DNA of 64,000 bases from Bacteroidia bacterium (lineage in GTDB: Bacteria; Bacteroidota; Bacteroidia; J057). The notes under the pieces are model-generated. The model did no database searches, was not told the DNA's origin, and was given only the letters and a program-made list of their open reading frames with translations. The stretch lies in assembly GCA_030430575.1 (NCBI GenBank), contig JAUIKF010000007.1:1-64000 (forward strand), in the 5' to 3' direction. This document shows, piece by piece, positions 1 through 64,000 of the stretch (its first letter is position 1; each line of letters opens with the position of its first letter). A program made the position numbers and the translations under genes.

Positions 1-164
1 GTATAAGCATGACCTTGGGTTTCTTTTGTTTTAACAATCGAAGTGTTACCCCAAATGTCATGCTTTTTCCTTTAAAATCCCACTATACTCCCTGAGTATC
101 AAGACCTTAGATAAAGAACTCACGTTAGAATTAAGGTAAAAAGGAGTGAATAGTATATGGCTGT

Positions 165-1169
165 TTATTGAATGATGACTTTTCTTGTGAGTTGTCTATT
201 CCCTGTAGTTAAGGAGAGGAAATAGGTGCCTGCTTCAAGATGAGATATTTCTAAAGATTCTTTGACTAAGCCTGGAATGCCTTTAGATTCTTTTTTGATC
301 AATTCCCTCCCTATTATGTCAAAAAGGCTAATACTCGTTTCTCCTATTTCATGGAGGGAATAAGTGATGTTTAGTAGATCTGAGGTAGGATTTGGGAAAA
401 TAGAAAGGACTAAGTCTTCTGCTAGGAGGTCCAGGTTGAGGGCTATTGATTGGTCTATTAAGGAATAAAAGGTGATGGTCGTTCCATCTGTCTCTATGAA
501 GTGATAGTTTAATATGGGGTAGTGAATACCGGGTTTAAACCATTGATACCGAATTTCTGTGTGGCGACGAAATACCCCCATGTCTGAGGAGTCTATAAAT
601 GTAGCTTCGGTTTTTACCCGTAGAATATTAGTTAAAGAGCCATATGGTAATACAAGTGTTCCATAAGCATCTGCATGTACTAAAGTAGATCCATATCTAA
701 CACTGTCATTCCCTGCGGATGGAACTGGACCGCTAAACTGATCAATTAAAGTATCGCCATAGGTAAAAGGATATGTTAAAATACGTCTAGGGTTTTCGGA
801 AAAATTATCTTCGAAGACTCCTCCACCTATGAAAGTAAATGAATCGGCATTAACAAGATAATAATATTCGAAAAAGCCGAATTCATATCCAATATTTGCA
901 CTAGGATATAAATTTGAATTGGGGAGTGTACTAGGTGCTTCCAAAGCAATCGTCAAGGTATCTGCAGTGTCAATCACCATAATGGAAAAATCCCAAATAG
1001 CATTTGGGCCAGCTGGACCAGCAATGAATGTATCTGGAAGATTTGGTGCATACAAAAGGAAACGGTCACCCACTTGGGGATTGGAATTGCTCGATGTCAG
1101 GATAGGCACCTGGGCAAAAACACTAGTAGAAAGAAACAGAAAGAAAAGGACTTGTAGAAGAAGTTTCAT
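165..1169 (-). CDS. Secreted protein with T9SS type A sorting domain
   Basis: The 334-residue product starts with a Sec signal peptide (Lys-rich start, hydrophobic run, cleavage after SVFAQ). It ends with an ~80-residue C-terminal domain with the usual T9SS type A pattern: 'SIFPNPTSDLLNITY', a central 'LFDIIGRE' and a final 'AGTYFLSL...RKVIIQ'. That tail directs export through the type IX secretion system and attachment to, or release from, the cell surface. The middle (about residues 20-245) is beta-rich and I recognise no catalytic family in it. The ATG lies 100 bp from the end of the next gene on the same strand. Export is well supported; function is unknown. Confidence 0.85.
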   Translation of the reverse strand: MKLLLQVLFFLFLSTSVFAQVPILTSSNSNPQVGDRFLLYAPNLPDTFIAGPAGPNAIWDFSIMVIDTADTLTIALEAPSTLPNSNLYPSANIGYEFGFFEYYYLVNADSFTFIGGGVFEDNFSENPRRILTYPFTYGDTLIDQFSGPVPSAGNDSVRYGSTLVHADAYGTLVLPYGSLTNILRVKTEATFIDSSDMGVFRRHTEIRYQWFKPGIHYPILNYHFIETDGTTITFYSLIDQSIALNLDLLAEDLVLSIFPNPTSDLLNITYSLHEIGETSISLFDIIGRELIKKESKGIPGLVKESLEISHLEAGTYFLSLTTGNRQLTRKVIIQ

Positions 1170-1268
1170 GCTAATGGGATTGGTGAAAAATTAGTGCAAA
1201 ATTTAGGTTCTAATTTAACCTCTAATCCTCCAAAAAACAACTCTCGAACCCATCAAACTCCCGAACAA

Positions 1269-1883
1269 TCAAAGCTTTTCCAAATGCGTCACATCATTGA
1301 TCTTTTCGGCCTGAACCTTTCCATTGGGATAAAATCGCAGCACATTAAGACCTGTATTACTATGGCTAAATTTACTCATTTGATCCATCCCATACCCTAG
1401 CAATTGACTCAGGACAATACGGCTCGTGCGACCATGAGAGCAAACCAGTATGCGCTGCCCTTGGTGCGCTTTGGCTACCCGCTCAAAAAACGGTTGAATT
1501 CTATTCCATGCCTCCTCAGGGGATTCTCCCCCCCTTATTTTTCTGTGAAATTGTCCTGCCGCCCAATCAGCTTTTAACTGCGTAAATTCTTCATTCATCT
1601 CAGGCGTAGGCTTTTTCCCTTCCATCCATCCCCACCGAAATTCATCTATCGCTGGATCTGCCTGGAGTTGATATCCTGATTCTTCCCAAGGTGCGAGGGT
1701 CTGGTAAGTCCGCTTGAGGCTACTGACGTAGACTGCGTCAAAACGCGTCTGATGATAATGCGCATAAAAAGCCTCAGCCTGTGCTCTGCCTTTGGCATTG
1801 AGGTCTGAGTCTATGCCACCGCCTTGGACGATGCCTTGAATATTGTAATCTGTCTGGCCGTGTCTGATGAGGTATAAAAGCAT
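1269..1883 (-). CDS. Histidine phosphatase family protein (phosphoglycerate-mutase-like)
   Basis: The 204-residue protein begins 'MLLYLIRHGQTDYN', the phosphohistidine motif of the histidine phosphatase superfamily (catalytic His8). The second catalytic His lies in 'CSHGRTSR' near residue 148, and a Glu-containing segment lies between them. Family members remove phosphate from sugars or small metabolites; the substrate cannot be read from sequence. An in-frame extension to 1955 exists, but its extra 24 residues are encoded by low-complexity intergenic repeat sequence, so I start at the Met directly before the motif. It lies 93 bp downstream of mqnE on the same strand and may be co-transcribed with it. 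Confidence 0.85.
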   Translation of the reverse strand: MLLYLIRHGQTDYNIQGIVQGGGIDSDLNAKGRAQAEAFYAHYHQTRFDAVYVSSLKRTYQTLAPWEESGYQLQADPAIDEFRWGWMEGKKPTPEMNEEFTQLKADWAAGQFHRKIRGGESPEEAWNRIQPFFERVAKAHQGQRILVCSHGRTSRIVLSQLLGYGMDQMSKFSHSNTGLNVLRFYPNGKVQAEKINDVTHLEKL

Positions 1884-1920
1884 GGAGAGAATTAAGAATG
1901 AAGAATTAAAAATGGAGAAG
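1884..1920. repeat. GAATTAAAAATGGAG-type low-complexity repeat in the phosphatase leader
   Basis: A run of near-repeated words (gagaattaagaatg, aagaattaaaaatgg) sits immediately upstream of the phosphatase start codon. The same words occur at 3714-3733 and inside pdxH at about 26027-26078. If translated in frame they would give the unlikely N-terminal extension of the phosphatase. Origin unknown. Confidence 0.5.
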
Positions 1921-1975
1921 GGAACAGAGAGCAGAAATCTTTTCCCTGTTCCCACAGCGCTGCGATCCTATTTCC

Positions 1976-3103
1976 TTACGCAAATACTTTGATTTCTTCG
2001 TACAGCGTTCCTCGCTCAATCGCCTGATAGCCAGCACTTTCTATGAGGTCAACTAATTGATCTGTTGAAAGGGCGGGATTTTGCTCTTCAGAGCCGGCCA
2101 TGGTATAGATCTTAGTCGTGTCATCGATGGTCCCATCTACATCATCTACACCATAAGAAAGAGCAATCTGGGCCGTATGCCGTCCGATCATCGGCCAATA
2201 GGCCTTTATATGATCAAAATTATCCAGATAAATTCGGCCAATGGCGTAGTTGCGCAAGTCTTCGATCACGGAGACTTCGGGCAAGTGGGATAACTCGTTA
2301 TTTTGGTTGCGAAATTTGAGGGGAATAAAGGTCTGAAAACCACCTGTGAGGTCTTGTAATTCGCGTAGGCGGCGCATGTGGTCCACTCGATGGGCAAAGG
2401 TTTCGATATGGCCATATAGCATGGTTGCATTGGTGCGGAGCCCTAGTTCATGGGCCACCTGATGTAGGTCAAGCCATCCTTTGGAAGATACTTTTCCGCC
2501 TGCTATTTTGTCCCGTACTTCTTCATCAAATATCTCTGCCCCACCGCCAGGAATCGAGTTCAGCCCTGCGGCAATCAAACGTTCCATGCCTTCTTGGTAG
2601 CTCACTTTCGCCTTTTTAAAGATATAATGAAACTCTACGGGGGTCAGGGCCTTGACATGCAAATCAGGCCTATGCGCTTTTATCGCACTAAAAAGCCGCT
2701 CATAGAATTCGAGGTCATATTGCGGCAATACCCCTCCCACGATATGGACTTCTGTCACAGGCTGATCGTCGTACGCTTTGACCATGTCCATGATTTCGTC
2801 AAATTCATACTCCCAGCCGTCGCTCCGCTTCTTGATTTTGCGGGAATAGGAGCAGAAAGCGCAGTCATAAATGCAGACGTTGGTCGGTTCGAGGTGAAAA
2901 TTGCGATTGAAATAGGTGCGCTTGCCGTGGCGAGCCGTTCGGATATGATGGGCCAGCATACCCAGGTAGCCAAGGGAGCCATTCTCATACAGCCAAAGGC
3001 ATTCTTCATCCGTGATGCGAACGCCAGAGAGTACTTTCTGGGTGATGGTGTTTTGAGACGTTGTGAGGGCATTTTCGTGCCCGAGATAAGCAATTAATTC
3101 CAT
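1976..3103 (-). CDS. mqnE: Aminofutalosine synthase MqnE (radical SAM)
   Basis: The 375-residue radical SAM enzyme carries the [4Fe-4S]-binding CxxxCxxC motif at Cys77, Cys81 and Cys84 ('VCIYDCAFC'). The C-terminal half has the MqnE-type pattern 'GVDDVDGTIDDTTKIY' and 'AIERGTLYEEI', which separates it from the related cyclase MqnC. MqnE joins 3-enolpyruvoyl-benzoate (as the carboxyvinyl ether) to S-adenosylmethionine to make aminofutalosine, an early step of the futalosine route to menaquinone. Length fits the family. No other mqn gene is in the window, so the pathway is dispersed. A bidirectional-looking terminator at 3157-3186 separates it from the lipoprotein genes upstream. Confidence 0.9.
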   Translation of the reverse strand: MELIAYLGHENALTTSQNTITQKVLSGVRITDEECLWLYENGSLGYLGMLAHHIRTARHGKRTYFNRNFHLEPTNVCIYDCAFCSYSRKIKKRSDGWEYEFDEIMDMVKAYDDQPVTEVHIVGGVLPQYDLEFYERLFSAIKAHRPDLHVKALTPVEFHYIFKKAKVSYQEGMERLIAAGLNSIPGGGAEIFDEEVRDKIAGGKVSSKGWLDLHQVAHELGLRTNATMLYGHIETFAHRVDHMRRLRELQDLTGGFQTFIPLKFRNQNNELSHLPEVSVIEDLRNYAIGRIYLDNFDHIKAYWPMIGRHTAQIALSYGVDDVDGTIDDTTKIYTMAGSEEQNPALSTDQLVDLIESAGYQAIERGTLYEEIKVFA

Positions 3104-3156
3104 ACATCCATAAATTCATTATCAGCCAAAATGTTGGCTTGCGCCGAAATTAATAA

Positions 3157-3186
3157 AAAAAGCCTTCGATGCATCGAAGGCTTTTT
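3157..3186 (-). terminator. Rho-independent terminator of lipoprotein gene 3212-3697
   Basis: A perfect 30-bp palindrome (15-bp arms built on AAGCCTTCGATG) is flanked by A-runs on one side and T-runs on the other, so it can act on both strands. It lies 26 bp past the stop codon of the minus-strand lipoprotein gene. Confidence 0.8.
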
Positions 3187-3211
3187 AGAAAGAAGTTTTA
3201 ATACCGTAATT

Positions 3212-3697
3212 TTATTTACTCAGAACGATGTTCCCTGTTTCTGTAATTCTTGTGAGTTCATTCCCTTCAGTCTCTATTCTATAATCTGACACACTGAATC
3301 TTTGGGCGTCTTTTGATGACTCATCAATCGTATAGGTAATTGGGTTAATGTATGGGAAGGGACTTTGGTAAATGATGGTAATCGTCTGAGCATCCTCATC
3401 CATTGTATAGCTAAAATTAACAGCTAATGGAATGCCACTAAAGGTAGTGTTAAGAACACCATCTCCATCATCTTCAAAAGTCATGGTGCCTGTATTGGGA
3501 TCAAAGGTGCCATCAAATGTATAAATAGCAGAATCTCCTATGACTGTATTAACAACAACACTTCGATTTTGATACTCATGAGTGGTTACGTTCCATTTTC
3601 CATTTGAACTGATAAGAAAATCATCCGAGGAATTGTCACAACTGATCATAGACAATGTTAAAATGGCAATTAGGGAGCTGATAAATAGGTTTTTCAT
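3212..3697 (-). CDS. Small lipoprotein, lipocalin-like candidate (paralogue of 3815-4294)
   Basis: The 161-residue protein has a lipoprotein signal peptide with lipobox 'LSMISC' (lipidated Cys20). The mature part alternates beta strands around 'GKWNVTTHEYQNRSV', 'DEDAQTITIIYQ' and 'KDAQRFSVSDY...ETEGNELTRITETG', like the small lipocalin-like lipoproteins of Bacteroidota. It shares N-terminus, strand pattern and C-terminal motif with the adjacent gene at 3815-4294, so the two are a tandem duplication that has since diverged. Each copy has its own terminator, which argues for separate transcripts. Function unknown. Confidence 0.8.
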   Translation of the reverse strand: MKNLFISSLIAILTLSMISCDNSSDDFLISSNGKWNVTTHEYQNRSVVVNTVIGDSAIYTFDGTFDPNTGTMTFEDDGDGVLNTTFSGIPLAVNFSYTMDEDAQTITIIYQSPFPYINPITYTIDESSKDAQRFSVSDYRIETEGNELTRITETGNIVLSK

Positions 3698-3765
3698 GAT
3701 ATGTAAATATTAAGGATGGAGAATTAAGTAAACGTCATCAACGGTGTAATTTTTCTAAGATAGCA

Positions 3766-3793
3766 AAAAGCCCTCGCATTAGCGAAGGCTTTT
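3766..3793 (-). terminator. Rho-independent terminator of lipoprotein gene 3815-4294
   Basis: A 12-bp stem (AAAAGCCCTCGC with AGCGAAGGCTTTT, one G-U pair) and a short loop lie 22 bp past the stop codon. The stem uses the same AAGCC-TCG core as the terminator at 3157-3186, so the terminator was probably duplicated with the gene. Confidence 0.75.
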
Positions 3794-3814
3794 GAAATAA
3801 TATATTTCAATTAT

Positions 3815-4294
3815 TTAATTTTTGTTCAAGACTACGGTACCATTCTCACTGATTTTGGTTGTCACGTCCCCTGTAGTTGTTTCTGAAGAGTTGGATACAC
3901 TGTAACGTTGTACATCTTTAGTAGACTCAGTGATGTCAAATACGATAGTCGAATCTAGCAAACCACCTGTGAATATGATGGTAATAGTTTCCGCATCTTC
4001 ATCTATCGTATAGGTGAATGGAAATGGAAAGGTATCAGTACCATCACTCATGGTGAAAACGCCTGTTCCGTCTTTTGTAAAGGTCATGGTGCTTCCGCTA
4101 TTGGCAGGCACGTCAATTTCGGTCTCTGTTGTGTCATTAGAGGTAGGCGAGTTGTTGATGACAATATGGGTGTAGTCAAATGTCTCGATACTCCACTCTC
4201 CATCAGCTTTGATGAGGAATTTTTCTGTGTCAGCACAGCTTGTCATAGCGAAAGCCAACATGGCTAGGAGGGCTAATCTGAATAGATTTTTCAT
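3815..4294 (-). CDS. Small lipoprotein, lipocalin-like candidate (paralogue of 3212-3697)
   Basis: The 159-residue protein has lipobox 'FAMTSC' (Cys20) followed by about 140 mostly beta residues. Shared with its neighbour are the start 'MKNLF', the central 'TIDEDAETITIIF' and the C-terminal 'STKDVQRYSVSNSSETTTGDV'. It probably sits in the periplasm or on the outer membrane; no catalytic motif is visible. The 194 bp upstream, up to the divergent CCA enzyme gene, should hold both promoters. Confidence 0.8.
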   Translation of the reverse strand: MKNLFRLALLAMLAFAMTSCADTEKFLIKADGEWSIETFDYTHIVINNSPTSNDTTETEIDVPANSGSTMTFTKDGTGVFTMSDGTDTFPFPFTYTIDEDAETITIIFTGGLLDSTIVFDITESTKDVQRYSVSNSSETTTGDVTTKISENGTVVLNKN

Positions 4295-4488
4295 AATGCG
4301 TTGAAAAGGTTGAAATAGGTTAAAAATAGTTAGTTGTTAAAATGCCCGGCGAAAGTATGATTAATTTCTGAATTAGAAAATAACCGTACGGGGCCATATA
4401 CGAGGAAAGAGGAGAAATGGTGTGCTTTGTTGAAAATTTTGCATTTATTCTTCCTTTTTTGTCACTTTGCACTCCTTTTTTTCCACAG

Positions 4489-5886
4489 ATGAATTACCAA
4501 AATCACCTTAAGCACGAAATATTTACGCACTTGCGAGCCGTCAGCAAAAAGCTGGAGGTGCGGAGTTATGTCATTGGTGGATATGTCAGAGACTTATTGC
4601 TTGACAGACCTAGCAAAGACATAGATATTGTCGTGGAAGGGAGAGGGGTAGAACTAGCGAAAGCTTTTGCGAAAGCTGTAGGTGCGGGCGATATTGTGGT
4701 GTATGAGAACTTTGGTACAGCGATGGTCAAGTTAGATGATTATGAGGTGGAATTTGTGGGAGCCAGAAAAGAGAGCTACCGCAGAGACTCTCGAAAACCT
4801 ATCGTCGAGGAGGGAACGCTCAAAGACGATCAACTCCGCCGAGATTTTACCATCAATGCCTTGTCCATTTCCCTAAATAAAGAAGACTTCGGACATCTTT
4901 TTGACCCGTTTGATGGAATAAAGGATTTGGAAAGTGGTATGCTCCGTACACCTACTGATCCAAACATAACCTTCTCAGATGACCCTTTGAGAATGATGCG
5001 GGCTATCCGATTTGCCACACAATTAGGCTTCAGAATAGCAGATGAAACCTATGGTGCGATAGGCAAAAATAAGGAACGCATCAAGATCGTCTCCCAGGAA
5101 CGGATCACCGATGAACTCAACAAAATCGTCTTAGCTCAGAAACCTTCTATAGGTTTTGACTTGTTGTTAAAAACGGGATTATTGCCTGTGATTTTCCCCG
5201 AATTGGCAGCGATGAAAGGTGTCGAATACCGCGATGGCCGTGGCCACAAGGACAATTTCTACCACACGATCCAGGTCCTGGATCAGGTAGCTGAAATCTC
5301 CAATGACCTGTGGTTGCGATGGGTGGCCATCCTCCATGATATTGCCAAGCCGCTGTGCAAGCGCTATGAGCCGCAGGCGGGCTGGACCTTCCATGGCCAT
5401 GAAGACCGAGGTGCGCGCATGGTGCCCAAGATTTTTCGGCGGATGAAATTGCCGATGAATGAGAAGATGAAATATGTGGAGAAATTGGTGCGGCTGCACC
5501 AGCGACCTATCGCCTTGGTGACAGAAGAAGTTACAGATAGTGCTATTCGAAGGATTGTAGTAGAGGCGGGCGATGACCTCAACGACCTTTTGGACTTTTG
5601 TAGAAGTGATATCACCTCAAAAAATGAGGCGAAAGTAAGGCGTTTCCGCAAAAACTATGAAGTACTAGAGAAGCGCATCCACGAAGTCGAAGAACGCGAC
5701 CAACTGCGCAACTGGCAGCCACCGGTTACCGGTGATATGATCATGGAGACTTTTCAGATTCGCCCTAGCCGAAAGGTGGGGCTGATCAAAAACGCTATTC
5801 GCGAAGCGATCCTCGATGGCATCATTCCCAATGATCAGGAAGCGGCGATCCAGTACATGCACGAAGTGGCGAAGAAATATTTATAG
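4489..5886 (+). CDS. CCA tRNA nucleotidyltransferase / poly(A) polymerase family with HD domain
   Basis: The 465-residue enzyme has the class II nucleotidyltransferase head: 'IGGYVRDLLLDRPSKDIDIVV' with the metal-binding DxD, then 'DDQLRRDFTINALS' and 'DDPLRMMRAIRFA'. These are the flexible loop and nucleotide-selection elements of CCA-adding enzymes. An HD domain follows ('LRWVAILHDIAKP', 'FHGHEDRGARM', 'LVRLHQRPI'). It adds or repairs the CCA end of tRNAs. An earlier ATG at 4417 would add 24 hydrophobic residues absent from the family, so the start at 4489 is preferred. It converges with the gene ending at 6001 across a long inverted repeat. Confidence 0.9.
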   Translation: MNYQNHLKHEIFTHLRAVSKKLEVRSYVIGGYVRDLLLDRPSKDIDIVVEGRGVELAKAFAKAVGAGDIVVYENFGTAMVKLDDYEVEFVGARKESYRRDSRKPIVEEGTLKDDQLRRDFTINALSISLNKEDFGHLFDPFDGIKDLESGMLRTPTDPNITFSDDPLRMMRAIRFATQLGFRIADETYGAIGKNKERIKIVSQERITDELNKIVLAQKPSIGFDLLLKTGLLPVIFPELAAMKGVEYRDGRGHKDNFYHTIQVLDQVAEISNDLWLRWVAILHDIAKPLCKRYEPQAGWTFHGHEDRGARMVPKIFRRMKLPMNEKMKYVEKLVRLHQRPIALVTEEVTDSAIRRIVVEAGDDLNDLLDFCRSDITSKNEAKVRRFRKNYEVLEKRIHEVEERDQLRNWQPPVTGDMIMETFQIRPSRKVGLIKNAIREAILDGIIPNDQEAAIQYMHEVAKKYL

Positions 5887-5998
5887 AAAGTAAAAAGTAA
5901 AAATAACAAACAAGGAAGTGATAAGGTCTGATTTATTGTCTATCTCAAATCTTCCCTTTATACTTCCTTGTTTCTTGTTAAATATTTTTACTTTCCTT
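5885..5998. repeat. Long inverted repeat between convergent genes (AAAGTAAAAA / CAAGG word family)
   Basis: The left arm (about 5885-5919) and right arm (about 5961-5998) are near reverse complements of ~35 bases, built from the words AAAGTAAAAAT, AACAA and ACAAGGAAGT. The arms fill nearly the whole junction between stop codons at 5886 and 6001, so the hairpin could end transcription from both sides. The same words recur at 46766-46905. Confidence 0.7.
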
Positions 5999-6000
5999 TA

Positions 6001-9000
6001 CTAAAACCCAAACCCTGCCTTCACCACAATCAATCCATTGTTCAACGGATTTTCCTCCGAAACAGCATAAGCGACACTCAGCACCACGGCATCCAATGGC
6101 GCAATCCACAGCCCGCCCCCATATCCTTGATGCCAGTTGTCTGAGTCCTCTCCATCCATCCACACACGACCATTATCCATAAAGAATAAGCTTCCCAAGG
6201 TAAATGGAAGGGCAAGCCCTCTCACCGTGCCAAAGCGTGTACGCAATTCCACATTGGCGTAGGCAGCGCTACGGCCCGCAAAGCGGTTGTTACGGTATCC
6301 ACGCAGCCCTCTATTGAGGCCGATGGTGTTGGCTTGCCAGAAGTCCCATTCGCCATAATTCACAGCGCCGCCTATCTGAGCCGCTACAGTTGTTCGGATG
6401 GGGTGAAACGTGAAAAATATTCGCCCAACCCCATGGAAACGAGTGAAGTCGGTAGAGACTTCGTTGAGTCCTCGCATCAAAGTAGCCCCTCCAGAGAGGT
6501 GGATGCCTCGGGTAGGGATGACTTGATTGTCTAGGTCTTCAAATTGGAAAGTGGCATTTCCGCCGCCGATGACACGCTCCTCATAGAGATTGTCGGCGAT
6601 ACTCCTTCCCAGGAGGGAGTCCAACTGATTCAGGGAAGCATCAGCGATGAAGCGGTCTTGATTGCGATCTCGATCAAGTTGAAAGAACTGAAAAGAAGGC
6701 GTCAGGTGGAGGGAAAAGTCTCCTAATTCGCAGAAAAGCCCCATTTTGCCAGAGAGCGAGACTGCATTGATCCAGTAAAAGGAAAGTCTTTTTTCGGGCA
6801 GAATTTCCGTTTCGTTTCCCAACCCAAAAAAAGTATTGTTGAATTGAGGGACATTGGCATCCAACCCCAAATTCAGGCCCCAATGCCCAAATAATTGGTA
6901 GAAATTGCCATTATACTTCAAGTTATAGGAAGAAGAGAAGGGGGCGAAATTGGCGACCAACAGATGTGTAGAGGCTGCTGGCTCTTTTCGCCAAGCGTGT
7001 TTGGTATAGTTTATTCCTCCTCCTACAAATAAGCCATCATCAATATTAAACCCAAAGAATGCCGCAGGGGAAAGGATGTCGTATTTAAACGCTTTCCTAT
7101 CGTAGTCATTGACAGATTCCTTGTTGGAAGTATGGTCAATAAAGTTTCCATTGATGGGAAAAGTAATGCCATCCTTTTCTTCTTTGAGATCATATACATG
7201 AGCAGGGATGCCTGTATTGCGATCAGGGAGATCTGAAACCTGATCGTGTCCATCCCCTCCAATGATGCGCACTTTGATCGCTGTAGGCGCTTGCTGCATG
7301 AATTGGAAGACATCATCTCCATCGTGGCCATATAGGCGAATTTCTTTTGTCTCAGAGACCTTAAATTCTCTGCTGTACATGACCTGACGTGTTTGGTCAG
7401 ATTTTGAAAGTTTGTAGACATTTATGCGCAGGCTGGCAGCAGATATTCGGGTGATTTCAAATAATTCATCTTTATCCGAGCCTACAATATCTACCTCTTC
7501 AGCAAGGAATAAGTATAGATCTCGGGCAAAATTTTCCAAACTATCGCGTCTTGCTTTGAGTTTTCTGGCCGTCTCTTCAGCAGAATGGCGATGGATAGGT
7601 GCAGGCCAATCCTTCAGAGAAGCATCGATTATATCGTCTCCTAAGGATTGCTGGATGGAGTCTACCATAGCTGCCCAATCTTCCCATGCCAATCCTGTCA
7701 AAAACGATCTGTCAAAAAAACGAGCATTGAATGCGAGTCCTGGGACATCACGAATGGATTCATGAAAGCCTTGAAACTTAGGCAAGGCCCATTTGCGGCC
7801 TACGAGCCACATGACTGGGCCATCTCCTTGAAAAAAGGCCTGATCACGGTCCCTTGGGATAGGGCGATACATTTTCCCTTTATCTTTTTCAAAGGAAGCC
7901 CATCTCCACTGATCATCGTGACGATCCCAGTCGCCTATCACCAGGTCAAATAAGCGTGAACGGAGGACAAACTGCTGATCTACATAGTTATCATTGTCCT
8001 CTTGCAGTTTTTCTAACACCTTGGTCGTGCTAACCACTTTTTTGGAGTTCCCAAAGTTGGCCTCACTACTGCGGTCCCCCGCAGGGCGCTCTTCATGTAG
8101 GGCAAGGGTATTGGCGAAGTCTTCGCGGTACTTGCCGAGTCGGGGATCATCTGGTATATAGACGATGACGGGATTGGTGTGGTAAATGCCAGCGGCTTCT
8201 GCCATTTTGGGCACGGCAAAGGCGCCATAGGGGTGGGAGGAGGAGATCTGGTCTTGGACCAAATCCTCGGCAAAGGTGCCCCTGATGATCTCTGGGACAG
8301 CACCACTGGCAAATTTCTCTATAGAGCGTAAGACATACTGACGGCCATCTGCTGCCTCCAACCTCAGCGACTTCGTCTGCTGCCCACCGCCGCGCTGGAC
8401 AATTCTTAAGCCGCCCTTTTCTCTGCCTATATCAAAGACAGGGACTTCAATCTTTTCTGCCCATACATCGCGGTAATTATCCCCTAGGACAAACTTTTTA
8501 AATCCACCTGCCTCATACTGCAAACTGCCACGAACGACGGCAACACTATCTGTATAGTCTAAGTCTTTGTGTTTGGCGAAAAGTTCTTCTTGTGTCTCTT
8601 GGGGAATGACCTTTTTGTTGAATAATTTTTCTCGATACCGCATCTCGCCTTTGCCATCTTCTCCAGGAACCCAATACTCAGCCCAAACATCTCCATTGGG
8701 GTAGAAATTGAGGATAGCAAAACCTTGAGTAGGGTCTGTATAGTGAGCCTTTTTGGAATGACCTACTGCGGTCCTTTTACTCCCTGATCCACTGGTGATG
8801 AAGTGGAGAGAGTCGGTGTGCATATGCTCTAAAGCGTGTTCGTGCCCATTGGCATAAATGAGATTGGGGTGCTCCTCAAATATCTCCAGAAGCCCTTCGC
8901 GCAATTCACGGTATCGTGGATGAGGGATATCCTGGATATTGCCCAACACTGAGCGGTACATAGGCATGAGGGAGCCTAAAACGGGCAAAGGGATATACAG

Positions 9001-9792
9001 GTCTTTACTCACATATACCAATGGGAACAGGTGATCTTTAACGGCATATTGCCCGCCGTGTGATCCATGTGTGTACATGGGATGGTGGCCCAAGACGATA
9101 AGTTGTTTGTGCGCATTGTTTTTGAGAATATCGTGAACCTGTAGGAGAAAGTCTGCGTCAGTCTGTGCTTCGCATGAAGACTCCTCTCCTTCGGGTTTTT
9201 CTTTTTTATGGAGCCACCATTGGGTATCGATGATGACCATGGTAATATCCTCATTGACTGATATTTCGACAGGGCCTGGGCACCCATCATCAGGCATGAA
9301 AACATTGCCTCGATCGAGGTATTTTTCCACAAATTTCTCCTGATTCCGCACATATTTGTAACCGTTTTTTCCTCCCTGTTCCCAATCATGATTGCCAGGG
9401 ATCACATAGACCTTTCCCTTATAATCCTTCATGATATCCAACTGTGCCTTGATTTTGGCCTCTGCTTCAGCGCGTTTAGGATGGCTTTTTCCGACCATTC
9501 CTATAGGGTAAATATTATCTCCCAGAAGCGCGACACTGCTTTGCTGGTCTGCTGCCAGGAGGTGGGTTTGAAGCAGGTTCAAGACAGGGTCTTCGCCATT
9601 GGTCATTGGTTCGCCTGCATCGCCGAGAAGGAATAGGCTATAAGACGGAGTCCCAGTCGGCTGAGAGGTTTCCCAGTTTTGTTTTGACTTTTTGTAATAA
9701 GGCTTAAAAGAAGCGCAGCCAGCCAGAAAAATGGCAAGTGCTACAAAAACAGAAGTCACTATACGATAAGAAAGATGGGATGAGAAGTTCAA
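6001..9792 (-). CDS. Lipoprotein fusion: metallophosphatase + kinase-like region + Omp85/BamA-type beta-barrel
   Basis: The 1263-residue protein starts with a lipoprotein signal (lipobox LAGC, Cys26). Residues ~52-365 form a calcineurin-type metallophosphatase with all metal motifs: GDAG 57-60, GDN 91-93, GNHD 133-136, GHHP 235-238 and GHEH 316-319. Residues ~450-760 include 'YVLRSIEK' (~486), 'GDWDRHDDQW' (620-629) and 'RDRDQAFF' (647-654). That order recalls the lysine, catalytic loop and metal site of HipA/PI4K/Fam20-type kinases (inference). From ~870 to the terminal Phe the sequence is an outer-membrane barrel with Omp85/TamA-like end strands ('GLRGYRNNRFAGRSAAY', 'FFMDNGRVW'). The start is a TTG just after an in-frame stop; a GTG at codon 12 is the alternative. 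Confidence 0.8.
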   Translation of the reverse strand: MNFSSHLSYRIVTSVFVALAIFLAGCASFKPYYKKSKQNWETSQPTGTPSYSLFLLGDAGEPMTNGEDPVLNLLQTHLLAADQQSSVALLGDNIYPIGMVGKSHPKRAEAEAKIKAQLDIMKDYKGKVYVIPGNHDWEQGGKNGYKYVRNQEKFVEKYLDRGNVFMPDDGCPGPVEISVNEDITMVIIDTQWWLHKKEKPEGEESSCEAQTDADFLLQVHDILKNNAHKQLIVLGHHPMYTHGSHGGQYAVKDHLFPLVYVSKDLYIPLPVLGSLMPMYRSVLGNIQDIPHPRYRELREGLLEIFEEHPNLIYANGHEHALEHMHTDSLHFITSGSGSKRTAVGHSKKAHYTDPTQGFAILNFYPNGDVWAEYWVPGEDGKGEMRYREKLFNKKVIPQETQEELFAKHKDLDYTDSVAVVRGSLQYEAGGFKKFVLGDNYRDVWAEKIEVPVFDIGREKGGLRIVQRGGGQQTKSLRLEAADGRQYVLRSIEKFASGAVPEIIRGTFAEDLVQDQISSSHPYGAFAVPKMAEAAGIYHTNPVIVYIPDDPRLGKYREDFANTLALHEERPAGDRSSEANFGNSKKVVSTTKVLEKLQEDNDNYVDQQFVLRSRLFDLVIGDWDRHDDQWRWASFEKDKGKMYRPIPRDRDQAFFQGDGPVMWLVGRKWALPKFQGFHESIRDVPGLAFNARFFDRSFLTGLAWEDWAAMVDSIQQSLGDDIIDASLKDWPAPIHRHSAEETARKLKARRDSLENFARDLYLFLAEEVDIVGSDKDELFEITRISAASLRINVYKLSKSDQTRQVMYSREFKVSETKEIRLYGHDGDDVFQFMQQAPTAIKVRIIGGDGHDQVSDLPDRNTGIPAHVYDLKEEKDGITFPINGNFIDHTSNKESVNDYDRKAFKYDILSPAAFFGFNIDDGLFVGGGINYTKHAWRKEPAASTHLLVANFAPFSSSYNLKYNGNFYQLFGHWGLNLGLDANVPQFNNTFFGLGNETEILPEKRLSFYWINAVSLSGKMGLFCELGDFSLHLTPSFQFFQLDRDRNQDRFIADASLNQLDSLLGRSIADNLYEERVIGGGNATFQFEDLDNQVIPTRGIHLSGGATLMRGLNEVSTDFTRFHGVGRIFFTFHPIRTTVAAQIGGAVNYGEWDFWQANTIGLNRGLRGYRNNRFAGRSAAYANVELRTRFGTVRGLALPFTLGSLFFMDNGRVWMDGEDSDNWHQGYGGGLWIAPLDAVVLSVAYAVSEENPLNNGLIVVKAGFGF

Positions 9793-9945
9793 AGTTCAGG
9801 GGTTAAGAAGTTCTAGAGGGGAAGTCGTTCAAGACGTTCAAGGGGTTTAATCGTTCAGAGTTCAGGGTAGCCAAAAAAGGATTTCCATTCAAAATTCAAC
9901 ATTCAATCATTCAACATTCACTCATTCACTCCTTCACTCATTTCA
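9783..9945. repeat. TTCAAG/TTCAGG and CATTCAAAATTCAAC repeat words between two minus-strand genes
   Basis: The left part (9783-9868) is made of GTTCAAG and GTTCAGGG words. The right part (9886-9945) is a tandem run of CATTCAAAATT, CATTCAACATT and CATTCACT. The right run extends into the 3' end of the next gene and supplies its stop codon at 9918-9920. The same words recur at 45226-45260 and 55525-55660. Confidence 0.65.
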
Positions 9946-10934
9946 AATTGCAGAATGCTGCCATCTTTATTATCTCCTTCATTTGAGATGAATAAAGTGC
10001 CATCGGGCATAAAACAAATTCCTTCGGGGTGGTTAAATCGCTTTTTCTTAAGTTTTTCAAGGTGGATGATCTCACCTTTTTGATCAACAACGACTAGGAG
10101 TTTGCCGACAGAAGCCAGTACATAAATATGCCCAGTTATAGGGTGAGTGGCAATCGCAGAAGGCTGGAAGGTGACATCGCTTCCAATGGCTTTGATGATG
10201 TTTTTAGAAATATGGGTGAGATTTCCCTCTTTCAGGCCGGCTTCGAGATGTGCAATATTGATCAATAAATAAGGCTTTCGGATCAAGGACTGATTAGCGA
10301 GATCAAAAGCATAGACGGCTCTATGTCCGCGATAGCCACGCTCATCGCCCAGATGGGGAGAGGACTTACAACTGATGAGTAGCCAATTTTTTTTAGGGTC
10401 ATAACCTAAGCCCTCAGCGTCATTTTTGGTACGAAGGGCATTCTCGTATTTTGTGACCTTAGTATCTTCTGACAAAAAGTCTTCTACTTTGTATACATCC
10501 CCATCACTCCGCAACACGTAAGCGAGATCCCCTACAATTTCTATCCCTTCATAATCTCCTTTCTGGGCAAATTTATTCTCCTGTTCCACTTCACCCGTTG
10601 TGGTATTAATGATGAAAATCTTCCCTTTTTCATCTTGAACAACAGCCAGTAAATCGTCTTTGTAAAAACTCAAGGCCGAAATCTCCCGCAATTCGTGCGG
10701 CATTTCAATCCGCTTTACAGGCTCTTTGAAATTGTATGGAAATACAAATGACTTAGCAGTATCTGTGGGTTGGTTGATCGACCGGCTATTGGTATCAGAA
10801 GCTCCGAGTATATGGCGGTCACTGGCTGTTGGGAGCTGCGCTGATGCTACATTACCATCGCTAGGCGGCGAATCACACCCAACCAATAGTCCCCCCAGCA
10901 AAAAGTAAAAAAGAATGGGTAAAAAATTCCTCAT
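9918..10934 (-). CDS. SdiA-regulated-like beta-propeller lipoprotein
   Basis: The 338-residue lipoprotein has lipobox 'LLVGC' (Cys20 counting from the Met at 10934). The earlier start at 10979 lacks a proper signal n-region. The mature part is a propeller-like repeat of short strands ('ISALSFYKDDLLAVVQDEKGKIFIIN', 'YEGIEIVGDLAYVLRSDGDVY', 'HPEGICFMPDGTLFISNEGD'), as in the SdiA-regulated / phytase-like esterase group. It probably binds or acts on a ligand in the periplasm; no catalytic residues can be assigned. The last residues (SEGVNE and stop) are encoded by the intergenic repeat at 9886-9945, so the original C-terminus may have been replaced or extended. Confidence 0.7.
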   Translation of the reverse strand: MRNFLPILFYFLLGGLLVGCDSPPSDGNVASAQLPTASDRHILGASDTNSRSINQPTDTAKSFVFPYNFKEPVKRIEMPHELREISALSFYKDDLLAVVQDEKGKIFIINTTTGEVEQENKFAQKGDYEGIEIVGDLAYVLRSDGDVYKVEDFLSEDTKVTKYENALRTKNDAEGLGYDPKKNWLLISCKSSPHLGDERGYRGHRAVYAFDLANQSLIRKPYLLINIAHLEAGLKEGNLTHISKNIIKAIGSDVTFQPSAIATHPITGHIYVLASVGKLLVVVDQKGEIIHLEKLKKKRFNHPEGICFMPDGTLFISNEGDNKDGSILQFEMSEGVNE

Positions 10935-11034
10935 AGATTTATTGGATTGAAAAGTGAAGTTAGGGATTTTTTTAAACAATCAGCGCAAGTTCCCAGTCAA
11001 CACATGAAAGTCCAAAAAAGGCTAGACATGACTT

Positions 11035-11042
11035 ACTTTTGA
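11035..11042 (+). promoter_or_regulatory. Candidate Bacteroidota -7 promoter element (TAnnTTTG) for the GAF gene
   Basis: TACTTTTG matches the Bacteroidota -7 consensus TAnnTTTG. It lies 51 bp upstream of the ATG at 11094, which would give a leader of about 45 nt. No clear -33 TTG is seen. Confidence 0.4.
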
Positions 11043-11093
11043 GGTGAATTTATGTTTAGAGATTTATGTATATTGGTATAAATAGTTGCAAAG

Positions 11094-13463
11094 ATGAGTA
11101 AACTAACCGCAGAAGCTACCCTACCCAATCCGTCCGCAGATAAGCAAGAAATGCCGCCACTGAGCCAAATGTTTGGTTTTAAGACCAGCTTGAGTTTGGT
11201 CCCAATTCTCGATTACTGGTACGAGTTGGCTCAGGATGGAAATCACATAAAATCAGCAATGGCTAAGGCCATGATCAAGCAGGTCGAAAAGGTCCCTGAA
11301 CTCCTCGTCCCTATAGAAGACCATTCTTTGCTTCAGGACCATAAAGAACTCATAGAAGCCTTGCTGTCTATTTTATTCCCAATTGGGACGATGGAAACAG
11401 AACTGGCATGTGGATCCATGCCCTATAATGAGGTCCATGTGTATGCGACAGATCGATTTAAGGAAATCTTTAATCCCGCTAAGAAGCATCGCGCCTTTGA
11501 TGAAGAGGAATTCAAGGATATGATTCGCATGCAAATGATCCATGGATATGGGACCATCATGCAGCAGTTGTATGATTCGACCATTCCTTTAGAGGATGTC
11601 TTTGTCTTTCGGTTTGTAGACCCTGATACAGGGATCGTGAATTATTATCAAGCTACAATCAACAATAAGTTTGTTAATGTCCATGTAAATGGAGAGTTGC
11701 CCAAATTGACGAAGGCTCAAATAAGTGATCTGAAAAACAACCTATATGACCTCGATCTGTGGAAGGCCCTGCTGCCACCAGAGAATTTTGAGTTTTCGGG
11801 TGTTGCTATTATTCGCATGACAGATGTGACCCGCCAGGAGACCATTTCCCACCTCAAATATGGGTTATTGGAAAAGGATGCCTTGACAGATGAAAATAAG
11901 TTTGGGGCTTTGCGGGAGGGGTTGAGGTCTTTGATAGATTTTCCCAAACTGGAGGTGGGAGTGACAGCATTTGAGCGGGACCAACGCAAACTGAATAAAT
12001 CGCGATATAGCAATTTTGTCAGTTTTGTGTTTGAGGGAATGGAAAAAATGGAAATGTGCCCGGATGAACTAGGGGGAGGCTATAAAGAAATGGCCACGTC
12101 TTTTAAACCATTAGTCATCGGCGCACTGTCCGAAATCGAATCTCCCAATCTTTTTGAACAAAACCTGTTGAGGCGTGGGTATGAAAACATTGTCTTAATC
12201 CCTTTGAAGTACAATGGGAAGCCATTGGGAATATTGGAATTAGGTTCTCCCAAAAAGTACGTCATAAGCCAAGCAACTGTCCATCAATTAGAGGATCTTC
12301 TACCACACTTTGCGCTTGCCATTCGAAAGGAGTCAGAGACCCTTGATAACCGTATCAATGCGGTGATTCGAGATGGCTATACGGCCATTCATCCTTCCGT
12401 AGAATGGCGCTTCAATGAAGTAGCCATTTCTATGATAGATCGGATGGATGAAGGAGAGAATGTAGAACCAGAATCTATCGTGTTTGAAGATGTATATCCT
12501 TTGTATGCTGCTTCAGATGTCCGTTCTTCTTCCACCAAGCGCAATCAGGCCATACAGACTGACTTGACGGCTACGTTGCAGGGGGCCAAAAATGTGCTGC
12601 AAAAACTAGCAGAAGTACACCCTATGCCCATTCTGCGCAATTTGATCTATCGACTTGACAACATGGTCGAAGAGATTCGTGATGGGTTGAGTTCTGGCGA
12701 TGAAGTCACCGTGGTTGATTTTATCGATAGACATGTAAAGCCTCTCTTTAAGCATTTTCAAAATCGAGACCCCGAATTGAAGGGAGTTATCGATGCATAT
12801 TGCGATAGCCTGGACCCACACTTAGGGTTGGTATATCACAAAAGAAAGGAGTTTGAGGAAAGTCTGACACATGTCAACGAAGTGATCTCTTCCTACCTCG
12901 ATCGGAGAGAGGCAGAAGCGCAAGCGATGTACCCCCACTATTTTGAAAAGTTCAAAACAGACGGAATAGAATATAATATCTATGTGGGCAATTCTATGCG
13001 GGCTGAAAAAGATTTTAATCCCGTCTACCTTCGCAACCTTCGGCTCTGGCAACTACAGACAACCTGCGAAATAGGTCGTATCACAGCAGCAATGCGTGAC
13101 AACCTCGTTGTGCCTTTGGAGACTACACATTTGATCCTCGTTCAAAGTAATCCCCTGTCCATCCGTTTCCGGGTGGAAGAAAAGCAGTTTGACGTAGACG
13201 GCGCCTATAATATCCGCTACGAAATCGTCAAAAAACGCATTGACAAGGCCAAGATCAAAAACACCAACGAACGTCTGACCCAGCCCCACCAGATCGCCAT
13301 CGTCTATTCCACAGATCGCGACGCCCGTGAGTACGAAGAGTATATCCGTTTTCTACAAGCCGAAGGCTTGATAGAAGAGGGGATTGAATACCATGAGCTG
13401 GAAGCTTTACAGGGAATCAATGGATTGAGAGCGTTGCGGGTAAAGGTGAAGTTGGGGGACTAG
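11094..13463 (+). CDS. Large cytoplasmic GAF-domain protein
   Basis: The 789-residue soluble protein has no signal peptide or membrane segment. A GAF-type sensory domain is recognisable near residues ~345-430 ('RGYENIVLIPLKYNGKPLGILELGSPK...DLLPHFALAI'). The N-terminal third and the long helical C-terminal half are not familiar to me. It contains no kinase, GGDEF or DNA-binding output domain, so any signal it senses must be passed on by protein contact. It is a single-gene unit, convergent with the caspase-FGE gene. GAF present with good confidence; role unknown. Confidence 0.7.
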   Translation: MSKLTAEATLPNPSADKQEMPPLSQMFGFKTSLSLVPILDYWYELAQDGNHIKSAMAKAMIKQVEKVPELLVPIEDHSLLQDHKELIEALLSILFPIGTMETELACGSMPYNEVHVYATDRFKEIFNPAKKHRAFDEEEFKDMIRMQMIHGYGTIMQQLYDSTIPLEDVFVFRFVDPDTGIVNYYQATINNKFVNVHVNGELPKLTKAQISDLKNNLYDLDLWKALLPPENFEFSGVAIIRMTDVTRQETISHLKYGLLEKDALTDENKFGALREGLRSLIDFPKLEVGVTAFERDQRKLNKSRYSNFVSFVFEGMEKMEMCPDELGGGYKEMATSFKPLVIGALSEIESPNLFEQNLLRRGYENIVLIPLKYNGKPLGILELGSPKKYVISQATVHQLEDLLPHFALAIRKESETLDNRINAVIRDGYTAIHPSVEWRFNEVAISMIDRMDEGENVEPESIVFEDVYPLYAASDVRSSSTKRNQAIQTDLTATLQGAKNVLQKLAEVHPMPILRNLIYRLDNMVEEIRDGLSSGDEVTVVDFIDRHVKPLFKHFQNRDPELKGVIDAYCDSLDPHLGLVYHKRKEFEESLTHVNEVISSYLDRREAEAQAMYPHYFEKFKTDGIEYNIYVGNSMRAEKDFNPVYLRNLRLWQLQTTCEIGRITAAMRDNLVVPLETTHLILVQSNPLSIRFRVEEKQFDVDGAYNIRYEIVKKRIDKAKIKNTNERLTQPHQIAIVYSTDRDAREYEEYIRFLQAEGLIEEGIEYHELEALQGINGLRALRVKVKLGD

Positions 13464-13510
13464 TACTTTCGGCACAAAGTAGTTAGTGGTACCTAAAGGG
13501 ATTTCCCTTG

Positions 13511-13560
13511 AACACGTGTTAGGTCTATCAGCATTGTGGTGGGTAGACCTAACACGTGTT
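13511..13560. repeat. Perfect 17-bp inverted repeat with AACACGTGTT arms
   Basis: The arms 13511-13527 and 13544-13560 are perfect reverse complements separated by 16 nt. The outer ten bases of each arm, AACACGTGTT, are themselves palindromic. It lies between convergent genes and has no T-tract. It could be a terminator hairpin or a repeated protein-binding site. Confidence 0.7.
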
Positions 13561-13587
13561 GGAAGGCTTAATACCATGCTTGAAGAA

Positions 13588-15669
13588 CTAGGCTTCCCTC
13601 ACCACCCGAAATCCCACAAAATTGCTTTGGTGGTGAGCATCAATTTCAAGATTGAAACTTGCATGTAGAAAATACCGACTGGTCATCCAACTGCCGCCTT
13701 TGGCGACAAATTTTTGGGACTGATCTGAGTACCCTGAATCCTGGCACCACTCAAAGACATTTCCTGTCATGTCATACAGGCCCAAGACATTGGGCTGTAG
13801 CGTTCCTACTGGTTGTGGACGTGCAGATAAGCCCGAGGCTTGTTTCAAAAGCTGCTCATAAAGCTTTTTATTCATTGCGTAGTCCATATGTATAGGCTTT
13901 TGATCAGCCACAGCCATAAATGGGAGATTAATAATTGAATTCCTTCCCTGTTGAAGTTCCCTATAGCCTTTCGTTGCAGCATCTTTTACCCTAGCCATGG
14001 CCCGCCAATCATGATGAAGGTCGACGTCTGTATCTGCCTTGAAGGTGTCCGTAATGTATTCCACAATTAGGTATGTTCCAAGCAGTTCCTGCATGGATTG
14101 ATGTGAAAGCTCTGCTTCCAGGTGAAGCGGCCTACTATCCTCACTTACTGCGAGGTATGGCAAATTGACAATGTGGGTATTGGATTGCCCTAAGGCGATC
14201 AAGGCCTTCTGGATGGCTGCATCCAACCGGATCAAGGCCAGGTCGTCACTGAACAGATCTACGTCATGTTTTAGGTTAAAAGACAGGCCCAGCCAATTGA
14301 GCAATTTGACATGGATAGACCTTGCCGCTGTATTTTCCTCAAACCAGGCTACCTTTTCAGGATGATCACTTCCCGCATATGGAGTCGTTTGTAATGCCTG
14401 GGCACCTCTTGACGCATATTCCCATTCAAATTTGGTTGGAAGTCGATACCGATTTCCAGTTTGAGCAGAAAGCCATTCGCAATAGGCAACGGCATCATGT
14501 GCACTGACAAAATGAGCGGGAAACCTGTTCTCTTTTTGTTTCATCAGATTTCGCCTATCATTAAGTATCCATTTCTGGCCAGAAAAAATGAATTTGTGGA
14601 GCAAAGGATTCTTAGATTTATATCGACTTTTTTGCAGAAAATCGATGTATTCTTTGCCTGTGACAGGGAATTTGCCTAGGTGAAAATCTTTAATCTTAAT
14701 AGGCGAAGCATTGTTTTTTTCCTTCCAATCGATGATACGATTCGATTGGCGTTCTCCCTGCTCTGGATAAAAAGTGCCATACGGAATCTTGATCATATCA
14801 GGAAAAAAATCGGATTGATCAGACGGTTGAGAAGCTAAAGGAGAAGTTCGAGAAGCAGAAGAACGGTTTTCTGTGGGGAAAGGATCTTGTGTGGCAGTAG
14901 GGGAAAGCGGATTTTTTAAGTAAAAAACAAACTCCCCATTTTGATCGCCAACGCCATGCATATAGCCGCCATAAGGCGTCTGGGAAGTATTGCGGATCGT
15001 CGCTTGCTTGACGTGCTGTACCAATTCAGAGACAGCCAATTTGGGATGTTGATTGGCGGCTAAAAAATGCAAGATAGCAGCAGCAAAAGGGCTGTTTTTG
15101 CCCGCCCTTCCATCTGCTACCAACTCATTCCTGCCTGAAGTCAGGAGCCACCTGGAGGGAAGGCCTTCCACTCTGGAGGCGTAATCAGGGGAAGCCTGAC
15201 GTGCCATACTCCCTGAAAAACACGCATCTACGATGAGCAAGGTATGAAGACTCCCAATGTCCTCGATATAGTCCTTGATAGTAGAATTGAAAATATACCC
15301 TGCCTTTTGCCCCAACTTCGCGTCGCTTGGTAGCCAATACCCTCGCTTGCGGTTGTCAAGCGTTCCGTGGCCTGCATAATAAATGATGACGCTGTCATCT
15401 TGGGTTACTATTGTAGTCAGGTGGTCTAATGCATCAATGATGCGATGCTTCGTCGCATCCTGGTTGAGCAAAAGTGTCTGCTGATCAGGATGAAAGGAAT
15501 ATTGCTCAATGAGCAGTTGGCTTACACTTTCCACGTCTTTGACGGCATTCGCCAAATTGTCGATTTGGCTATCCTGGTAGGCATCGATGCCAATAAATAA
15601 CAAATACTTTTTGCCACGATATTGGGGCGATTGATTGGGCTTTTGCCATGTTAGTCCACGTTTGGCCAT
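13588..15669 (-). CDS. Caspase-like (peptidase C14) fused to formylglycine-generating-enzyme-like domain
   Basis: The 693-residue protein has an N-terminal caspase/metacaspase fold ('KYLLFIGIDAYQ'; catalytic His101 in YYAGHG and Cys150 in DACFSG). A Ser/Pro-rich linker (~255-290) leads to an FGE/SUMF1-type domain ('MIKIPYGTF', 'FPVTGKEYIDFL', 'RLPTKFEWEYASRG', 'GLYDMTGNVFEWCQD', 'KGGSW', 'NFVGFRVV'). Between residues ~455 and 617 that domain carries a ~163-residue insert holding two half-repeats ('IVNLPYLAVSED..PLHL' and 'IINLPFMAVADQKPIHM'). The frame opens at 15777, but those extra 36 residues overlap a terminator hairpin, so Met at 15669 is used. There is no signal peptide. Caspase-FGE fusions occur in bacterial conflict and cell-death systems; the exact role here is inferred. 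Confidence 0.8.
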   Translation of the reverse strand: MAKRGLTWQKPNQSPQYRGKKYLLFIGIDAYQDSQIDNLANAVKDVESVSQLLIEQYSFHPDQQTLLLNQDATKHRIIDALDHLTTIVTQDDSVIIYYAGHGTLDNRKRGYWLPSDAKLGQKAGYIFNSTIKDYIEDIGSLHTLLIVDACFSGSMARQASPDYASRVEGLPSRWLLTSGRNELVADGRAGKNSPFAAAILHFLAANQHPKLAVSELVQHVKQATIRNTSQTPYGGYMHGVGDQNGEFVFYLKNPLSPTATQDPFPTENRSSASRTSPLASQPSDQSDFFPDMIKIPYGTFYPEQGERQSNRIIDWKEKNNASPIKIKDFHLGKFPVTGKEYIDFLQKSRYKSKNPLLHKFIFSGQKWILNDRRNLMKQKENRFPAHFVSAHDAVAYCEWLSAQTGNRYRLPTKFEWEYASRGAQALQTTPYAGSDHPEKVAWFEENTAARSIHVKLLNWLGLSFNLKHDVDLFSDDLALIRLDAAIQKALIALGQSNTHIVNLPYLAVSEDSRPLHLEAELSHQSMQELLGTYLIVEYITDTFKADTDVDLHHDWRAMARVKDAATKGYRELQQGRNSIINLPFMAVADQKPIHMDYAMNKKLYEQLLKQASGLSARPQPVGTLQPNVLGLYDMTGNVFEWCQDSGYSDQSQKFVAKGGSWMTSRYFLHASFNLEIDAHHQSNFVGFRVVREA

Positions 15670-15734
15670 CTGGAGTCGAAATAAAAGGCGGTTATCAGGT
15701 GATGGATCAAATTGCAAGTTTTTGTTTGATTCAC

Positions 15735-15766
15735 AAAAAAAGCCACCCAGTTTAAAGGCGGCTTTT
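15735..15766 (-). terminator. Rho-independent terminator between the EAD-like gene and the caspase gene
   Basis: The stem AAAAGCCACC / GGCGGCTTTT (one mismatch) has a 9-nt loop and is followed on the minus strand by a run of seven T. It would end the transcript of 15971-16747, so the caspase gene probably has its own promoter close to 15669-15734. Confidence 0.65.
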
Positions 15767-15794
15767 ATGATTATCAATCAATTAAAAAGAAAGT

Positions 15795-15942
15795 TGTCAT
15801 TTCGACTTCGCCTGTAGGCTTTGCGAAAGGCGGAGGAGAAATCTAACGCTATGGTCTAGAAACTTATTCAAACAGGCGAAAAACACAAATTGGAGCCCGC
15901 ACAAAAGGGGTTGTTAGATTTCTCCCGATGGTCGAAATGACA
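15795..15942. repeat. Inverted repeat of the TGTCATTTCGAC...GGAGAAATCTAAC family
   Basis: The outer arms 15795-15806 and 15931-15942 match over 12 bp. The inner arms 15835-15847 and 15913-15925 match over 13 bp. One side carries an extra 28-nt insert. TCATTTCGA...GAGAAATC words resemble the REP-like intergenic elements common in Bacteroidota genomes. No REP-associated transposase gene is in the window. Confidence 0.7.
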
Positions 15943-15970
15943 GCTTTGCTGTTTGGTTTTAGTCTAGAAA

Positions 15971-16747
15971 TTACGGCCCCCGCACATATTGCCTAGCAAG
16001 CATATTCAGATCATCTCGGGTAAAGATCTCACGCCCTTCATTCTCTGCATCTCTGATCACAATTCGCAGGGTTGCGAATTCCGACTCTAGGTCTTGTGGC
16101 CCCAGGCTATTGCGGCGCACGCGCTCATGCCAGTAGTTCAAATCAGTGATGCCAAAGGCCAAGTGGGCATTCAGGCCGTCAATAGCTGTCAGGCCATAAT
16201 TGTCCGCTAAGTGGAGAATCTGGTGACGAATAAACCTTTCATAATTTGGGTTAGGAGGCAGAAATTTATGTTGAAAAAGAAAAAAAGAAGGAACCAATCC
16301 AACTGCTAGGATGAGTACCATACCATAGGTAAGTTTGGCGCTGAGGCGAGCGTTTAGCCTATGCTGCTTGCGTTTATGAACAGGGGGGGAGGGATGGCCG
16401 ATGGCATCTATGGGGTCGGGTTCTGGTTCAATGACTGCAAGCAACTGCGCAGCCATCATGGCTTGATCTTCAGATAATTCTTCAGGCAAGGTTTTCTCCA
16501 TATTTTCCAATACCTCCAAAAGAGAATGGGTCGTGAAACCACGTGACCGCATTTCATCTCCGATGCTCAGGGAACCCCCTAATCGCAGGCTCTTCTGATA
16601 AATATGGGAAGCCGATACTTGTAGTATCTGGTGGTAAAGGTCTTTATTGATGACCTTGAGCATCTTGCGCATCAGTGAGATCGCCAACTCCACCTGATTC
16701 CGCGCAATCAAATCTTCTAATGTTCTAATTAATTCCTGCGTTCTCAT
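15971..16747 (-). CDS. Single-pass membrane protein with effector-associated-like helical N-domain
   Basis: The 258-residue protein begins with an all-helical domain (residues ~1-85). Its pattern ('LEDLIARNQVELAISLMRKML', 'HQILQVSASHIYQKSLRLGGSLS', 'LLEVLENMEK') resembles the small effector-associated domains that recruit caspases and other effectors in bacterial conflict systems (inference, not a firm family call). A Pro-rich and basic linker leads to one transmembrane helix (~139-158) and a ~95-residue helical tail. With no N-terminal signal, the helical domain probably faces the cytoplasm. Its position directly upstream of the caspase-FGE gene on the same strand suggests a membrane-anchored adaptor. 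Confidence 0.5.
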   Translation of the reverse strand: MRTQELIRTLEDLIARNQVELAISLMRKMLKVINKDLYHQILQVSASHIYQKSLRLGGSLSIGDEMRSRGFTTHSLLEVLENMEKTLPEELSEDQAMMAAQLLAVIEPEPDPIDAIGHPSPPVHKRKQHRLNARLSAKLTYGMVLILAVGLVPSFFLFQHKFLPPNPNYERFIRHQILHLADNYGLTAIDGLNAHLAFGITDLNYWHERVRRNSLGPQDLESEFATLRIVIRDAENEGREIFTRDDLNMLARQYVRGP

Positions 16748-16861
16748 AAGGTTTATACTTCATTTCGCTAATAAAATTAGTATTATGAAGAATGAAAACC
16801 AAGAATTGGGATAATTTTTAGGATAAAATGTAAGAAATATGGGCATAATGCTAATAAAAGA

Positions 16862-16947
16862 GGAATTGAAATGAAAATGAAAATTAAAATCAAAATTAAA
16901 AAGGGAGTATAAGCGAATCCCACATTAACCATTAACCATTAACCATT
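16862..16947. repeat. Low-complexity AT repeats and CATTAAC tandem upstream of the EAD-like gene
   Basis: The stretch contains GAAAATGAAAATTAAAATC words (16862-16905), then about 3.5 copies of the 7-mer CATTAAC (16923-16947). The remainder of 16748-16951 shows nothing else I can call. Confidence 0.5.
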
Positions 16948-16951
16948 GCTC

Positions 16952-17752
16952 TCAAAGCTCTTCCCACCGCCCAAGCAAATTCTTCTTAAAATTTCGACTG
17001 AGTTTCAGCTTCTCCCCTGACTGTAGATGAACGATATATTCTCCATTAAAATAAGGCTCTAATTCCACGATTTGGTTGAGGTTGACAATACTGGATTTAT
17101 GGATTCTTGCAAACTGATTCTCAGGTAGCTTTTGGACCATGCGTTTCATGCTTTCACGTACTAAATAGAATCGCCCTTCTATGTGGATTTTGATGTAATA
17201 ATCATAGGCTTCTATCCAGCGAATGTCTTCCAATTGGATAAAATAAATCTTGCCTGAAGACTTGATAACCAGTCGATTAGAGCTAGGCCGATTGCTAGCT
17301 CTTTCTTGGATCAGATAGTCACCCTGAGCCTGTGTGTTTTCCTTTTGATACTGCTGCAACAGCGCATTCAGTTTGGGATTTAAGTGCTTCTGGTGAATGT
17401 GCTGTTTGGCAAAAGTTAAAGCGCGGTAGAATCGTTCGTCTGTAAAGGGTTTTAGCAAATAGTCAATGGCATGAACCTCAAAGGCACGTATGGCATATTG
17501 ATCATAAGCCGTCACAAAAATCACGGCTGGCATCGCCTCCGGCCGTATGCTATTGAGGACCTCAAATCCATTGATTTCAGGCATCTGAATGTCTAGAAAT
17601 ACGAGGTGCGGCTGATGCTCGTAAATAGCATTGATGGCTTCCAAGCCATGTTTACACATAGCCAATAACTCAACCTCAGGGTCTCGCTCCAAGAGCACCC
17701 GCACGCCTTCGCGCGCTTCCTCTTCGTCATCGATGATGATGGTTTTTATCAT
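16952..17752 (-). CDS. LytTR-family response regulator
   Basis: The 266-residue regulator has a receiver domain (acidic pair in 'IIIDDEEE', phospho-acceptor Asp54 in 'VFLDIQMPEI', Thr in 'FVTAYDQ', Lys in 'YLLKPF') and a C-terminal LytTR DNA-binding domain ('WIEAYDYYIKIHI', 'FARIHKSSIVNLNQI'). It pairs with the histidine kinase ending 116 bp upstream. The ATG at 17752 starts the receiver exactly; the upstream frame adds only hydrophobic residues unlike the family. Targets cannot be inferred. Confidence 0.9.
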   Translation of the reverse strand: MIKTIIIDDEEEAREGVRVLLERDPEVELLAMCKHGLEAINAIYEHQPHLVFLDIQMPEINGFEVLNSIRPEAMPAVIFVTAYDQYAIRAFEVHAIDYLLKPFTDERFYRALTFAKQHIHQKHLNPKLNALLQQYQKENTQAQGDYLIQERASNRPSSNRLVIKSSGKIYFIQLEDIRWIEAYDYYIKIHIEGRFYLVRESMKRMVQKLPENQFARIHKSSIVNLNQIVELEPYFNGEYIVHLQSGEKLKLSRNFKKNLLGRWEEL

Positions 17753-17763
17753 AGAAATACAAT

Positions 17764-17876
17764 GTCTGAGCGTATAGCAGGACAGAAACTCAAAGGTAAA
17801 AATCAAACTCCACAACTGAAATTGCCAGTGATTGCCTCAACAATCAGACGCTCGGCCGCTCAGACGTTCAGACTTT
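17764..17876. repeat. GCTCAGACG-family repeat with inverted partner between kinase and regulator genes
   Basis: The cluster 17842-17876 is made of TCAGACGCTC, GGCCGCTCAGACG and TTCAGAC words. GTCTGAGCG at 17764-17772 is the exact reverse complement of 17857-17865. The same words recur at 24700-24852 and 27611-27679. Confidence 0.6.
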
Positions 17877-18980
17877 CCTTGGAATCTTAATTTCCACAGC
17901 AACCCCCGAATCATCCACATTTTTGATCTGAAAATCAAATGAATCGCCATAAAGTTGTCGAAGTCGAGCGATGGTATTGGAAAGGCCGATGCCTTGCTGA
18001 TCTTCCAATACCCATCCTTCGGGTAGGGTAGGGCCGAGGTTGACAACCGAGACGTGTAGAAAGTCGTCACTGAGGGTAGAGAGAATACTAAGACCCGCTT
18101 CATCAAGGCTTCGGGAAATGCCGTATTTGAAGGCATTTTCGACGATGGGCTGCAAAATCAGATTGGGTACCTGAATGCTGAGGGTTTCAGGTTGTAGGTG
18201 AAAACTCATGGTGAGTTTGTCCTTGAATCGTACTTGCTCGATGTGCAGATATTTCTTGAGGAGTTCGATCTCCTCACCTAGCGTAATGAGCTGGGCTTCT
18301 TGCCGATTGAGGGTAGAGCGTAGCAAATCACTGAGCCCAGAGATCATCTCGACCGCTTCTTCGTCTTTCTTCCGTCGAACCATCATAGCGATGGTATTGA
18401 GGGCATTGAAGAGGAAGTGGGGCTGAAGTTGCCACTTCAGGGTGCGGAGCTGAGTAGTGGTGAGCTTACTCTCTAATTCCAGGGCACGGACTTCCTGATT
18501 CCTGTATTGTCCGTAAAAATCAATTGCCAATAATATCAGGAGAATCACCCAATACATGGTGAAGCCATTGAGGGAGAAGGAATAAGCCATTTGCACGGAT
18601 CTGGTGAAAGCCTCCCAAAATTCGGCGGTTTGTTGTTCAGGTGTCCCATAAAGGCTGCGGATAAAAGTCATCGCCGCCATGTTCAAGATCATGATCAATA
18701 CCCCAAAGAGCATGCTCATGGGGAGGTGGAGTAAAATCTTCTTTTTCCATGAAAATGCGCTGGATCCCAAATATAAATGGTAAACAACAGGGCTAAATAG
18801 CCATAATAGGACAAAGTAGGGAACGGTATGGGAAAGATTTTGCAGCCATTTAAATGTCTCTCCACTATTGGAGACATAAGCGTACCATTGCAAGACATCC
18901 AGCCCACCTAGAACTATCCACAGTCCAAAACTGAGGAGAAAAAGCGGCCATTTGTTTAAAAGATTTCCCACGATACGCAA
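17868..18980 (-). CDS. LytS-type sensor histidine kinase
   Basis: The 370-residue kinase has four predicted transmembrane helices (about 13-35, 52-70, 84-106 and 136-155). A short coiled coil and the His_kinase motif follow: 'LQPHFLFNALNTI' (phospho-His188), 'LRSTLNR...LGEEIELLKKYL', then an ATPase with 'PIVENAFKYG' and 'GIGLSNTIARL'. There is no large extracytoplasmic sensor domain, so sensing is probably within the membrane. The first in-frame start is a TTG; a GTG three codons later is an alternative. It forms a two-component system with the LytTR regulator downstream. Confidence 0.88.
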   Translation of the reverse strand: MRIVGNLLNKWPLFLLSFGLWIVLGGLDVLQWYAYVSNSGETFKWLQNLSHTVPYFVLLWLFSPVVYHLYLGSSAFSWKKKILLHLPMSMLFGVLIMILNMAAMTFIRSLYGTPEQQTAEFWEAFTRSVQMAYSFSLNGFTMYWVILLILLAIDFYGQYRNQEVRALELESKLTTTQLRTLKWQLQPHFLFNALNTIAMMVRRKKDEEAVEMISGLSDLLRSTLNRQEAQLITLGEEIELLKKYLHIEQVRFKDKLTMSFHLQPETLSIQVPNLILQPIVENAFKYGISRSLDEAGLSILSTLSDDFLHVSVVNLGPTLPEGWVLEDQQGIGLSNTIARLRQLYGDSFDFQIKNVDDSGVAVEIKIPRKV

Positions 18981-19010
18981 TGGATGGAGTTAATGGTGCA
19001 AGAAGATAAA

Positions 19011-19077
19011 GCCACGGATTACACGGATATTCACGGATTTCTCAAGCTAATCTGTGCAAATCTGTGTAATCCGTGGC
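19011..19077. repeat. Inverted repeat, CCACGGATTACACGGAT family
   Basis: Two 29-nt arms, 19011-19039 and 19049-19077, pair at 25 of 29 positions, and each arm is itself a near tandem of CACGGATT/CACAGATT. A related element with the same words is at 43866-43932. Confidence 0.75.
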
Positions 19078-19172
19078 AAATTCGGCATCCTTCATTAGTT
19101 GTCAAAGAAGTTTATACTTCAGATTCAAAAAAGCGGTCATTTACTTATGCAGGATGCCAGTAAACCCATCAA

Positions 19173-20249
19173 TTATTTATCGCCTTTACCCGCTAATTCT
19201 TTCTTCATGCTGTCGATGCGTGTCTGGAGAGATGGCTTCCACTGGTCAGGTGCGCCTTCGTGGGCCTTCTTGTAATGCTTTAAAGCTTCGGCGGGATTGC
19301 CTGTGACGCGGTTGCCAGCGGCGAGTCCTGCATGTGCAATCCACGTATCTGGGAAACGCTTGGCGAGCAGTTTGTAAATCTCAAAAGCCTTTTCATTTTG
19401 CCCTTGGCCGATAAACTGAGAACCGTAGCCATATAGCTCCATATCAGTCGCCATTGCCAGTGCCTTGTCCATGGTGGTTTTTGCCTCGTCGGCATTGCCC
19501 ATTTTGGCTAGGATTTGCGACTTGGTAGAGAGGGTGGTGAAATTGGCTTGAGAACCAAAACCGCCTGCAATCGCATTGTCAGCCCATTTGAGGCCTTGCT
19601 CAAGGTTTACCTCATTGGTGAGGCAGTAGTTGGCGGCTTGTTGGAAGCCTTGCCAAGAGAAGCCAGCAGTAGAGCGTAGCTGATTGCTAAAGCTCGCCAA
19701 AGCGATTTCATGCGCATCAAAAGCGATGCTGATAGGCACTTGGAGTTTTTCCCAAGACAAGGTCAGGTCGACTGAGTTGGCGGTAGGGTTTTCGAAGGAA
19801 TAAGTCAAAAACTCATGGTGTGGACCTTCTTTTGGGGTAACAGTCACGCGAAGGGCATCTTCCTTTTCATCATAAGAATAAGAACCCCAAGAGGAAGAAT
19901 TGGTGGAGAAAATGATGGTCCAATCTTTTTCGGTAGGGATCATATGCAGGCCATACGTGCCAGCAGCCAAGGTTTGGCCACCTACTTTGGCTTCATGAGA
20001 AAGTTTAATGACGGTGTTGTCATTAGCACCCGCACGCCAAACTTGTCCATAAGGGACCATTTTCCCCCACACTTCCCGCTCCTTCACCGCTGGGCGATGG
20101 TAAGACACGACGATATAAGACATCCCAATTTCCTGGACCACTTTGGCCTTTTGGCTGACTTTAGGTGCTTGAATTCCTTGCGCAAAACTAGTTTGTAGCA
20201 GGCAGCAAAGGCCGATCATGAAAACAGTGGAAAAAAGTAGTTTTTTCAT
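19173..20249 (-). CDS. DUF2911 secreted protein with TPR-like C-terminus
   Basis: The 358-residue protein has a Sec signal peptide (cleavage after SFAQ). A DUF2911 domain occupies about residues 28-180 ('VVSYHRPAVKEREVWGKMVPYGQVWRAGAND', 'GTYGLHMIP', 'WTIIFS'). The C-terminal half holds helical repeats resembling TPRs ('AKTTMDKALAMATDMELYGYGSQFIGQGQNEKAFEIYKLLA', 'PAEALKHYKKAHEGAP'). The DUF2911-plus-repeats layout is common in Bacteroidota and of unknown function. It is probably a single-gene unit; the 357 bp upstream hold only repeats. Confidence 0.85.
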   Translation of the reverse strand: MKKLLFSTVFMIGLCCLLQTSFAQGIQAPKVSQKAKVVQEIGMSYIVVSYHRPAVKEREVWGKMVPYGQVWRAGANDNTVIKLSHEAKVGGQTLAAGTYGLHMIPTEKDWTIIFSTNSSSWGSYSYDEKEDALRVTVTPKEGPHHEFLTYSFENPTANSVDLTLSWEKLQVPISIAFDAHEIALASFSNQLRSTAGFSWQGFQQAANYCLTNEVNLEQGLKWADNAIAGGFGSQANFTTLSTKSQILAKMGNADEAKTTMDKALAMATDMELYGYGSQFIGQGQNEKAFEIYKLLAKRFPDTWIAHAGLAAGNRVTGNPAEALKHYKKAHEGAPDQWKPSLQTRIDSMKKELAGKGDK

Positions 20250-20492
20250 AATTCAAATAGATTTTGTGAATGTTAAATAGTTCCTGAATAACCAGGAAGC
20301 ACTAAAATGAATTATTTGAAAGAAACTACCGACTACTTTGCAGGGAAAGCCATTTGGATGAAGGGAAAGGAAGGGATCACAAAAAATAGCCACAAATTAC
20401 GCCTATTTGAACGGATTCTGGGCTTAGAATTCCAGTTCTTGGCGCAATGAGCGGCCCATCATTGTGTGAAAGCCCTTGATTGCAGAATATCA

Positions 20493-20595
20493 ATTGACGA
20501 ACAAGGATTGGAGAAGTAAAGAAATTGCCTTCAATTCAACAATCATCAATCCCTTCGGCTGAGCTCAGGACATGCCTTGTTCGATATTCGTCAAT
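20493..20595. repeat. Inverted repeat with CCTTCGGC...CTCAGGACATGCC word
   Basis: CGAACAAGG 20499-20507 pairs with 20575-20583, and ATTGACGA 20493-20500 pairs with 20588-20595. The segment 20553-20574 carries CCTTCGGCTGAGCTCAGGA, repeated almost identically at 46851-46872 and in shorter form at 39304-39321. The rest of the gene-free stretch 20250-20606 shows no other signal. Confidence 0.6.
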
Positions 20596-20606
20596 CTCTT
20601 CTTTCC

Positions 20607-21266
20607 TCAAAACCGACTATCTACTTTCTTGATCTTTGCACCAGCAGGTGGAAGAAACTTTTCGGGTGGGGCATAGCCTTCTACCACCTCAGTTGCTTCC
20701 TCCAAGGTCTCTGTGCCCATACCTTCGGAGAAAAGTTTAAGGATGATATTTTGCCACCGCCATTCGGTACTGATGGTCTTTATACCCATCATGTCCATGG
20801 TAGATTGGGTCACCTCACATAGTTTGCCTGCGATGGTTTCATCGGGAAGTTTTTTGGTGGTGATGTTGTAAGCATCTTTGAGTTGATTCCCAAATTGGGC
20901 TGTCTGGTTTTCATTCATTTGCCCCAAACCATTCACTAAATCGAGGGTCATTTCATTGCCTGTCAGGTCATCGAGGTTCACCGTAATGATAGTAGCTCCA
21001 TCTTTGAGAGAAAAGGTCTTCTCGATTTTGGGGGTTTTGGTAAATGAATTGGTCGTCGTTGTCGTCGTATAGCGGGCTACTCTTTTTCCCCATTGATCAA
21101 AATAAATCTCTTCTTCAGTCACAACCGTCACCATACTATGTTTGACCGTTTTTTTCATCACAATTTTCCCTTTTTCAATGAAATAAGGTTTATCAACAGT
21201 CTGAGCAACTAATTGGGTGCTCAGGATGATGAGGAGGAGGATTGGAAGGTGTTTCAAAGCGTTCAT
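20607..21266 (-). CDS. Secreted protein of unknown function
   Basis: The 219-residue protein has a signal peptide (cleavage after LVAQ). The mature part resembles the DUF4412/GLPGLI-like periplasmic proteins of Bacteroidota in style: strands alternating with Thr-rich loops, a single 'AGKLCEVTQSTM' segment and a WRWQ motif. No catalytic motif is visible. It is probably exported to the periplasm and stands alone in the map, divergent from the LVIVD-repeat gene. Confidence 0.7.
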   Translation of the reverse strand: MNALKHLPILLLIILSTQLVAQTVDKPYFIEKGKIVMKKTVKHSMVTVVTEEEIYFDQWGKRVARYTTTTTTNSFTKTPKIEKTFSLKDGATIITVNLDDLTGNEMTLDLVNGLGQMNENQTAQFGNQLKDAYNITTKKLPDETIAGKLCEVTQSTMDMMGIKTISTEWRWQNIILKLFSEGMGTETLEEATEVVEGYAPPEKFLPPAGAKIKKVDSRF

Positions 21267-21333
21267 ATTGGTAGGGTAATAGGTGAATTTGTGCCAAAGG
21301 TCCAGAGAAATGAGGTAAATGGGTATCCCTCAT

Positions 21334-21436
21334 ATGGGGGAAAAGGAAGAAAGTTCTAGGTTTTAAGTTCTGCGTTCTAGGTCCTAAATGTCAACATAGA
21401 ACCTAGACCATAGAACTTAGAACCTTCTTCCCCCAT
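21334..21436. repeat. Inverted repeat, TTCTAGGTTTTAAGTTC family
   Basis: The arms 21334-21384 and 21396-21436 pair through ATGGGGG...CCCCCAT outer ends and TTCTAGG/CCTAGA inner words, with a few indels. It lies in the divergent promoter region between 21266 and 21526. Related words occur at 39139-39190, 39372-39396 and 58636-58670. Confidence 0.65.
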
Positions 21437-21525
21437 TTAGGATTCATCCAAAAGTGTAATGGATTGGAAAAAAGGAAATAGGGTATTTTGAGTAATAAGA
21501 AAACACCTAAACTAATCTTACTGCT

Positions 21526-23766
21526 ATGAAAAATGTACTTCTCACCTTATTGGCCCTACTATCCTTTATAGACTCGACCTTTGCCCAAGACTCGCTAAAG
21601 GCCTTGTCATCCACTACGGGCGCCGCGTGTTACCGCATATTGTACCACAATCAATACCTCTACGCTGGGACAGGCAATACCCTCCAAGTCTACGAAGTGA
21701 CAGCGTCGGGCCCTCCTTACACCTTGCGCGCTGAGCGTCGACTCGGCTCTACTATTGCTGACATCCAGCAGAAAGATGGCTTCCTCTACCTCGCTGCCAA
21801 CCATGCGGGCATCTCCAAATGGGACCTCTCAGACCCTGCTAGCCCTTCTTTGGTGGCGGCTTACCAGCCCGAAAATTTGGATGAGGCAGCTTATGACATC
21901 TCTTTTTTGGGAGATAGCCTGTTTGTGGCCTATAAGGCAAAAGTGGCTGTGTTTCTGGACCAAGGGAATACCTTCACTTTGCTGGATCGCTTTGCCATCC
22001 AGACAGGGAACGGGAAGGTGAGGGGAGGAGCTATCAAAGATTCCATCTATGCTTGTGTCGCAAGTTATGGCGGCGCTTCAGATGGGGTTTATCTCTACCA
22101 TGCTCATACTTATCAGCTGTTAGGGAATTATCCTCAACCCTATTGTGATCCAGAGGATGTAGAATTTGGGCAACAAACGCCCCTTTTGCATGTGCTCGGT
22201 GGTTCTCAAACTACTACCAATCCCTTTGACCCGAAAGGGTGCTTTTATTCCCTCGATATCACTGATCCTACGGCCCCTACTAGGGCTTACATCGATACGG
22301 TGAATACCATCATTGGCTTAGGGATTTCTGCCCCGCAGAGTGCTGTGATTATCAATGACACCATCTATGTGGCTACGCAGGCAGGAATGGACCCTGATTA
22401 CCAGATCTTCCAGCCTGCCACAGGCCAGATTTATGTTTATGACGCGACCGACCCAGCCAATATCCATCGGATTACGACCTTATATGCCGGTTTATGGCAT
22501 TTTGATTTGGCAATCCATGAACGGACGATCCATGTAGCTAGCGAGTGGTACGGCATCTTGACGCTCGACATTTCAGACTTGATGAATGAATTTGAAGTTG
22601 GGAGAACCCTCACGGGAGGATGGAATACGGGGACGGCTGTACACGGCGACCGTATGGCCGTCGCCAACGAAGGTTATGGGTTCAAAGTCTTCGACATTTC
22701 CAATCCAGCTGCGCCGCAGCTGGTGGGCGTGAACAGCGACTCCAATTTCTGTATGACCCTGGAATACTCACAGAACGGGGATTATATCTATGGCTATTAC
22801 TACACGAGGGATGGATTTCGAGTCTTTGATGCGCATACCTTACAGAAGGTGGCTTCCTTGCCAGGGCGAAACGGCTCTTCCCATGCCTGGCTTTGGAAGG
22901 ATCAAGCGATTTCCCTTTACTGGCGCACAGTAGGGGCGCGACAGATATTTTTTACTGATGTATCCGACCCCTTTAACCCAATTCTAGATACCTCCTATCA
23001 ATACAAGGCCAATGACATTTTGGTAGATGAACAAGGTAAATTATTTCTATCACACAATGATTCCCTAACAGTGTTAGATTTTGATAAGGATAGGGCCTTC
23101 GTTACCTCAGTAAAAGCTGGTTTCTTGCAGGACTTTCATGCGCTAGCGAAATACAAAGATACAGTATTTGTTTATATGTCTAATAAAGGTCTGATTCGTT
23201 ATCTCTTTGATAACCAGTCGAATAGCTTAATAGAAGATGCAACCTTTCCCTTGCCTTACGGCAAGCCCTCTTTTATGGCCGCCGACTCATTAGGCCTTTA
23301 TATAGTGGACATTGAAGCGGGTATGTTTGCCTATGATAAAGCAAGTTTAACGCAGACAGGCTATTATCGTACAAGCCGTGAATTTGTCTTCACCCACATT
23401 TGGGGGCCACAAGATTTATTTTGTGAAAATGGGCTGATATTTTTGGTGGAATATTTTGGGCAAACGACCATTCTCTCCAATAAAGAGGGCAACTTATTGC
23501 CCGTTGAAAACCGAATGGAACCCCTTCCCGAACCCATTGTTTTCCCCAATCCGTTTCGTCAGCAAACCACGATTCAGGTCGATAATCCTTTGCAAATGCA
23601 GCTGATGCTAGAAGTTTTTGATCAAAAGGGGACTTTGGTCAGCAGGCAATGGGGTAGGGGGGATGAATTGATTTTTGATAGAAAACATCTGCCAAATGGC
23701 CTCTATTTCTACCACTTGGAGCTGGATGGGCAGTTTGTGGGGGCAGGGAAATTGGTGGTGGAGTGA
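21526..23766 (+). CDS. Secreted LVIVD-type beta-propeller protein with T9SS sorting domain
   Basis: The 746-residue protein has a signal peptide (cleavage after TFAQ). Repeated propeller blades of the LVIVD type follow, with the recurring pattern D-[IL]-[ST]-[DN]-P-A-x-P ('WDLSDPASPSLVAAY', 'LDITDPTAPTRAYI', 'FDISNPAAPQLVGV', 'TDVSDPFNPILDTSY'). The last ~80 residues are a T9SS type A domain ('IVFPNPFRQQTTIQV', 'LPNGLYFYHLEL', 'GKLVVE'). It is probably a cell-surface or secreted binding protein. Confidence 0.85.
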   Translation: MKNVLLTLLALLSFIDSTFAQDSLKALSSTTGAACYRILYHNQYLYAGTGNTLQVYEVTASGPPYTLRAERRLGSTIADIQQKDGFLYLAANHAGISKWDLSDPASPSLVAAYQPENLDEAAYDISFLGDSLFVAYKAKVAVFLDQGNTFTLLDRFAIQTGNGKVRGGAIKDSIYACVASYGGASDGVYLYHAHTYQLLGNYPQPYCDPEDVEFGQQTPLLHVLGGSQTTTNPFDPKGCFYSLDITDPTAPTRAYIDTVNTIIGLGISAPQSAVIINDTIYVATQAGMDPDYQIFQPATGQIYVYDATDPANIHRITTLYAGLWHFDLAIHERTIHVASEWYGILTLDISDLMNEFEVGRTLTGGWNTGTAVHGDRMAVANEGYGFKVFDISNPAAPQLVGVNSDSNFCMTLEYSQNGDYIYGYYYTRDGFRVFDAHTLQKVASLPGRNGSSHAWLWKDQAISLYWRTVGARQIFFTDVSDPFNPILDTSYQYKANDILVDEQGKLFLSHNDSLTVLDFDKDRAFVTSVKAGFLQDFHALAKYKDTVFVYMSNKGLIRYLFDNQSNSLIEDATFPLPYGKPSFMAADSLGLYIVDIEAGMFAYDKASLTQTGYYRTSREFVFTHIWGPQDLFCENGLIFLVEYFGQTTILSNKEGNLLPVENRMEPLPEPIVFPNPFRQQTTIQVDNPLQMQLMLEVFDQKGTLVSRQWGRGDELIFDRKHLPNGLYFYHLELDGQFVGAGKLVVE

Positions 23767-23786
23767 TGGGTAGGACGCGTAGCTTG

Positions 23787-23822
23787 GACATGTAACAGAT
23801 TGAAGAAAATCTGTTACATGTC
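23787..23822. repeat. Hairpin 1 of a twin: GACATGT outer stem around a palindromic core
   Basis: The arms 23787-23801 and 23808-23822 are a perfect 15-bp stem. Its 22-bp core is exactly the reverse complement of the core of hairpin 2 at 23834-23869. It lies just after the stop codon at 23766. Confidence 0.8.
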
Positions 23823-23833
23823 TGGACTCAAAA

Positions 23834-23869
23834 AATACCCAACAGATTTTCTTCAATCTGTTGGGTATT
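23834..23869. repeat. Hairpin 2 of a twin: AATACCC outer stem around the inverted core
   Basis: The arms 23834-23848 and 23855-23869 are a perfect 15-bp stem. The inner core repeats that of hairpin 1 in inverted orientation, while the outer seven bases differ completely but still pair. The pair lies between convergent genes ending at 23766 and 23904 and probably stops both transcripts. Confidence 0.8.
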
Positions 23870-23903
23870 CAGCCCGCTGGCTGGCTACACAATCCCTTCA
23901 AAA

Positions 23904-24665
23904 TCAGGGCAATACAGGCAGCTGATGTGCTTCAAGCAAAGCTTCTATCTCCGCTTCTGGTGCCTGCACCAGAAGTGGATTTTTGGCCTGATCCAGCCAA
24001 AAAACAATGTCCTTCATTAGGTTGATGTCCATGGCCGTGCAGCCAGCGGTCCCTTGGCTGGTGCCTCGCCAGCCGTGCAAGAAGATGCAGGAGCCCGCCC
24101 CGGGAAGGGCATTTCGATAATTGTGTGATACAAATACACCCCATTCATAGAGATTGTCCTGGCGGCGCATATAGTCTGTGCTTGTCCAGTCGCTTGGCGT
24201 TTCGTCTCCTTGGATGATGCGGTTGTAATAGGCAGAGCCAGTGTCCTCGATGCATTGGGTGACTGCTGTGACATGCACATAGGGAAAGCGAAGCCCTTCC
24301 AGGCTGTCGGGATCGGCGTAGCCAAAGGCACTTGAAAGCGCATAGACACCTGCTGGTGACCGTAAGTCGCCTTCGCGTTTGACACGGGACGTGTCATTGG
24401 AGCGGTAGTCCTTTTCGCCTATCCCCCAATGCATCCCATTCTTGCCAACCACCACGGGAATCTCTTCCCCAACCATTTCCCAGTCCTTTTGATCTCCCCA
24501 CTCATAACGGCGCAAACTGCCATCTACCGCCTCCCAATCAGGGGTAGTGACCAGCAAAATTTGTCGATGAATAGGCGGCGCTCCAGATGCTTCCGAGGCA
24601 GCAGAGGTGCATGATAGAAGGTTGATAATGAGTATGATAGCTAGGAAAGAGAGCAAGGAGTTCAT
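23904..24665 (-). CDS. L,D-transpeptidase (YkuD-like) lipoprotein
   Basis: The 253-residue protein has lipobox 'NLLSC' (Cys19). Its C-terminal half carries a YkuD-type active site: His197 in 'CIFLHGWRG' and Cys209 in 'TSQGTAGCTAMD', matching the HxnS/T-x-G-C-x pattern. Segments 'KREGDLRSPAGVYAL' and 'NRIIQGDE' also fit L,D-transpeptidase relatives. Such enzymes make 3-3 peptidoglycan cross-links or attach proteins to peptidoglycan; this one probably faces the periplasm from a membrane anchor. Physiological role unknown. Confidence 0.82.
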   Translation of the reverse strand: MNSLLSFLAIILIINLLSCTSAASEASGAPPIHRQILLVTTPDWEAVDGSLRRYEWGDQKDWEMVGEEIPVVVGKNGMHWGIGEKDYRSNDTSRVKREGDLRSPAGVYALSSAFGYADPDSLEGLRFPYVHVTAVTQCIEDTGSAYYNRIIQGDETPSDWTSTDYMRRQDNLYEWGVFVSHNYRNALPGAGSCIFLHGWRGTSQGTAGCTAMDINLMKDIVFWLDQAKNPLLVQAPEAEIEALLEAHQLPVLP

Positions 24666-24699
24666 TGGGGGGAATTATGAATGTTGAATGAAGAAAGGA

Positions 24700-24852
24700 G
24701 TCTGAAAGTCCGAAAGCCTGAGCGTCTGATTGGGAAAGAGGAAATTCAAGTTCAAACTCAAGTTCAAACTCAAACTCAAACTCAAAGTATCCTTTGATTA
24801 CGCTCAGACGCTCAGACGCTCAGACGCTCAGACGCTCAGACGCTCAGACGCT
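24700..24852. repeat. Composite repeat: GTCTGA arm, TCAAACTCAAG core and 8-bp CGCTCAGA tandem array
   Basis: The left part 24700-24732 is the reverse-complement form of the TCAGACG words. The core 24741-24787 is a tandem of TCAAACTCAAGT words. The right part 24801-24852 is 6.5 perfect copies of CGCTCAGA. The array runs into the acetyltransferase gene and supplies its final Ser-Val codons and stop (24844-24852). The core words are the same as those encoding the Gln-rich linker of the anti-sigma factor at 46155-46210. Confidence 0.85.
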
Positions 24853-25323
24853 CCGCCAAGCTTCCATCTGTGCCCGTGTGAGGCGGCAGGTAGTCCACTC
24901 GGGATCGAGTTCGGCTTGTACGCTTTCGTACATTTTGATGGCTGGCGTATTCCATTCGAGGACATGCCATCGCATTTGTTGGACATTTTGCGCTACGGCG
25001 TATGCTACTAGGCGATCCAGAAGCTTTCGACCGATTCCTTTTCGCCTAAAGGATTCTGTGATAATCAGGTCATCAAGATACAACATCTTTCCTTTCCATG
25101 AGGAATACCCCATGTAGAACATGGCAGCTCCTACAATGCCGTTTTCAGGCGTTTCCGCTACAAAACATTCAAAATAGGGACGGTCCCCAAAAGCGTCTTG
25201 TATATAGATTTCGGGGCTGGTCTCTACCTGTTCAGGGGCCTTTTCAAAAACAGCGAGTTCTATTGTGAGGGCATGGACGGCGGCCATGTCTTTTGGAGTG
25301 GCTTTGCGGATGGTGAGGTTCAT
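24844..25323 (-). CDS. GNAT acetyltransferase, diamine/spermidine acetyltransferase-like
   Basis: The 159-residue GNAT enzyme has the acetyl-CoA binding motif A 'ESFRRKGIGRKLLDRLVAYA'. Features of the SSAT/diamine acetyltransferase branch are 'YSSWKGKMLYLDDLIIT' and 'WHVLEWNTPAIKMYES'. Polyamine or thialysine acetylation is likely, substrate unproven. The final residues and the stop codon lie inside an 8-bp tandem repeat array. A length change there would shift the frame, but only at the last one or two codons. Confidence 0.8.
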   Translation of the reverse strand: MNLTIRKATPKDMAAVHALTIELAVFEKAPEQVETSPEIYIQDAFGDRPYFECFVAETPENGIVGAAMFYMGYSSWKGKMLYLDDLIITESFRRKGIGRKLLDRLVAYAVAQNVQQMRWHVLEWNTPAIKMYESVQAELDPEWTTCRLTRAQMEAWRSV

Positions 25324-25416
25324 GAGGAGGATTAATGGTTTGGATGCAATTTAGGGTAAAGGAATAAAGAGACAAAAATCATTACTGATCTCTCCACATC
25401 CCTCACTTTTCATTGC

Positions 25417-25424
25417 TATTTTTG
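25417..25424 (+). promoter_or_regulatory. Candidate -7 promoter element of pdxH (leaderless transcript)
   Basis: TATTTTTG matches TAnnTTTG exactly and ends only 4 nt before the ATG at 25429. A start site 4-7 nt downstream would fall on the start codon, giving a leaderless or almost leaderless mRNA. Confidence 0.4.
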
Positions 25425-25428
25425 CCCT

Positions 25429-26109
25429 ATGGAAAAAGGAAAATCAATCGCTCAAATGCGCCAAGACTACCAACAGGGGTATTTGTTGGAAAGTGAAGCG
25501 CATGCTGATCCTATGTTACAGTTTGATCAATGGTTTGTGGAGGCAGAAAAAGCGGAGGTGTATGAGCCAAACGCAATGTCGTTAGCCACGAGCATGAACG
25601 GCCAGCCGAGCATTCGAATCGTCTTGCTGAAAGGCTATGACGCCCAAGGCTTCACCTTCTTTACCAATTACCTCAGCGATAAAGGAAAGGCGCTTGCTGT
25701 AAACCCTAAGGCTTCGCTGAATTTCTTTTGGAAGGAAATAGAACGACAAATTCGAATAGAAGGGATGGTGGAAAAACTGCCTGCGGAGGCTTCTGATGCT
25801 TATTTTATGAGTCGCGACCGCGGCAGCCGCATTGGGGCTTGGGCTTCGCCCCAGAGCCAGGAGATCGCAGATCGATCCGTGCTAGAAGGAAAAGTCGCCG
25901 AACTGCTAACGCAGTTTGAGGGGAAGGAAGTCACGCGTCCGCCGCATTGGGGGGGGTATTTGTTGCGGCCACATCGGGTAGAGTTTTGGCAAGGGCGGAA
26001 GAGCCGTTTGCATGATCGCTTGGTGTATGAGAGAATTGAAAATGGAGAATTGAGAATTGAAAACGAGGGACCAATGGGAGAATGGAAAATGGTGCGATTG
26101 GCGCCATGA
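25429..26109 (+). CDS. pdxH: Pyridoxamine 5'-phosphate oxidase
   Basis: The 226-residue FMN enzyme oxidises pyridoxine/pyridoxamine 5'-phosphate to pyridoxal 5'-phosphate. Family motifs are plain: 'AMSLATSMNGQPSIRIVLLKGYD', 'GFTFFTNYLSDKGKAL', 'QIRIEGMVEKL', 'SRIGAWASPQSQ', 'PPHWGGYLLRPHRVEFWQGRKSRLHDR' and a terminal 'W.MVRLAP'. Between the Tyr of 'RLHDRLVY' and the final Trp there are ~18 residues where other members (as I recall E. coli PdxH) have about six. The extra peptide is encoded by intergenic-type repeat words (26027-26078). It converges with the leucine-rich gene 15 bp away. Confidence 0.92.
   Translation: MEKGKSIAQMRQDYQQGYLLESEAHADPMLQFDQWFVEAEKAEVYEPNAMSLATSMNGQPSIRIVLLKGYDAQGFTFFTNYLSDKGKALAVNPKASLNFFWKEIERQIRIEGMVEKLPAEASDAYFMSRDRGSRIGAWASPQSQEIADRSVLEGKVAELLTQFEGKEVTRPPHWGGYLLRPHRVEFWQGRKSRLHDRLVYERIENGELRIENEGPMGEWKMVRLAP
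26027..26078 (+). repeat. Repeat words inside the pdxH coding region
   Basis: GAGAATTGAAAATG, GAGAATTGAGAATTG and AAAACGAGG words, the same style as the intergenic repeats at 1884-1920, encode residues ~201-216 of PdxH in frame, including 'ERIENGELRIENEG'. Confidence 0.7.
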
Positions 26110-26123
26110 AGGCATATATGTGG

Positions 26124-26927
26124 TTATTCTGAAAGATTAAAATTCGTACAAGCCATCGTTTTGACATTCACATCCTTAAGTTTAAGCCAATCTAAATCCA
26201 GTAAATGAGGTTGTGACTCAAAAGATAACTCCTTGAGGTGCTTCATCTGATTGATGGGCAAAAGGTGTTCATGCTTAAGCAATCTCACACGCATAAAGGA
26301 TAATTTTTCAATTTTTCCAATCTCTCCTAATTTTCCATAATCAGTGGCACTTCCTAGCATAAAGGAGAGCGCTTTTAGATTTTTTAGGGAGGTCAGGAAA
26401 TTAAGGTTTTTCAACGTCACCTTGGAGAAAGTTAATTGCTCTAGTTTTTTTAATTTACCGATTGTCTCAAGCGCTTTCAATTTTTCACCCACAAATAATT
26501 CCTTCAATTTAACCTGTTGTACTACTTGAGCAATAGAAATTCCTATCCCACTAATTGCCAATGAATCAAGGGCGAGGTATTTATTTACCAGGGCTAGTTG
26601 ATTGTCTTTGAATATGTCTACTCGAAGCGCTTTGGCATTCCTTAGAAATGCCAAACATTCAAGGTCTGTATAGCCTCCAAAATTCAATCTTGGCTGTGGC
26701 TTTTGGGTCAATAAATGGTCGTTAATTAACAGATAGGTGTTTTTCGTAATTTCTGGCCCACCAGCAAATTGGATTTGTTTGATTGCCTTTGTCGCAATTA
26801 TTGCTTCGCAGTCCTCAAGCGTCAGATTGTCATAGATATTGACAATACCGCCAATTAGCATGATAAAATTGTCAGAATACGCGATGGTATTTGATATTAT
26901 TGCTGGACTCATCTCTTCAAATCGCAT
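26124..26927 (-). CDS. Leucine-rich-repeat-like protein of unknown function
   Basis: The 267-residue protein has no signal peptide. From about residue 100 it is a series of irregular ~22-residue leucine-rich units ('LKKLEQLTFSKVTLKNLNFLTSLKNLKALSF', 'IGKIEKLSFMRVRLL', 'MKHLKELSFES'). The DNA appears more AT-rich than its neighbours (visible in codon choice), which could mean horizontal gain. Such proteins often mediate protein binding, and some resemble immunity proteins of contact-dependent systems, but no toxin partner is nearby. Function unknown. Confidence 0.65.
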   Translation of the reverse strand: MRFEEMSPAIISNTIAYSDNFIMLIGGIVNIYDNLTLEDCEAIIATKAIKQIQFAGGPEITKNTYLLINDHLLTQKPQPRLNFGGYTDLECLAFLRNAKALRVDIFKDNQLALVNKYLALDSLAISGIGISIAQVVQQVKLKELFVGEKLKALETIGKLKKLEQLTFSKVTLKNLNFLTSLKNLKALSFMLGSATDYGKLGEIGKIEKLSFMRVRLLKHEHLLPINQMKHLKELSFESQPHLLDLDWLKLKDVNVKTMACTNFNLSE

Positions 26928-26976
26928 AATGTTAGGTAGTTAGAAAATAGGATGAGTATAGCCTACTCGATACTCC

Positions 26977-27594
26977 TCACGAAAACAACCCATAAATCTC
27001 CGCTTTCACCTTATTGATGATAATGCCCAAATGCTCAGGATTGTCGCGGAAATTGAGGTCTTTGACGGGGATTTCGATTTTTTTGCCAAAGGTATAATCG
27101 GCAAACCACTCCTCATAGCGCGTATTGAGGCGCTTGAGGTAATCTAGGCGGATGCTGTCCTCATAATTGCGCCCGCGGTTTTGAATTTGCTCGACGAGGG
27201 TAGGGATGTCGCATTTGAGGTAAATGAGCAAATCTGGCGGCTCGATCAACTCTGCTATCGTTTCAAAAAGCTTTTTGTAGGTCTCGAAGTCCCTTGCTGT
27301 CATCAGCCCCATAGAATGGAGGTTGGGCGCAAATATCTGGGCATCCTCATAGAGGGTCCTGTCTTGAATGACATTCTTCTTCTCCTTGCGCACTTCGAGG
27401 ATGTCTCGAAGACGGGCATGCAAGAAGGCCATTTGCAGGTTAAATGCCCAGCGGGGCATATCTCCGTAAAAATCCAAAAGATATGGATTTTGGTCATTGT
27501 CCACATACATGGCCTCAAACCCAAAGTATTTGGACAACAAATAGGTCAATGTCGTCTTGCCTGCGCCGATATTTCCTGCTACTGCGATATGCAT
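26977..27594 (-). CDS. Deoxynucleoside kinase
   Basis: The 205-residue kinase has P-loop 'GNIGAGKTTL' (residues 7-16), the deoxynucleoside-kinase signature 'QDRTLYEDAQIFA' (ERS-like motif as DRT) and an LID-type Arg-rich 'QIQNRGRNYED'. It phosphorylates deoxyadenosine/deoxycytidine or deoxyguanosine for nucleotide salvage; specificity cannot be told by eye. It is separated by 90 bp of GTCTGA repeat words from trpS upstream on the same strand. Confidence 0.88.
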   Translation of the reverse strand: MHIAVAGNIGAGKTTLTYLLSKYFGFEAMYVDNDQNPYLLDFYGDMPRWAFNLQMAFLHARLRDILEVRKEKKNVIQDRTLYEDAQIFAPNLHSMGLMTARDFETYKKLFETIAELIEPPDLLIYLKCDIPTLVEQIQNRGRNYEDSIRLDYLKRLNTRYEEWFADYTFGKKIEIPVKDLNFRDNPEHLGIIINKVKAEIYGLFS

Positions 27595-27610
27595 AAAACA
27601 AAGTTTGAGT

Positions 27611-27679
27611 GTCTGATTGTCTGAGTGTGAGTGAGGATACCTTTAACATTCGGCCGCTCAGACCCTCAGACGATCAGAC
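27611..27679. repeat. GTCTGA / TCAGAC inverted repeat between trpS and the deoxynucleoside kinase gene
   Basis: The arms 27611-27625 and 27665-27679 match at 14 of 15 positions. GGCCGCTCAGAC at 27652-27663 repeats 17854-17865 exactly. It lies just downstream of the trpS stop codon and may serve as its terminator. Confidence 0.65.
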
Positions 27680-27683
27680 TTTT

Positions 27684-28670
27684 TTATGAGTATCCTAACG
27701 TCTTCCGCACCCTGTCAAGCGTCACCCGTGCCACTTTGCGCGCTTTGGCTTCGCCTTTGGCAAGGGCTTCGTCAATTTTGTCGAGATTCTCCATATAGTA
27801 GTTGAATAGCTCTCTTTCCTTTTCAAATCTGGTCATGATCAGTTCCAAAAGGGCCTTTTTGGCGTGGCCGTAGCCGTAACCGCCTGCGAGATAGTTTTTC
27901 CGCATTTCTGCGATTTGGCCTTCATCTGCTAGCACAGAATACAAGGCATATACATTGCATGTGTCAGGATCTTTTGGTTCCTCTAAAGGTGTCGAGTCCG
28001 TGACGATGCTCATGACCTGCTTCTTGAGGCCTTTATTAGATTGAAAAACGTTGATGATATTTCCCCTCGATTTGCTCATTTTTTCCCCATCTACCCCAGG
28101 GATGATCATTAATTTTTCATCAATTTTTGGTTCTGGTACAACTAATATCGGGTTTTCCTCATCTTTAGCATATTGGTGATTGACTTTTTTGGCCATTACC
28201 CGTGTAAATTCCAGATGCTGTAATTGGTCTTTGCCGACAGGCACAAAGTGGGCATCGTAGAGCAAAATGTCTGCGGCCATGAGGACGGGGTAGGTAAATA
28301 AGCCACTGCTTACAACCTCTAGGCGGTCAGCCTTGTCCTTAAAAGAGTGAGCCAGTTCTAGTCGGCTAAAAGGCATAAAGCACCCTAAGTACCAACTCAG
28401 TTCAGTGACTTCTGGTACATCAGATTGGCGATAAAAGGTCACGCGATCTGGATCCAATCCACACGCTAGCCAAACTGCCGCTGTCCGATAAGTATTCATG
28501 CGAAGCACTTCAGGATCATAAATTGTGGTCAAACTGTGAAGGTTTGCGATAAATAGAAATGATTCGTTGGTTGCTTCTTTAGAAAGATCTATGGCTGGGA
28601 GGATGGCTCCTAGCATATTGCCAAGGTGAGGTGTTCCAGTACTCTGAATACCTGTGAGAATACGTGCCAT
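27684..28670 (-). CDS. trpS: Tryptophan-tRNA ligase
   Basis: The 328-residue class I synthetase has the HIGH-equivalent 'GTPHLGNML' (residues 12-20), the KMSKS loop 'GEKMSKSRGN' (197-201 for KMSKS) and the bacterial TrpRS segments 'AADILLYDAHFVPVGKDQLQHLEFTR'. Length is typical. It charges tRNA-Trp. It is divergent from the TPR-caspase gene, with 322 bp between. Confidence 0.95.
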   Translation of the reverse strand: MARILTGIQSTGTPHLGNMLGAILPAIDLSKEATNESFLFIANLHSLTTIYDPEVLRMNTYRTAAVWLACGLDPDRVTFYRQSDVPEVTELSWYLGCFMPFSRLELAHSFKDKADRLEVVSSGLFTYPVLMAADILLYDAHFVPVGKDQLQHLEFTRVMAKKVNHQYAKDEENPILVVPEPKIDEKLMIIPGVDGEKMSKSRGNIINVFQSNKGLKKQVMSIVTDSTPLEEPKDPDTCNVYALYSVLADEGQIAEMRKNYLAGGYGYGHAKKALLELIMTRFEKERELFNYYMENLDKIDEALAKGEAKARKVARVTLDRVRKTLGYS

Positions 28671-28992
28671 TAGTTATGTTAAATATTAGTTCTTTAAACC
28701 TGTTATTTGCCGACTCATTCCATCCTTAGGAGGGTTCACTCCATTTGGATTGATAGCCAAGGGCAATTGCCCCTATTTCAAGGCTACGAAGGTAATACTT
28801 TTAGCTTCCTATTGCCACTTCCAACGTGTATTTACAAATGAAAATCAACGGCCTCACACGGATAATAAGCTTAGAAACACACTGGCGACACCTAGGCTAA
28901 CACTCGGTCGTATATGGATACAACAAGCGAATAATAAACCGTTTTATCCATATGATTTGAATTTTATACCGCATACTCAAATTCTTTGCCTC
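28671..28992. other. Gene-free divergent intergenic region
   Basis: These 322 bp between divergent trpS and the TPR-caspase gene must hold both promoters. An open frame reaches back to 28750 on the plus strand, but its peptide is not protein-like and precedes a clear signal peptide. I see no strong inverted repeat and no exact TAnnTTTG element. Confidence 0.5.
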
Positions 28993-31440
28993 ATGAAAAA
29001 TATCCACTCCACGCTCCCGCTAATCAGTATTGTTTTCTTCCTTCTATCGGCGATGCCTTCTTTTGCTCAAAATGCACGGACCTATAATGAGATCGGCAAC
29101 AAAGTACTAAGTGAAGGAGATTATGAAAAAGCCATAGAGTATTACAATAAAGCTATTCGCCTCAATCCTTATAATGGAATTTATTATCTCAACCGAGGCA
29201 ATGCCTTTTTCAATAATGGTGATTATCAGCGTGCCAATAGTGATTATTCAAAAGCGATTCGCTATTACCGCAATGACCCACAGACGGTCGCTCGTTTGTA
29301 TTATCAGCGAGGCTTGTGTAGCTATATCCTAAATGACTATTACAGTGCGGTCCATGATTTCACGAGCGCCATTGCCATGCGCCCTAATGACCCTGACCCT
29401 TATTATTTCCGGGGAAAAATCCAGAAAATGGTGTTCAGCCGTCATATGCAAGCGCGGAAAGATTTTGAAAAAGTGGTACGTGTAGGGAATAAGTATTCGA
29501 TTTCTTCAGCCTTTGCATACTTTTTCCTTGGTGATGAGGAGGAGGCCAAAGATATATTAAAGCGCTTATTAAGCGAATCCCAAAATGATAGAGAAGAGTA
29601 TGCCAATGTATGCTATAATGTAGGCGGGTTCTATGGACTGCTGGGCCAGGAAGACCGTGCGGTGTATTATTTAGAGTATGCATTAAAAAATGGCTTTAAT
29701 GAGTTTGAATGGCTGAAACGCGACATCAATTTTGATAAAATTCGCTATACGCATGCATTCAAAACGTTGGTGAAAAACATGGGCTCTTATCATGCAGACC
29801 CTGTTATTACCCATACCCCGAATCAACAGAATAATTCCAATAACGCTCAATCGCCTTCTGCGCCCGCTTATTTGACGCTCACCAAACTTGAGTTTGCGGA
29901 TACTGATGGTAACAATAGTATAGATGCAGGTGAGACGACTTATATCAGCTTTACTTTAGTAAATAATGGCCGTGGCGCAGCTACCGAAATGGAACTGGTG
30001 ACTGAGGAAGTGGCTGGGATGACAGGGCTTGGATATACCCAACGTCAGACGCTGGGAACCTTAAACGCAGGTGAACAGCGTGATTTCAAGATTCAAGTAA
30101 ATGGTGGCCAGGACATAAAATCGGGTAAAGCAGAATTTAAAATCATGGTGCGTGAGCGCTATGGATTTGATAGCCAGCCAGTTCGAATAAGCATCCCCAC
30201 CCGTGAGTATATGCCCCCCAAAGTAGAGATTGTCGATCATCACTTTACAACTGAAGTAGGCGGAAAGATGCGCTTGGGGATTCCTATCAATCTGAAGATT
30301 GCGGTTCAGAACTTGGGCCAAGGGGAAGCTGAAGGAGTAGTGCTATCGATGAAATTACCAGAGAATGTGTTTTCAGCAGGAGAAAGTCGATTTGTGATAG
30401 GCAATCTCAAACCAGGGGAAAGTGAAGTCATAGATTTCGAATTCTTTACCAATAGAAGATATGATGAAGCAAGTGTATCCATATATGGTGAACTCAAAGA
30501 TGGACGTAGCAGTTTTGTTGCCAGTCAGGTGATGACTGTAGGGATCAATCAGGAATTGGAAGTGGACTCTCGTGTGATCGTCAAAGCTGGGGGACAAGAT
30601 CCGGTGGTAGATATTAACCAAATCCGTCTCCGTTCTGATGTTGATTCAAATTTGCCTCGCTCCTCTATGAATAATCCTGACGCCGTAGCTGTCATCATCG
30701 GGAACCGAGATTACCTAAATCCAGATGTGCCAGCAGTGGACTTTGCTTTGCATGACGCTAAAAGTATGAAGCGCTACCTGATTGAAGTATTTGGCTACGA
30801 TGAAAACAATATCATCATGTTAAATAACGCAACCCAGGCCGACTTTAACGGAACTTTTGGTACCAAAGAAAGCCATAAAGCACGACTCTATAACCTGGTG
30901 AAAGCAGGCAAGTCGGATGTGTTTGTCTATTACAGTGGCCATGGCGCGCCTGATTTGGAAAAAAATGAAGGGTACTTTGTGCCTGTGGACTGTGACCCTT
31001 CTCTCGTGAAATTTAATGGATACTCGATTAAGACTTTCTACGAAAATCTCTCCAAGATCTCTTACAATACCTTGACCGTTGTTATCGACGCATGTTTCAG
31101 TGGATCATCTGATAAAGGAACCCTGATGCCTGCGACTTCTTTGGCACGGATCAAGTCTGAAACAGGTGTGCTCAATGATCCCAATGCAGTTGTCTTTACT
31201 TCTGCTTCTGGCGACCAGGTCTCCAGTTGGTATCCTGAGCAGTATCACTCGCTTTTTACCTATTACTTCCTAAAAGGAATTCAAGAATCTGCCAATAATG
31301 ACCGCAACTATACTTTGACCCTGGGCGAACTTCGGGCCTATATCGCAGAAGAGGTGCCTTATATGGCACGTCGTTTAAAAAATCGCATTCAGACGCCTGA
31401 AGTTTATGGAAAGGATCAAACCGTTCTTATCAAATACTAA
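28993..31440 (+). CDS. Exported TPR - Ig-like - caspase (peptidase C14) protein
   Basis: The 815-residue protein has a signal peptide (cleavage after SFAQ, residue 26). TPR repeats span ~30-250 ('EGDYEKAIEYYNKAIRLNP', 'NGDYQRANSDYSKAI', 'LNDYYSAVHDFTSAIAMRPND'), followed by two CARDB/Ig-like beta domains (~292-402 and ~408-517). The C-terminal caspase domain spans ~565-815, with catalytic His650 in 'YYSGHG' and Cys701 in 'VIDACFSG'. The ATG at 28993 begins the signal peptide. A caspase on the exported side of the inner membrane is unusual, since most bacterial caspases are cytoplasmic. It is the first gene of a same-strand set with LPP20-like, DUF4384-like and transglutaminase-like genes. Confidence 0.88.
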   Translation: MKNIHSTLPLISIVFFLLSAMPSFAQNARTYNEIGNKVLSEGDYEKAIEYYNKAIRLNPYNGIYYLNRGNAFFNNGDYQRANSDYSKAIRYYRNDPQTVARLYYQRGLCSYILNDYYSAVHDFTSAIAMRPNDPDPYYFRGKIQKMVFSRHMQARKDFEKVVRVGNKYSISSAFAYFFLGDEEEAKDILKRLLSESQNDREEYANVCYNVGGFYGLLGQEDRAVYYLEYALKNGFNEFEWLKRDINFDKIRYTHAFKTLVKNMGSYHADPVITHTPNQQNNSNNAQSPSAPAYLTLTKLEFADTDGNNSIDAGETTYISFTLVNNGRGAATEMELVTEEVAGMTGLGYTQRQTLGTLNAGEQRDFKIQVNGGQDIKSGKAEFKIMVRERYGFDSQPVRISIPTREYMPPKVEIVDHHFTTEVGGKMRLGIPINLKIAVQNLGQGEAEGVVLSMKLPENVFSAGESRFVIGNLKPGESEVIDFEFFTNRRYDEASVSIYGELKDGRSSFVASQVMTVGINQELEVDSRVIVKAGGQDPVVDINQIRLRSDVDSNLPRSSMNNPDAVAVIIGNRDYLNPDVPAVDFALHDAKSMKRYLIEVFGYDENNIIMLNNATQADFNGTFGTKESHKARLYNLVKAGKSDVFVYYSGHGAPDLEKNEGYFVPVDCDPSLVKFNGYSIKTFYENLSKISYNTLTVVIDACFSGSSDKGTLMPATSLARIKSETGVLNDPNAVVFTSASGDQVSSWYPEQYHSLFTYYFLKGIQESANNDRNYTLTLGELRAYIAEEVPYMARRLKNRIQTPEVYGKDQTVLIKY

Positions 31441-31471
31441 AATTATTGAACAAAAATTAAATCTGATAATC

Positions 31472-32203
31472 ATGAAACTCAACAACCTAATTACCATCGC
31501 CTTTTCGCTATTCTTAATCGTAGCCATTAGTACGCCTATTCAAGCTCAGATGAGTCCTAAGGAAAAACGTCAATTAGAGCGTGAAGCTGACTACAATAAG
31601 GATGTAGCGAAATCGCAAACCAAAGCCGCCAAAAAACTGCTCAAGAAGAAAGCAGACAAGAATGCACGCAAAGAAGCCAAGAAGCTCCGTAAACAAGACT
31701 ATGTTGTTTTCCCAGGTAGTGTGCCTATGGCAAAGCAGTTGGAAAGCTGCTGGATGAAGCAGTTGGAGCAGGATGACCGTGGGGCGCAGAAGTACATCTT
31801 CTCAGACGGAAATGGCGTAGCCAATACCCAAACAGCTGCTGAAATGCAGGCTATGGAAGCGGCTAAACTCCAGCTTGCAGGCCAAATCTCTAACGAGATC
31901 AACCAAATTGTAGAAAGCAAAATTGCCAATGAGCAAATTAGCCGTGAGGAAGCTCAGTCCCTGACCAAGTTTGTCGCCGGTGGCAAAAACTATATCATCC
32001 AAAGCCTTTCTTATGTACGCCCTGCATTCAAAGTAATGCGCGAAGTAGGTAGAAGCAATGTAGAAGTGACTTTGAAACTGTTTTACAGTGTAGAAGAAGC
32101 AATGGAAGCTACAAAGAAAGCATTAGAAGCGAAAGCCCGTGCAGATCTGGAAGGTGAAGCAGACGAATTGATCGACCAGATCGACAAGTTGTTCAAGAAA
32201 TAA
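31472..32203 (+). CDS. Exported LPP20-like protein
   Basis: The 243-residue protein has a signal peptide (cleavage after IQAQ), then a very Lys-rich coiled-coil segment (~28-75). The C-terminal part resembles LPP20-family domains ('AMEAAKLQLAGQISNEINQIVESK', 'VMREVGRSNVEVTLKLFYSVEEAM'), ending in another charged helix. It starts 31 bp after the caspase stop codon, so it is very probably co-transcribed. It may be a periplasmic structural or scaffold partner; no enzyme motif is seen. The start at 31472 begins the signal peptide; an earlier start would add 22 implausible residues. Confidence 0.65.
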   Translation: MKLNNLITIAFSLFLIVAISTPIQAQMSPKEKRQLEREADYNKDVAKSQTKAAKKLLKKKADKNARKEAKKLRKQDYVVFPGSVPMAKQLESCWMKQLEQDDRGAQKYIFSDGNGVANTQTAAEMQAMEAAKLQLAGQISNEINQIVESKIANEQISREEAQSLTKFVAGGKNYIIQSLSYVRPAFKVMREVGRSNVEVTLKLFYSVEEAMEATKKALEAKARADLEGEADELIDQIDKLFKK

Positions 32204-32252
32204 TTTTTTGCAGGCAAAAAATTAGTGAAAATAACCTATTGAGGATGGCCTA

Positions 32253-32355
32253 AACAGCTAAGCTGTCATGTTGAGTGAAGGAAAACATCCTACATTACTA
32301 AAAATTAGATAATAGTAAGATCTTTCACTTCGTTCAAAATGACAGCCAAGCTGTT
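32253..32355. repeat. Inverted repeat, AGCTGTCATTTTGAACGAAGTGAAA family, inside the caspase gene set
   Basis: The arms 32253-32300 and 32313-32355 pair through AACAGCT-AGCTGTCAT and the TTACTA ends. The right arm, read on the minus strand, is nearly identical (about 38 of 40 by eye) to 39236-39275 on the plus strand. It separates the LPP20-like and DUF4384-like genes. The stretch 32385-32425 adds TTGAACC words. Confidence 0.75.
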
Positions 32356-32440
32356 AGGTATTGGAAAACCACTTGGCCGGCAAAATACAGTTGAACCCCT
32401 TGAACCACATTGAACCTTGAACTTAACCCCTGTCTTAGCC

Positions 32441-33334
32441 ATGAAACAAATCTTACTTATCACCTTGCTTATTAGCAGCCTTGTGGCTTTTGGGCAAAAA
32501 CAAAAGAAATCCACTGGCGAATACCAACTCAACCTCTCAAAGAGTGAATTTAGCCCTAGTGAGGCATGTGACTATTGTAAAGAAATGGCGCGTATTCAAG
32601 CCATTGAAAAGATTTTTGGAACAGTAGTCGTTCAGGGAAATACGACATATATCCGAAATACCCAAACTGGGGAGAAAGTTGAAACCAAGCAGGTTTTTAA
32701 CATGATGGCGGAGACCTATGTGAATGGGGATTGGATCAAGACAATCAAGGAAGATTGTAGCAATTTTGTTGAAAACGACGAATTCTGGATTCGATGTAAA
32801 GTCAAAGGCGTCGTGCAAGAATGGACACGTCCTCAACTTGACTTGAAAGTGGCTCCTCTCGACTGTGAGGATAAGAAATGTGAGAGTACAGCGTTTAAGG
32901 ATGGCGAATCTTTTTATCTCTATCTCAAAAGCCCTGTTGCCGGATACGTGTCAGTATATTTGGCAGATGAACATGTCGCTCAACGCGTTTTCCCCTACAG
33001 AAATATGCCCGAAGAGCAGGTCAATGGGGTAAAAGTAAAAGCAGATCGGGAGTACATCTTATTTTCTAGGATTATGGATGTGCTAGACCTCCGAAGCTAT
33101 GTCGACGAGTATGAGCTCTATGCCGAAAGTGAACAAGACCACAACCGCATTTATGTGATCTACAGCGAAAAGCCTTTGGTGAAGCCGGCGCTGTACGAGG
33201 CATCTTCTGCATCTGATTCTCAGATGCCTATGCAATTATCCGCTGAAGATTTTCAGCGTTGGCTCGCCCAAAATCGCCAGTACGACAATGGGGTACAGGT
33301 GGAGCGAGTAGATATCACAATTTCAAAGGACTAA
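32441..33334 (+). CDS. Exported DUF4384-like protein
   Basis: The 297-residue protein has a signal peptide (cleavage after AFGQ). An N-terminal region of the type seen in LPP20/FlgT-like proteins ('EMARIQAIEKIFGTVV', 'EFWIRCKVKG') is followed by a DUF4384-like domain ('FKDGESFYLYLKSPVAGYVSVYLADEHVAQRVFPY'). DUF4384 domains often occur with caspases and kinases as ligand- or partner-binding modules (established knowledge). The start at 32441 opens the signal peptide. Only 12 bp separate it from the transglutaminase-like gene, so the two are one transcript. Confidence 0.68.
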   Translation: MKQILLITLLISSLVAFGQKQKKSTGEYQLNLSKSEFSPSEACDYCKEMARIQAIEKIFGTVVVQGNTTYIRNTQTGEKVETKQVFNMMAETYVNGDWIKTIKEDCSNFVENDEFWIRCKVKGVVQEWTRPQLDLKVAPLDCEDKKCESTAFKDGESFYLYLKSPVAGYVSVYLADEHVAQRVFPYRNMPEEQVNGVKVKADREYILFSRIMDVLDLRSYVDEYELYAESEQDHNRIYVIYSEKPLVKPALYEASSASDSQMPMQLSAEDFQRWLAQNRQYDNGVQVERVDITISKD

Positions 33335-33346
33335 CCTACATCTAGC

Positions 33347-34861
33347 ATGAAAAAGCATATCATTATTTTTTCGGCCCTATTAATGGTCGTCTCGCTATCC
33401 CCTGCCCAAACTTGGCAAGAAAAGCTAGAGATGATGGAAAAGCGGGTCAAGAATAAACTTGACGAGCAAAGACTACGCGTAGAGCGTCAATACGCGGAGC
33501 AAATGCGTCGCGTATGGATGGAGGCAAGCTTGCTGGAGGGAATGGCCCCACCACCAGAGCCAAAGCCTGTCGATCCGAGCTTTTTTGATCCTGCCAAAGG
33601 AATGCCTGCTCAGGCTGAAATCATTTTGGCGCCTGTGCCAGATGAAAAACCACTCCCACCAAGGGAGGAGGAGCCAGTAGAAGTGGCCCCTGATCCTGCC
33701 CCTAGAGCCAAGGCTCCCAATTTGCGGCCAGCCTCTAGTGACATGGCTGATGGGATCGCTCGCCTGGATAAAAAACTCTCTGCCAACTTCTTTGGCAGGG
33801 ACCTCATTTTGCGCTATGATTCTCGTGCGCTATTTGAACCCATGGACTATGTCAATGAAAATCATATTGCAGACCTTTGGCTGAAAATGGATCAGTCAAG
33901 CCATGAGATGCTTCTCTATCAGTTGCAGCGCTACGCTGAGCATATGCAACTCAATGATTGGGGGTATTGCCAATTGGTCAATAGGGCTGCGAAGCATATT
34001 TACCCACATAGCAAAAACTCGCGCGTGATCTTCAACTGGTTCCATTTATCAAAATCAGGCTATATCGCTACAGTAGCTTATAGCCGTGATCGACTGTATC
34101 TCATGATGCCGTCTGAGCATGTGCTTTATGGAAAAACCTACCTCAAAGGAGAAAATGGATTAAAATATTATGTCTTCGACTTGGACGGGACCGACCCCGA
34201 TTTGGCTAGGGTTCGTGTGTATGATAATAAATACCCCGAAGCATCCCGTAAACTCGATTTCGCGATCAGCAGAGCACCTGCTTTAGCAGAGCGGATAGAA
34301 ACCAGAAACCTCAAGTTTTCATACAAAGGGAATGACTATTCCTTCCCTGTGAAGATTAACAAGTATTTGATGGGATTTTATTCTTCCTATCCGTTTATGG
34401 ATTTAAATGTTTATATGGGTGCACCGCTTTCTCAAGCTGCAAGGAATTCTCTGATTCCATCACTTCGTGCAGCGACGAAAAATATGTCTGAACAAGAAGC
34501 TGCCAATTTCCTGTTGCGCTTTGTACAAACTGCCTTTGAATACAAAACAGATAGAGAACAGTTTGGAAAGGAAAGGTACCTTTTTGCTGAAGAAACCCTT
34601 TTCTATCGATACAGTGATTGTGAGGATCGCTCTGTTCTATTTGCCTACCTCGTACGTGAAGTAATAGGCTTAGAAGCGATTGGCTTAGTGTTCCCCGGTC
34701 ATGCAGCTACGGCTGTGAGTTTTGGGGAGGATGTCAAAGGAGATCATATCCGCTACCGAGGAAAAAAATACATCATTTGTGACCCTACCTATATCAATGC
34801 AGAACTAGGGATGGTCCTTCCTGCCTATAAAAACAAGGAAGCTAAAGTGGTGCGTTTTTAG
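33347..34861 (+). CDS. Exported transglutaminase-like cysteine protein
   Basis: The 504-residue protein has a signal peptide (cleavage near SPAQ). A coiled-coil and Pro/Glu-rich region spans ~20-130 and a long uncharacterised middle follows. The C-terminal transglutaminase-like core has Cys425 in 'YSDCEDRSVLFAYLV', His452 in 'FPGHAATAV' and Asp479 in 'YIICDPTYINA', the full Cys-His-Asp triad. Such cores act as peptidases, amidases or cross-linkers. It is the last gene before the strong terminator at 34890-34930. Confidence 0.78.
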   Translation: MKKHIIIFSALLMVVSLSPAQTWQEKLEMMEKRVKNKLDEQRLRVERQYAEQMRRVWMEASLLEGMAPPPEPKPVDPSFFDPAKGMPAQAEIILAPVPDEKPLPPREEEPVEVAPDPAPRAKAPNLRPASSDMADGIARLDKKLSANFFGRDLILRYDSRALFEPMDYVNENHIADLWLKMDQSSHEMLLYQLQRYAEHMQLNDWGYCQLVNRAAKHIYPHSKNSRVIFNWFHLSKSGYIATVAYSRDRLYLMMPSEHVLYGKTYLKGENGLKYYVFDLDGTDPDLARVRVYDNKYPEASRKLDFAISRAPALAERIETRNLKFSYKGNDYSFPVKINKYLMGFYSSYPFMDLNVYMGAPLSQAARNSLIPSLRAATKNMSEQEAANFLLRFVQTAFEYKTDREQFGKERYLFAEETLFYRYSDCEDRSVLFAYLVREVIGLEAIGLVFPGHAATAVSFGEDVKGDHIRYRGKKYIICDPTYINAELGMVLPAYKNKEAKVVRF

Positions 34862-34889
34862 CGGAAGAATCCACCTAATTCTCGCACAT

Positions 34890-34930
34890 AAAAATTGCGT
34901 GTACCTGATTTTCAGGTACACGCAATTTTT
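34890..34930 (+). terminator. Rho-independent terminator of the caspase/transglutaminase gene set
   Basis: A perfect 19-bp stem (34890-34908 with 34912-34930) has a 3-nt loop and a T-run at its 3' end, 28 bp past the last stop codon. It is symmetric enough to work on both strands. Confidence 0.88.
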
Positions 34931-35004
34931 ATTTCGGCACATTCCTTGTCATATATTCCTTGTTCCAATGTACGGCGTGAATTTCAATTCTTATAAAAAA
35001 GAAA

Positions 35005-35012
35005 TATCTTCG
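35005..35012 (+). promoter_or_regulatory. Weak candidate -7 element for the ABC/carotenoid genes
   Basis: TATCTTCG matches TAnnTTTG at all but one position and ends 7 nt before the ATG at 35020, so the transcript could be leaderless. No convincing -33 element is seen. Confidence 0.3.
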
Positions 35013-35019
35013 GACCCGT

Positions 35020-36762
35020 ATGCAGAATTCCCAAATACTTGAAGTGAAAAATCTCATCACTAGCTTTCGCGATGTGCAAGCTGTGAAAGGGACGTCATTT
35101 TACCTGGAAAAAGGGAAAACGTTAGGGATAGTAGGGGAGTCGGGAAGTGGAAAGTCTGTTACTGCCTTGTCTATCATGCAGTTAGTCGCAGCGCCAGGGA
35201 AGGTCACTCAGGGGGAAATTCTGTATAGAAACAAAGAAGATGAGGTGGTCGATTTGCTGAAATTGTCGGGAAAGTCGCTTAGGAAATATCGCGGAAATGA
35301 GATTTCCATGATCTTTCAAGAGCCAATGACCTCCCTTAATCCCGTCTTCACATGTGGGGCACAGGTGATGGAAAGTCTCAAGCTTCATCTGAATTTGTCC
35401 AAAGAAGCTGCACGTGAGAAGACACTTGAACTTTTCAACCGCGTTGAACTTCCGCGCCCCGAAAAACTTCTCAAGAGCTTTCCGCATCAAATATCAGGTG
35501 GTCAAAAGCAACGCGTGATGATTGCAATGGCCATGAGTTGTAATCCATCTATATTGATTGCAGATGAGCCGACAACCGCGCTGGATGTGACGGTTCAAAA
35601 ACGGATTCTTTCCTTGATGCGAGAATTGCAGGAAGAAACTGAGATGTCCACTATTTTTATCTCTCATGATTTGGGAGTAATAGCGGAGATTGCGGATGAA
35701 GTCTTGGTGATGTACAAGGGCGAAATTGTAGAGCGCGGGGACGTCCTCACCATTTTCGAAAACCCTTCTCATCCCTATACGAAAGGTCTTTTGGCTTGTA
35801 GGCCACCGCTGGATCGGAAATTACATAGACTGCCGACCATCGCAGATTTTTGGGATCAACAAGATAAGAAAGATGCGAAACTCGCTGAAACGTCTGAGGG
35901 GGTAGATGACGGCCGTGTGATAGGAGCAGCACCGTTGCTCAAAGTGGAAAACCTTACCACTACCTTTCAAATGCCATCTACCTGGTTTGGTGCAAAAAAG
36001 CGGTTTATCAAGGCTGTTGACAATGTGACATTCAATGTATACCCAGGGGAAACATTGGGACTTGTCGGAGAGTCTGGGTGTGGGAAAACAACGCTTGGGC
36101 GTTCTATCCTGCGCCTGATAGAGCCAGCGAGTGGAAAGGTATATTTCGATGGGCAATCTCTGACGGACATGGCCCCTATTGTGCTGAGGGCATTGCGCAA
36201 GCAAATTCAAATTATTTTCCAGGATCCTTATAGTTCGTTAAATCCGCGGATACCCATTGGAAAAGCGCTTATGGAACCGATGAAGGTGCATAAGCTGGGG
36301 AAGCATCTAGGGGAACAACGTGAAAAAGTCATGCACCTTCTGGAAAAGGTAGGCCTTTCTCCAGAACATTTTAATAGGTATCCTCATGAGTTTTCAGGGG
36401 GACAACGACAGCGAATCTGTATTGCAAGAGCCTTAGCTGTAGAACCTCGGTTCATCATCTGTGATGAGTCCGTCTCCGCATTGGATGTCTCCATTCAAGC
36501 ACAAGTGCTCAATTTGCTCAAAGATCTTCAGATGGAGTTTGGGTTTACCTATATCTTTATTTCTCATGACCTGAGCGTTGTTCGGTTCATGAGCGACAGG
36601 ATCATGGTGATGCGTGAAGGGAAAATTGTGGAACTGGGACAAGCGGATGATGTCTACGAACAGCCAGCATCGCCTTATACCAGGCAACTCATAGATGCGG
36701 TACCTCATGGATCGATAGATGAAATTCGCAAACGAGTCCACCTACGTGGAGCAGATTCATGA
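35020..36762 (+). CDS. Fused oligopeptide-type ABC transporter ATP-binding protein (two ATPase domains)
   Basis: The 580-residue protein has two complete ABC ATPase domains in tandem. The first has Walker A 'GESGSGKS', signature 'ISGGQKQRV' and Walker B 'ILIADEPTTAL', then the Opp/Dpp C-terminal motif 'NPSHPYTKGLLACRPP'. The second has 'GESGCGKT', 'FSGGQRQRI' and 'FIICDESVSAL', ending 'YEQPASPYTRQLIDAVP'. It equals DppD+DppF or GsiA-type fusions that drive peptide, nickel or glutathione uptake. No permease or binding protein is in the window. Its stop overlaps the start of the glycosyltransferase gene (ATGA), indicating translational coupling. Confidence 0.9.
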   Translation: MQNSQILEVKNLITSFRDVQAVKGTSFYLEKGKTLGIVGESGSGKSVTALSIMQLVAAPGKVTQGEILYRNKEDEVVDLLKLSGKSLRKYRGNEISMIFQEPMTSLNPVFTCGAQVMESLKLHLNLSKEAAREKTLELFNRVELPRPEKLLKSFPHQISGGQKQRVMIAMAMSCNPSILIADEPTTALDVTVQKRILSLMRELQEETEMSTIFISHDLGVIAEIADEVLVMYKGEIVERGDVLTIFENPSHPYTKGLLACRPPLDRKLHRLPTIADFWDQQDKKDAKLAETSEGVDDGRVIGAAPLLKVENLTTTFQMPSTWFGAKKRFIKAVDNVTFNVYPGETLGLVGESGCGKTTLGRSILRLIEPASGKVYFDGQSLTDMAPIVLRALRKQIQIIFQDPYSSLNPRIPIGKALMEPMKVHKLGKHLGEQREKVMHLLEKVGLSPEHFNRYPHEFSGGQRQRICIARALAVEPRFIICDESVSALDVSIQAQVLNLLKDLQMEFGFTYIFISHDLSVVRFMSDRIMVMREGKIVELGQADDVYEQPASPYTRQLIDAVPHGSIDEIRKRVHLRGADS

Positions 36763-37877
36763 CCTTGCTATTCCTTGCCTTTTGCTTTTTATTGATCCGA
36801 TTAGGGATTGCTTGGGGCAATGTCCTGACACGGCCTGTTTTGCGGAGCAGAGGGGAAATGCGCCAATCACCCTTTGTTTCTATCCTGGTGCCAGCCAGAA
36901 ATGAGGAAAAAAACCTTCCCGGTTTATTCCAAGCCATTAGCAGACTTCGATATTCAAATGTTGAGCTGATTGTATTGAATGACCATTCTGAAGATGGCAC
37001 AGAAGATTTGCTCAAGGAGCTGTGTGGGGAAAATGATCGCTTCCAATATATAAATGGGAAGGAACTTCCCGAGGGATGGTTAGGAAAGAACTGGGCTTGC
37101 CACCAGCTAGCAGAAGTGGCAGAAGGCGACTATTTCCTCTTTCTGGATGCAGACGTTGCTTTCTTGAATCCTCATCTCATCGATGTACTGCTCAGTAGTC
37201 GAGAGGCCCTTGACACTCAGTTAATTTCAGTATTTCCAGACCAGCTCATGCTAAATCTAGGAGAACGATTGGTAGTCCCGATCATGCACTACTTATTGCT
37301 CTCCATGTTGCCCTTATGGTGGATCTATCGGCTCCGGTTTCCTTCCATGGCTGCGGCCAATGGACAATTGATGTTTTTTGAAGGAGAATCCTATCGAACA
37401 CAACAATGGCACCAGCAGATGCGCAATTCAATAGTCGAAGACATTGCTATCATGCAAGCTGTCAAGCAACAAGGGCTAAAAGGGATGACCTTTACTGGAG
37501 GCGGATTCATTTCCACGCGTATGTATCAGAGTTATCGGGAGGGCTTGTCGGGATTCAGCAAAAATTTGTTGGCAGGGTTTGGGAATAGCATAGTAGGGCT
37601 TTTAGGGTACCTGTCTTTGACAGTGTTTTTGCCACTTTCGGGGCTATCGCAGATAGCCTTCACTTCACTGGAAATGCGCAGCATGGCCTTGGTGGTGGCT
37701 TGGTGTGTGGGGGTTATCGCCCTTCGGATAGGGATCAGTATATTGGCACGACAAGCTATTTGGAGAAATATTTTATTGCATCCTTTTCAAATTATAACAC
37801 TTTTGGTCATTTCGGGCTTATCTATGTTTAAAACAATAACAGGTACCTTGGAATGGAAAGGAAGAAAGCTCCCATAA
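36759..37877 (+). CDS. Membrane glycosyltransferase family 2 (CruG/CrtQ-like candidate)
   Basis: The 372-residue protein has an N-terminal transmembrane helix (~2-22), a GT2 catalytic core ('VSILVPARNEEKNLPGLFQAI', 'LNDHSEDGTEDLL', DxD-like 'FLDADVAF', 'NSIVEDIAIMQAVK' as the ED acid motif) and about three C-terminal membrane helices. Its coupling to a CruF-type carotenoid hydratase (TAATG overlap) suggests it adds a sugar to a hydroxylated carotenoid, as CruG does in cyanobacteria. Family is certain; substrate is inferred from context. Confidence 0.75.
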   Translation: MTLLFLAFCFLLIRLGIAWGNVLTRPVLRSRGEMRQSPFVSILVPARNEEKNLPGLFQAISRLRYSNVELIVLNDHSEDGTEDLLKELCGENDRFQYINGKELPEGWLGKNWACHQLAEVAEGDYFLFLDADVAFLNPHLIDVLLSSREALDTQLISVFPDQLMLNLGERLVVPIMHYLLLSMLPLWWIYRLRFPSMAAANGQLMFFEGESYRTQQWHQQMRNSIVEDIAIMQAVKQQGLKGMTFTGGGFISTRMYQSYREGLSGFSKNLLAGFGNSIVGLLGYLSLTVFLPLSGLSQIAFTSLEMRSMALVVAWCVGVIALRIGISILARQAIWRNILLHPFQIITLLVISGLSMFKTITGTLEWKGRKLP

Positions 37878-38506
37878 TGACTAATTACCAAAAGGCTGCC
37901 ATCGCATTTTTGGTTATCATCCATGGAGTTGGCATTTGGGGATTCATGTCTGAAGAATGGCGTCCCATTTTTCAGCAACTTTCCCCTTTTACCCTCATTC
38001 TGTCAGCTGGACTTCTGGCCTCTTTTCATACGAAGTGGACCAAGCAATTCTGGCTATTGATTGCAAACGTATTTGTACTCAGTTATGGGGTAGAGATAGT
38101 TGGTGTAAACACAGGGTTAATCTTTGGTACCTACACCTATGGAGATACCCTAGGGATAAAATGGCTGGGCACTCCCCCCTTAATTGGCTTGAATTGGGTG
38201 GTGCTGATTTATGTTACAGGGCTGATAGTGAGTAAGTTAAAGGGAAGTGTCTGGATGAAAATAACCCTTGGGGCTTGTCTCATGGTCCTGCTGGACCTGG
38301 TGATGGAACCCGTCGCAATTCGCTACGACTTTTGGGTATGGGAGGCGGACCAGATTCCTTTGCAAAACTATTTGGCTTGGTTTGCGATTTCCTGGGGATT
38401 CCTTTTCTTTTTCCTACGACTGAAGCCCTTTCCGCAAAATAAACTTGCCTTGGCTTTCTACTTGGTACAATGGGGATTTTTTGGCATTTTGGCAGTGGGC
38501 TTATAG
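37877..38506 (+). CDS. Carotenoid biosynthesis protein, CruF-like (DUF422)
   Basis: The 209-residue integral membrane protein has about six to seven helices and the DUF422/CruF pattern: 'YGVEIVGVNTGLIFGTYTYGDTLG', 'PLIGLNWVVLIY' and 'DLVMEPVAIRYDFWVW'. CruF enzymes hydrate the psi end (C1'-C2') of acyclic or monocyclic carotenoids, the route to myxol/saproxanthin-type pigments. The start ATG shares its A with the preceding TAA stop, so translation is coupled. Other crt genes are not in the window. Confidence 0.82.
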   Translation: MTNYQKAAIAFLVIIHGVGIWGFMSEEWRPIFQQLSPFTLILSAGLLASFHTKWTKQFWLLIANVFVLSYGVEIVGVNTGLIFGTYTYGDTLGIKWLGTPPLIGLNWVVLIYVTGLIVSKLKGSVWMKITLGACLMVLLDLVMEPVAIRYDFWVWEADQIPLQNYLAWFAISWGFLFFFLRLKPFPQNKLALAFYLVQWGFFGILAVGL

Positions 38507-38530
38507 CCAACAACTAATCACATTTCCCCA

Positions 38531-39124
38531 ATGAAACACATTATACTTGTATTACTTTTCATAGCTAGTTTTTCTTTCCTCAATGCCCAAAACTTTGATG
38601 GCGGGCTTGTAATAGGCTACAATATCAGCCAGATCGATGGAGATGCCTTTGCAGGGTATCATAAAGCTGGAGCCAGCTTAGGAGGATTTGTCTCTTATCG
38701 ACTGAACAGAACTTTGGTCCTTCAGCCCGAAATCCTCTGGGATCAACTAGGAAGCGCAGGCAAAAATGTCGCCTTTTCCAATCGTTTCAATTATATCTCA
38801 GTTCCCCTGTTGCTAAAATTTGCTATTCCCATTCAAATAGGACCTAAGGAGCATGATTTGCAGCTCCATCTGGGACCTGTGGTTGGCGTCATGATCAATG
38901 CGCGAGACCTCATCACCAAGGTCGATATTTCCGATAATTATCGTGGGTATGATGTCCGTGGCGTGGCAGGGGCTACTTTTGATGTTAGTCGAAGAATGGC
39001 CTTGTGTCTGCGATATGGCTATTCTCTTGCCCCTTTTGCCAAAGGAACTATTATCGGAATCGCTCGTGGCCCCTTTCATAATTACATTCATTTTTCTTTT
39101 CGCTGGTATTTGAGCCAAGGATGA
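38531..39124 (+). CDS. Small outer-membrane beta-barrel protein (PorT/OmpX-like)
   Basis: The 197-residue protein has a signal peptide (cleavage after LNAQ) and an eight-strand-like pattern of alternating residues ('FDGGLVIGYNISQIDGD', 'GASLGGFVSYRLNRTLVLQPEILW', 'YISVPLLLKFAI', 'LHLGPVVGVMI', 'YDVRGVAGATFDVSRRMALCLRYGYSL'). It ends 'FHNYIHFSFRWYLSQG', typical of the Bacteroidota outer-membrane beta-barrel (PorT-like) family. It lies 24 bp downstream of cruF, so it probably shares the transcript. Confidence 0.82.
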   Translation: MKHIILVLLFIASFSFLNAQNFDGGLVIGYNISQIDGDAFAGYHKAGASLGGFVSYRLNRTLVLQPEILWDQLGSAGKNVAFSNRFNYISVPLLLKFAIPIQIGPKEHDLQLHLGPVVGVMINARDLITKVDISDNYRGYDVRGVAGATFDVSRRMALCLRYGYSLAPFAKGTIIGIARGPFHNYIHFSFRWYLSQG

Positions 39125-39138
39125 GGGGAGGGGATTAA

Positions 39139-39396
39139 GTTCTGGGTTTTATGTTCTAGGTTTTAAGTCGTTCTCTCACCTAAAACCTAGATGTACTGAA
39201 ATATTAACTTGGGGCAAAATATTATCAGGCCTTAGACAGCTTAGCTGTCATTTTGAACGAAGTGAAAAATCTTACAACTCCCTCATAATCAAATAGTAAG
39301 ATCCTTCGTAGGGCTCAGGATGCCAAGTGAATTGTCAGCTAATTAAATTGCCCCCAAGTTAGGTTAGTTGTACACCTAGAACGTAGAACCTAGAAC
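39139..39396. repeat. Nested (three-level) inverted repeat
   Basis: Outer level: TTCTAGG/CCTAGAA words at 39139-39167 and 39372-39396 (with CTAGGTTTTA also pairing to 39181-39190). Middle level: 39206-39217 (AACTTGGGGCAA) pairs with 39348-39360, allowing one bulged base. Inner level: 39234-39275 pairs partly with 39296-39345, including a CTTAC/GTAAG core. The inner level belongs to the family at 32253-32355. The gene-free stretch 39125-39643 holds this element and, beyond 39400, nothing I recognise. Confidence 0.7.
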
Positions 39397-39643
39397 TTTC
39401 CTCTTATTGCTCCCGTAAATTAGGGGCACTAATTGCCCAATGATGAATTGCTTTCATTTTTTTTATAAACGATATTATTCTCATACACCCTGACCCCAAG
39501 AGATGCCTCATTTGCTATGCAAGTGGGGCATTTCTCATTTGTCTACTAAGAATCAAAAAGCAAAAACAAGCTTAACCCTTCAAAAATCCTTGTTCTCTAA
39601 TCTTTGTTCTGAAATCAACTTAACCCCTTAGCATTGTAATCTT

Positions 39644-39769
39644 ATGAATCCGCTTTTAAGTTTGTTGTCAAATCCTGCTATGTGGGTATCCATCCTTGCA
39701 TTGTGTATCGGCACCCTGGGATATGTGCTGATTTCCGTTTTGAAGGACGTCTGGAACCAACGTAAGTAA
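39644..39769 (+). CDS. Small single-pass membrane protein (41 residues)
   Basis: The short frame starts at ATG 39644 and ends with TAA at 39769. It encodes 41 residues with one clear transmembrane helix (about 12-34, 'MWVSILALCIGTLGYVLISVL') and a charged tail ending NQRK. It lies 34 bp upstream of the GldM-like lipoprotein, and both starts are preceded by the same AATCTTATGA context, which supports translation. It could be a minimal membrane partner of that lipoprotein. Function unknown. Confidence 0.6.
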   Translation: MNPLLSLLSNPAMWVSILALCIGTLGYVLISVLKDVWNQRK

Positions 39770-39803
39770 CCCTTTTATCTGACCTTAATACTTCTATAAT
39801 CTT

Positions 39804-41102
39804 ATGAAAAAAAGCCTGTTTTTGATTGGGGCTCTGCTATTTCTTGCCAGTTGTGGCTTAGGGGGTGGTGGTACCGTATTGGACGGATTTGTGAATAATT
39901 ATTGGCAAATGCGGCAGGGCAATGAGGTGCTTGAAGGACTGAATGCTTCTATTAGACAAGGCCTTGATAAGCGCCTCAACAATGCCTCTGAAGCTGATTC
40001 TGATTCAGCCGCCCAAATTCGGCTTCGTGAATTGTTTGATGCGAGAGAATTCATAGAAGATGTGCTAAACTACACCACTAATAAACTAGAAAAGCTGGCA
40101 GGATTGGATATTCCTGGTCATTCCATTCGGGAGAAAGATGCTTCTTCAGCTGTCGCATCCTTTTGGAAAAATGATGAATTGGATGCCCTCAGGGCTGCTT
40201 TTTTGCTCTATGAAAAAGACCTCGCCGAAATCGCAGCGGCAATGGAGGTAGAGCCGCTGGAAGTCATGTGGAAAAGAGAAGAGTTCTGGGATTATTTAGC
40301 ACAAGAAGGCCCAATTGTGAGTCACCTATGCCAAATGGAGGGCCTGAAATCAGCATTAATCAACGCTGAAAATTATTATTTAATGAAACTCCAGGAACAG
40401 CAAGAGCTTCCAGCAGCTATTTGGCTTTCCCCCTTGCAGCGCCTGTATCACTATGGGATGGAAATCACTTCTAAGAATTCTTTGGTAATGTATAGGGATT
40501 GTGGAAATGACGTCGAGATCAACGTTCCTGCATGGGAAGAGAATTATTCCCCGATAGTGGAAGTAGATAAAAATAGCTCAGTGCGGCAAGGGAAGGCCAA
40601 TCCGCGGAGTTTTCTGGTAGTTCCGAAGGGAAAGAAATGTGAAATAACTGTGAATGCCCAGGTAGGGAAGGAGTTGATGAAAATAGGGCAGGCCAAATAT
40701 AGAGTGGTTTCGCCTCCTAAACCCAAAATAGAGATGCTGGTCAACGGGAAGGTCTACAATGGAAGTTCTCCAATTCCTAAAACCAGCCGCCTCCTTGTCC
40801 GAATTGTCCCTGATCCAGAGTTCCGTCAGTTTATGCCTAATGACGCTCGCTATGGGATTACAAAAATTTCGGTTTTAGGTCAATTGTCTTTAGGGCCTCC
40901 CAAAAATGTAGGGCTGATCGAAGGAGGCAGAGCAGAGAAAGGCATCAAGGTAAGTATGCCTAGCCCAGTAAGGAAAGCCAGACCAGGAACTAAGGTCTAT
41001 GTACGTCTGGAAGAAATTTATCGGGTCAATTATCGGTCAAAAAAAATCCCAGAGACCCGGTTTTCTGAAATAGAGCGAACGCTTGGCTTGGTAACACGAT
41101 AA
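39804..41102 (+). CDS. GldM-like lipoprotein
   Basis: The 432-residue protein has lipobox 'LFLASC' (Cys17), a helical N-terminal half, and a C-terminal beta region. That region's pattern ('NSLVMYRDCGNDVEINVPAW', 'RSFLVVPKGKKCEITVNAQVGKELMKIGQAKYRVVSPPKPKIEML') follows the periplasmic domains of GldM/PorM, the shaft of the T9SS/gliding motor. True GldM has an N-terminal transmembrane helix and ~520 residues and sits in gldKLMN. This copy is lipidated, shorter and outside that context, so it is a paralogue of unknown role. The similarity is read by eye. Confidence 0.55.
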   Translation: MKKSLFLIGALLFLASCGLGGGGTVLDGFVNNYWQMRQGNEVLEGLNASIRQGLDKRLNNASEADSDSAAQIRLRELFDAREFIEDVLNYTTNKLEKLAGLDIPGHSIREKDASSAVASFWKNDELDALRAAFLLYEKDLAEIAAAMEVEPLEVMWKREEFWDYLAQEGPIVSHLCQMEGLKSALINAENYYLMKLQEQQELPAAIWLSPLQRLYHYGMEITSKNSLVMYRDCGNDVEINVPAWEENYSPIVEVDKNSSVRQGKANPRSFLVVPKGKKCEITVNAQVGKELMKIGQAKYRVVSPPKPKIEMLVNGKVYNGSSPIPKTSRLLVRIVPDPEFRQFMPNDARYGITKISVLGQLSLGPPKNVGLIEGGRAEKGIKVSMPSPVRKARPGTKVYVRLEEIYRVNYRSKKIPETRFSEIERTLGLVTR

Positions 41103-41152
41103 GCCTCGCTGTAAGAAGGAGCAGCCTTGCTTCTTGAGAACTTGTGTCAACG

Positions 41153-41194
41153 ATGTCCCAAAATGAGTCAATATTTCGTCTCATTTTGGGACAT
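41153..41194 (+). terminator. Hairpin terminator after the GldM-like gene
   Basis: Perfect 15-bp arms (41153-41167 and 41180-41194, ATGTCCCAAAATGAG) enclose a 12-nt loop, followed by TTCCTT. It lies 51 bp past the stop codon and could act in either direction. Confidence 0.7.
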
Positions 41195-41313
41195 TTCCTT
41201 GTGGGGTATTGCAAGAAGCTTGAGTATAAATGATTGAAAATGAATGTATTAAGCTAATGGAATGACCTTTGGATAAGAAATGGTACATTCATGCTTGAAT
41301 AACCGATTTTCCT

Positions 41314-43743
41314 ATGCTTAGAAATTATTTGACCATTGCCGTTCGTAACCTCCTTCGACACAAAGGTTTTTCTCTGATCAATACCATGGGCCTAGCGATA
41401 GGCATGGCAGCATGTCTGTTGATTTGGCAGTTTGTGAGCTTCGAACTGAGTTATGATGACTTTCATGAACATAAGGACCAGATCTATCGGGTGAAGCTGG
41501 ACAGATATAATAAGGGGGAATTGGGAACTGAATGGGCTGGCGGATGTGGAGCGATAGGACCTGCGGCCAAGGCCGCCTACGAGGAGATTGAGGCCTATGC
41601 CAAGCTAACAGATACAGAAGGGGTCATGTCCTATGAAGGAAAAGATTTCCGTGAGCAGGAGATGTTTTACGCTTCCGATTCTACCCTTCGGATATTTTCA
41701 TTTGACTTGCTTGAAGGGAACCCTTTCACGGCACTTAGCGAGCCTTTTACGGCGGTCATCACCGCCTCTACAGCCAAAAAGTACTTTGGCGAGGAGGAGG
41801 CTATGGGAAAAGTCATTACAAAAAACGGCAATGATGATTACCGCATTACGGGTGTGGTGGCAGATCCACCAGCCAATTCACATATCAAGTTTTCCTTCCT
41901 GTTTTCTTTTAAGACATATTTGACCTTTGTTGGGGAAGAAAATGACCTGGCTTGGCAATGGGATGGCTTTCTTACCTACCTCAAAGTGCGCCCTGGTACA
42001 GATCCGCTATTTTTAGCGGACAAGTTAGATGAACTGCCTTTGAATGGAGATGCAGAATACCTTGAGTCTGCCAATCACCGAATGGACTTTAGCCTTCAGC
42101 CGCTCAAAGACATTTACCTCTATTCTCATTTTCTGGCAGAAGCAGGCCCCACTGGCAATGGCCAGTCCGTGTATTTCTTGGGCATTATTGCCTTTTTTAT
42201 CCTGATAATTGCCTGGATCAATTATATCAATCTCTCTACCGCCAGAGCCGTAGATCGCGCTCGGGAAGTGGGGATGCGCAAGGTCATCGGTGCCAGTCGA
42301 GGACAACTGATCCGTCAATTTCTCTTAGAAGCCATGCTGGTCAATAGTATCGCAGGGATTATTTCCTTGACCCTCACCCAACTGGGAAGGCCGTTCTTGG
42401 TCTCCTTGACTTCCTTGCCTTCTGATTATAGTATTTTAGGTGAACAATGGTTCTGGCTGGCGTTTGCTGGGATGTTTGTACTTGGAGCGATCTTTTCAGG
42501 ATTGTATCCAGCCTTTGTATTGTCTTCATTCAAACCAGTGGATGTAATGAAGGGTAGGGTAGCGGGCTTAGGAAAAGGAAGAGGCCAAAAAGGGGTAGGT
42601 GTTTTTAATCTGAGAAGAGCATTAGTTGTTTTTCAATTTGCTGCTTCTACTGTTTTGATTGCTGGCACCTTGAGTGTATCCCAACAGCTCAACTTCATGA
42701 AGAATCAGGATTTGGGCCTTAATTATGACCAAACATTAGTCGTAAAAGGGCCTTCGGTCACTGATTCTACGCTTAGAGATAAGATCCATTTATTCCATGA
42801 ATCCTTACACCAACTCCCTCGTGTGCAAAAAGTGAGTGGATCGGGTTCTGTTCCTGGTGCTACAGGGTATTCCAATGCGGGTGGGATTAGGCTATGGGGA
42901 GCGGATGACTCAGAGGGAAAGCAATATGAGTTTATGTGGGTGGACGCGGGGTTCATAGACCTGTATGAGATCGGTGTCGCAGCTGGTCGCGCATTTGATA
43001 CCAATCGGTGGCGAGATACCATGACGGTTATCTTCAATGAAGTAGCTGTACAACATATGGGCTTTGCTTCTCCTGAAGATGCGATCGGCAAGGAGGTCGA
43101 CTTTTGGGGAGATCGAGTAAAGATCATTGGGGTAGTGAAAAATTTTCACCACCGAGCGCTGACGCATGAGAAGAGGCCCTTTATCTTTAGGTATTGGCCA
43201 TTCATTCGGAGCAATCAAAATATTAAATTGTCCACTACCGACCTGCCTCAAACCCTTAAAGAAATTGAAAATGCCTATCAGACTCAGTTTCCCGGCAATC
43301 CATTTGAATACTTTTTTGTAGATGACCATTTCGACAAGCAATATAAAGCTGACCGCCGATTTGGGCAGGTATTCGGCATTTTTTCTGTACTGGCTATCTT
43401 GGTTGCCTGTATGGGACTGTTTGGCCTGGCCTCCTTTACCGTGGTCAGTCGCACGCGAGAGATAGGTATTCGCAAAATTCTCGGCGCTTCCGTTGGCAAT
43501 ATTTTGCTATTGCTCAACCGCGAATTTGTCATGCTGATTCTCATTGCCAACGCTGTGGCCATTCCGCTCAGCTGGTGGGGAATCACCCAATGGTTGGAAC
43601 AATATCCTTATAAGATGTCGATGGCCGCTTGGCTGTTTTTGGTGCCAATGCTGGTTGTGATTGTTATTGCGTTGCTTACAGTTAGTTATCAGATTGTGAA
43701 GACAGCAAGGTCCAATCCTTCGGAGGCGTTGAGGTATGAGTAG
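41314..43743 (+). CDS. FtsX/MacB-family ABC transporter permease
   Basis: The 809-residue protein begins 'MLRNYLTIAVRNLLRHKGFSLINTMGLAIGMAACLLIW', the standard start of Bacteroidota MacB-PCD/FtsX permeases. It has two periplasmic MacB domains (about 45-245 and 450-665) and two sets of FtsX membrane helices ('RAREVGMRKVIGASRGQLIRQFLLEA', 'SRTREIGIRKILGASVGNILLLL', 'PSEAL'). Such proteins export small molecules or peptides or act as mechanotransmitters with a separate ATPase. No ATPase gene is adjacent, so it must pair in trans. Confidence 0.92.
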   Translation: MLRNYLTIAVRNLLRHKGFSLINTMGLAIGMAACLLIWQFVSFELSYDDFHEHKDQIYRVKLDRYNKGELGTEWAGGCGAIGPAAKAAYEEIEAYAKLTDTEGVMSYEGKDFREQEMFYASDSTLRIFSFDLLEGNPFTALSEPFTAVITASTAKKYFGEEEAMGKVITKNGNDDYRITGVVADPPANSHIKFSFLFSFKTYLTFVGEENDLAWQWDGFLTYLKVRPGTDPLFLADKLDELPLNGDAEYLESANHRMDFSLQPLKDIYLYSHFLAEAGPTGNGQSVYFLGIIAFFILIIAWINYINLSTARAVDRAREVGMRKVIGASRGQLIRQFLLEAMLVNSIAGIISLTLTQLGRPFLVSLTSLPSDYSILGEQWFWLAFAGMFVLGAIFSGLYPAFVLSSFKPVDVMKGRVAGLGKGRGQKGVGVFNLRRALVVFQFAASTVLIAGTLSVSQQLNFMKNQDLGLNYDQTLVVKGPSVTDSTLRDKIHLFHESLHQLPRVQKVSGSGSVPGATGYSNAGGIRLWGADDSEGKQYEFMWVDAGFIDLYEIGVAAGRAFDTNRWRDTMTVIFNEVAVQHMGFASPEDAIGKEVDFWGDRVKIIGVVKNFHHRALTHEKRPFIFRYWPFIRSNQNIKLSTTDLPQTLKEIENAYQTQFPGNPFEYFFVDDHFDKQYKADRRFGQVFGIFSVLAILVACMGLFGLASFTVVSRTREIGIRKILGASVGNILLLLNREFVMLILIANAVAIPLSWWGITQWLEQYPYKMSMAAWLFLVPMLVVIVIALLTVSYQIVKTARSNPSEALRYE

Positions 43744-43805
43744 GGAAGAAGAAATGATAGAATGATAGGATGAGGGAAGGAGAGAATGGAATGAGAAAAT
43801 GATAA
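43744..43805. repeat. ATGATAGAATGA-type repeat words after the permease gene
   Basis: Repeated ATGATAGAATGATAGGATGAGGGA-like words follow the stop codon. The same 12-mer ATGATAGAATGA is an arm of the inverted repeat at 49718-49841. The adjacent 43811-43835 carries the CCCTGAG...CGAAGGG word in reverse orientation. Confidence 0.5.
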
Positions 43806-43865
43806 TATGCTTGCCCTGAGTATATCGAAGGGAGGAAATGATTATATGGCAGAGAAGAAGAAAAA

Positions 43866-43932
43866 ACCGCAGATTGGACAGATTCCCACAGATTTTCTTC
43901 TTTCATCCGTGTAAATCTGTGTTATCTGTGGT
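43866..43932. repeat. Inverted repeat, ACCGCAGATT...CACAGATT family
   Basis: The arms 43866-43893 and 43905-43932 pair at about 21 of 28 positions. They use the same CACAGATT/AATCTGTG words as 19011-19077, plus CAGATTTTCTTC as in the twin hairpins at 23787-23869. Confidence 0.65.
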
Positions 43933-43969
43933 GAATTTTAGCGGTAAAATACCCATTCCACAAAATGTC

Positions 43970-45163
43970 TCAATTAACCTTTCTGTATAGCCGCCAGAAG
44001 CACCAGCCTATGATGATAAGATAGAGGATGGCGATGAAGTTTTTGTCGAAAATCAAAGTATGATAGGATAGTTTAAAATGCACCATGACGCGCTCCAGGT
44101 TGAGGAAGTAGGTGATGGAGATGAGGATAAAGGGGAAAAAGTCTCTCGCACAAAAGGCATAAGCTGCTAGCATGAGGAGGGCTGGATGAACATACCGTTC
44201 GTGCATTTGGGTATTAAAAAAATAGAATATCAGGCTGATGAGGCCTGCTGTAAGGAAGAGTTGCTGATAGCTGCTCGTGCTAAAGGCTGTTCTCTTTTTG
44301 AGGTGTCGCCAAGCGGCCTTGGCGGCTGGCCAAAGGGCAGCAAAGCTGCTCAGAAAAAATAGTGCAAGGCCCCACTGGCGGTAGGAAAGGGTCCCCCATT
44401 TACCCGCATCTGAAATTTGCCTTACTTCCTCTCCAAACAGTAATTGCCACAGATTAAATGCACCCATGGAAAGCACGGGATTGGAGTATCCACGGCTAAA
44501 GAAGCTGAAGAACTTGGCCCCATTTCCCCCTGCCAAAAACGGCAGTAATAGCAGCACTTGCACCGCAACACCAACCATCAAGGCGATGCCCGCCTTTCGC
44601 ATAGACTGCCGCGCCAGCGGTAGCACCCACAAGCCCCAAAGGGGCAAGAAGATCATCGCTTGCGGCTTGGCATTTAAAGCTAGGACAAAAAATAAGGTGC
44701 TGAGTATCAATCTTTTCCTTCCTGCTGTCAGGAGAGACACCAGAACAAATGTCGTGAACATGGCATCTGTCTGGCCCCAGATGACAGTATTGTAAAGGTA
44801 GCCAAGGTTGAAGAGGAGGAGAAAGCTGAAAAAAGCTTGTTGGGATTTATGGCTAACCACTTTGCTTGCTGCCCATGCGCCTATAAAGTCAAATATCAGA
44901 ATTGGGATTTTGAATAAATGTACATGGGCTGTCAATTGCTCTGCTCCGCCCATTAGTTTTCCCCAAAAATAAAGGAAATAAAGTACCAATGGCGGGTAAT
45001 TGATATCAGAATCATACGCCGCTGATAATCCATTATTTACCAAAAAACTTCCCCATACCTTCCAATACCCGCCATCCAGGCTACTTGTGGGGAGAAATGC
45101 TACGATGCACATAAAGAGCATGAGTAACAAAAGGTAGTAGAGAAATCGATCAGTCCGAATCAT
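43970..45163 (-). CDS. Multi-pass membrane glycosyltransferase (GT-C fold candidate)
   Basis: The 397-residue protein has about ten predicted membrane helices. The first extracytoplasmic loop carries acidic 'DSDINYPPLVLYFLYFWG', and a second region reads 'YNTVIWGQTDAMFTTFVL', which together resemble Gpi18/ALG-type mannosyltransferases (GT-C). They use polyprenyl-phosphate sugars at the outer face of the membrane. It is a single minus-strand gene between repeat-rich junctions. Donor and acceptor are unknown. Confidence 0.72.
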   Translation of the reverse strand: MIRTDRFLYYLLLLMLFMCIVAFLPTSSLDGGYWKVWGSFLVNNGLSAAYDSDINYPPLVLYFLYFWGKLMGGAEQLTAHVHLFKIPILIFDFIGAWAASKVVSHKSQQAFFSFLLLFNLGYLYNTVIWGQTDAMFTTFVLVSLLTAGRKRLILSTLFFVLALNAKPQAMIFLPLWGLWVLPLARQSMRKAGIALMVGVAVQVLLLLPFLAGGNGAKFFSFFSRGYSNPVLSMGAFNLWQLLFGEEVRQISDAGKWGTLSYRQWGLALFFLSSFAALWPAAKAAWRHLKKRTAFSTSSYQQLFLTAGLISLIFYFFNTQMHERYVHPALLMLAAYAFCARDFFPFILISITYFLNLERVMVHFKLSYHTLIFDKNFIAILYLIIIGWCFWRLYRKVN

Positions 45164-45225
45164 AAAAGATGCCTAACAATTGATGAAATCATTTACAGGT
45201 GCAACTGCATGATTTTCAACACATT

Positions 45226-45260
45226 TATTCAAAATTCAACATTCCTTCATTCAAAATTAA
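45226..45260. repeat. CATTCAAAATTCAAC repeat words upstream of the ECF sigma gene
   Basis: A short run of TTATTCAAAATTCAACATT and CATTCAAAATT words, the same family as 9886-9945 and 55525-55660, lies in the divergent region between the glycosyltransferase and the sigma factor. Confidence 0.5.
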
Positions 45261-45326
45261 TCTTTGACCTCGAAGATAGAGAAACTTTTTTTTCGAAAAT
45301 AAAATCCAGATTGGATTAATGCCCGT

Positions 45327-45929
45327 ATGTGTTTTGCTTACTCACAATTTATTAAGACCTTTGGATCTGTGGCAGAGACTTCTCACATACGTCCCATAGA
45401 GGATAAGATCATTTCTTTATTGCATCAGCGCGACAAGCGGGCTGTGGAGTTGATATATACCCACTACGGGGGTACATTGCTGGGGGTCATATCTCGGATA
45501 TTAAAAAGTGAGGAGCTTGCAGAAGATATTTTTCAAGATGCGATGGTGAAGATCTGGAAGAATGCGGCAAGCTATGACAAAAGCCGTGGGCGCCTTTTCA
45601 CTTGGATGATCAATATCTGCCGAAATTTGGCTATCGATGTCTTGCGCTCGAAGAAATTTCAGGCTACCCTTAAGATCCAAAATGCCGATCAGCTCGTAAG
45701 TAGCGAAAATGCGCCTAGTTACAGTTTCAACCCAGACCAGATCGGCTTAGTTGAACTGGTGGGCAAACTGAAACCAGAACACATCGCTATCATTGAGATT
45801 ATTTATTATAAAGGCCATACCCAGAAGGAAGCTGCTGAGGCGTTGGAAATACCGCTGGGTACCGTGAAAACACGCCTCAGAATCGCTCTTCGTGAACTAC
45901 GTCAACTTTTAGGAATTGGACATACATAA
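45327..45929 (+). CDS. ECF-type RNA polymerase sigma factor
   Basis: The 200-residue sigma-70 family protein has region 2 ('AVELIYTHYGGTLLGVISRIL..EELAEDIFQDAMVKIWKNAASYD', 'GRLFTWMINICRNLAIDVLRSKK') and region 4 ('IIEIIYYKGHTQKEAAEALEIPLGTVKTRLRIALRELRQLL'). It directs transcription of an unknown regulon. The downstream anti-sigma gene overlaps it by 14 bp, so the two are made together and the sigma factor is probably held at the membrane until a signal arrives. ~28 residues precede region 2; the exact start is uncertain. Confidence 0.9.
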   Translation: MCFAYSQFIKTFGSVAETSHIRPIEDKIISLLHQRDKRAVELIYTHYGGTLLGVISRILKSEELAEDIFQDAMVKIWKNAASYDKSRGRLFTWMINICRNLAIDVLRSKKFQATLKIQNADQLVSSENAPSYSFNPDQIGLVELVGKLKPEHIAIIEIIYYKGHTQKEAAEALEIPLGTVKTRLRIALRELRQLLGIGHT

Positions 45930-46767
45930 CTACATATCATCAGGCGTGCTGGAATTATATGCCAGTGGACTGCTCTCTCCCGAAGAAATCGGGGAAGTAG
46001 AGGAGATGGTAGCGAAGTATCCTGAGGTCAAGGACGAACTCATGGCTATTGAAGAGTCATTGGCTGTCCATGCCTCTCAGTTCTATAAAGCGCCTAAACC
46101 AGCGCTACTTGATTCCATTATGGCGCGGATTGAAGAGGAGGAGGAAAAAGAGCAAGTTGAAGTTCAAGATCAAACTCAAGTTCAAGATCAAACTCAAACT
46201 CAAGCTGAAGAAAGTACTACTATTGGGGATTTTCAAGGCAAAAAAGAGCCTAAAGTCCGCAAATTTAATTTGCTGAGTCTGATGGCCGTTGCAGCTACCT
46301 TGCTTCTGTTGATCAGTGTGATCAGCAATGTCGTGCTATATCAGCAACTGTCAGAGACTGAACAAGCACTCGCTTCACTCCAAGATCAGCAGGATACCAA
46401 TGTGAAGGAATTTGAAGCCCTGCGCACCAATTACAATATCGTTACCGATACGGCTTATAAACCCGTACATATCCATGGCCTCCCAAGTCATGAAAATGCA
46501 TTCGCGACAGTGTACTGGAATCCCATTAATCAGGCTATCTACCTGGACGCCAGCTTTATGGATGCGCCTGATGCAGATAAGACCTATCAGCTTTGGGCCA
46601 TTAAAGCTGGCCAAGACCCTATTAGTTTGGGGGTATTTGATACCTTGGACAGCTTGCAAGATGTTGCCGCCAAGATAGGCGGAGATGTTGCAGCTTTTGC
46701 TGTGAGCCTAGAGCCCAAAGGCGGCAGTGAACAGCCGACTGATGTATGGATGGTGGGGAATGTTTAA
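45916..46767 (+). CDS. RskA-like anti-sigma factor
   Basis: The 283-residue protein starts at a TTG inside the end of the sigma gene. The resulting 'MDIHNYISSGVLELYASGLLSPEE' is the conserved start of Bacteroidota anti-sigma-K (RskA) proteins, so the TTG is trusted. A zinc-finger-like helical domain (~1-70) binds the sigma factor. A Gln/Glu-rich linker (~72-100), one transmembrane helix (~118-141), a coiled coil and a periplasmic RskA domain follow ('GVFDTLDSLQDV', 'AFAVSLEPKGGSEQPTDVWMVG'). The linker is encoded by the repeat words at 46155-46210. Confidence 0.88.
   Translation: MDIHNYISSGVLELYASGLLSPEEIGEVEEMVAKYPEVKDELMAIEESLAVHASQFYKAPKPALLDSIMARIEEEEEKEQVEVQDQTQVQDQTQTQAEESTTIGDFQGKKEPKVRKFNLLSLMAVAATLLLLISVISNVVLYQQLSETEQALASLQDQQDTNVKEFEALRTNYNIVTDTAYKPVHIHGLPSHENAFATVYWNPINQAIYLDASFMDAPDADKTYQLWAIKAGQDPISLGVFDTLDSLQDVAAKIGGDVAAFAVSLEPKGGSEQPTDVWMVGNV
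46155..46210 (+). repeat. TTCAAGATCAAACTCAAG tandem inside the anti-sigma gene
   Basis: The region is a tandem of GTTCAAGATCAAACTCAA (18 bp, about two copies) plus partial copies. It keeps the frame and encodes a QDQTQ-rich linker. The same words, without coding function, form 24741-24787. Confidence 0.75.
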
Positions 46768-46905
46768 AAGTAATAATAATTAACAAGAAATAAATAAGGT
46801 AAAAGGGAAGAAGTGTTTGCAAAAATTACGACGAGAAATACTTTTAACTTTCCTTCGGCAGGCTCAGGACATGCCTTGTTCATTATTTTTACTTTTCTGT
46901 TTAGT
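46766..46905. repeat. Inverted repeat between convergent anti-sigma and MscS genes
   Basis: Left words AAAAGTAATAATAATTAACAAG (46766-46787) pair with ...CTTGTTCATTATTTTTACTTTT (about 46874-46896). The segment 46851-46872 is CCTTCGGCAGGCTCAGGACA, a near copy of 20553-20574. The AAAGTAA...ACAAG words match the element at 5885-5998. Confidence 0.6.
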
Positions 46906-46910
46906 ATTTC

Positions 46911-47771
46911 TCATCTTTCCACCCGACTTTCCCCATAAGAAATCTGATCCTGCTGTGCATGTAAATGCACGATATGCTGCGGTGCCGCAGGTCGGATGCC
47001 GTATTTGTCCCAAGCGTACTTGATATTTTCAATCGCAGGTTCTTTGGTACGGAAATAATCTGCAGGTTTTACCCAAATAAAAATCCTAAACGTGACGGTA
47101 TTGTTATTGATGTCACTGACCTCAATAAATGGTTTGGGGTCTTTGAGGATATAGGGCGTCGCATCTACCGCTTCATAAAAGGCATCCATGGCTTTTTTTA
47201 TATCAGAATTGTAGGCAATACTGAGGTACCAGCGCCTTCTGACAATTTCATCATGGGTATGATTGATAATCTTGTCAGAGGTGATCTGTTTATTGGGAAT
47301 AATGACTAGCCGATGAAGGCGTGTGAGAAGCGTGGTATAAAGGATGTCTATTTGGTGTACAAATCCATCTTCTCCATCGATGGTCACGAAGTCTCCTTTT
47401 TTGAAGGGTTTAAATATCAACAGAAGGATCCCCCCTGCAAAATTGGAAAGGCTTCCCTGTAACGCCAGCCCTATGGCCAATCCCAGTGACCCAAGAACGG
47501 CCAGGAAAGAAGCCGTTTTGATCCCCAACATAGAGCCAATAGAAATCAACAAAATGAACTTGAGAATTAGGTTGATGGTTTTCACCAGAAAACCTGCCAA
47601 GGCTTCGTCTTCTATTGCCTTGAAAACGGTTCCTTTCAAAACTTTACCAAAAATCTTAATTGCCCATAGACCTAATATCAAGGCAATGATGGCATAAAGA
47701 ATATTCATTCCCCAAGAGACAAGGTAGTCTATATGTTCTGGTGTGAATAAGTTGGTTATATAATCGATCAT
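46911..47771 (-). CDS. Small-conductance mechanosensitive channel (MscS family)
   Basis: The 286-residue channel has three N-terminal membrane helices. The pore helix is canonical ('SFLAVLGSLGLAIGLALQGSLSNFAGGILLLIFKPFKKGDFV'), followed by the beta domain ('GFVHQIDILYTTLLTRLHRLVIIPNKQI') and an alpha/beta C-terminal part. It releases solutes on hypo-osmotic shock. Size and motifs match E. coli MscS-type channels. The minus-strand motif CATTTTTG (47800-47807) is a one-mismatch -7 element about 30 nt upstream. Confidence 0.92.
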   Translation of the reverse strand: MIDYITNLFTPEHIDYLVSWGMNILYAIIALILGLWAIKIFGKVLKGTVFKAIEDEALAGFLVKTINLILKFILLISIGSMLGIKTASFLAVLGSLGLAIGLALQGSLSNFAGGILLLIFKPFKKGDFVTIDGEDGFVHQIDILYTTLLTRLHRLVIIPNKQITSDKIINHTHDEIVRRRWYLSIAYNSDIKKAMDAFYEAVDATPYILKDPKPFIEVSDINNNTVTFRIFIWVKPADYFRTKEPAIENIKYAWDKYGIRPAAPQHIVHLHAQQDQISYGESRVER

Positions 47772-47972
47772 AATTTTGGGGAGATTGAGTGTGTAGGGTC
47801 AAAAATGAAATAAAGATACCCTTTTTGTCATATTTCATCAAATCAGATTTTTTAATGACTGGGGAATTGTCGATAGAAAAAAAATAATTTTTTTTCACAT
47901 CACGAGATCCAAAACTAGGTCCCACCCGTAGGTATCGCGAATTGAATGAAAAACCTTTAATATTTTTTCGCG

Positions 47973-49718
47973 ATGACCATTAATTTACTCAAACCCAACT
48001 TGCTGCTTAGACACGTTTTGTGTCTAACTATGTTAGTGATGGGGAGTTTGGCTCTGCAGCTATATGGCTCCAGCCACCGAGAAGCTCCCTTGATAGCTAG
48101 CGATCCCCTTGCTGATAATACTGATGTCTATGCGTTTCGGTCTCCAGATGATCCGAATACCGTGACCTTGGTTGCTTGTTATATTCCAGCGGAGCTTGCC
48201 TATGGTGGCCCCAACTATAATTCTTTTGGCGAAAACATTCGCTACGAAATCCATGTGGACAATGATGTTGCCACGATGGGAGATGACGTGATCTATCGCG
48301 CTACTTTTACGAAAGTCAACGAAGACCCAAGCACCTTTTTCAACATTCGACTCGGCCAACAGAACCAGAAAAACACCTATACCCTAGAACGCAGCGTAGA
48401 CGGCGGCACCACTTGGCAGACCATTGTCATGAATGGCGCTGTACCACCCGCCAATATTGGACCCCGTTCCATAGAAAGCCCTGTGGGTCTCAATACGACC
48501 TATAATGCGTTGATTTCCAATGCCATTGAAACAGCCTCCACGGGCGAAACAGTTTATTGCGGCCCCGCAGATGATCCATTTTTTGTGGATTTGGGCGGCG
48601 TATTTGATTTGGGAAATTCTCCTAGACAAAATACCACCACTATGCGTGACGGCCTTGCGCGCCGTAATGTCCACGCTATCGTGATCAAGGTGCCTATTGC
48701 TACCTTGCAGAAAGACAATAAGGCTGTCAGTCAAGCCGCTAACATCCTCGATCCTGATTTTGTGATCGGCGTATGGGCCTCTGCCAGCCGTCAAACGATG
48801 ACGACTTTGGGCAACGGTACGGTCAGTACTTCGGGTGCTTGGGTACAGGTATCCCGCCTCGGTATGCCTTTGACCAATGAAGCGGTGATTCCAATTGGTG
48901 CCAAAGATGAGTGGAATTCGCGGACGCCTTATAATGAGAACCCCGCCCACTACGAATATTTCTATAACCCAGAATTGGGTCTGTATATGGACGATGCTTT
49001 GTTTGGTGGAGCTGTGCCTGCCTTTGCAGGACTTCGAATTCAGCGCAATTCCCTCCAGGCTTTCGATTTTGGAAATGGCAATGATGGCCTATTTCCCCTA
49101 AAAGGAAATCCTGCGTTGGCAGGCACTGCGCTTGACGATGCGATTTTTGGTACACTTCTGTTGCCAGCAGCTGGAAAACCACGTTCCGTAGACCTATGGC
49201 CTGCGTTTCATACTGGGGTTCCCAATTTGGCACCTTACCACCTCGCTACTGGCAAAGCCGGTAACCCCTTGGCCAACGGCAAGCCTTTTGTCCACAACTT
49301 CTTGCCCAATGGCGGTGACATGCTTCGCCTCAATATGGCCGTGCCCGTTACCCCCAGAAATGACCCCAATTTCAGTAGCAATGGCTTGATCCAAGCAGCC
49401 GTGCTCGGATTGCTGGACCCAGCGTATAATGGCTCTACTGCCTTGCAGTTTATCCCGAATATGGATGGATTCCCCAACGGCAGAAGACTGGAAGATGATG
49501 TAACCCGCATCGAATTGCAAGCGGTTAGTGGTGCAGTGCTCGCGGCCATCGGCCTTTGGTACGACGACTACGATGCCAGCAATCCCATGGCTTCTCCCGT
49601 CACGAATCAACTCCTCAATGTCGTTCAGTATTCTACAGGCGTAGAAAAGAACGATACGACTTTCCGTGGCAATTTCCCTTACGTTCAGGCTCCTTGGAGA
49701 GGGACGGAAGTAGAATAA
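47973..49718 (+). CDS. DUF4331 family exported protein
   Basis: The 581-residue protein has a hydrophobic signal segment (residues ~12-32). The DUF4331 start 'SSHREAPLIASDPLADNTDVYAFRSPDDPNTVTLVA' follows, then family segments such as 'IRYEIHVDNDV', 'CGPADDPFFVDLGGVFDLG', 'GVWASASRQ' and 'PNMDGFPNGRRLEDDVTRIELQAV'. DUF4331 proteins are extracytoplasmic and of unknown function. It is the first of two tandem paralogues that are nearly identical over long stretches; unlike the second it ends directly after DUF4331. Confidence 0.88.
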   Translation: MTINLLKPNLLLRHVLCLTMLVMGSLALQLYGSSHREAPLIASDPLADNTDVYAFRSPDDPNTVTLVACYIPAELAYGGPNYNSFGENIRYEIHVDNDVATMGDDVIYRATFTKVNEDPSTFFNIRLGQQNQKNTYTLERSVDGGTTWQTIVMNGAVPPANIGPRSIESPVGLNTTYNALISNAIETASTGETVYCGPADDPFFVDLGGVFDLGNSPRQNTTTMRDGLARRNVHAIVIKVPIATLQKDNKAVSQAANILDPDFVIGVWASASRQTMTTLGNGTVSTSGAWVQVSRLGMPLTNEAVIPIGAKDEWNSRTPYNENPAHYEYFYNPELGLYMDDALFGGAVPAFAGLRIQRNSLQAFDFGNGNDGLFPLKGNPALAGTALDDAIFGTLLLPAAGKPRSVDLWPAFHTGVPNLAPYHLATGKAGNPLANGKPFVHNFLPNGGDMLRLNMAVPVTPRNDPNFSSNGLIQAAVLGLLDPAYNGSTALQFIPNMDGFPNGRRLEDDVTRIELQAVSGAVLAAIGLWYDDYDASNPMASPVTNQLLNVVQYSTGVEKNDTTFRGNFPYVQAPWRGTEVE

Positions 49719-49841
49719 GAAATGAGTGAATGAATGTATGATAGAATGATAGAATAGAAACGTGTCTTAATACATTCTTTCCTTCTTACATTCCATTACT
49801 CGCTCTTTCCTTCCCATTCTCTCATACTCTCATTCTATCAT
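49718..49841. repeat. Inverted repeat, ATGATAGAATGA family, between the DUF4331 paralogues
   Basis: The 12-bp arms 49738-49749 and 49830-49841 are perfect reverse complements, embedded in longer runs of GAATGATAGAAT and CATTCTATCA words. It occupies most of the 180-bp gap. Confidence 0.7.
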
Positions 49842-49898
49842 TTCCCTCCCAGGGAATCCTACACCTTTTTGAATATAAATCTTTACAAAATAGAACTC

Positions 49899-52877
49899 AT
49901 GTCTACTTTTAACATATACCTCAAATGCTTCTTAGGTTGCCTGCTCGGCCTGATGCTGGGGATGACGGCCTTACAGGCCTCCAGCCACCGAGAAGCGCCC
50001 CTCATCGCGGATGATCCGCTGGCAGACAATACAGACTTGTATGCATTCCGTTCACCAGATGATCCCAATACGATCACCATCATCGCTAACTACGTGCCTT
50101 TACAGCTCCCACATGGCGGGCCTAACTATTATCAATTTGGTGAAAACATCCGCTACGAAATACACATTGACAATGATGTGTCAACTACTGGCGACGATAT
50201 CATCTATCGTTTTACCTTCCAGCAGACCAATGGCGACCCTACTACTTTTTTCAACATTCGCCTAGGTCAAGAAAACCTGAAGACGACCTATACCCTAGAA
50301 CGTTCTGTCAATGGCGGCAGCACGTGGCAAACGGTGGTTTCTAATGGCACTGTGCCTCCTCCGAATATTGGTGCTCGCTCTATTGGCATCCCTGTGGTAG
50401 GATTAGGAACTACATACGAAACCCTTTTTACCTCCGCGATTACCACCGCTACTTCTGGTGAAAGTGTCTTTTGTGGGCCTGCTGATGATCCCTTCTTCGT
50501 GGACCTTGGGGGCGTATTTGACCTCGGCGATATGCCTCGCCAGAATGGTGCTCCCCGTGACGGCGTCGCCTGTCACAATGTAAGCGTGATCGCGATCAAA
50601 GTGCCCATTTCTACTTTGCAGAAAGATGGGAAAAGTGTTTCTCAAGCGGCCAATATCCTCGATTCTGACTTTGTGATTGGCGTGTGGGCATCTGCCTCAC
50701 GTCAGCAAATCAAGACGCTGAGTAGTACAGCTGCGCCTGCCTATTCTGGCAACTGGGTGCAAGTATCCCGCCTCGGCATGCCATTGACCAATGAAGCCGT
50801 CATTCCTATCGGCGCTAAGGATGACTGGAATGCGCGCACGCCTTATAACGAGAACCCCGCACACTTTGAATATTTCTACAATCCTGAACTAGGACTTTAT
50901 ATGGACGATAGCCTATTTGGCGGTGCAGTTCCTGCATTTGCTCCGCTACGCATCCAGCGCAATTCGCTCCAGGCTTTTGACTTTGGCAATGGCCAGGATG
51001 GCCTCTTTGGGCTGAAAGGAAGCCCTGCGGTAGCTGGTACGGCTTTGGATGACGCTGTTTTTGGTACGCTCTTGCTTCCAGCAGCAGGTAAGCCTCGCTC
51101 TGTAGACCTCTGGCCTGCTTTCCATACAGGCGTCCCGAATGTGGTCCCTTACCAATTGGCTACTGGCAAAGGTGGCAATCCTTTGGCCGCTGGAAAACCC
51201 TTCGTCAACAATTTTCTCCCCAACGGCGGCGACATGCTCCGCCTCAACATGGCCGTGCCCGTCACGCCCAGAAACCACGCGCAATTCAGTACGATGGGCC
51301 TTATCAACGCCGCTGTATTAGGCCTTACAGACCCTACCTACAATGGCAGTACTGCCCTTCAGTGGATTCCCAATATGGATGGCTTTCCCAACGGCAGGCG
51401 TTTGGAAGATGATGTAACGCGCATAGAGCTGCAAGCGGTAAGTGGAGTAGTGCTCGCGGCGATTGGCCTTTGGTATGACGACTATACCGCTGGTGGTGCC
51501 AATCCAGTGACGCAAGACCTCGTGGATGTATTGACCTATACCACTGGCGTAGAAGCCAATGATACAACCTTCCGCAGCAGTTTCCCTTATGTACAGCTTC
51601 CATGGGCGGGTGATAATGGCAAATGTAGTGGCGCACCTGTCACCTATATTCAGCCAGCCGTTTTGGCACCAACCCCATTTGTAGAGCAAATTTGTACCCT
51701 TGATAATTTTGCACCAGGAGAGTTTGCTGTGTTCCTGAATAATATTCCCGGCGCAGCAGGACCTAAATACACCTTTGATGCAAATGGAGGTGAATTGAAG
51801 ACGTTTGACAATGGTACCGCGCATCTGACTGGACGTATAGAGATGAATGCCAACCCAACGTTCCAGTGGGATGTGGATGTGTGGCTCATCAATAAGCGTG
51901 ACTGGGCTGCCTGGAGTGCGCTTGGCAGAACCTATAAAGGAGGCAAACCAGCCGCAGTCAACAACCACATGAATTGGGATTATTATGAAATTGACAATAC
52001 GCGTGCGACGATGACAGGGGCAGGTGGGTTTGCAGGACAATCATTGATCCTGGCACATAGTCCCCTCAATTATAATTATGGTTTTCAGGTAGGATTTGGG
52101 GCCAATGATAAGAATGCAGCCTTTGGTGCATCTGCATGGTTCTACTTCAATGGATCTTATGTAGGCCAAGGTGACTTCAACGTCAATGCATCCTGTGGAG
52201 GCGTTACGCCAATTGTACAAGGCAAAGTTATGCTCCAAGGCGCTTATGACCCTGCTACGCATCAGATGCGCAATCAGCTCAATGCACAAGGTGCTTTACC
52301 ACTGCTACAGCCTTACGGCCAAGGTGGCTACCAATACAATGGCTTTGAGCCTGTAGGTAGTATTCCTTCTCCTGAAGTGGTCGACTGGGTACTAGTTCAG
52401 CTTCGTGATCCACAGACGCCTACGACGGTCTTGGCTGAAAAAGCAGCCTTTGTCACCCGTGATGGCGACCTTATGGACCTCAATGGACAGTTAGGTGTGG
52501 CGATAGATCCAGGAACAGCTACAAGCTTTTACCTCGCGATATGCCACCGCAATCACCTCGATGTCATGAGTGCAACAAGCGTGAATACGGCCCAACATAT
52601 CACTTTCGATTTCACGGACGTGAACAACCTCTATGTAGATGCGACCATTACGAATCCACCTGCGGTGCAGATTGATCAGAATGGCGTGTATGGGTTGATG
52701 AAAGGAGATTCGGATGAAAATGGGCAAATCAACCAGCAAGATGTCAGCCGAGTAGTCAGTGCCTATTTCTCTCGCGGAAACCAAAGCACAGACGTGGACC
52801 TCAACGGTCTCACGAATGCATCTGATGCGCAGAAAACGCAACCGAATCAGTCGGCGAGTAGCCATTTGCCTAAGTAG
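49899..52877 (+). CDS. DUF4331 protein with C-terminal extension and dockerin-like tail
   Basis: The 992-residue protein has a signal peptide (cleavage near LQAS) and a DUF4331 domain to about residue 565, highly similar to the upstream paralogue. About 350 residues of beta-rich sequence follow. The tail has two EF-hand-like loops of dockerin type I style ('KGDSDENGQINQQDVSRVVSAYF', 'TDVDLNGLTNASDAQ'). The ATG at 49899 is preferred over a TTG at 49869. The tail suggests docking to a partner, perhaps the next gene product. Confidence 0.85.
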   Translation: MSTFNIYLKCFLGCLLGLMLGMTALQASSHREAPLIADDPLADNTDLYAFRSPDDPNTITIIANYVPLQLPHGGPNYYQFGENIRYEIHIDNDVSTTGDDIIYRFTFQQTNGDPTTFFNIRLGQENLKTTYTLERSVNGGSTWQTVVSNGTVPPPNIGARSIGIPVVGLGTTYETLFTSAITTATSGESVFCGPADDPFFVDLGGVFDLGDMPRQNGAPRDGVACHNVSVIAIKVPISTLQKDGKSVSQAANILDSDFVIGVWASASRQQIKTLSSTAAPAYSGNWVQVSRLGMPLTNEAVIPIGAKDDWNARTPYNENPAHFEYFYNPELGLYMDDSLFGGAVPAFAPLRIQRNSLQAFDFGNGQDGLFGLKGSPAVAGTALDDAVFGTLLLPAAGKPRSVDLWPAFHTGVPNVVPYQLATGKGGNPLAAGKPFVNNFLPNGGDMLRLNMAVPVTPRNHAQFSTMGLINAAVLGLTDPTYNGSTALQWIPNMDGFPNGRRLEDDVTRIELQAVSGVVLAAIGLWYDDYTAGGANPVTQDLVDVLTYTTGVEANDTTFRSSFPYVQLPWAGDNGKCSGAPVTYIQPAVLAPTPFVEQICTLDNFAPGEFAVFLNNIPGAAGPKYTFDANGGELKTFDNGTAHLTGRIEMNANPTFQWDVDVWLINKRDWAAWSALGRTYKGGKPAAVNNHMNWDYYEIDNTRATMTGAGGFAGQSLILAHSPLNYNYGFQVGFGANDKNAAFGASAWFYFNGSYVGQGDFNVNASCGGVTPIVQGKVMLQGAYDPATHQMRNQLNAQGALPLLQPYGQGGYQYNGFEPVGSIPSPEVVDWVLVQLRDPQTPTTVLAEKAAFVTRDGDLMDLNGQLGVAIDPGTATSFYLAICHRNHLDVMSATSVNTAQHITFDFTDVNNLYVDATITNPPAVQIDQNGVYGLMKGDSDENGQINQQDVSRVVSAYFSRGNQSTDVDLNGLTNASDAQKTQPNQSASSHLPK

Positions 52878-52884
52878 GAGAATT

Positions 52885-52974
52885 AGTGATTATTGATTGA
52901 TAAATTATTGATTATCAGTCAGGTAAATAATAATCGCCCAATCAATAATCACTCAATTATTAATTAATCAATTA
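52885..52974. repeat. Inverted repeat, AGTGATTATTGATT family
   Basis: The 14-bp arms 52885-52898 and 52940-52953 are perfect reverse complements. Surrounding ATTGATTAATAATT words lengthen the pairing up to 52974, nine bases before the next start codon. Confidence 0.75.
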
Positions 52975-52982
52975 AAGAACTC

Positions 52983-54062
52983 ATGAAAAATATATATATC
53001 ACCCTCCTCTGCCTTGGCTTTGCCTTGAGCCTACAGGCCCAAACAGCGGCCAAACTGACCTATCAGGTCGTGAAGGGAGCCAAGGACACCATTTTGGTCT
53101 ATGGCCAAAGCCATACGACCAGTTCGGTCGAGATCAATTCCCTTACTACCAGCATTCTCTATGACCAAGACGCCGTTTTTGAAGGCTACCAGTCTACGTT
53201 GACTGCTGCTTGGGGAACTACGGGCGAAAATCAGCAAGCTGATCAAGCCATCTCTAAGACCTACAACGGTCACACTTTTTCCAAAGCCTGGAACTACGGG
53301 ATTGCTGCTCTTGCCAATACCAGTATCCAGCTACCTCCTAGTTCTGACCCTAGCCGCTTGCTCTTCAAAGTATGGTTTGACGTGACCAATGGTTCTGACT
53401 TCTACTTAGAGGACTTTGTAGAAAGTGCCGAGATGAATGAACTCACAGGTGGAAATGACGTGGCGGCGGTTTCGTACCAAATTACCTCACCAGGTGGCCA
53501 ACTCCCTGTAGAACTCCTGAATTTCGAAGCGAATGTAGTGGATCAAACCGTGGAATTGGATTGGACTACAGCAGTGGAGGTAAACAATGCAGGTTTTGAG
53601 GTCGAGCGCAGTTTGGATGCCTTTGCATTCTCCTCTATCGGATGGGTAGAAGGTGCTGGGACAAACACCCAAGGCCATTCCTATCGCTATATCGACAGAA
53701 ACTTGATCCCTGGCAGGACCTATTACTACCGCCTCCGTCAGGTAGACACAGATGGACAATACACTTATTCAAATACGATGGAAGCACACCTATCAACTGG
53801 ACAAAACTTATTTATCAGCAACTGTTTTCCCAACCCCGCCCCTGGCTACAGTCAAGTGAAGTTGGCAACGGCTACGAATTGCAAGGTCGAATGGCGGCTT
53901 TACAATGGCTTAGGACATGTCCTTCAGGCAGGCCGATTAGCCATTGCAGCAGATGCCTCACAGACTTTTGATATCCCCCTAAGTGGCTTAGCCACAGGTA
54001 CATATATCGTTCAGTTTGCTTGCGAAGGCAGACTTGAAACACGAAGACTTATCGTTCTTTAA
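52983..54062 (+). CDS. Secreted protein with possible cohesin-like domain and T9SS sorting domain
   Basis: The 359-residue protein has a signal peptide (cleavage after LQAQ). Residues ~20-165 form a beta domain with 'SVEINSLTTSILYDQDAVFEGYQS', recalling cohesin-type or carbohydrate-binding folds (inference). A fibronectin-like segment follows ('LDWTTAVEVNNAGFEVERS', 'YYRLRQVDTDGQYTYSN'), which is very common just before T9SS tails. The type A sorting domain ends 'GTYIVQFAC...RRLIVL'. It follows the dockerin-tailed DUF4331 gene by 105 bp. Confidence 0.78.
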   Translation: MKNIYITLLCLGFALSLQAQTAAKLTYQVVKGAKDTILVYGQSHTTSSVEINSLTTSILYDQDAVFEGYQSTLTAAWGTTGENQQADQAISKTYNGHTFSKAWNYGIAALANTSIQLPPSSDPSRLLFKVWFDVTNGSDFYLEDFVESAEMNELTGGNDVAAVSYQITSPGGQLPVELLNFEANVVDQTVELDWTTAVEVNNAGFEVERSLDAFAFSSIGWVEGAGTNTQGHSYRYIDRNLIPGRTYYYRLRQVDTDGQYTYSNTMEAHLSTGQNLFISNCFPNPAPGYSQVKLATATNCKVEWRLYNGLGHVLQAGRLAIAADASQTFDIPLSGLATGTYIVQFACEGRLETRRLIVL

Positions 54063-54100
54063 CTAACTCAAAGGCGAGTTGTGAGTTGCTGGGGATGGGG

Positions 54101-54225
54101 GGAGATTATTGATTAGAGATTGATAGATTATTGATCAATAATTTTCCTCCTGTCCCCGCATTTTTTGCCCACAACCATTGCCACTAAAATTGAATCATAT
54201 AAGGCATTTAAGTTCATATAAGGTT
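54101..54225. repeat. ATTATTGATCAATAAT palindrome and CATATAAGGCAT words
   Basis: 54127-54142 is a perfect 16-bp palindrome inside GATTATTGATTAGAGATTG words. 54191-54225 carries CATATAAGGCATTTAAG and TTCATATAAGG, the words that form the inverted repeat at 62650-62726. Confidence 0.65.
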
Positions 54226-54288
54226 CTAACAAATTTTTCAGCCTTCATCATTCATACTTCATAATTTCTACTCACAACTTTTCCTATT

Positions 54289-55515
54289 ATGAAATTGCCA
54301 ATCTTTCTAACCCTCATTTTCGTCATGCTCCTCTCTCAGGCTTGCATGCGTCACTCAGACAACAATACTGCTGCTACACAAGCAGAAACCACCGTAGAAT
54401 TGCCCGATTTGCTCAAGCGTACCAAAGGAGTAGGCACCGCTGAAGAGCAAGCCCTTGCGACCTCTCGTTATGGAGAAATCACCACAGAAATCAGCAAAGA
54501 TCCGAAGGCTGCCAAGCCACGCTTACAGTTAGCGGAGCTTTTCATGTGGGAAGCGCGGATCACCGGCGAACACGGACATTACTACCCAGCAGCGCTGGAA
54601 ATGATTGAAAGTGTCTTGACACAGAACCCCACGCCAGATGAGACCTTCCAGGCTCTTTCTTACAAAGCATCCGTTCTACTTTCCCTTCACGAATTTGGGC
54701 AAGCGCTCAAAGTAGCCGAAAAGGCAGTAGCCTTAAACCCTTACAACGCCCAGATATATGGCGCTTTGGTTGATGCCCATGTTGAACTAGGGCAGTACAC
54801 GAAGGCCGTCGAAATGGCCGACAAGATGGTCTCAATCCGCCCTGACTTACGCAGCTATTCACGCATTTCCTATCTCCGTGAGATTCACGGGCAGGTAGAT
54901 GGCGCCATTGAAGCCATGGAAATGGCCGTAAAAGCTGGCCTTCCAGGCACGGAAGAGGCGGCTTGGGCGCGCCTTACCCTAGGAGAACTTTTTGCCCGAT
55001 ATGACCAACCAGATAAAGCGTTGGAACAATACCAGCGCATCCTCGCTGAGCGCCCAGGCTATCCTTTCGCGATCGCTGCGATGGCTGACCTTGCCGCTGA
55101 TGCTGGTGAACACGCCAAAGCCGAGAAATTACTCAAAGAAGCGATTGCTTTGATTCCCGAAGTTGGGTTTTATCACCAGTTAGCGGAATTGTATGGGAAA
55201 ATGGAACGGACGAAAGAAAAAGATGCCTTGGTCGCTGAAATGCTGGTCATGCTGGCAGATGACGAAGCCAGTGGCCATAAGATGGGCCTCGAATATGCAA
55301 GCCTTCATATTGAATTGACGAATGATTACAATAAGGCGCTCGAATATGCCCAGGCAGAATATCAGGCACGTCCAGAAAACATTGATGTCAATAAAGTGTT
55401 GGCTAATGTATACCTGAAACTCAACCAACCAGAAGAGGCTCAGGCCTACCTAAAGCGTGCCAAAGTCACACAATCCCAAGACCCAGAACTTGCTCGGATG
55501 GATAGCTTGTTTTAA
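54289..55515 (+). CDS. TPR-repeat lipoprotein
   Basis: The 408-residue lipoprotein has lipobox 'LLSQAC' (Cys19). The mature part is a run of TPR units ('FGQALKVAEKAVALNPYNAQIYGALVDAHVELGQYTKAVEMADKMV', 'YDQPDKALEQYQRILAERPGYPFAIAAMADLAADAGEHAKAEKLL', 'YNKALEYAQAEYQARPENIDVNKVLANVYLKLNQPEEAQAYL'). TPRs are protein-binding scaffolds. Its position between DUF4331/T9SS genes and a TonB-dependent receptor suggests a periplasmic or outer-membrane partner of that cluster. Confidence 0.85.
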   Translation: MKLPIFLTLIFVMLLSQACMRHSDNNTAATQAETTVELPDLLKRTKGVGTAEEQALATSRYGEITTEISKDPKAAKPRLQLAELFMWEARITGEHGHYYPAALEMIESVLTQNPTPDETFQALSYKASVLLSLHEFGQALKVAEKAVALNPYNAQIYGALVDAHVELGQYTKAVEMADKMVSIRPDLRSYSRISYLREIHGQVDGAIEAMEMAVKAGLPGTEEAAWARLTLGELFARYDQPDKALEQYQRILAERPGYPFAIAAMADLAADAGEHAKAEKLLKEAIALIPEVGFYHQLAELYGKMERTKEKDALVAEMLVMLADDEASGHKMGLEYASLHIELTNDYNKALEYAQAEYQARPENIDVNKVLANVYLKLNQPEEAQAYLKRAKVTQSQDPELARMDSLF

Positions 55516-55524
55516 CAAGGAAAT

Positions 55525-55660
55525 AATTTTGAATGATTGAATGATTAATTTTGAATAAAAGCGTATTGACATAGCTTGAACTTTATTCAACATTCAAAAT
55601 TCACTCATTCAAAATTCACCCATTCCCCATTCAAAATTCACTCATTCAACATTCAACATT
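55525..55660. repeat. Inverted repeat plus tandem CATTCAAAATTCACT words
   Basis: The left arm 55525-55559 (AATTTTGAATGATTGAATG...) pairs imperfectly with 55582-55616. The right side continues as a tandem of TTCAAAATTCACTCATT to 55660, close to the TonB receptor start at 55675. Confidence 0.7.
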
Positions 55661-55674
55661 AACTCGAATCTCTC

Positions 55675-57930
55675 ATGCTCCGCTATATTCTCACAATCGC
55701 CATTTGCCTATTGTTCACCGTTGCTCATGCACATGAATACGCCATCCAAGGTCAACTAGTAGACCAAGATGAAGGAAGACCCTTGGAAGGGGTACAAGTC
55801 GTCTTGATGACTTTGCAAAAGATGACCTTCAGTGATGCCCTCGGCAGGTACCAGTTTGATCAATTGGACAGAGGTACCTATCAACTTTGCTTCAAAACAC
55901 CTGGTTATCAACAAGATACGATCATTGTTGACTTGGCAGAAAATAAGACCGAAAAGGTAGTCAACCGTTTGCTCATCAGCCCTTTGGAGCTGCCAGAATT
56001 GACCATCACTGCCAACAAACCGCAAGAACTGACCCGTGTCAGTGGGCTGGACTTACAGCTCCGCAACATGAGCTCTTCTCAGGACGCCCTGCAAGTAGTG
56101 CCAGGGCTATTCATCGCGCAGCATGCGGGAGGAGGAAAAGCTGAGCAGATCTTTCTGCGGGGATTTGACCTGGACCACGGGACAGATTTGCAGATTGCAG
56201 TGGACGGAACGCCTGTGAATATGGTGTCTCATGCCCACGGACAAGGTTATTCAGATTTACATTTTCTGATTCCCGAATTGATAGAGCAAGTGGTCTTTGA
56301 AAAAGGGCCGCATCAGGCGGAAAAAGGAAATTTTGCGACGGCAGGAGCCGTAGACTTCAAAACAAAGGTGAGGTTGGATAAAAGCCTGGTGAAGCTGGAA
56401 GGCGGCCAGTTTGGTACCTTCCGCGGAGTTGGGCTTTTTGATATTCCTCTTTCTAAAAATAAACGCAATAGCGCCTATATCGCCACAGAATATGTTGGGA
56501 CAGAAGGCTATTTCGAAAGTCCTCAGGATTTTCAGCGGATGAATGTGTTGGGGAAATACAATGGGTTTATTGGCGAAAAAATGTTGCTTACGGCTACAGC
56601 TTCAACCTTTTGGAGCCGATGGAATGCTTCTGGACAGATTCCTGTCCGCGCCATTGAGTCGGGCCTGATCACCCGATGGGGAGCCATCGACGACACCGAA
56701 GGCGGCGAAGTATCTCGCTCACAAGTCAATCTGCAATTGACCCAAACCCTCCCCAATAAAGGCACGATTCGCAGCCAATTGTACTACATCCGCGCGGGAT
56801 TCGAATTGTATTCCAATTTTACCTTCTTCCTCGAAGATAGCGTCAATAGCGACCAGATTCGTCAAAAGGAAATGCGAGATATATTGGGCGCAGCAGTGAC
56901 CTACACCCAGCCGCATAAGCTGCTGAACCTAAATGCCGTTACCACTACAGGCCTTCGACTTCGTCACGATGCCGTGCAAGACAATGAATTGTCCCATACC
57001 CTGAAGCGCACGGAGGTATTGGAACGCCTCATGCTCGGCGACGTCAATGAAACACATATCGGCGCCTTTGCGCAAGAAGCCCTAGAACTGGGCAATCGCT
57101 GGAACCTTACGGCAGGCTTCCGTGTGGACCATTTCCAGTTTGGTTACCTCGACCAGCTAGAGCCCAATCCGCAGAATAAACGCCTTCAGCGGACACTGGT
57201 CAGCCCCAAACTGAACCTCAGCTTTCAGCCCAGTAAGCAATGGCAACTATTTGCCAAGGCAGGAACTGGCTTTCACTCCAATGACAGCCGCGCCATCATC
57301 TCTCGCCAAAACGAAGAAGTGGTCCCTCGTGGCTATGGTACTGATCTGGGCGTGAAGTTTCGCCCTACGAAGCGCTTGTTTATGCAAGCGACACTTTGGG
57401 GCTTGAAGATGGACCAAGAACTGGTCTATGTGGGGGATGCGGGCATCGTGGAGGCCAGTGGCGAGACGCGTCGCTTAGGCGTGGAATGGTCTATCCGTTG
57501 GCAAATGAGCAAGTATTTATGGCTTGATGGAGACGTGAATTATACAGATGCCAAGGCGAGAGATGCCGCTTCAGGTGAAAACTATCTTCCCTTAGCGCCG
57601 AGCCTTAGCAGTACAGGTGGGCTTACCTTTAAAGGAGAGGGCCAGCCGTGGTCTGTCAGTTTGCGGTATCGCTACCTGGGCGACCGCCCAGCCAATGAAG
57701 ATTATAGCCTAACCGCCGAAGGCTATTTGCTCTGTGACCTCGTGACTAGCTATCAGTGGCGCCAGTTTGAGGTAGGGGTTTCTGTGCAAAATATCTTCAA
57801 CACCGAATGGCGCGAAGCGCAATTTGAAACGACTTCACGCTTGCGAGGTGAGGTGGAACCAGTGACCGAAATTCACTTTACCCCTGGCACTCCTTTCTTC
57901 GCTAGGGCACATGTGGCCGTTAGGTTTTAA
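55675..57930 (+). CDS. TonB-dependent outer-membrane receptor
   Basis: The 751-residue receptor has a signal peptide (cleavage after AHA). An N-terminal carboxypeptidase-regulatory-like beta sandwich (~24-105; 'IQGQLVDQDEGRPLEGVQVVLM') is followed by a plug domain ('LQVVPGLFIAQHAGGGKAEQIFLRGFDLDHGTDLQIAVDGTPVNMVSHAHGQGY') and a 22-strand-type barrel ending in Phe ('PFFARAHVAVRF'). It imports an unknown ligand using TonB energy. No SusD partner follows, so it is not a standard SusCD pair. The cluster with DUF4331 and TPR proteins suggests a shared substrate. Confidence 0.93.
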   Translation: MLRYILTIAICLLFTVAHAHEYAIQGQLVDQDEGRPLEGVQVVLMTLQKMTFSDALGRYQFDQLDRGTYQLCFKTPGYQQDTIIVDLAENKTEKVVNRLLISPLELPELTITANKPQELTRVSGLDLQLRNMSSSQDALQVVPGLFIAQHAGGGKAEQIFLRGFDLDHGTDLQIAVDGTPVNMVSHAHGQGYSDLHFLIPELIEQVVFEKGPHQAEKGNFATAGAVDFKTKVRLDKSLVKLEGGQFGTFRGVGLFDIPLSKNKRNSAYIATEYVGTEGYFESPQDFQRMNVLGKYNGFIGEKMLLTATASTFWSRWNASGQIPVRAIESGLITRWGAIDDTEGGEVSRSQVNLQLTQTLPNKGTIRSQLYYIRAGFELYSNFTFFLEDSVNSDQIRQKEMRDILGAAVTYTQPHKLLNLNAVTTTGLRLRHDAVQDNELSHTLKRTEVLERLMLGDVNETHIGAFAQEALELGNRWNLTAGFRVDHFQFGYLDQLEPNPQNKRLQRTLVSPKLNLSFQPSKQWQLFAKAGTGFHSNDSRAIISRQNEEVVPRGYGTDLGVKFRPTKRLFMQATLWGLKMDQELVYVGDAGIVEASGETRRLGVEWSIRWQMSKYLWLDGDVNYTDAKARDAASGENYLPLAPSLSSTGGLTFKGEGQPWSVSLRYRYLGDRPANEDYSLTAEGYLLCDLVTSYQWRQFEVGVSVQNIFNTEWREAQFETTSRLRGEVEPVTEIHFTPGTPFFARAHVAVRF

Positions 57931-57945
57931 CAAATTATTGATTGA

Positions 57946-58017
57946 ATGATTATTAATGATAAATTGAAGATTGATTGGTAGACATTATTCAATCAATCTT
58001 CAATCATTAATAATCAT
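57946..58017. repeat. 28-bp inverted repeat between the TonB receptor and lipoprotein genes
   Basis: The right arm 57990-58017 is the exact reverse complement of the left arm 57946-57977 except for a 4-nt insertion in the left arm. It ends ten bases before the next ATG, so the hairpin would sit at the ribosome-binding region. Confidence 0.85.
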
Positions 58018-58026
58018 ACTTTCCCC

Positions 58027-58632
58027 ATGCGCTTGTTTAGTTTATTGTTTATTAGCCTCCTTTTCCTTTTTGCCTGCAATCCCCAAAAACAGACCCAGCA
58101 AGAGCAAGCAGAATCTATTCCTGACGACCCAGATACTGTTGCTGTTTCGCCTGAACCCGCGGCTCAACCTGCTAAGCAGATTTATCGAGTAGAGACACCC
58201 TTTGGCTTCTCCAGTGCTGAAAGTTTTGATAAATTTGGTCTAGTGGTAATGGGGCAAAATATCTTTGATGCCACGGCGACCTTCACTGTGACTACTGCTG
58301 ATGGTACAGAGCTATATCGAGAGGAATTCCCCACCACGGACTTGATAGACCCTAGTTTTCTGGGAGATCGCGACACTCCTCCGACGGATAAAGAGCGAAA
58401 AGCCTATTTGGTCAAGCGGCTGAAAGAATTTTTTGGTGAATCCAATTTCTCCCAACCTGCGATAGGACCGCAAGATGAATTTGATGCATCGCGTTCTGAT
58501 AAGGCGATTTGGGATGAAATCGCTGCTGATCCTCAAAGCGCGGGTTTTTATTTCCTGATTGGCGACGAAGCCGCGAAGGAGATTGTATTTTCCAAACGGC
58601 AGGGAAAAGTGGTGGTGCTGAGGACGTGGTAG
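58027..58632 (+). CDS. Lipoprotein of unknown function
   Basis: The 201-residue protein has lipobox 'LFLFAC' (Cys17), a Gln/Glu/Pro-rich spacer (~20-50) and a ~150-residue folded part without a motif I know ('FGFSSAESFDKFGLVVMGQNIFDATATFTV', 'SAGFYFLIGDEAAKEIVFSKRQGKVVVLRTW'). It is the last same-strand gene of the DUF4331-TonB cluster. Function unknown. Confidence 0.75.
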   Translation: MRLFSLLFISLLFLFACNPQKQTQQEQAESIPDDPDTVAVSPEPAAQPAKQIYRVETPFGFSSAESFDKFGLVVMGQNIFDATATFTVTTADGTELYREEFPTTDLIDPSFLGDRDTPPTDKERKAYLVKRLKEFFGESNFSQPAIGPQDEFDASRSDKAIWDEIAADPQSAGFYFLIGDEAAKEIVFSKRQGKVVVLRTW

Positions 58633-58682
58633 GGGAGAACGTTTTATGTTCTAGGTTTTGGGTTTTACTTTCTTAGTTTATC

Positions 58683-59183
58683 CTAATTATTTTTCCTCGA
58701 CATCAACAGCAAATCAAGCATTTTCCTATTCACTTGAATAGCCTCTTTTTCAACACCATAGACTTCAAACCCCATTTTTTTGTATAAAGAGATTGCAGCT
58801 TCATTTCCTGCCATAACAGATAAGTTGACATGAAGCACACCTTCAATTTGGGAAATCTTATCCAAGGCTGTTTTTAGCAATAATGTGCCAATCCCTCTTC
58901 CTGCCATTTCAGGATGAACAAACATGCCTTTGATGGCTCCTTTATGGTGTAATTTGATGCGGTCATATCGTTCAAACCGGACAACGCCTACGAGGGAAAA
59001 ACCTTCAAAAGCACCTAGAATAAAGCTATCTGGGTGTGAGAGGAGGGAGGTAAATAATGCTTTTCGACCTGGGCGATCTTCTACATTGGTTGAAATAAAT
59101 CCTTCGGGAGAAGTATCTATGGCTAAATCTCGCAAGGCATAAAATGCATCATAATCTTGTTGGGCTAATTCACGGATGTCCAT
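58683..59183 (-). CDS. GNAT family N-acetyltransferase
   Basis: The 166-residue GNAT enzyme has 'MFVHPEMAGRGIGTLLLKTALDKI' (acetyl-CoA motif A) and 'LSVMAGNEAAISLYKKMGFEVYGVEKEAI' (motif B). Its ATG follows directly after the TAA of the preceding gene (TAAATG), indicating translational coupling. The target (an amine, ribosomal protein or antibiotic) cannot be read. Confidence 0.85.
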   Translation of the reverse strand: MDIRELAQQDYDAFYALRDLAIDTSPEGFISTNVEDRPGRKALFTSLLSHPDSFILGAFEGFSLVGVVRFERYDRIKLHHKGAIKGMFVHPEMAGRGIGTLLLKTALDKISQIEGVLHVNLSVMAGNEAAISLYKKMGFEVYGVEKEAIQVNRKMLDLLLMSRKNN

Positions 59184-59498
59184 TTATTCACAGATTTCAT
59201 CTACCCATTTCTGATCGATTTTCCCCAATTCATCTATATGAAAAACTGCGCCAATCACGCAGCCTTTTTCTCCAGTAGAATCGATCAAATAGCGGTAGTC
59301 AAAGCCCATATCTATGGGTTCACCTAGAAGGCTTTTTACCAAAGCTGTATCCGCATCAGAAGGTAGTAGTTCTACGATTTTCACAAGGCTTTTATAGTCT
59401 TCGTGAGCTTGGTAATGCTTACCTAGCTGCTTGAGTTGATGGGAGGTGCCGCAGCTGAGGAGGAGGAGGAGTAGGATGAATGGGAAGAAGGTTTTCAT
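59184..59498 (-). CDS. Small lipoprotein, possibly BamE/SmpA-like
   Basis: The 104-residue protein has lipobox 'LLLLSC' (Cys16). 'VKSLLGEPIDMGFDYRYLID' followed by 'KGCVIGAVFHIDELGKI' resembles the short SmpA/OmlA/BamE fold (LLGxP, then two strands), but it is short and the call is tentative. It abuts the acetyltransferase gene and lies 5 bp after a small membrane protein gene, so the three form one unit. Confidence 0.6.
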   Translation of the reverse strand: MKTFFPFILLLLLLSCGTSHQLKQLGKHYQAHEDYKSLVKIVELLPSDADTALVKSLLGEPIDMGFDYRYLIDSTGEKGCVIGAVFHIDELGKIDQKWVDEICE

Positions 59499-59503
59499 AA
59501 TAA

Positions 59504-59752
59504 TTAAGAAAATAGGATAATCAATGATCCAATTGCTGAGAGAGCTTTAACACAGCCTATAACCATAAGAATTTTTCCTATTAACTTAATCAAACTGGCT
59601 ATCTGAGCTACTTTTTTTTGATGTTCAGGAGGAGAGGTTATACCCAAATAATGCTGAAGCTTATATGGCTCTGTTAATATCCAACCAATAAGAAATATAG
59701 CAATACAAGTTAAGAAGGATACGACAGATTCGAAGGTTGCAATTTCTAACAT
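59504..59752 (-). CDS. Small membrane protein of unknown function
   Basis: The 82-residue protein has two predicted transmembrane helices (~8-25 and ~56-80) and a basic loop between ('EPYKLQHYLGITSPPEHQKKVAQ'). The start at 59752 gives a compact membrane protein; an earlier in-frame start at 59824 would add 24 residues of uncertain reality. It is the first gene of the small minus-strand unit with the lipoprotein and acetyltransferase. Confidence 0.55.
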   Translation of the reverse strand: MLEIATFESVVSFLTCIAIFLIGWILTEPYKLQHYLGITSPPEHQKKVAQIASLIKLIGKILMVIGCVKALSAIGSLIILFS

Positions 59753-59894
59753 GATGTAAGGGGATGGGTTATGTAAAATGATGATTTTAAATGCGCCAGC
59801 CAGCATAAATTCTGCTGTTCGCAAAAACTTATGCTGGCCGACGTCTTACACAGATGAGTAGAGAACTTACGCTAAGTCCTCAATTTATAATAAA

Positions 59895-62621
59895 TCAGTC
59901 AATTTTCACCGCTTTTTTGGTCCAAATCCGTCCATCTTCTGTCTGGATCGCCACCAAATAATTTCCATTGGGAAATGCCCGTAGATCGATTTGCTGGCTT
60001 AAGTCTTTGACACTTGTGAGCTTTCTTTCTATAAGTGTTTGCCCTAACATATTGTAAACCTGGAGTTGCAGGGTTTGTGGGTGGGAAAAGGAACCAGAAA
60101 GCGTAAACAGGCCATTATTGGGATTGGGATAAATGTTAAGCGATAAAAGGTCTTCAGGGTCGTCATTCGAAGTCAAGAAATGGAATTCCATCCAATTCAT
60201 ATTGAATTGAGGTTTGGTAATGACTACACGGAGTTGCTGTATACCGCTTGGTAAAAGGACCGAGGCGCTGGTAGTAGCCCAATCTTGCCAGCCACCTGTG
60301 GGGGCAAAGTTGATGTTGCGGAGGAATTTTACTCCTCCATTGGCATCGATCAATTGCAATTGCAATTCGCCCGTCTCACTTTCAGCAGCTGTCCGGAAAT
60401 CTACCTCATAAATGCCCGAACGGTTTACATTTACATAATAGTCCAAATAGTCTCCTTCATCGAGATGGGCAATATTTTTCCCACCTCCCGTATCAGATGT
60501 ATTTTCCAGCCCCACGCCAAATTGATAGAAGAAATCTTCTGCCTCTACTCTGCCAGGGATACGAGATATGATGGGAATGGTATTTTGGACAGGTTTCAGG
60601 GAAAATGTGCTTAATACTGTTCCGTCCTGCGCATCGATTTGGCTGCCACTGTATGTGATTTTGATCACGTCACTGGCCTGCATTTTAGGGCCAATATCAA
60701 ACCTGATAATTTTGGGATTATCGGTGTCCAAAGTCGTTTGGGTAATAGCAACGCTGTTTCCATTCACAAAAATCTCAAAATCAGCTGGTGAAGCGGGGAG
60801 AGGGCCAGCGAGGGCCTTATTGATAAACAGTTGGATCGATTGGTCATCCAAGGTGCGTGCAGATACATAGTTTGCTGGTATCGTAGTCGTAGCTCCGATT
60901 TGGATAAACTTAAAGCTACTCAAGTTAAACCCACTCCCTTCACTGTGGAATCGCAGTTTATTATCGTCTGGCGTGAGAATGACATTCGGGATGACCAGGT
61001 CTTGCCAGTTTTGAAAGCCCCCGGTATTGGGGACATAGCGCACATTGGTAATGTCACTTCCATCTACACTGAAGCGCAACCGTCCATCGGACCCCGATGT
61101 GGCTACACGTACATGCATTTCGTATACCGCACTTGCCGCGACATCCACTTCGTATTGCAGCCATTCGCCTTTATCTATCCAGCCTATATTGTAGCCATTA
61201 TTGTTGATGTTATCTGAAATCGGCTCTATATCTACCCCGCCATTTCTATAGCTCCACCCATTGTTCCATGCGGTAAAATTGCCTGTGGATACATGATAAT
61301 TGGCATTTTGTGTATCGAAATAGGCACTTCCTGCCCGCCCCATATCATAGTTGGTGGCAAAGACGACCCCTGGGATCTTTTGCAATTTATAGGGAATGGT
61401 TTCGTCAGAAAAGACTTGGCGAAACATCGCATCTATGACATCCTTTTGGTACGCACAGTTCTCCAATTTGAGCTTCTCTGTGAGGTCCATCAGGGTGGCC
61501 TTCGCAGTGGCCGCGGTAGGAGCGGCGCCCGTCCCACTCCAATAATCGAGCAAGGTCTGGTACGGTCTCGTTTTGACCACTGAAAGCGGCCCCGAAATGG
61601 ATTCCACCTTCTTCATCGGCCACCAAGCCCAGCCAATCCCTTCGCCTTCTAAGAGTGCTATCGCATCTCTAAACCACACATTGGAATTCTCCCCTGACTC
61701 CCCAAGATAGAGCGGGACATTGTAGTCCTCACGGAGGTCCAAGACCCATTGGATAGACGCTTTGTCATTGTGGGACCAGTACTTGTGGGGGCTATAGACC
61801 ATATTATTGTCCCAAGGGGGCGTGAGGCCCGTGAAATCATTGGCAAACCAGTTGCCTTCAATAAAGATGATGTGCTTCGTATCGACTGAACGGATACTGT
61901 CAGTGATTTGCCCATAAAGGGCGTGTAAGGCAGCATTGCCATTCATGTTCCAATTGACCTCATTGAGGAGGTCGTAGCCTGCCACGATGGGTTCATTGGC
62001 GTATCTGGCGGCTAGCCTTTTCCATAGCGCAACGGTCTTATTGCGATTATGGATACTCTCCCAGAGTGAAGGTTTGGTAGGGTCATAATCGGAGATGCCT
62101 TGATCGTAGCCTTGGCCGCCAGGGGCAGCGTGTAGATCGAGAATGACATACATCTGGTTTTGTTTACACCACGAGATCAAACTATCTGTCAACTCAAAAC
62201 CTTTGGTCAGCCAGGTATTTTGCCCAGCGACAGGTTCATCTTCTATGGGAAGGGTAAATAGGTTGTAGTGCATAGGCAGCCTGACCGAGTTGAAGCCCCA
62301 GGCGGCCAGGGAATCGATGTCGATTTTCCGGACATGATTGGCGAGCCAAGCGTCATAAAACGCATCGGTATCAGCTTTGCCGATCAGCTGCTCTATATGA
62401 TCTCTGATCTGATACTGTGCCCCCGCAAAACTTGCGGTTTGCAACATATAACCTTCCTGAAGCATCCAGCCGCCCAGTCCCATGCCTCTGAGAAGCACCG
62501 TATCGCCACCTTCATTGACGATGGCTTTGCCGTTGGTGCTGAGAAAGCTCTGTGAAAAAGCTGATAGCGAGCAGGCTAGGAGGAAGAAGAAGAGTAATAG
62601 TCTAATGGAAATATGCTTCAT
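59895..62621 (-). CDS. Secreted GH5-family glycoside hydrolase with two CBM6-like modules and T9SS tail
   Basis: The 908-residue enzyme has a signal peptide (cleavage after AFSQ) and a GH5-type catalytic domain (~25-345) with acid/base Glu221 in 'DLLNEVNWN' and nucleophile Glu308 in 'LYLGESGEN'. Two CBM6-like beta modules follow ('IGWIDKGEWLQYEVDVAASAVYEMHVRVA', 'VEAEDFFYQFG...LDEGDYLDYYVNV'), then a T9SS type A domain ('LNIYPNPNNGLFTLSG', 'FPNGNYLVAI'). It probably cleaves an extracellular beta-glucan. The start at 62621 opens the signal peptide. It is downstream of a GH3 gene on the same strand. Confidence 0.9.
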   Translation of the reverse strand: MKHISIRLLLFFFLLACSLSAFSQSFLSTNGKAIVNEGGDTVLLRGMGLGGWMLQEGYMLQTASFAGAQYQIRDHIEQLIGKADTDAFYDAWLANHVRKIDIDSLAAWGFNSVRLPMHYNLFTLPIEDEPVAGQNTWLTKGFELTDSLISWCKQNQMYVILDLHAAPGGQGYDQGISDYDPTKPSLWESIHNRNKTVALWKRLAARYANEPIVAGYDLLNEVNWNMNGNAALHALYGQITDSIRSVDTKHIIFIEGNWFANDFTGLTPPWDNNMVYSPHKYWSHNDKASIQWVLDLREDYNVPLYLGESGENSNVWFRDAIALLEGEGIGWAWWPMKKVESISGPLSVVKTRPYQTLLDYWSGTGAAPTAATAKATLMDLTEKLKLENCAYQKDVIDAMFRQVFSDETIPYKLQKIPGVVFATNYDMGRAGSAYFDTQNANYHVSTGNFTAWNNGWSYRNGGVDIEPISDNINNNGYNIGWIDKGEWLQYEVDVAASAVYEMHVRVATSGSDGRLRFSVDGSDITNVRYVPNTGGFQNWQDLVIPNVILTPDDNKLRFHSEGSGFNLSSFKFIQIGATTTIPANYVSARTLDDQSIQLFINKALAGPLPASPADFEIFVNGNSVAITQTTLDTDNPKIIRFDIGPKMQASDVIKITYSGSQIDAQDGTVLSTFSLKPVQNTIPIISRIPGRVEAEDFFYQFGVGLENTSDTGGGKNIAHLDEGDYLDYYVNVNRSGIYEVDFRTAAESETGELQLQLIDANGGVKFLRNINFAPTGGWQDWATTSASVLLPSGIQQLRVVITKPQFNMNWMEFHFLTSNDDPEDLLSLNIYPNPNNGLFTLSGSFSHPQTLQLQVYNMLGQTLIERKLTSVKDLSQQIDLRAFPNGNYLVAIQTEDGRIWTKKAVKID

Positions 62622-62649
62622 AGTTGTGTTGTTGCAAGGAGTGGGATTA

Positions 62650-62726
62650 AACCATATAAGGCATATAAGAAAATATAAGTTAAGACAATCTTCTCCCTTA
62701 TATGAACTTATATGCCTTATATGGTT
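62650..62726. repeat. 20-bp inverted repeat, AACCATATAAGGCATATAAG family
   Basis: The arms 62650-62669 and 62707-62726 are perfect reverse complements over 20 bp. The same words occur at 54191-54225 without a partner arm. It fills the junction between the GH3 and GH5 genes. Confidence 0.8.
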
Positions 62727-62751
62727 CTCAAAAATAGGGGCGCAGGCTTCT

Positions 62752-64000
62752 TTACTCCAACCGAAACTCTCCATTCAGCGTTTCCACAGAATTTCCACCC
62801 ACCATCACCTCAAAGTCCCCAGTCTCGACGACATATTTGCCTTCATTATTATAAAAACCGAGTTCCTTTTCTGTAAGGGTAAAGGTAAGCGTCTTGCTTT
62901 CTCCAGCCTTCAATTCCACTTTCTTGAAGCCTTTTAATTCCTTTACAGGACGGGTCACACTAGCCACGCGGTCCCTGATATACAACTGAGCGACTTCTTC
63001 TCCTTCGACATTCCCTGTGTTTTTGAGGGTAATGTTAACTTCTACCGTCCGATCAGCAGTTGGATCAGAAATATTCAGGTCAGTGTATTCAAATGAGGTA
63101 TAGCTCAATCCATATCCAAAGGGATATAGTGGCGTATTGGGCTGGTCGGTATAGTGCGACCAGAAGACCTCGTTTTTAGGACCTGGACGCCCAGTGTTTT
63201 TGTAGTTGTAATAAATAGGCACCTGACCGACGTCCCGTGGGAAAGTCATGGGCAATTTGCCACTAGGGTTGTAGTCTCCATAGAGTACTTGAGCGATAGC
63301 ATGGCCACTCTGCGTACCCAATTGCCAGGCTTCGACGATAGCAGGGATATGGTCATCTGCCCAAGGCAGAGCCAAGGGACGCCCATTCATCAAGACCAAA
63401 ACGATGTTTTTATTTACCTTATAGACAGCTTCCAATAACTCTTGCTGGAGTCCTGGTAAGCCAAGATTTGAACGGCTGCGTCCTTCGCCAGATTGGAAGC
63501 CATGCTCCCCGAGCACCATGATCACGACATCGGCCTTCTTGGCGATTTTGACGGCCTTAGACATGCCTGAGCGGTCGTCTTCATTCAGTTTTACATGAGA
63601 TGGGAAGCTGGTCTCGCCTTCGATCAAGGCTACGCCTTGACTTACCGTGAGTTCATTGCTGGGATAGGCTTGCATACCTTCCACTACCGAGATGGCCGTA
63701 TGGTCATCTGAGGCGAGGCGCCAGTTGCCAAGGGGGCTATTCTTGTCTTCGGCCAAAGGACCGATCAAAGCGATCTTCTTTCCTTCTTTGGGGAGGGGAA
63801 GGAGGCCTCCCTCATTTTTGAGCAGGACGATGGACTTCTTGGCTATATCCAAGGCACTCGCCATGTGATCTTCGTGATAGATCAGCGTCTCTTCCCGGGT
63901 TTCGTCACAGTACTTATAGGGATCATCAAATAAGCCTAACTGAAATTTTGCCCGCAAAATCCTTCGTACCGCATCGTCAATCTTGGCTTCCGCTATTTTG
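62752..64000 (-). CDS. GH3 beta-glucosidase, 5' part cut by window edge
   Basis: This is the C-terminal part of a family 3 glycoside hydrolase; the frame stays open to the window end, with 'EAKIDDAVRRILRAKFQLGLFDDPY' at the edge. Visible are the second domain ('SIVLLKNEGGLLPLPKEGKKIALIGPLA', 'VIMVLGEHGFQSGEGRSRSNLGLPGLQQELLEAV', 'GKLPMTFPRDVGQVPIYYNYKNTGRP') and a fibronectin-III-like end domain ('PTADRTVEVNITLKNTGNVEGEEVAQLYI'). The catalytic nucleophile lies outside the window. With GH5 downstream it would finish degradation of beta-glucan oligosaccharides. Confidence 0.93.
   Translation of the reverse strand, partial: KIAEAKIDDAVRRILRAKFQLGLFDDPYKYCDETREETLIYHEDHMASALDIAKKSIVLLKNEGGLLPLPKEGKKIALIGPLAEDKNSPLGNWRLASDDHTAISVVEGMQAYPSNELTVSQGVALIEGETSFPSHVKLNEDDRSGMSKAVKIAKKADVVIMVLGEHGFQSGEGRSRSNLGLPGLQQELLEAVYKVNKNIVLVLMNGRPLALPWADDHIPAIVEAWQLGTQSGHAIAQVLYGDYNPSGKLPMTFPRDVGQVPIYYNYKNTGRPGPKNEVFWSHYTDQPNTPLYPFGYGLSYTSFEYTDLNISDPTADRTVEVNITLKNTGNVEGEEVAQLYIRDRVASVTRPVKELKGFKKVELKAGESKTLTFTLTEKELGFYNNEGKYVVETGDFEVMVGGNSVETLNGEFRLE

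Follow-up and report, generated by a model that had tools for sequence, protein, structure and literature searches.

The gene set lies on the plus strand at positions 28993-34861 of the window, i.e. the whole 64,000-nucleotide stretch that was analysed, and comprises four genes (P1 to P4) separated by intergenic gaps of 31, 237 and 12 bp. Its features are, in window coordinates:

28993..31440, plus strand: P1, predicted exported protein of 815 aa with TPR, CARDB-like and caspase (C14) regions
28993..29067, plus strand: predicted signal peptide of P1 (heuristic), ending by eye in PSFA, before Q
29074..29775, plus strand: TPR repeats of P1 (residues 28-261), matched by TPR_1 at E 1e-19 and by TPR_END_plus at E 8e-17
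29923..30546, plus strand: CARDB/DUF11-like beta-sandwich region of P1, a sub-threshold match in the window protein
30685..31410, plus strand: caspase domain of P1, residues 565-806
30754..30756, plus strand: Asp588 of P1, presumed first acidic S1-pocket residue
30940..30942, plus strand: catalytic His650 of P1
31087..31089, plus strand: Asp699 of P1, presumed second acidic S1-pocket residue
31093..31095, plus strand: catalytic Cys701 of P1
31472..32203, plus strand: P2, exported LPP20-like protein, 243 aa
32253..32355, no strand: imperfect palindrome in the P2-P3 gap, two 41-nt arms, 78% complementary
32441..33334, plus strand: P3, exported protein, 297 aa, with a weakly DUF4384-like C-terminal part
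33347..34861, plus strand: P4, predicted exported cysteine enzyme of transglutaminase/LapG fold, 504 aa
34619..34621, plus strand: catalytic Cys425 of P4
34700..34702, plus strand: catalytic His452 of P4
34781..34783, plus strand: catalytic Asp479 of P4
34888..34932, plus strand: intrinsic terminator hairpin ending the set, 21-bp stem and 3-nt loop

The four plus-strand genes and their spacing, as described in an earlier sequence-only reading, were confirmed from the ORF coordinates. A mechanical ORF list contains upstream starts for gene 1 (28750, TTG), gene 2 (31406) and gene 3 (32417, TTG); we adopted the starts of the earlier reading, which are those yielding signal peptides. The signal peptides claimed for all four proteins are predicted here as well, by a simple heuristic that is also passed by 52/53 P2, 35/38 P3, 16/16 P4 and 33/37 caspase proteins across the loci described below. 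The heuristic is a lenient one, accepting 147 of the 286 remaining ORFs of these loci. The Type IX sorting domain Por_Secre_tail had no Pfam match in P2, P3 and P4 (E 0.1) or in P1 (E 0.001). The strong terminator said to close the set was recovered as a stable hairpin, folding at -31.7 kcal/mol (z -10.6; 0/200 shuffles equally stable); it is absent from the list of a simple terminator scanner. The palindrome is a dispersed repeat of the own genome, and since it lies inside the 237-bp gap a single transcript for the set is only putative. A Bacteroidota-type promoter pattern had no match in the set region, and its frequency in the window was not above that in shuffled sequence.

P1 is a member of the C14 family, with a Peptidase_C14 match (Pfam) of E 1e-16 (61.7 bits; cut-off 21.4), and with the His650/Cys701 dyad intact, as had been reported; its TPR region is also matched by Pfam. 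Asp588 and Asp699, which we take to be the residues of the S1 specificity pocket, are both invariant in 38/38 linked caspases and align with Asp of MALT1 and metacaspase-9. This predicts a metacaspase/MALT1-like specificity for Arg or Lys. The best solved relatives of the domain are the MALT1 paracaspase and the plant and trypanosome metacaspases (17 sequences, E 2e-6 to 0.009), which differ from P1 in their accessory domains and share with its caspase domain a similarity of at most ~30 bits. MALT1 and the metacaspases are cytoplasmic eukaryotic enzymes. The segment N-terminal to the caspase domain is exchanged between lineages and may contain TPR, CARDB or WD40; CARDB was found in 19/38 linked caspases (Pfam, E 0.001).

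P2 is a relative of LPP20, as fold and profile comparison indicate. The fold of residues 70-243 matches Tip-alpha, Lpp20 and HP1454 of H. pylori at Z 6.2-7.6 (5ok8 at Z 7.4), values below 8 being weak on their own, and the P2 profile matches a protein of genome G369 (E 5.7e-8) that itself belongs to Pfam LPP20 (E 7e-12). For the same link, hhalign gave E 2.4e-5 over 120 columns, at a probability of 75%. The label "LPP20-like" of the sequence-only reading is therefore upheld by the fold and profile link but not by the Pfam LPP20 model itself, which does not match the window P2 and is absent from the 14 families matched by 10 P2 members (E 0.1). Unlike the H. pylori proteins, to which its identity is 9-15% among the matches listed, the window P2 begins with a long N-terminal helix and, on inspection by eye, lacks a lipobox cysteine. 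The label "DUF4384-like" for P3 corresponds to a match that exists but is sub-threshold (E 0.02, 15.4 bits, cut-off 27); six of 12 P3 members match DUF4384 at E up to 0.1, the best at 0.0015, and against a protein carrying an above-cut-off DUF4384 nothing aligned beyond the signal peptide. Searched by sequence against solved structures, neither P2 nor P3 gave a credible match. A homology of P2 to the P3 N-terminus (hhalign, E 1.5e-4) was considered and rejected, the alignment being confined to the signal peptide and the residues just after it.

In P4 the Cys425/His452/Asp479 triad was found intact at the reported residues. Among 15 P4 proteins C425 and H452 are invariant and at least 90% have D479, one sequence being cut off ahead of this position. 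The Pfam matches of the family are all weak: Transglut_core falls below its cut-off of 23 in the window protein (E 0.0016, 19.1 bits) and is matched by 4/10 members at E up to 0.1, and one member matches DUF553 and P35. These three families include no BTLCP-type model; the likeness to LapG is one of fold. The transglutaminase core fold was matched over residues 315-504; the top match (Z 10.7), chain E in the entry of a LapD-ortholog complex, is presumed to be LapG, and is followed by three LapG entries (9.4-9.6), TglA (9.2) and human transglutaminases (8.0-8.6); rows within 1 Z count as tied, and LapG is ahead of the cross-linking enzymes by a small margin. Since LapG has the nearest fold, proteolysis is at least as likely a function as cross-linking. 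The model of P4 also contains a low-confidence, Pro-rich stretch at about residues 59-125, a disordered linker between the N-terminal helix and the folded body, in which inspection of the alignment by eye found no conserved Arg or Lys and no conserved cleavage site. A hint in the model of two similar halves, as in a tandem pseudo-transglutaminase, was discarded after hhalign of the halves gave a probability below 1%.

The exact order caspase-P2-P3-P4 was found in 8/13 family genomes examined, from 7 genera (G000, G013, G005, G006, G010, G011, G015 and G016), contig ends truncating either the caspase (G010, G011) or P4 (G015, G006). In G000 and G013 the window's set has the same, ordinary genes on its flanks, and in G006 P4 and a caspase additionally form a pair that lacks P2 and P3. 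In an order-level survey of 22 genomes, P2 was present in 11 and P3 in the same 11 (12 copies each); the two adjoin in all 12 copies and the caspase lies next to the pair in 11, the exception being G017.

P2 was also used to seed a wider survey of 51 loci in named genomes, at least 7 of them from genomes of the order survey, so that the two are not independent (L089-L094 are six of the seven other exact-order genomes, and L112 is G018). Of these loci, 38 have P3 nearby, 37 a caspase and 19 P4 (with strict matches only, E below 1e-20, caspase in 33 and P4 in 17); at least one partner was found in 48/51 and all three in 12/51. Of the 23 loci with at least 5 kb on both sides, 19 have P3, 20 a caspase and 9 P4. 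The loci with no partner on the available sequence are L110, which has full flanks, and L120 and L135, which are on short contigs. By comparison, the own genome holds 7 caspase places in 8.16 Mb, or ~0.02 expected per 20-kb locus. Gene order and strand differ between lineages and the range reaches Bacteroidales-labelled genomes; between the four families, pairwise distances correlate over the loci (r 0.76-0.88; 0/500 permutations each), as would also be expected from shared descent on one chromosome. A chance neighbourhood of the four families was rejected on the basis of the partner counts, the distance correlation and the recurrence in differing orders. Two metagenome-assembled P2-P3 loci (L105 and L109) carry the alphaproteobacterial names Thalassobius and Thalassovita, presumably binning errors, and L132 also contains a SIR2-like gene.

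The core of the set consists of P2, P3 and the caspase, with P4 as an optional partner. Besides the P2 loci without P4, there are 35 P4 loci that were retrieved from further genomes, and 34 of them lack a caspase nearby; these 35 (33 genomes) were picked by score and spread from the 49 other core matches listed, 14 being left. P4 can therefore not be regarded as a fixed member. Outside the class, P4 relatives adjoin LPP20-type proteins without a caspase, confirmed by Pfam in L158 (LPP20) and L166 (two LPP20, one LpoB), and P2-profile matches lie near P4 relatives in L164, L165 and L170 as well. A narrower scan for P2, over 296 genomes of the phylum, recovered the own genome only, and a broader profile found P2 in 3/395 (7 candidates scored per genome), one being the plain LPP20 lipoprotein of G369; P3 was found in 1/395, with 5 candidates scored per genome. 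With so few candidates, both counts may miss some. This rarity suggests that the system is dispensable for most of the Bacteroidota sampled. The P4 alignment was matched in 120/395 genomes (2 candidates scored per genome), many matches being just the beta-propeller tail of long P4 proteins; hand-counted among the matches listed, at least 50 core rows fall in 48 genomes, the own included, some spanning the catalytic part alone.

Judged by these comparisons, caspase, P2 and P3 stay together in distant lineages, P4 joining them in only part. Co-occurrence beyond very close relatives, which the earlier reading had set as a test of its proposal, was indeed observed, and since the same families lie side by side in distant Bacteroidota, the set points to a real protein-processing system in the cell envelope. 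Our preferred explanation, to which we give even chances as a whole, is that the set encodes an exported protease module of the Bacteroidota envelope, carried on the chromosome, with P2, P3 and the caspase as its core and P4 as a part-time partner. P2 and P3 would form an envelope-bound assembly, on which the caspase, judging by the domain types, may dock via its exchangeable interaction region (TPR/CARDB-like here, WD40 or CARDB elsewhere). Upon a signal from the assembly the caspase would cleave, after Arg or Lys, targets in the periplasm or outer membrane. P4 may be a second cysteine peptidase, or a cross-linker, working on this same assembly, and need not be a substrate of the caspase.

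The sequence-only reading proposed instead that a periplasmic caspase cleaves and activates P4, which then cross-links envelope proteins, with P2 and P3 as binding partners. The conserved adjacency within the family, the intact catalytic residues of both enzymes, the loci with all four families and the P4-caspase pair of G006 fit such a cascade, and the Pro-rich stretch of P4 would be a plausible place for an activating cut; however, P4 was not found in 32/51 P2 loci (several on short contigs), its loci elsewhere are nearly all without a caspase, its linker has no conserved basic residue by eye, and its best structural match is a protease. We therefore consider this cascade improbable; predicted export, catalytic residues and a conserved set stand, but P4 as a constant partner does not. 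Somewhat better placed, although still unlikely, is a housekeeping role in which the set maintains peptidoglycan or outer membrane with LPP20/LpoB-type proteins, the caspase being a peptidase for quality control or processing, without any triggered response. The caspase-free P4 relatives beside LPP20-type proteins and the shared flanking genes of G000 and G013 are in line with this, whereas the patchy distribution is atypical of such a function, as is the swapping of the caspase interaction region between lineages.

Patchiness and exchangeable regions would suit a cell-death or anti-phage system, which senses damage or attack and kills the cell from the periplasm by means of the caspase and P4, and the SIR2-like gene of L132 would fit as well. 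Yet PADLOC models gave for P1 only a generic "caspase" match (E 3.9e-6) and for P2, P3 and P4 none at E 0.001, the set does not hold all genes of any listed anti-phage system, inspection by eye of the ORFs at window positions 24-40 kb revealed no mobile-element gene, and exported defence proteases are unusual; this reading seems very unlikely. That the four genes lie together but are functionally uncoupled might be argued from their variable order and strand, but the same families in different orders are a signature of coupling rather than of inertia, and with a partner at nearly every P2 locus we regard it as hardly credible.

Orthocaspases (PMC3501461, PMC6426788, PMC5756287, PMC7475262) have a C14 domain with a His-Cys dyad and an acidic specificity pocket, carry WD40 and TPR among their commonest extra domains, are in some cases fused to DUF4384 or equipped with a possible signal peptide in the form of an N-terminal helix, and commonly lie in predicted operons (237/508). 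The caspases of the set resemble them in domain, dyad, pocket, TPR or WD40 extras and gene clustering; they differ from the present set in that its caspase starts with a signal peptide and is accompanied by two or three separate exported partners (P2, P3, P4). LapG of the LapD/LapG adhesin system, a periplasmic transglutaminase-fold cysteine protease, is the closest solved fold to P4 (Z 10.7-9.4, 130-133 residues, rmsd 3.1-3.3), whereas P4 has a large N-terminal part and a linker in its 504 residues, and different Pfam matches. No description of this gene set was found in the searched literature, as far as its available text extends. Orthocaspase gene clusters are already known; the exported caspase with recurring separate exported partners seems to be a further form of them, and for it we infer the mechanism given above.

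An extension of the preferred explanation, which we put forward as a speculation with a small chance of being right, is periplasmic caspase signalling: an exported Arg/Lys caspase would use its exchangeable TPR, CARDB or WD40 regions as sensors for the state of an LPP20-type envelope assembly and would start limited proteolysis, in which a LapG-like protease would be the executioner, giving a two-protease cascade outside the cytoplasm. The roles of bacterial caspase homologues are largely obscure, and the set names candidate interaction partners and a likely compartment for one of them. If the proposed explanation is true, caspase-type limited proteolysis would operate in the bacterial envelope, beside LapG-type systems.

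The four plus-strand genes at 28993-34861 of the window encode a caspase (P1), an LPP20-like protein (P2), a weakly DUF4384-like protein (P3) and a protein of transglutaminase/LapG fold (P4). Their positions, gaps and active-site residues, all proposed in the sequence-only reading, were confirmed, as was the strong terminator at the end of the set. P1 combines TPR, CARDB-like and caspase regions, of which TPR and C14 exceed the curated Pfam cut-offs and CARDB falls below; for P2, P3 and P4 the Pfam labels are absent or sub-threshold. Signal peptides were predicted for the set by a permissive heuristic, which 147 of the 286 other ORFs pass too. An imperfect palindrome at 32253-32355 has 12 genome matches at 9 places (query itself included), one of the others being at 39228-39307. 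At 39804-41102 (+) lies a predicted lipoprotein with the third (E 2e-8) and fourth (E 1e-5) GldM domains, around which no gliding operon was recognised by eye.

The structure model of P2 (pLDDT 91) resembles Tip-alpha, Lpp20 and HP1454 with Z 6.2-7.6, values that are weak taken alone (Z < 8), and the best Foldseek match has E 0.016. Profile matches to an LPP20 protein support this likeness. For P3, the similarity to DUF4384 stands as a weak one, beyond which no reliable assignment was obtained.

Within the order of the window, P4 was found in 12 of the 22 genomes analysed, P2 and P3 in 11 each (E 1e-5), and P1 residues 301-815 are matched in 13 (E 1e-10; other caspases counted in). According to match coordinates and gene maps, the order caspase-P2-P3-P4 occurs in 8/13 genomes analysed from the window's family, covering 7 genera; in the maps of G005 and G016, P2 is masked by overlapping antisense ORFs. 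The arrangement is P2-P3-caspase in two genomes of a different family (G018, G019), and in G017 the caspase and P2-P3 lie on separate contigs. Second, partial sets occur in two genomes: caspase-P2-P3 lacking P4 in G011 (C83, L083), and P4 paired with a caspase but with neither P2 nor P3 in G006 (C455, L030). P4 occurs without P2 and P3 in G012 and G021, and G008 and G009 show a weak P4 match and nothing else of the set.

When named genomes were searched with the P2 alignment, 51 loci emerged. Profiles of the other families (E 1e-4) place P3 near 38 of them, a caspase near 37 and P4 near 19; 12 loci have all three and 3 have none. At E < 1e-20 the caspase remained in 33/51 and P4 in 17/51. Since many contigs are short, these counts are lower bounds. 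Gene order varies, with further arrangements beyond the five counted here.

Gene orders at P2 loci (matches < 1e-10)
P2-P3-caspase: 10 loci
P2-P3 alone: 8 loci
caspase-P2-P3-P4: 6 loci
P2-P3-caspase-P4: 4 loci
P2-P4 with two caspases on the opposite strand: 3 loci

The genomes are labelled Bacteroidia, Bacteroidales, Dysgonamonadaceae, Muribaculaceae, Flavobacteriia and Chlorobiota, among others, and two bear alphaproteobacterial names; from this range of labels it follows that the families extend past close relatives. Caspase-P2-P3-P4 in precisely this order was observed in the window's family alone. Divergence of the families is correlated across loci, as shared descent would also give. In the even phylum sample, with few candidates scored per genome, P2 was found in 3/395 and P3 in 1/395 genomes, an extreme rarity that speaks against a general role.

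P4 is the loose partner of the set. A hand count of the listed matches puts the P4 core in at least 48 of the 395 phylum genomes. Among the 35 P4 loci fetched, out of 49 other listed core matches, a caspase is near in one (L173, with P2 too), P2-profile matches in 5 and P3 in 0; Pfam LPP20 proteins adjoin P4 in L158, L163 and L166. In L166 a P4 relative lies beside two LPP20 proteins and one LpoB protein (E 2e-32), caspase being absent; L164, L165 and L170 resemble it, with P2-profile matches (of these four, the Pfam scan covered L166). Beside P4 in L162 (10887-14268, minus strand) are three consecutive 317-aa ORFs with almost identical first 45 residues, flagellin-like by eye. In long P4 proteins of other lineages the C-terminal part matches the CylK propeller (E 6e-29).

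The Cys and His of P4 are invariant in 15 proteins and the Asp nearly so. Among solved folds, LapG is the closest match of the P4 catalytic domain (Z 9.4-9.6; 10.7 against a chain, taken to be LapG, in a LapD-ortholog complex), followed by TglA (9.2) and human transglutaminases (8.0-8.6); two putative Bacteroidota proteases score 8.5 (3isr) and 8.3 (3kd4). Because rows within 1 Z are tied, these scores do not separate protease from cross-linker. No Foldseek match of P4 reached E < 0.001.

For the caspase profile, the closest solved structures are MALT1 and metacaspases. Asp588 and Asp699, invariant in 38/38 linked caspases, align to Asp columns making up the S1 pocket of these proteins; specificity for Arg/Lys is therefore predicted. 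According to PMC5756287, the C14 members characterised so far, caspases excepted, cleave after Arg/Lys owing to an acidic pocket. Both catalytic patterns are kept in 34/37 strong caspase ORFs, the exceptions being L132_1, L132_6 and L123_3. The linked caspases carry CARDB in 19/38 and WD40 in 10/38 cases (E 0.001).

Other caspase-like genes were observed. The window has a second one at 13591-15777 (-), a single 729-aa ORF opening on TTG, with C14 (E 5e-16), FGE-sulfatase (E 5e-43) and HSP70-type (E 1e-14) domains and a negative signal-peptide heuristic. In L132 (11558-17631), a SIR2-like gene and a 552-aa ORF without clear family precede two caspase-like ORFs, one with neither catalytic pattern and the other without the His pattern. 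A divergent second caspase-like ORF adjoins P2 in L100, L117 and L123 (there without the Cys pattern), and cut ORFs do likewise in L111 and L114; it precedes P2 in L117, and P2 comes first in the other four. Two further ORF clusters adjoin the linked caspases, in 8 loci (e.g. L123:6998-8059; FGE-sulfatase domain at E 2e-52 in the single member scanned) and in 6 (e.g. L124:12511-13317; the single member scanned is weakly DUF5683-like), with N-termini alike by eye.

In published work, WD40, TPR and FGE-sulfatase are common extra domains of caspase homologues, 237 of 508 homologues with operon data lie in predicted operons, and some have possible signal peptides (PMC3501461); DUF4384-orthocaspase fusions are mentioned in PMC6426788 and PMC7475262. 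No description of the P1-P4 set was found in the portions of the literature searched, these three and PMC5756287 included.

The co-localisation of the families is conserved and the active-site residues are intact. The proteins of the set would be located in the periplasm, where the caspase may dock on a P2/P3 assembly and cut envelope targets after Arg/Lys, with P4 possibly acting as a second enzyme.
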